Origin: Chloroflexia bacterium
Lineage (GTDB): Bacteria > Chloroflexota > Chloroflexia > Thermomicrobiales > UBA6265
Direction of reading: 5' to 3'
NCBI GenBank assembly: GCA_013696525.1
Contig: JACCYK010000465.1
Coordinates: forward strand, 1-14,296
Length of the DNA: 14,296 nucleotides
Positions 1-14,296 of this stretch are shown here, piece after piece. Positions within the stretch are counted from its first letter, which is position 1. Each line of letters starts with the position of its first letter. The position numbers and the translations under genes are program-made. A model generated the notes under the pieces. The model had not been told where the DNA came from and made no database searches. It saw only the letters and a program-made list of their open reading frames with translations.

Positions 1-31
1 CCTTCCCTTGTAGTTCCACCGATTGCGGCGG

Positions 32-2029
32 TCAGACCTTGACCGGCGGCGCCGGGTCGCGGGTACTCTTGGCCAGCTTCATCACCTCGGGGGCGCCGAC
101 GACGAGGCCGGAGGCCACCCGGCCCTGGGCATCGATCATGATCGCGGACGGCGTGCCGTCGGAGCCGAAATCGGAGCCGACCGCGAACTCGTCGTCCAGC
201 AGCGTCAGCGAGCGCAGACCCTGGGCCCGGTTCGCCTCGGCGCTGCCGGAGGAGACGACGACCAGCTTCGGCGCTCCCTTCGGCGGCTTTTGCTCCCACT
301 TCTTGATCTCGGGCAGCATCCGCTCGCAGAAGCCGCACCCTGGGTTCCAGAAGAGCAACAGCGTCCGCGTGCCGCGATGATCGGCGAGATCGATCATGTT
401 GCCATCGAGATCGGGGAGGCGGACCGCCGGCGCGGCGCTGCCGATCGGGGGCCCTTCGGGGTCGGCCTCGTCCTCTTCGTCATCCTCGTCCTCGAAGATG
501 ACGGGCGCGGGCGTGGGAGCATCGTTGCGCAAGATGCCGAGCACGCCGGGCGCGCCAACGGCGACCCCCGTCGCGATCTCACCCTCCGCATTGATCAGCA
601 GCGCCGAGGGGGTACCGCTGGCGCCAAAGGCGCGGCCGGTGTTAAAGCCCGAATCGAGCACGATCGGCGACTTCAGGCCCATCTCCGCGTTGCGTTCAGC
701 ATCGCCGGTGGAGACCACCAGGAGCTTCGGCGCGTCGGCTGGCGGATTCTCCTCCCACGCCTTTAGCTCGGGGATCATCCGCTGGCAGAAGCCGCACCCC
801 GGGTTCCAGAACAGCAGCGCGGTTGGCGCCCCCTTGAAGTCGGCCAGGGTGACGGTCTCCCCGGCCAGGTTCGGCAGCGCGACCTCGGGCGCCGCGGTGC
901 CGATTTTGTCAGCGCCGCGGGCCGCCGCCGGCGCGGGCGCCGGCTTCTTCGCCGCCGCCTTGATCGGGATCGCGACCTTGTTCTCGATCGCTTGCGTGAC
1001 GAGCCGGCGAATCGCGTCGCTACCCGGGGCCAGCCCACTGCCGATCATGCCGTCGGCGCTGACGAGCAGGCCGGTCGGCGTGCCGCCGGACTGATAGGCG
1101 TCGGCGACTTCGCTCTTTTCTTGGAGGAGGACGTTGGTGAGGCCGTGCTCGGCGCTCTTGGCGAGATAGTCCTCGGGGGAGCCGCGGCTGATCAGCGCCA
1201 CCGTCAGCTTCGAGCGGTACTCACGTTGCCACTTCCCGATGTCGGGGAGGAGGGCATTGCAGGGGCGGCAGGTGGGGTCGGTGAAGACCAGGAGCACCGG
1301 GTTCCCGGCCGCGCGCAGGGCGTCCAACGTCATCCGTTCGCCGTGCAATCCGGTCAGGCCGAAGGCCGGGGCGGGGCTGCCGAAGGGGAGCCCTTCTTCG
1401 AAGGCGTCTTCGTCTTCTTCCTCTTCGTCAAGCGCGATGTCGGCATCCGCCAGCGCATCTTCGATCCGGTCCAAGCGGACCAGCAGGCGCCCGTTCTGAC
1501 CCAAGAGATGCACGAGCATCCAGACGACGCCGGCCAGCGCCGCGATGATGATCAGACCACCGATCAGAACTACCCAGGCGAGACCGTCCATGTTTTGTGT
1601 CCAATCAACGATGCTCGGTCCCGGCCCATACGCGGCTCCCGCGATCCCGATGAAGAGCGCGATCGCGACCAGGACGCCGTTCCGAATCAGGGTGGCGGGG
1701 CCGATCGGCTCCGACTGCAACTGCCCGAAGCAATGGCAGTCCGGCGTGTTGCCGCGCGCCAGGTTGTAGCTGATGCCGGCGATAAAGGCCGCCAGCAAGA
1801 CGACCGCGCCCCATCCCGCCCAAGGCGCGGTCACGGTGGGCAACAACAGCACGGCCACCAGCAGTTCCGCCACCGGCAGGCCGAGACCGGCGATTCGAGC
1901 CACGGGCTCGGGCAGGCCGAAGTCACGCATCGCCTTCTGCGACCCGGCAAGGTCGAAGAGCTTCGCCAGCCCCGACACCAGGAAGACGGCGGCCAGCACG
2001 AGACGGGCTACTAAGATGAGGACATCCAT
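32..2029 (-). CDS. Membrane MauE-type domain fused to three thioredoxin/TlpA domains
   Basis: The product is a 665-aa membrane thiol-redox protein. Residues 1-135 hold about four hydrophobic helices of the MauE/DoxX type, with a Cys pair C98-x-C100 (TPDCHCFG) between the third and fourth. A fifth helix lies at about 150-175. An acidic linker (201-213) leads to thioredoxin domain 1, with C254-RP-C257 and cis-Pro region GGTP (P318). An Ala/Pro/Lys linker leads to domain 2, C412-GF-C415 and P474. A second acidic linker (512-526) leads to domain 3, C565-GF-C568 and P627. MauE proteins are linked to disulfide handling in methylamine dehydrogenase maturation; no mau genes are visible here, so a general envelope thiol-exchange role is inferred. 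I chose ATG 2029 because AGAGGAG sits 6 nt upstream and helix 1 begins there. An upstream TTG at 2125 would add 32 unconserved-looking residues and coincides with the predicted transcription start. Domain calls are solid; the substrate is unknown. Confidence 0.85.
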   Translation of the reverse strand: MDVLILVARLVLAAVFLVSGLAKLFDLAGSQKAMRDFGLPEPVARIAGLGLPVAELLVAVLLLPTVTAPWAGWGAVVLLAAFIAGISYNLARGNTPDCHCFGQLQSEPIGPATLIRNGVLVAIALFIGIAGAAYGPGPSIVDWTQNMDGLAWVVLIGGLIIIAALAGVVWMLVHLLGQNGRLLVRLDRIEDALADADIALDEEEEDEDAFEEGLPFGSPAPAFGLTGLHGERMTLDALRAAGNPVLLVFTDPTCRPCNALLPDIGKWQREYRSKLTVALISRGSPEDYLAKSAEHGLTNVLLQEKSEVADAYQSGGTPTGLLVSADGMIGSGLAPGSDAIRRLVTQAIENKVAIPIKAAAKKPAPAPAAARGADKIGTAAPEVALPNLAGETVTLADFKGAPTALLFWNPGCGFCQRMIPELKAWEENPPADAPKLLVVSTGDAERNAEMGLKSPIVLDSGFNTGRAFGASGTPSALLINAEGEIATGVAVGAPGVLGILRNDAPTPAPVIFEDEDDEEDEADPEGPPIGSAAPAVRLPDLDGNMIDLADHRGTRTLLLFWNPGCGFCERMLPEIKKWEQKPPKGAPKLVVVSSGSAEANRAQGLRSLTLLDDEFAVGSDFGSDGTPSAIMIDAQGRVASGLVVGAPEVMKLAKSTRDPAPPVKV
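321..817. repeat. Internal duplication: near-identical CGFC segments of two thioredoxin domains
   Basis: Bases 321-358 and 780-817 align over 38 nt with only a few mismatches (for example at 325/784, 341/800 and 353/812). Both encode the WNPGCGFC active-site segment. The offset of 459 bp equals exactly 153 codons, the spacing between C412 and C565. The surrounding protein also aligns along the whole domain (GTPSA, VVGAP/VAVGAP), so this is an in-frame domain duplication inside the redox gene, not a mobile repeat. Confidence 0.8.
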
Positions 2030-2035
2030 CCGCGG

Positions 2036-2042
2036 CTCCTCT
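2036..2042 (-). promoter_or_regulatory. Ribosome binding site fixing the start of the MauE-thioredoxin gene
   Basis: Read on the minus strand this is AGAGGAG, six bases before ATG 2029. It decides the start over the longer open frame reaching 2125. Confidence 0.7.
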
Positions 2043-2131
2043 GAATGATTCCCACGGAAGCCTCGACGGCCGGCCATCGCGGCGCGACAAGCTTCCATTC
2101 CAACGGTCCGATAACCTATGTGCAATGGTCC

Positions 2132-2140
2132 ATTCTAGCA
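2132..2140 (-). promoter_or_regulatory. Extended -10 promoter for the MauE-thioredoxin gene
   Basis: On the minus strand the bases read TGC TAGAAT, an extended -10 (TGn plus a hexamer matching TATAAT at five of six positions). No good -35 lies 16-18 nt upstream, as is common for extended -10 promoters. Transcription would start near 2125, giving a leader of about 96 nt before ATG 2029. This is consensus matching only. Confidence 0.45.
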
Positions 2141-2196
2141 TCCCCTCGTCTGAACCAGGCAGGTCACGCCGCCACGCCTGGATGCTCGGACAATGA

Positions 2197-2226
2197 TCGA
2201 GAAGACCTCGCGTACGTCCCTATACT
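2197..2226 (+). promoter_or_regulatory. Candidate sigma70-type promoter for treYZ
   Basis: TCGAGA (2197-2202, four of six to TTGACA) is followed after 18 bp by TATACT (2221-2226, five of six to TATAAT). Transcription would start near 2233, leaving a leader of about 140 nt before the treY start. It lies back to back with the minus-strand promoter at 2132-2140, so the two units would diverge from within about 100 bp. Confidence 0.4.
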
Positions 2227-2285
2227 ACCGAAAGGGAAGTGAATACGCCAGGTCGGATCATCTCCCGCGAAAATGCGGTTCCGGG

Positions 2286-2357
2286 GCTGGCATGGCTGCC
2301 GCGTGAATGGCCAGCATATGGCACGATTTGTGGATTGGCGGAGCGGCGCCCGCGCCG
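2286..2357 (+). other. Hairpin-forming leader upstream of treY
   Basis: The predicted treY leader holds two inverted repeats. GCTGGC at 2286-2291 pairs with GCCAGC at 2310-2315. CGGCGC at 2344-2349 pairs with GCGCCG at 2352-2357, ending about 10 nt before the ribosome site GGAGG (2367-2371). With this base composition they may be incidental. There is no U-run, so no attenuator is claimed. The rest of the 2030-2375 gap shows no gene. Confidence 0.3.
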
Positions 2358-2375
2358 GGAACGATCGGAGGGTAG

Positions 2376-5318
2376 GTGAGCACCACCAATGCGGCGACCG
2401 GGACAGCGGACGGGAGCCGGGGAATCGCGGCCTGGATCCCGGAATCGACCTACCGGGTGCAATTGAGTCAAGAGTTCACCTTTGCCGACGCGGCACGGAT
2501 CGTTCCGTACCTGGCGAAGCTCGGCATCGGCGCCCTTTATGTTTCGCCGTTCTTCAAAGCGACCCCGGGCAGCACCCATGGCTACGATGTCACGGATTAC
2601 CAGGAGTTGAACCCGGAGCTCGGCGGGGACGAGGCGTACCAGCAGTTGGTGAGCGTGCTTCACCAGCATGACATTGGCCTGCTGATTGATTTTGTGCCGA
2701 ACCACATGGGCATTAGCGGCGGCCGGAATCGCTGGTGGCAAGACGTGCTGGAAAATGGCGCCGCGTCGCCGGCCGAGACCTATTTCGACATCGACTGGAC
2801 CCCGCTCAAGCGTGAGCTCCGCGAGAAGGTGTTGCTGCCGATCCTGGGCGACCAGTACGGCGAGGTCCTGGAACGGGGCGAGCTCGAGCTGCGGCTGGCG
2901 GATGGCGCCTTTCACGTCCAGTACTTCGAGACCCCACTCCCGATCTCGCCGCCGACGTACCCAATCATCCTCCGTCACAAGCTCCCGGCGCTGATCGAGA
3001 GCCTGCCCGCCGATGACCATGCGCTGCTGGAATATCAAAGTATCATCACGGCGCTCGATCACCTGGATGAGCTAGACCCGGCGGCGGTCGAGGAGCGGCA
3101 GCGCGAGCAGATTGTCGCGAAACGCCGGTTGTCTAGCCTCGTCGACGCGCATGGGCCGATCGCGAGCGCCTTGGCTGAGACCTTGCGGGAGTTCAACGGT
3201 CGGCCCGGAGCACCTGGGAGCTTCGATCTCCTCGGTGAGCTATTGGGGGCACAATCGTACCGGCTGGCATTTTGGCGGGTGGCCGGGGAGGAGATCAACT
3301 ACCGCCGCTTCTTCGCCATCAACGAGCTGGCCGCGATCCGCCAAGAGGTGCCCGCGGTCTTCGCCAGCACCCATCAGCTCCTGCTTCAGCTCCTGGCCGC
3401 GCGGCCCGCCGTCGGCGTCCGGATCGACCACCCGGACGGCCTCTGGGATCCCGCCGGTTACTTTCGCGATCTTCAGCGCGCCTACCTGACGGCGCAGAGC
3501 GGGGAACTTGGGACATCGGGCGTGACGCCGCCACTCTATCTGGTGGTCGAAAAGATCCTGGATCATGACGAGTCGCTGCCGGACAACTGGGCGGTGCATG
3601 GCACGGTCGGCTACGACTTCGCCACCGCCGTTGCCAACCTGTTCGTGAATCCGGCGAACCGGCGCGCCTTCGATGAACTGTATGGATCGTTCATTGGCGA
3701 GCGCCTAAAATTGGCTGACCTCATCTACGAGGCCAAGTACCTGATGATGCGGACCGCCTTGATGAGCGAGGTCAACGTCCTGTCCCAGGCGCTCAACCGG
3801 ATCTCGGAGGACGATCGTCACACGCGAGACTTCACGTTGTACGCGCTCCGGGCCGCGCTGCGCGAGACGGTCGCCAATTTTCCGGTCTATCGCACCTACA
3901 TCGTCGGCGCCGAGGGCACGCTCCGAGACCAGGATCGCAAGGTGATTGATGCCGCCGTGGCGCAAGCGGCCCGCCGCAATCCTCGGATTGACCGATCCGT
4001 CCTTGGCTTTCTCCGCGATGTCTTGCTGACCGTTGCCACGAATGACGCCCAGGAACCTGACAACGTGGACGGTCGCGTCGAATTCACCATGAAGTTCCAG
4101 CAATTGACCGGCCCGGTGATGGCCAAAGGGGTGGAGGATACCGCCTTCTATCAGTACAACCGGCTGGTCTCGCTGAACGAAGTGGGCGGCAACCCGGCCC
4201 AGTTTGGACTGTCGGTAGCGGCGTTTCACCGGGAGAACCAGCAACGGCAGCGCCGCTGGCCGCACGGGATGCTGACCAGCTCGACTCACGACACGAAGCG
4301 AAGCGAGGACGTGCGAGCCCGGTTGCATGTCCTGTCGGAAATGCCGCGGGAGTGGCGGGCGGCGATCAACCGTTGGACCAAGCTCAATCGCCAGCACAAG
4401 CGCCGGCTCGATGGCCGGGCGGCGCCCGGCCGCAACGACGAGTATCTGCTCTACCAGACGCTGCTCGGGACCTGGCCGGTGGACGCTGGCGCGGCCCCGG
4501 GCGAGGAGTACGTGGCTCGCATTGTCGCCTACATGGACAAAGCGACCCGCGAGGCCCAGGTCCACACGAGCTGGCTGACGCCAAATCAAGACTACGAGTC
4601 GGCGACCACCGGTTTCGTGCGGGCGATCCTCGACCCGGCGCTGAGCGGGCCGTTCCTGGCCGACCTGACCGCGTTTCTCGGCCCAATCGCCTATGTTGGC
4701 GCATTCAATGGGTTGTCCCAGCAAACGCTCAAGTTGACCGTGCCAGGCGTGCCTGATATTTACCAGGGGACCGAGCTGTGGGACTTCAGCCTGGTTGACC
4801 CGGACAACCGGCGGCCGGTCGATTACGACAAGCGAGCGAAGGCACTGGCCGCCCTGGCCGCCCCGTTCGATCCGCTGCTCCTCACCAACGATCCCCGCGA
4901 TGGGCGGCTCAAACTGCTGGTGACGGAGCGATTGTTGCGTTTCCGGCGTGTGCAGCCGGACCTGTTCGCCTTCGGCGACTACCAGCCCTTGGAAACCGGC
5001 GGCACACGGGCCGAGCATCTGTGCGCGTTCAGCCGCCACTGCCTGGATACCGATCAGGGGATCTTCGTGGTGGTGCCGAAGCTGATCGCGGGACTGCTGG
5101 AGGGAAGCCTTGAGCCGCCGATCGGCGACATCTGGGACGACACCTGGATCTCGCTGCCGGATTGGAGCGACGGCGACCGGTTGCGCAGTGTGCTCACGGG
5201 CGAACGCATGGACCTGGATCAGGCGACGCCAGAACGCCTGCTGGCGTCGGCCGCCCTTGGCGTCGTCCCGGTGGCGGTCTGGCGCAACGACGGCGCTCAC
5301 GACATGGATGCGACCTAA
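2376..5318 (+). CDS. treY: Maltooligosyltrehalose synthase (TreY)
   Basis: A 980-aa GH13-type cytoplasmic enzyme that isomerises the reducing-end alpha-1,4 linkage of maltooligosaccharides to an alpha-1,1 linkage, making maltooligosyltrehalose. The N-terminus STYRVQL plus [16 protein letters not shown] and HGYDVTDY is the classic TreY signature. FVPNHMGI is GH13 region I. The likely nucleophile is D351 (VRIDHPDGL), the acid/base E392 (LVVEKIL) and the third carboxylate D639 ([10 protein letters not shown]). The C-terminal [12 protein letters not shown] motif is present. The length is at the long end for TreY. The start is GTG 2376 with GGAGG four bases upstream of it plus spacer; the spacing is short but no better start precedes STYRVQL. 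Its stop overlaps the treZ start (TAATG), giving a translationally coupled pair. Identification is strong. Confidence 0.96.
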
Positions 5319-7204
5319 TGCGGGACGATTCGACCTGGACCATGAGGATGGGCGCCAATCTCGCCGGCGACCGCGCCCTATTCTCGGTCTGGGCGCCAAA
5401 GGCGCGGCGGGTCGAGGTCGTCACCGAGACCGCCCCGGAGCAGGGCATCGCGCCCCTTCACCGCGACGAGGACGGCGTCTTTTCCGGCGTGCTCTACGGC
5501 ATTCAAGAGGGGACCAGATACCGTTACCGAATCGACGGCGGCGAGGCGTACCCGGACCCGTATTCGCGCTATCAGCCAGAGGGGCCGCACGGGCCGTCGG
5601 AGCTGATTGATCCCGCTGCCTTCGCCTGGAGCGATGACGCATGGACCGGTCTCACCGCGGACGGCCTCATCATCTATGAGCTCCACGTCGGGGCGATGAC
5701 CCCGGCGGGGACGTTCGACGCCCTCCGCCGCCAACTGCCGGAGCTCCGGCGGCTGGGCGTCAACGCGATCGAGCTGATGCCCTTGGCCGGCACGCCCGGT
5801 CGCTGGAACTGGGGCTACGACGGCGTGAACCACTTCGCGCCCACTCACAACTATGGCCGCCCCGACGATTTGAAGCGCCTGGTCAACGCCGCCCACGAGG
5901 CGGGTCTCGGTGTCATCGTCGACGTCGTCTACAACCATCTCGGGCCGGATGGCAACTACCTTCGAGTCTTCAGCGACGACTATTTCACCGCTCGCCACCA
6001 GACGCCGTGGGGCGACGGCTTAAACTTCGACGGCGCCAACGCCCGCTTCGTCCGCGACTTCGTGATCGACAACGCTTGCTACTGGCTGGCCGAGTATCAC
6101 GTCGACGGGCTCCGGCTCGATGCCATCGACACCATCGTCGACGACAGCGCTCCCCACGTCCTGGCCGAGCTTTCGGCGCGGGCGCGGGCCGCGACGCCCC
6201 GCGACGTGGTGCTGATCGGCGAGCAAGCCTCGAACGAGGTGCGAATGGTCCATCCAGTGGGAGAAGGGGGACTAGGCCTCGACGCCGTCTGGGCCGATGA
6301 TTTCCATCACGCCCTACGCGTCTTGCTCACCGGTGAGCGCGAGGGGTACTTCGCCGGCTTCCGCGGCACGATCGCCGAGCTCAATCGCGCCATCACCGGC
6401 GGCTTCATCTACCAGGGCGAGGTCGAGCCGGCGAGCGGCCAGCCCCGCGGCACCACGGTCACCACCGAGCCCGCCACGGCGTTCGTGTTTTGCACCGAGA
6501 ACCACGATCAGGTCGGGAATCGAGCGTTCGGCGAACGTCTCAACCACCTCGTTTCGGCAGAACGGTACGCCGTCGCCACCGCGCTCTTCTTGTTCGAGCC
6601 GGAGACCCCGCTGCTGTTCATGGGGCAGGAATTTGCCGCGTCGACGCCGTTCCTCTTCTTCACCGACCACAACGACGTGCTGGGCAAGCTGGTGGCCGCC
6701 GGCCGGCGCGAGGAGTTCAAGGGGTTTCGCGCCTTCGCCGACCCCGCGGAGCGGGAGCGGATGCCAAACCCGCAAGCGGAAGCAACCTTTCTCGGTTCGA
6801 AGCTCGACCTGAACGAGCGGAAGACGAATCGCGGCATCTATCGCCTGTACCGGGATTTGATCCGGATGCGCGGCGAAGACACGGTGCTTCGGGACCAATC
6901 ACGAGCCAGAACGAGCGTGGAACGCCTGGCCGATCGCCTGGTCGCGGTGCGCCGCTGGAACGAGACGGGAGAGCGCCTGCTCATCGCGAATTTTTCCTCC
7001 GAGCCGATCTCACTGACCAAGGACCATGAGATTTTCGGCGGTGGCGAGCAGGCGGCCAAGGTGATCCTGGCCACGACCTGGCGGCGCTACAGCGGGAACG
7101 AGGCCCGATCCGGATGGCACGGCCGGGGTGCGGATCGCCGGTTCGAAATGCCGCCGGCATCGGCGAACATCCTTGCCGGGGCGGCACACCGGGACGGGGC
7201 TTGA
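5318..7204 (+). CDS. treZ: Maltooligosyltrehalose trehalohydrolase (TreZ)
   Basis: A 628-aa GH13 enzyme that hydrolyses maltooligosyltrehalose to release trehalose, completing the TreY-TreZ route. Residues about 8-90 form the N-terminal CBM48-like domain (FSVWAPKARRVEVV, then DPYSRYQPEGPHGPS, typical of TreZ). The barrel follows with YELHVGAMTPAGTFD, VVYNHLGPDGNYL, the nucleophile D268 (DGLRLDAI), acid/base E302 (LIGEQASNE) and D397 (ENHDQVGN). I start it at ATG 5318, which overlaps the treY stop as TAATG. An in-frame extension back to 5162 runs inside treY and reads as low-complexity Arg-rich sequence, so it is rejected. ATGs at 5342 and 5348 are possible alternatives. No treX/glgX debranching gene is in the window. 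Identification is strong. Confidence 0.96.
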   Translation: MRDDSTWTMRMGANLAGDRALFSVWAPKARRVEVVTETAPEQGIAPLHRDEDGVFSGVLYGIQEGTRYRYRIDGGEAYPDPYSRYQPEGPHGPSELIDPAAFAWSDDAWTGLTADGLIIYELHVGAMTPAGTFDALRRQLPELRRLGVNAIELMPLAGTPGRWNWGYDGVNHFAPTHNYGRPDDLKRLVNAAHEAGLGVIVDVVYNHLGPDGNYLRVFSDDYFTARHQTPWGDGLNFDGANARFVRDFVIDNACYWLAEYHVDGLRLDAIDTIVDDSAPHVLAELSARARAATPRDVVLIGEQASNEVRMVHPVGEGGLGLDAVWADDFHHALRVLLTGEREGYFAGFRGTIAELNRAITGGFIYQGEVEPASGQPRGTTVTTEPATAFVFCTENHDQVGNRAFGERLNHLVSAERYAVATALFLFEPETPLLFMGQEFAASTPFLFFTDHNDVLGKLVAAGRREEFKGFRAFADPAERERMPNPQAEATFLGSKLDLNERKTNRGIYRLYRDLIRMRGEDTVLRDQSRARTSVERLADRLVAVRRWNETGERLLIANFSSEPISLTKDHEIFGGGEQAAKVILATTWRRYSGNEARSGWHGRGADRRFEMPPASANILAGAAHRDGA

Positions 7205-7215
7205 GCCGGCGGTTG

Positions 7216-7243
7216 TTGGCGTGGCTCGGGATTAGGCTCTATT
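7216..7243 (+). promoter_or_regulatory. Possible promoter ahead of the thiamine-diphosphate enzyme gene
   Basis: TTGGCG (7216-7221) and TCTATT (7238-7243) lie 16 bp apart in the 120-bp gap after treZ, each matching four of six consensus bases. This gap separates the next gene from the treYZ unit. The match is weak and read-through from treYZ cannot be excluded. Confidence 0.25.
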
Positions 7244-7310
7244 CTGCAACCCATCCCCAACCGTCAGCGGGGTTAGTTCAGCTTGGATTCATTGACCGAA
7301 CACGTTGCAT

Positions 7311-7315
7311 GGAGG
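7311..7315 (+). promoter_or_regulatory. Ribosome binding site choosing ATG 7325
   Basis: GGAGG ends nine bases before ATG 7325 and directly abuts ATG 7316, so 7325 is the better start. The open frame extends back to a TTG at 7283 that has no ribosome site of its own. Confidence 0.6.
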
Positions 7316-7324
7316 ATGCGAAGC

Positions 7325-9001
7325 ATGGTGCAGACACGGGAGCGGCCGGCAGCCGCCGAGGCCCAACCGGCGAAGCCGCAAGCGCTCACCGGCGGCGAGG
7401 CTCTGGTCGCTTCGCTGATCGGGGAGGGGATCGACACGATCTTTGGCCTGCCCGGCGTCCAGCTCGATGGCGCCTTTGATGCCCTGTACACCGAGCGGGA
7501 CCGAGTCCGCGTCCTCCAGACCCGGCACGAGCAGGGCGCCGCCTACATGGCGGACGGCTACGCCCGAGCGTCTGGCAAGGTCGGCACCTGCCTGGTCGTC
7601 CCCGGCCCCGGCTTGCTCAATGCCGCCGCCGCCCTCTCCACCGCCTATGCCTGCAATTCCCCCGTGCTGTGCGTCACCGGCCAGATTCAATCCGACCTGA
7701 TCGAGGTTGGGCGCGGCCTGCTGCATGAGATCCCGAACCAGCTCGGCATGGTGCGCTCGGTGACGAAGCACGCCGCCCGTGCGATGACGCCGGGCGATAT
7801 CCCCGGATTGGTCGGTGAAGCCTTTCGGCAGTTGCGGACTGGACGCCCGCGGCCGGTTGAGATCGAGGTGCCGCCGGACATCCTGCTCGCCACCGGCGAG
7901 GTCACGCTATCCGGGCCGGGGCCACGGCCGGAACCGGCGGCGCCTGATCCTGAGCAAATCGAGATCGCGGCCAAGCTTCTCGGGGCCGCCAAGCGGCCGT
8001 TGATCTGGTCCGGCGGCGGCATCCTCCGGGCCGGCGCCGGCCCGGAGCTGCTGCGCCTGGCCGAGCTGCTCCAGGCGCCAGTCGTGATGTCGCAGAATGG
8101 CAAGGGGGCGATCGCCGACGACCACTACCTGGCCCACAACACCGTGGGCGCGGTTGACCTGCTGCCCGCCGCCGACGTGGTCCTGGTCGCCGGTTCCCGG
8201 TTCGCCCTCGACTCGCTCTCGGGTCTAAGTAAATTCGCCGTTGGCAAGACGATCATCCACATCGACATCGATCCAGAAGAGCTGGTGCGCAACCGGGTGC
8301 CCAATGTCGGCATCGAGGCGGATGCGAGGCTGGGCCTCGCCGCGTTGGCGGACGGCATCGAGCGTCACAACATCAGCCGCCCGTCGCGACGGTCGGAGCT
8401 GATGGAATTGAAGCGCTCGGTCGCCGCTCGCCTGGGCGCCATCGTGCCGCAGGCGGAGTACGGGCTGGCGATCCGCCGGGCGCTGCCGCGGGACGGCGTC
8501 TTCGTTTCCGAAATGACCCAGATCGGCTACTGGTCGAACTTCGGCTTCCCGGTCTACGAGCCGCTCACCTACATCACGCCCGGCTACCAGGGCACGCTGG
8601 GCTACGGATTTCCGACCGCGCTCGGCGCCAAGGTGGCGAAACCGGGCGTGCCCGTCGTCTCGGTCAACGGCGACGGCGGTTTCGGCTTCTGCCTGAACGA
8701 GCTGGCGACCATGGCCCAGCACCAGATCGCCGCCGTGGTCCTCGTCTTCAATGACAATGCCTATGGCAACGTGCTCCGGATTCAGCAAGAGCAATTCGAC
8801 GGCCGCGCGATCGCCTCGACCCTGGTCAACCCGGACTACCGGAAGCTGGCCGACAGCTTCGGCATCGCCGGCCGTATGGCGGAGACACCGGCGGCGCTGG
8901 AGAGGCAACTCACCGAATCGTTCAAGGCCGACGAGCCGGCGCTGATCCACATTCCGGTTGGGCCAATGCCGAATCCGTGGCGCCAGCTCGGGCTGCGCTA
9001 G
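7325..9001 (+). CDS. Thiamine-diphosphate-dependent enzyme, acetolactate synthase-like
   Basis: A 558-aa cytoplasmic enzyme with the three-domain layout of the acetolactate synthase/decarboxylase superfamily. The N-terminal pyrimidine-binding domain has FGLPG and the catalytic glutamate E69 in TRHEQGAAYMADGYAR, followed by VVPGPG. The central domain starts near residue 200. The C-terminal domain has the diphosphate/Mg motif NGDGG (D450) to NDNAYGN (N476-N478), with the expected spacing of about 27 residues. It lacks a recognisable regulatory-subunit gene (ilvN) nearby, and the segment after VTGQI (LHEIPNQLGMV) differs from biosynthetic acetolactate synthases as I recall them. A 2-oxoacid decarboxylase or a catabolic synthase is as likely, and the substrate is not assigned. 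The first 20 or so residues are a Pro/Ala/Gln-rich tail. It is followed after 22 bp by the Nudix gene and may be cotranscribed with it. Confidence 0.85.
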   Translation: MVQTRERPAAAEAQPAKPQALTGGEALVASLIGEGIDTIFGLPGVQLDGAFDALYTERDRVRVLQTRHEQGAAYMADGYARASGKVGTCLVVPGPGLLNAAAALSTAYACNSPVLCVTGQIQSDLIEVGRGLLHEIPNQLGMVRSVTKHAARAMTPGDIPGLVGEAFRQLRTGRPRPVEIEVPPDILLATGEVTLSGPGPRPEPAAPDPEQIEIAAKLLGAAKRPLIWSGGGILRAGAGPELLRLAELLQAPVVMSQNGKGAIADDHYLAHNTVGAVDLLPAADVVLVAGSRFALDSLSGLSKFAVGKTIIHIDIDPEELVRNRVPNVGIEADARLGLAALADGIERHNISRPSRRSELMELKRSVAARLGAIVPQAEYGLAIRRALPRDGVFVSEMTQIGYWSNFGFPVYEPLTYITPGYQGTLGYGFPTALGAKVAKPGVPVVSVNGDGGFGFCLNELATMAQHQIAAVVLVFNDNAYGNVLRIQQEQFDGRAIASTLVNPDYRKLADSFGIAGRMAETPAALERQLTESFKADEPALIHIPVGPMPNPWRQLGLR

Positions 9002-9023
9002 CCGGCCCAGCCGCCGCCGGCGG

Positions 9024-9518
9024 ATGACGATGTATTGCCAGCAATGCGGCCAGCCGACAACTGAACGTGAGCACGATGACCGGTTGCGACCGGTCTGTGC
9101 CGGCTGTGGGGCGGTGACCTACTTGGACCCCAAGCTGGCGGTCGCCGTGCTGATCGAGCGCGACGGCCGGATCTTGCTCGGCCGGCGCGCCGAAGGGACG
9201 CACCGGCCGGGAACGTGGAGCTTCCCGGCCGGCTTCGTCGAACGCGGCGAGGCGGTCGAGGCCGCTGCCGCGCGTGAGGTGCGCGAAGAGGTCGGGCTGA
9301 CCGTCGCGATCGGCGATCTGCTCGGTCTCTACTCGGCGGCGGGCGAGATCGTCGTCCTTGCCGTCTACGCGGCGACACGGGCGACGGGCGAGCCGCGCCC
9401 GGCCGACGATCTGACCGAGGTCGGGTGGTTCGCGGTGGACAACCTGCCGTCGCTTGCCTTCCCGCACGACCACCGCATCATCGCGGCCTGGTTACGACGC
9501 CGGCACCGCCCGGAGTAA
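9024..9518 (+). CDS. Zinc-ribbon Nudix hydrolase
   Basis: A 164-aa soluble Nudix hydrolase. Residues 5-28 form a four-cysteine zinc ribbon (C5-x2-C8, C25-x2-C28), as in NADH pyrophosphatase and related ADP-ribose pyrophosphatases. The Nudix box at residues 70-92 is perfect: G70, E76, R84-E85, E88-E89, G91. Members hydrolyse nucleoside diphosphates linked to another moiety; the zinc ribbon plus Nudix arrangement suggests an NADH, ADP-ribose or similar substrate, but this is inference. Start choice: ATG 9024 or ATG 9030. GGCGG at 9019-9023 favours 9030 by spacing, and either keeps the zinc ribbon whole. An in-frame extension to 8958 overlaps the previous gene and is unlikely. The gene ends 12 bp from the convergent lpd stop. 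Confidence 0.9.
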   Translation: MTMYCQQCGQPTTEREHDDRLRPVCAGCGAVTYLDPKLAVAVLIERDGRILLGRRAEGTHRPGTWSFPAGFVERGEAVEAAAAREVREEVGLTVAIGDLLGLYSAAGEIVVLAVYAATRATGEPRPADDLTEVGWFAVDNLPSLAFPHDHRIIAAWLRRRHRPE

Positions 9519-9530
9519 GCGCGATTCGAC

Positions 9531-10958
9531 CTAAAGGTGAATCGGATGTCCGAGCAGGACATGCGCGGCCTCGCCGACCACCTCCGAGATCGTCGGGTGG
9601 GGGTGGACACTGAGCCCGATCTCGTAGGGCGTCGTTTGCAGCAGGCGGCCGAGCGCGGCCTCGGCGATCAGCTCGGTGGCATGGGGTCCGATGATGTGCA
9701 GGCCGAGGAAATCGTCGGTGTCGGCATCGGCAATCATCTTCGTGAAGCCGAAGGTATGCCCTTCGATCTGCGCCTTGCCGTTCGGGCTCATTGGGAATTT
9801 TCCAATTTTCACCTTGTGGCCCAGTTCCTCGGCGCCTCGCTCGGTGAGGCCGACGCTGCCGATCTCCGGCTCGCAATAGGTGCAGGCCGGCGAATTGAGG
9901 ATGTCGAGCGGGTACGGGTTCTGGCCGGCGATCTGCTCGACCGCGATTATGCCGTGGTGCATCGCGGTGTGGGCCAGGAGCTGCTGGCCGTTGACGTCGC
10001 CGATGGCGTAGACGTGCTCGACGTTGGTCCGCATCATCGGGTCGACCGGGATGTAGTGGCCCTCGGGCCGCACCCCGAGCTCTTCGAGGCCGATATCTTC
10101 AATGTTGCCTTGCCGGCCGACCGCCACGAGCAAAACCTCGGCCTCCAGCACCCGGTCCTTGCCCTTGGCGTCGGTCACCCGCATCGTGACCCCCTTGGCG
10201 GACACGTCGATATCTTCCGCCGTGGGCCGGGCATCGAGCACCATCTCGAGCTTTTGGCGTTGGAATGCCTTGGTCAGGGCGTCCGCGACCTCATGGTCCT
10301 CTTGGGGCACGATCCGGCCCACCAGCGTCACCTTGCTGCCGTAACGATGGTAGACCGAGGCCCATTCGACTCCGGTGGCGCCGCCGCCGCGAATGATGAA
10401 GCTCTTCGGTAGCTCCTCCAGCGCGACGGCGTGGTCGGAGTTAATCACCTGCTTGCCGTCGTAGGGCACGCCGGCAATGGGCCGCGGCCGTGACCCGGTG
10501 TTAACGATGACGTCCTTGGTCTGGAGGACGAACGGCTCCCCGCCTTCATTGGGCGTCACCCGCACCTGGCTCGGGCTCAGCATGCGGCCACGACCGGCAA
10601 AGACCGGGATCTTGTGCTTGGAGTCAAACAGCCAAAGCAGTCCCTTGTACTGGGTCTCTACCACCTTGAGCGAACGGCCCAACGCGGTCGGGTAGTCAAA
10701 CTCGATGGCCCCGGAGACATTGACGCCGAATTGCTTCGCCGCTTTCACCTCGTCCAGGACGTCCGCCGATTTCAGGAACGCCTTGGTCGGGATACACCCG
10801 CGATGCAGGCAGGTGCCGCCGAGCTTATCCTCTTCGACCACCGCCACGTTCAGTCCGAGCTGCCGGGCCCGGATGGCCGCCACGTACCCGCCGGTGCCGC
10901 CGCCGAGCACCACGAGGTCAAACTGACGCTGGTCATCTTTCTGCTCCGAGTCCGCCAT
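9531..10958 (-). CDS. lpdA: Dihydrolipoamide dehydrogenase (E3) with an altered NAD-binding strand
   Basis: A 475-aa flavoprotein that reoxidises dihydrolipoamide of 2-oxoacid dehydrogenase or glycine-cleavage complexes with NAD. Visible parts are the FAD Rossmann motif GGGTGG (19-24), the redox disulfide C50-LHRG-C55 in GGTCLHRGCIPTK, the second FAD motif YAIGDVNG (318-324) and the dimer-interface active pair H454/E459 in HPHPTISE. The length is normal. Oddities in the NAD domain: residues 187-196 read FIIRGGGATG where the family usually has a hydrophobic residue before the glycines, and 209-220 read KVTLVGRIVPQE where homologues usually have VE followed by about three more residues. The ribose-binding glutamate is therefore missing (G214, codon 10317-10319). 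Start ATG 10958 has AAGGAG 11 nt upstream, a long spacing. No E1/E2 partner gene is adjacent. The function call is strong; cofactor use is uncertain. Confidence 0.93.
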   Translation of the reverse strand: MADSEQKDDQRQFDLVVLGGGTGGYVAAIRARQLGLNVAVVEEDKLGGTCLHRGCIPTKAFLKSADVLDEVKAAKQFGVNVSGAIEFDYPTALGRSLKVVETQYKGLLWLFDSKHKIPVFAGRGRMLSPSQVRVTPNEGGEPFVLQTKDVIVNTGSRPRPIAGVPYDGKQVINSDHAVALEELPKSFIIRGGGATGVEWASVYHRYGSKVTLVGRIVPQEDHEVADALTKAFQRQKLEMVLDARPTAEDIDVSAKGVTMRVTDAKGKDRVLEAEVLLVAVGRQGNIEDIGLEELGVRPEGHYIPVDPMMRTNVEHVYAIGDVNGQQLLAHTAMHHGIIAVEQIAGQNPYPLDILNSPACTYCEPEIGSVGLTERGAEELGHKVKIGKFPMSPNGKAQIEGHTFGFTKMIADADTDDFLGLHIIGPHATELIAEAALGRLLQTTPYEIGLSVHPHPTISEVVGEAAHVLLGHPIHL

Positions 10959-11040
10959 CGGCGTCCTGTCTCCTTTTCCACTCCGCGTTCCCGCGGCGCC
11001 GTGTCCCCGCGCTGGCGCGAGGTCCGCCTCTCTGAGCGGG

Positions 11041-11046
11041 AGTATA
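11041..11046 (-). promoter_or_regulatory. Possible -10 element for lpdA
   Basis: The minus strand reads TATACT (five of six to consensus), 83 bp upstream of ATG 10958. No convincing -35 is seen 16-18 bp upstream. The same hexamer is used in the proposed treY promoter. If real, lpdA has its own promoter downstream of the small acidic ORF. Confidence 0.3.
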
Positions 11047-11094
11047 CGACGCCCGGCGATCGCGCTCGGCGGCGACCGTGGCCAAGGCCGCCGC

Positions 11095-11214
11095 CTAGAA
11101 CCAGAGATCGCCCGGCAGCAAATCGTCGATATCGTCGTCCTCGTCGTCTGGATCGCCGATCGAGTCCTCTTCCGGCGTTAGCCGGGAGGTGGTCGGTGGG
11201 TATGGTGGGTGCAT
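11095..11214 (-). CDS. Small acidic protein, 39 aa, unknown function
   Basis: I do not recognise this gene. The frame encodes 39 residues with a Pro/Thr-rich head (HPPYPPTTSRL), an acidic middle (PEEDSIGDPDDEDDDIDD) and a hydrophobic end, LLPGDLWF. The start ATG 11214 has GGAG at 11221-11224, six bases upstream, which is a well-placed ribosome site. The stop is TAG at 11095. The acidic-then-aromatic tail does not look like shadow translation of another gene, because no gene lies on the opposite strand here. It faces the same way as lpdA with 136 bp between them. The open frame continues upstream to 11424, but that part is Arg/Pro/Ser-rich and looks non-coding. The function is unknown. A C-terminal acidic-aromatic peptide could be an interaction tail, which is speculation. 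Confidence 0.5.
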   Translation of the reverse strand: MHPPYPPTTSRLTPEEDSIGDPDDEDDDIDDLLPGDLWF

Positions 11215-11220
11215 ATCCGG

Positions 11221-11224
11221 CTCC
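11221..11224 (-). promoter_or_regulatory. Ribosome binding site of the 39-aa ORF
   Basis: GGAG on the minus strand, six bases before ATG 11214. It is the main reason to prefer this start over the upstream part of the open frame. Confidence 0.45.
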
Positions 11225-11229
11225 GATAG

Positions 11230-11270
11230 CTCCCGCGAGCGGGAGGAGTCAACAAGCTTACCCCCCCCCC
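11230..11270. other. Short hairpin and C10 homopolymer in the gap before the fusion gene
   Basis: CTCCCG (11230-11235) and CGGGAG (11240-11245) pair around a CGAG loop. Ten consecutive C follow at 11261-11270. Neither carries a U-run, so a terminator is not claimed. The rest of the gap between 11271 and the promoter candidate at 11380 shows nothing I can name. Confidence 0.4.
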
Positions 11271-11379
11271 GCCACCTGGACATTTCTGGCGGCAATGTAC
11301 CCGAATCCGCGGTTGCCACGCGGGGCGACGTCGGCGTCCGATCCGGCGCGGCCCTGGTGACCCGTTGCCTTTCTGGCCG

Positions 11380-11408
11380 TTGTCTCGACGGCTGCCGTGT
11401 GCCAAAAT
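11380..11408 (+). promoter_or_regulatory. Candidate promoter for the nuclease-fold/HPRT-like fusion gene
   Basis: TTGTCT (11380-11385, four of six) and CAAAAT (11403-11408, four of six) are separated by the ideal 17 bp. Transcription would start near 11415, giving a leader of about 80 nt that contains the strong hairpin at 11447-11471. Confidence 0.35.
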
Positions 11409-11446
11409 GAGGCCGTCCCCGCAAAGGACATCAATCGGCGGCGACT

Positions 11447-11471
11447 CGGACCGGACTGTGCAACCGGTCCG
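11447..11471 (+). other. Perfect 8-bp inverted repeat in the leader of the fusion gene
   Basis: CGGACCGG (11447-11454) and CCGGTCCG (11464-11471) pair perfectly around the 9-nt loop ACTGTGCAA, ending 25 bases before ATG 11497. It could be an operator or an mRNA structure controlling access to the ribosome site. No protein or ligand is implied by the sequence. Confidence 0.5.
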
Positions 11472-11496
11472 GGTAACCGTTCGGCGTGGGGAAGGA

Positions 11497-12543
11497 ATGG
11501 CCGCAACGGTGAGGGGTAGGGGAGCGAACGACGAGGCTGACGGCGGCGCCCGCGTCGTCCCCACGGGGGCCGCACCGGCGCCTGGACCGTGGATTGCCCG
11601 GCAAGCGGTCCTGCCGTCGTTCGGACCGGTGGTGCGGCGGGGGAGCGACGATGATTTTGCCCATCCGGCGGAGCGGGAGCTGGCCCGGGTTCTCACGTTT
11701 TACGGGGTGCGCTGGGTGTATGAGCCGACCACCTTCGCCTTGCGCCGCACCGGCGACGGCGGATCGGCCGCGTTTTTCACGCCCGATTTCTATCTGCCCG
11801 ATCACCGGCTGTACATCGAGCTGACCACGATGCGGCAACGCTTGGTGACCCGCAAGAATCAGAAGCTGCGACGCCTGCGAGCGCTGTACCCCGCGGTGGG
11901 GATCAAGCTCCTGTACCGGCGAGACTATCAGCAATTGGTCGATGCCTACGAACCGGCCAAGGCAGACCCCGATCAGGACCGGATTGGCCCGATCGTCTAT
12001 CCAGCGTCCGTGATCGCGGCCCGAATCGAAACCCTGGCGGGCCAGATCGCGGCGGATTTCGCGGTCGCGGGGCCGTCGTGGTCAACCCGGTCACCGGTGC
12101 TTGTCGGCGTCGGCCAGGGCTCGGACCGCTTCCTGTCGGCCCTGACCGCGGCGCTCACGCACCGTGGCGTCGAGTATGGCCAAGACCGGATCGAGCTTAC
12201 CCGGTATGACCCGGTTGGCGACGGCCGGGCCCGAGTGCGGCGAGCGCCACACCTCGACCTGTCCGGACGGCGCGTCCTCCTGGTCGAAGACGTGGTCAGC
12301 ACCGGCTTGAGCCTAGCCTATCTCGTCGCCTGGTTGCGACGGCGCGGCGTCCGCGACATCACCGCCTGCACCCTGCTCGATCGCACCGCCGCCCGCCTCG
12401 TGGAGGTTCCGGTCCGTCATGTCGGCTTCGAAGTATCGGCCGCTCTGCTTGCCGGGTTTGGCCTTGGATTACGCCGGCAGTTTAGCGAGTTGCCCTATAT
12501 CGCGGCGATCGCCCCCGCTTCGCTTCCCCGTTCGTCCGTATAA
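11497..12543 (+). CDS. PD-(D/E)XK-like domain fused to an HPRT-like phosphoribosyltransferase
   Basis: A 348-aa two-domain protein. Residues about 56-150 resemble a PD-(D/E)XK nuclease fold: AERELARVL (E59/E61), then FFTPDFYL (D97) and LYIELT (E108), followed by a basic helix (TRKNQKLRRLRALYP). The lysine expected two residues after E108 is T110. Residues about 165-345 resemble hypoxanthine phosphoribosyltransferase: LVGVGQGSDRFL (pyrophosphate loop), the PRPP loop VLLVEDVVSTGLSLAYL (E264, D265), CTLLDR, VRHVGFEV and ELPYIAAI. Compared by eye with classical HPRT, the catalytic-base Asp of the PRPP loop is S268, the purine-contact Lys is R296 and the late metal-binding Asp is about G324, so ordinary purine salvage is uncertain. 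ATG 11497 has GGGGAAGG just upstream; an open frame to 11365 is unlikely to be coding. It lies 49 bp upstream of the membrane-protein gene, which is probably cotranscribed. Confidence 0.75.
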   Translation: MAATVRGRGANDEADGGARVVPTGAAPAPGPWIARQAVLPSFGPVVRRGSDDDFAHPAERELARVLTFYGVRWVYEPTTFALRRTGDGGSAAFFTPDFYLPDHRLYIELTTMRQRLVTRKNQKLRRLRALYPAVGIKLLYRRDYQQLVDAYEPAKADPDQDRIGPIVYPASVIAARIETLAGQIAADFAVAGPSWSTRSPVLVGVGQGSDRFLSALTAALTHRGVEYGQDRIELTRYDPVGDGRARVRRAPHLDLSGRRVLLVEDVVSTGLSLAYLVAWLRRRGVRDITACTLLDRTAARLVEVPVRHVGFEVSAALLAGFGLGLRRQFSELPYIAAIAPASLPRSSV

Positions 12544-12592
12544 TCAGGAACAACGATCGGCCGCTGACCGATCCATCGACACTGGGGACGCC

Positions 12593-13333
12593 ATGGAATC
12601 GACCACGCCGCAACCGGTTGAACGTCGCGGGGCGCCAGCGAAACGGGCGCCCCGGCCGGTCAAGCTCTGGTCCTGGCCGAAGGTGATCTTCTATTTTCCG
12701 TTGATGGTGGCGTCGTTCGTCTGTGCGATCGGCTCGACCTTTTGGCCCGATCGGGCGGTAACCTGGGGGACCATCTTCGTCATCGTGTTCCTGGTCAACA
12801 CGGTGATCATGGGCTTCGATTTCCCGCGCACCTCATCCCTCAACCTCGTGCTCTTCATCATGGTGGTCCTCTTGGGCGGATTCTTGGTCAATCAGCAGGT
12901 CTACACCTTCTGGGATGGTTTGCAGACTATCACCGCCAGGGTCCGGCCCGAAGCGAACAACCAGTTCTACTGGCTGTTCGGCGGCATCTTTGCCGTCGTC
13001 TTCCTCATCGTCTGGCTGATTGACTTCCGGTTCAACTACTGGTTGATTTTCCCCAACGAGATCATCCACCGGCACGGCTTTCTCGGCAGCGTCGATCGCT
13101 ATCCGGCGCCCGGCCTCGAAATGAAGTCGGAGATCACCGATGTCTTCGAGTACGCGATGCTGCGTTCCGGTCGATTGATTATCCAACCGACCAAGGGGCC
13201 GGCGATCGTCCTGGACACCGTGATGAATATCGATCGCAAACAGGTGCAGATCCAGCGGTTGCTGGATGCCCTATCGGTCGAGATCGTGCCGGGTGAGGTT
13301 CATCGCCAGGGGGGAGAGCCGAGCCCGCGATAG
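12593..13333 (+). CDS. Four-helix membrane protein with C-terminal soluble domain, unknown function
   Basis: A 246-aa inner-membrane protein. A basic, Pro-rich head (residues 1-30) suggests an N-in orientation. Hydrophobic segments lie at about 31-51, 59-76, 84-101 and 125-153. The C-terminal part (about 154-232) is soluble and starts LIFPNEIIHRHGFLGSVDRYP, then RLIIQPTKGPAIVLDTV and IDRKQVQIQRLLDAL. The alternating strand pattern followed by a helix recalls bacterial PH-like membrane-anchored domains, which is an inference from shape. No catalytic motif is visible. ATG 12593 has GGGGA five bases upstream; the open frame back to 12419 overlaps the previous gene and is rejected. It is probably the second gene of a unit with the phosphoribosyltransferase-like gene. 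No function is assigned. Confidence 0.8.
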   Translation: MESTTPQPVERRGAPAKRAPRPVKLWSWPKVIFYFPLMVASFVCAIGSTFWPDRAVTWGTIFVIVFLVNTVIMGFDFPRTSSLNLVLFIMVVLLGGFLVNQQVYTFWDGLQTITARVRPEANNQFYWLFGGIFAVVFLIVWLIDFRFNYWLIFPNEIIHRHGFLGSVDRYPAPGLEMKSEITDVFEYAMLRSGRLIIQPTKGPAIVLDTVMNIDRKQVQIQRLLDALSVEIVPGEVHRQGGEPSPR

Positions 13334-13345
13334 CGGGGCCGAGGA

Positions 13346-13363
13346 GGCGGCCGGGTGGCCGCC
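13346..13363 (+). terminator. GC-rich hairpin after the membrane-protein gene
   Basis: GGCGGCC (13346-13352) and GGCCGCC (13357-13363) pair perfectly around a GGGT loop, 12 bp after the stop at 13333. A shorter CCCGC/GCGGG pair overlaps the stop codon itself. There is no clear U-run, only GCTTTGCT about 9 nt later, so it is a weak terminator or merely an RNA-stabilising structure. Confidence 0.35.
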
Positions 13364-13572
13364 CGCTCGGGCGCTTTGCTCGGGGTCCGGAAGAGGATAT
13401 CTAGAGGCTGAATTGGTGCTCCTGATGACTGAGTCGCCGCTCCCGTGGAGCCGAATTGAGCGGACAACATGCGTGCGCCCGTTCGTCGCACAGTTGAGGC
13501 GGACCCCGAGCAGGTTCTAAAGGTGCGGCGAGGGATGTTCGAGTAGCCTTCCCTCCGCCGGGAACCACTGCA

Positions 13573-14296
13573 ATGCTTATGCCACGCTTATTCCAACCGC
13601 TCGCCGAAGGGGCCGCGTCGCGGCGGCCGGGTAGGGGATTGCCGCGGGAGGCGAAGGTGCGGGGCCGTCCACCGCCAAGGTCGTATGACGAGCCCTTTGT
13701 CTGGTGGGGGCCGCGCTGGGAGCCGCCGTCCGAACGGACGATCGTCGATCTAATTCGCGCCGGGATGCTTTCGACCAGGGTGGCGGCGCTGCTCTGGGGG
13801 ATGCTGGCGCGCCGGGCCACGGTCCTCGTCGCCGCCGGTCCCCGTGGCGCCGGCAAGACGACCCTGCTGACCGCGCTCCTCGACTTCCTCCCGGCCGGCA
13901 CCCGCCGGATCTACCCGCGCGGCTGCTACGAGTCATTTTCCTTCCTCGACGACCCGGCGGTCGAACCGGCGCGGTCCGTGCTGCTCATCAACGAGATCAG
14001 CCCCCACTTGCCGGCGTATTTGTGGGGACCGGGGGTCCACCGCGCGTTCGCGGCGACGAGCCGCGGGTTTGCCTTGGCGGCAACCGCCCATGCCACCTCG
14101 ATCGCGGACCTCGTGGGTCAGCTCACGGGATATCCGCTCCGAGTGCCGATCCGCGCCTTGGCGGCATTGAGCCTGGTCGTCTTTGTCACTGCCGGCGAGG
14201 AGCGAGGCGAGGTCATCCGGCGGGTCGAGCGAGTGTGGTTCGTGTCAGGCGGCGAACGGGGAGGACTGACCGTCGATCCCATCGCCAGCACCGACG
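13573..14296 (+). CDS. Secretion/pilus-type P-loop ATPase (GspE/VirB11/CpaF-like), partial
   Basis: The frame is open from ATG 13573 to the right edge, giving 241 residues without a stop, so the C-terminus is missing. The N-terminal 60 residues are Arg/Pro-rich. IVDLIRAGMLSTRVAALLW leads to the Walker A loop GPRGAGKTT (89-97, K95). A Walker-B-like strand SVLLINEI (135-142, E141) follows, and then ATAHATSIADLVGQLTGYP, which matches the conserved His box of secretion ATPases (usually a T-x-H-A-N-S type motif). These ATPases drive type II/IV secretion or pilus assembly. No other pilus gene is in the window, so the partner system is unknown. Domain order and length look shorter than full-length GspE, closer to CpaF/VirB11. 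The ribosome site is weak (CGGGAA at 13559-13564). ATG 13579 is an alternative start. Confidence 0.8.
   Translation, partial: MLMPRLFQPLAEGAASRRPGRGLPREAKVRGRPPPRSYDEPFVWWGPRWEPPSERTIVDLIRAGMLSTRVAALLWGMLARRATVLVAAGPRGAGKTTLLTALLDFLPAGTRRIYPRGCYESFSFLDDPAVEPARSVLLINEISPHLPAYLWGPGVHRAFAATSRGFALAATAHATSIADLVGQLTGYPLRVPIRALAALSLVVFVTAGEERGEVIRRVERVWFVSGGERGGLTVDPIASTD

Follow-up and report, generated by a model that had tools for sequence, protein, structure and literature searches.

Several described systems resemble one part or another of the protein considered here. HPRT enzymes are represented by the model TIGR01203 (cut-off 150 bits) and by structures from T. thermophilus (3acb) and E. coli (5knx), and according to an excerpt of PMC2228302 the 5'-phosphate in human HGPRT is held by backbone N of Asp137 together with Thr138, Gly139 and Thr141. 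Phage T7 endonuclease I (PF05367; 3cae, 1m0d, 2pfj) and PHROG 9019 have an E...PD...E-x- pattern that aligns, together with the part following it, in one profile match to the domain which we refer to as ELTT. The CRISPR ancillary nucleases Can2 and Card1 carry a CARF sensor. They (8q41, 6xl1) differ from the present protein in that their sensor is not a PRT domain. In COG4636 (PD-EXX-K) the ExK motif is without its Lys and a conserved Lys lies in the adjacent helix; an excerpt of PMC551604 proposes that the Lys has moved there, naming Glu111 and Lys127 of all3650 in a modelled site. Bacillus PurR joins a DNA-binding domain to a PRT-like domain, an architecture like that described below, and as stated in an excerpt of PMC8789054 its PRT domain is without activity and binds PRPP and (p)ppGpp.

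The window, by which we mean the whole stretch of 14,296 nucleotides of DNA from a Chloroflexia bacterium that was analysed, encodes a fusion of an ELTT domain with a PRT domain. Its features are given below, and in the ORF translation every residue named in the first-pass annotation was found at the position given for it.

11497..12543, + strand: coding sequence of the ELTT-PRT fusion, 348 aa, window-type ('S' clade); ORF and translation, at least 120 homologs listed
11656..11949, + strand: ELTT domain, residues 54-151, restriction-endonuclease-like (T7 endonuclease I-like); profiles, predicted fold and structural matches
11671..11673, + strand: E59, acidic residue of helix A; in 360/360 listed relatives and aligned to T7 endonuclease I
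11782..11787, + strand: P96-D97, PD half-motif; D97 in 359/360, aligned with the PD of T7 endonuclease I
11818..11829, + strand: E108-L109-T110-T111, (D/E)XK half-motif with Thr replacing Lys; E108 and T110 in 360/360
11854..11865, + strand: K120-N-Q-K123 in helix B, candidate migrated catalytic Lys; both in 360/360, helix 114-130 in the model
11989..12516, + strand: PRT (HPRT-fold) domain, residues 165-340 (fold about 158-342); Pfam, TIGR01203 and PDB matches
12283..12312, + strand: 5'-phosphate (PRPP) loop V263-S272, VEDVVSTGLS, with S268 at the catalytic Asp position; alignment
12382..12384, + strand: R296, position of the purine-contact Lys; Arg in 120/120 window-type homologs listed
12466..12468, + strand: G324, position of the late Asp (human Asp193); the residue varies among homologs

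Against TIGR01203 the window protein scored 82.9 bits, well under the cut-off, and it differs from HPRT enzymes in having its catalytic residues replaced and in carrying an additional N-terminal domain. The PF09182 domain of Bacillus PurR does not have a restriction-endonuclease-like fold and was not matched in the window protein. A search of the open-access literature found by title no description of an ELTT-HPRT fusion, and ELTT-HPRT is an unnamed family in which each half is of known fold. As to a role in anti-phage defence, PADLOC gave only weak matches to the window protein, of 9-14 bits (PDC-S69, E 0.0074; PsyrT, E 0.079).

A nuclease-type fold in the ELTT half

The first-pass annotation had read a PD-(D/E)XK-type fold ahead of the HPRT fold, and this was borne out by sequence profiles and predicted structure, which in combination show a nuclease-type fold in the ELTT half. 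The ELTT profile matched T7 endonuclease I (PDB 3cae) with E 1.7e-5, all ELTT members searched (61/61) matched PHROG 9019 (Holliday junction resolvase) and PHROG 945 (endonuclease), and both the predicted structure and the structural matches agreed with a restriction-endonuclease-like fold, the core fold of the PD-(D/E)XK superfamily. By sequence the domain appears nearest to phage T7 endonuclease I and the Holliday-junction resolvases; T7 endonuclease I was found by the sequence profile and was absent among the best 50 matches listed per PDB structural search. Residues 1-160 matched no Pfam or NCBIfam family in a listing down to E <= 10, and for none of the proteins scanned was an above-cut-off Pfam or NCBIfam model found for the ELTT domain. 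PF05367 has a cut-off of 29.1 bits, which the best scanned relative approached with 25.1 bits, while the window domain gave nothing at E <= 0.1.

The acidic residues of the PD...(D/E) pattern of the superfamily are present as E59, D97 and E108. E59, E108, T110, K120 and K123 were invariant and D97 was exchanged once across 360 relatives, made up of the best 120 each of the window-type, stand-alone ELTT and canonical fused lists, so that distant relatives may differ. The counterpart of E59 in T7 endonuclease I we take to be Glu20. At the site of the ELTT Thr, T7 endonuclease I has E-x-K, and three of the four aligned outsiders have E-V-K-G (a Gordonia phage 'Holliday junction resolvase', a Streptomyces plasmid ORF and a Miltoncostaea dnaE intein-like region), the fourth, a crAss-like phage protein, having E-V-D-G. 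Since the outside relatives aligned have mostly E-V-K-G, the change of Lys to Thr is characteristic of the ELTT family, as far as it was sampled; it is no peculiarity of the window protein, all 360 listed relatives having the same change. In the predicted structure K120 and K123 lie 12 and 15 residues past E108, inside the helix of residues 114-130, as compared with the 16 residues between E111 and K127 in COG4636 (excerpt of PMC551604). Because the Thr is constant, the acidic residues are kept and two Lys of helix B are invariant, the exchange of Lys for Thr does not show a loss of activity. From T7 endonuclease I and PHROG 9019 the ELTT domain differs by this Thr, by belonging to a chromosomal family and by its link with HPRT.

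Among phage and plasmid records 16 and 5, respectively, matched ELTT, and a 918-kb plasmid record of Thermomicrobium roseum carries the fused gene. A phage or plasmid origin was considered and rejected since, apart from Thermomicrobium roseum, the matches were distant (best E 6e-6). The dnaE gene of Miltoncostaea oceani contains, by eye, an apparent intein, the endonuclease domain of which is a PD-(D/E)XK relative of ELTT with E-V-K-G. At three other loci (L056:5071-5880, L057:4450-5199 and L058:4573-5322) ELTT is joined to a different C-terminal part and no HPRT adjoins; this part gave a weak match to Mu_transpos_C_2, under cut-off, in the two that were scanned (L056 and L057).

Catalytic residues of the PRT half

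Residues of about 165-340 matched Pfam Pribosyltran (E 5e-11) and PDB 3acb (E 4.5e-20), and the domain has the HPRT fold. The loss of catalytic residues which the first-pass annotation had read in this half was confirmed: the catalytic Asp (human Asp137) is missing and replaced by S268, with Ser at this position in 110/120 window-type homologs listed, and both the Ser-Tyr of the flexible loop and the late Asp are replaced, the flexible loop reading T-R-Y where canonical rows have mostly S-S-Y. Arg in place of the purine-contact Lys (R296) had also been read as a sign of lost function and proved not to be diagnostic. The Lys position of loop I (Q207 in the window protein) was set aside as evidence because Asn or Thr is common there in canonical rows. 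E264 stands where the Glu that contacts ribose is expected, but just 49/120 window-type homologs listed have Glu there; PRPP binding may therefore be lost. The S-T-G-L-S of the window protein retains the 5'-phosphate contacts seen in human HGPRT.

Conservation of each region was expressed as the frequency of its commonest residue, averaged over positions, in the same 120 window-type homologs. The 5'-phosphate loop (0.83), the purine strand (0.82), residues 320-326 (0.81) and loop I (0.75) all exceeded the PRT domain as a whole (0.62), and the flexible loop (0.59) lay below it. G270, C291, R296, R300, F311, G320 and G322 were each conserved in at least 98% of those listed. As judged from these alignments, the 5'-phosphate loop, purine strand and loop IV stay conserved in the window clade and the catalytic flexible loop does not. 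The PRT sequence is compatible with a loss of catalysis as in a PurR-type regulator.

An alignment of 75 PRT rows was made, from which L142 was dropped as it has none of the PRPP-loop columns, leaving 74 for the tree and the counts; L110 is broken into two frames and so has no PRT row, and L046, L047 and L062 were counted among the linked pairs. The catalytic position held Asp in all linked pairs (14/14), all fused 'D'-type rows (6/6) and all other HPRTs (21/21), Asn in 16 and Thr in one of the 17 rows of the 'N' clade, and Ser in 15 and Asn in one of the 16 rows of the window ('S') clade, where Asp was found in 0/16. The late Asp was retained in five and replaced in 11 of these 16. All window-clade rows come from the window's own family. 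Of the 17 N rows, 16 belong to the window's order, Thermomicrobiales, and L061 to a different family within the phylum. A further 120 fused relatives have a canonical PRT part (L-K-G, S-S-Y, E-D, D in 119/120, T-G, K, D).

In the PRT tree of 74 rows the S clade (100/100) and the N clade (99/91) each form one side of a branch; the S branches are long, which makes the exact placement of S unsure. In the ELTT tree S again forms one side of a branch (100/97) and N does not. Mean pairwise identity of the ELTT and PRT parts was 62.7% and 41.8% in S, 71.1% and 69.8% in N, 65.5% and 56.3% in D and 59.8% and 54.6% in the linked pairs, so that the margin by which ELTT is the more conserved part is clear in the window clade and very small in the N clade. 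Conservation of the flexible loop against the domain mean was 0.52/0.58 in S, 0.49/0.80 in N and 0.68/0.65 in canonical rows (16, 17 and 41 rows), and loop III stood at 0.72 in the 16 S rows, below the 0.87 of canonical rows. The ratio of PRT to ELTT dN was 1.7 to 3.7 in 6/6 close pairs. For four same-genus genes dN/dS was 0.09-0.45 in the PRT part and 0.03-0.11 in the ELTT part (undefined for one ELTT pair); dS was close to saturation.

Within the window's order the ELTT-linked PRT domain has, as this comparison of sequences shows, lost catalytic parts stepwise, with Asp replaced by Asn and a degenerate flexible loop in the N clade, and with Asp replaced by Ser and further losses in the window clade. 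We infer that the canonical ELTT-linked HPRT is the ancestral form. The proposal of a repurposed pair of folds stood in part: the PRT half is decaying in the window lineage, while the ELTT half is strictly kept and has had a separate history.

Linkage of ELTT and HPRT and its possible meaning

The suggestion in the first-pass annotation that ELTT-type domains precede HPRT-like proteins elsewhere turned out to describe a real and large family. A stand-alone ELTT query matched 5,337 proteins, names from Actinobacteria/Actinomycetota being among those listed, and ELTT was matched in 147 of 400 genomes drawn evenly from the phylum Chloroflexota, of which 14 had weak matches only (E 6.5e-11 to 7e-4), 13 of these 14 in frames of more than 900 aa. 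In 59 genomes ELTT lay in a frame of less than 300 aa, and linkage to HPRT was scored in 50 and 8 of them, with G471 (stand-alone ELTT) left out. In 37/50 genomes HPRT lay 3' of ELTT, no more than 500 bases away and in the same orientation (coordinates compared by eye), the other 13 comprising nine without HPRT nearby, one with HPRT about 2 kb off and three cut by contig ends. In the second set HPRT followed ELTT in 5/8 genomes and was not nearby in 3/8 (G184, G063 and G068). The mapped pairs of ELTT and HPRT frames overlapped by 4 bases in 7/11 cases. With a canonical-fusion query the best 120 relatives were all of 301-321 aa, and E was <= 0.001 for 7,991/7,998 candidates among the matches listed, a number to which HPRT-only relatives can also contribute. 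Named relatives in the lists were mostly hypoxanthine phosphoribosyltransferase, phosphoribosyltransferase or hypothetical protein. These results show that ELTT and HPRT occur as adjacent genes or as one fused protein in many Chloroflexota, and in most ELTT-HPRT types the HPRT part is canonical. Proteins of 469-480 aa with the order GAF-ELTT-HPRT were seen at four loci (L059, L060, L132 and L133) from several genomes of the phylum, with GAF in front in 4/4 scanned and the catalytic Asp kept.

The ELTT-linked HPRT was the sole HPRT over cut-off in 20/23 genomes of one family (f33), the other three being cut by contig ends, and likewise in G165, G177, G194 and G186. In the f33 genomes a core salvage enzyme is therefore paired with an unexplained nuclease-type partner. 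All window-type genomes tested (8/8) have a separate HPRT over cut-off.

For the window protein we put at about one half the probability that a non-catalytic, ligand-binding PRT domain controls an ELTT domain which binds, and possibly cleaves, nucleic acid. The PRT domain would act as a sensor of purine nucleotide, PRPP or (p)ppGpp, in the manner of Bacillus PurR, and would control the ELTT domain; the latter would bind, and perhaps cut, structured nucleic acid, with E59, D97 and E108 holding the metal and with either K120 or K123, which lie in the following helix, standing in for the classical Lys. In the window's order a second, ordinary HPRT is present, in several of these genomes beside tilS- and/or ftsH-like genes, and the ELTT-linked PRT domain has lost catalytic parts. 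As catalytic parts appear to be lost, the phosphate pocket kept and the protein a member of an ELTT-linked family, it may be a nucleotide-controlled nucleic-acid protein and not a salvage enzyme, and that it may sense or process nucleotides or nucleic acid, as had been proposed at first, is a fair inference. Against this reading as a whole stand the poor conservation of E264, the weaker loop III in S, a dN of the PRT part above that of ELTT, the unsure placement of the long-branched S rows and gene neighbourhoods in which no partner but HPRT points to a regulated pathway. We would only tentatively extend it to ELTT-HPRT in general as a widespread two-part system, in which an HPRT-type domain might read purine-nucleotide/PRPP status and gate a T7-endonuclease-I-like nuclease with a relocated lysine, the window protein being a purely signalling form.

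The faster dN of the PRT part also fits a domain kept mainly as a scaffold. The PRT domain would then be a scaffold or dimerisation platform only, binding no small ligand, and ELTT a constitutive nuclease or nucleic-acid binder, for which the several lost residues of the PRT pocket, the genomes with ELTT and no HPRT nearby (9/50 and 3/8) and the different C-terminal part in L056-L058 also speak; we regard this as rather unlikely given that the 5'-phosphate loop, the purine strand and residues 320-326 are conserved well over the domain mean and that G270, R296, R300, G320 and G322 each reach at least 98%. It is possible, on the doubtful side, that ELTT is a dead nuclease which binds structured nucleic acid, the protein being a PurR-like ligand-responsive repressor or attenuator, a proposal that departs from the preferred reading in cleavage only. 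Nearly all rows retain the acidic residues and both Lys of helix B, which goes beyond what binding alone would need, and COG4636, with its Lys proposed to have shifted to a neighbouring helix (excerpt of PMC551604), offers a parallel.

A PRT domain that still works as an enzyme, its chemistry altered, seems improbable; it could for instance be a phosphoribosyltransferase of low rate or other specificity, or hydrolyse nucleotides. The purine strand and phosphate loop are conserved, and HPRT mutants in the invariant Asp fold and crystallise (titles of PDB 1i0i, 1i0l, 1i13 and 1i14), but the catalytic Asp is replaced in 16/16 rows, the late Asp also in 11/16, and the flexible-loop Ser-Tyr is gone. 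Very improbable, in our estimate, is a PRT domain that is merely degrading without function after gene duplication: its evolution in the window clade is fast, and yet its dN/dS is 0.09-0.45 in four genes, albeit with dS near saturation, and at least 98% of the 120 homologs have C291, R296, R300, F311, G320 and G322. That the frames are intact adds nothing on this point because intact ORFs alone were used. Through the ordered loss of catalytic residues inside one order, proteins at successive stages between enzyme and presumed sensor are available for testing one by one, and a PurR-like regulator has possibly arisen a second time.

Own genome and gene neighbourhoods

The genome from which the window derives is 78.6% complete and carries a canonical HPRT, an 'N'-type ELTT-HPRT on contig C292 and the window gene. 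The first-pass annotation had proposed a check for a separate canonical hpt, which was located on G000:C139; its neighbours, identified by eye, are a tilS-like gene and, behind hpt, the first part of an ftsH-like gene. Motif scans of six canonical genes (L134-L139) gave FtsH-like downstream in 5/6 and TilS-like upstream in 2/6, L137 lying at a contig end. The window gene is not at this tilS-hpt-ftsH place and is flanked by a divergent lpdA (Pfam) and a frame without Pfam match.

Neighbourhoods were mapped at 63 loci, at least two places being entered twice (L007/L094 and L008/L103). The one widely shared neighbour at these loci was HPRT, and none else points to a regulated pathway. Window-type copies lie near lpdA and ATPase genes, only within related genomes. 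The neighbours shared by N-type or window-type genes are limited to related genomes, so no pathway is inferred from them.

'N'-type genes (L157:5175-7790; L114, L115 and L122; L044) are preceded by a gene for a (2Fe-2S) ferredoxin domain, and a FixX-like ferredoxin is often encoded close by. The 'N'-type gene faces mutM in Thermomicrobium roseum, and a mutM-like gene was seen by eye in L114, L115 and L122. The ELTT-HPRT product of Thermomicrobium roseum (WP_012643103.1) is annotated simply as hpt. At L126:5404-7638 the ELTT gene lies between two genes of opposite strand that are about 1 kb from each other, its linked HPRT and a further HPRT-like gene. Directly downstream of the window gene, at 12593-13333, is a predicted membrane protein (by eye) with no Pfam match at E <= 0.01. 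At 32-2125 on the minus strand the window carries one 697-aa frame in which repeated thioredoxin-like domains and a DoxX-like membrane part can be made out by eye.
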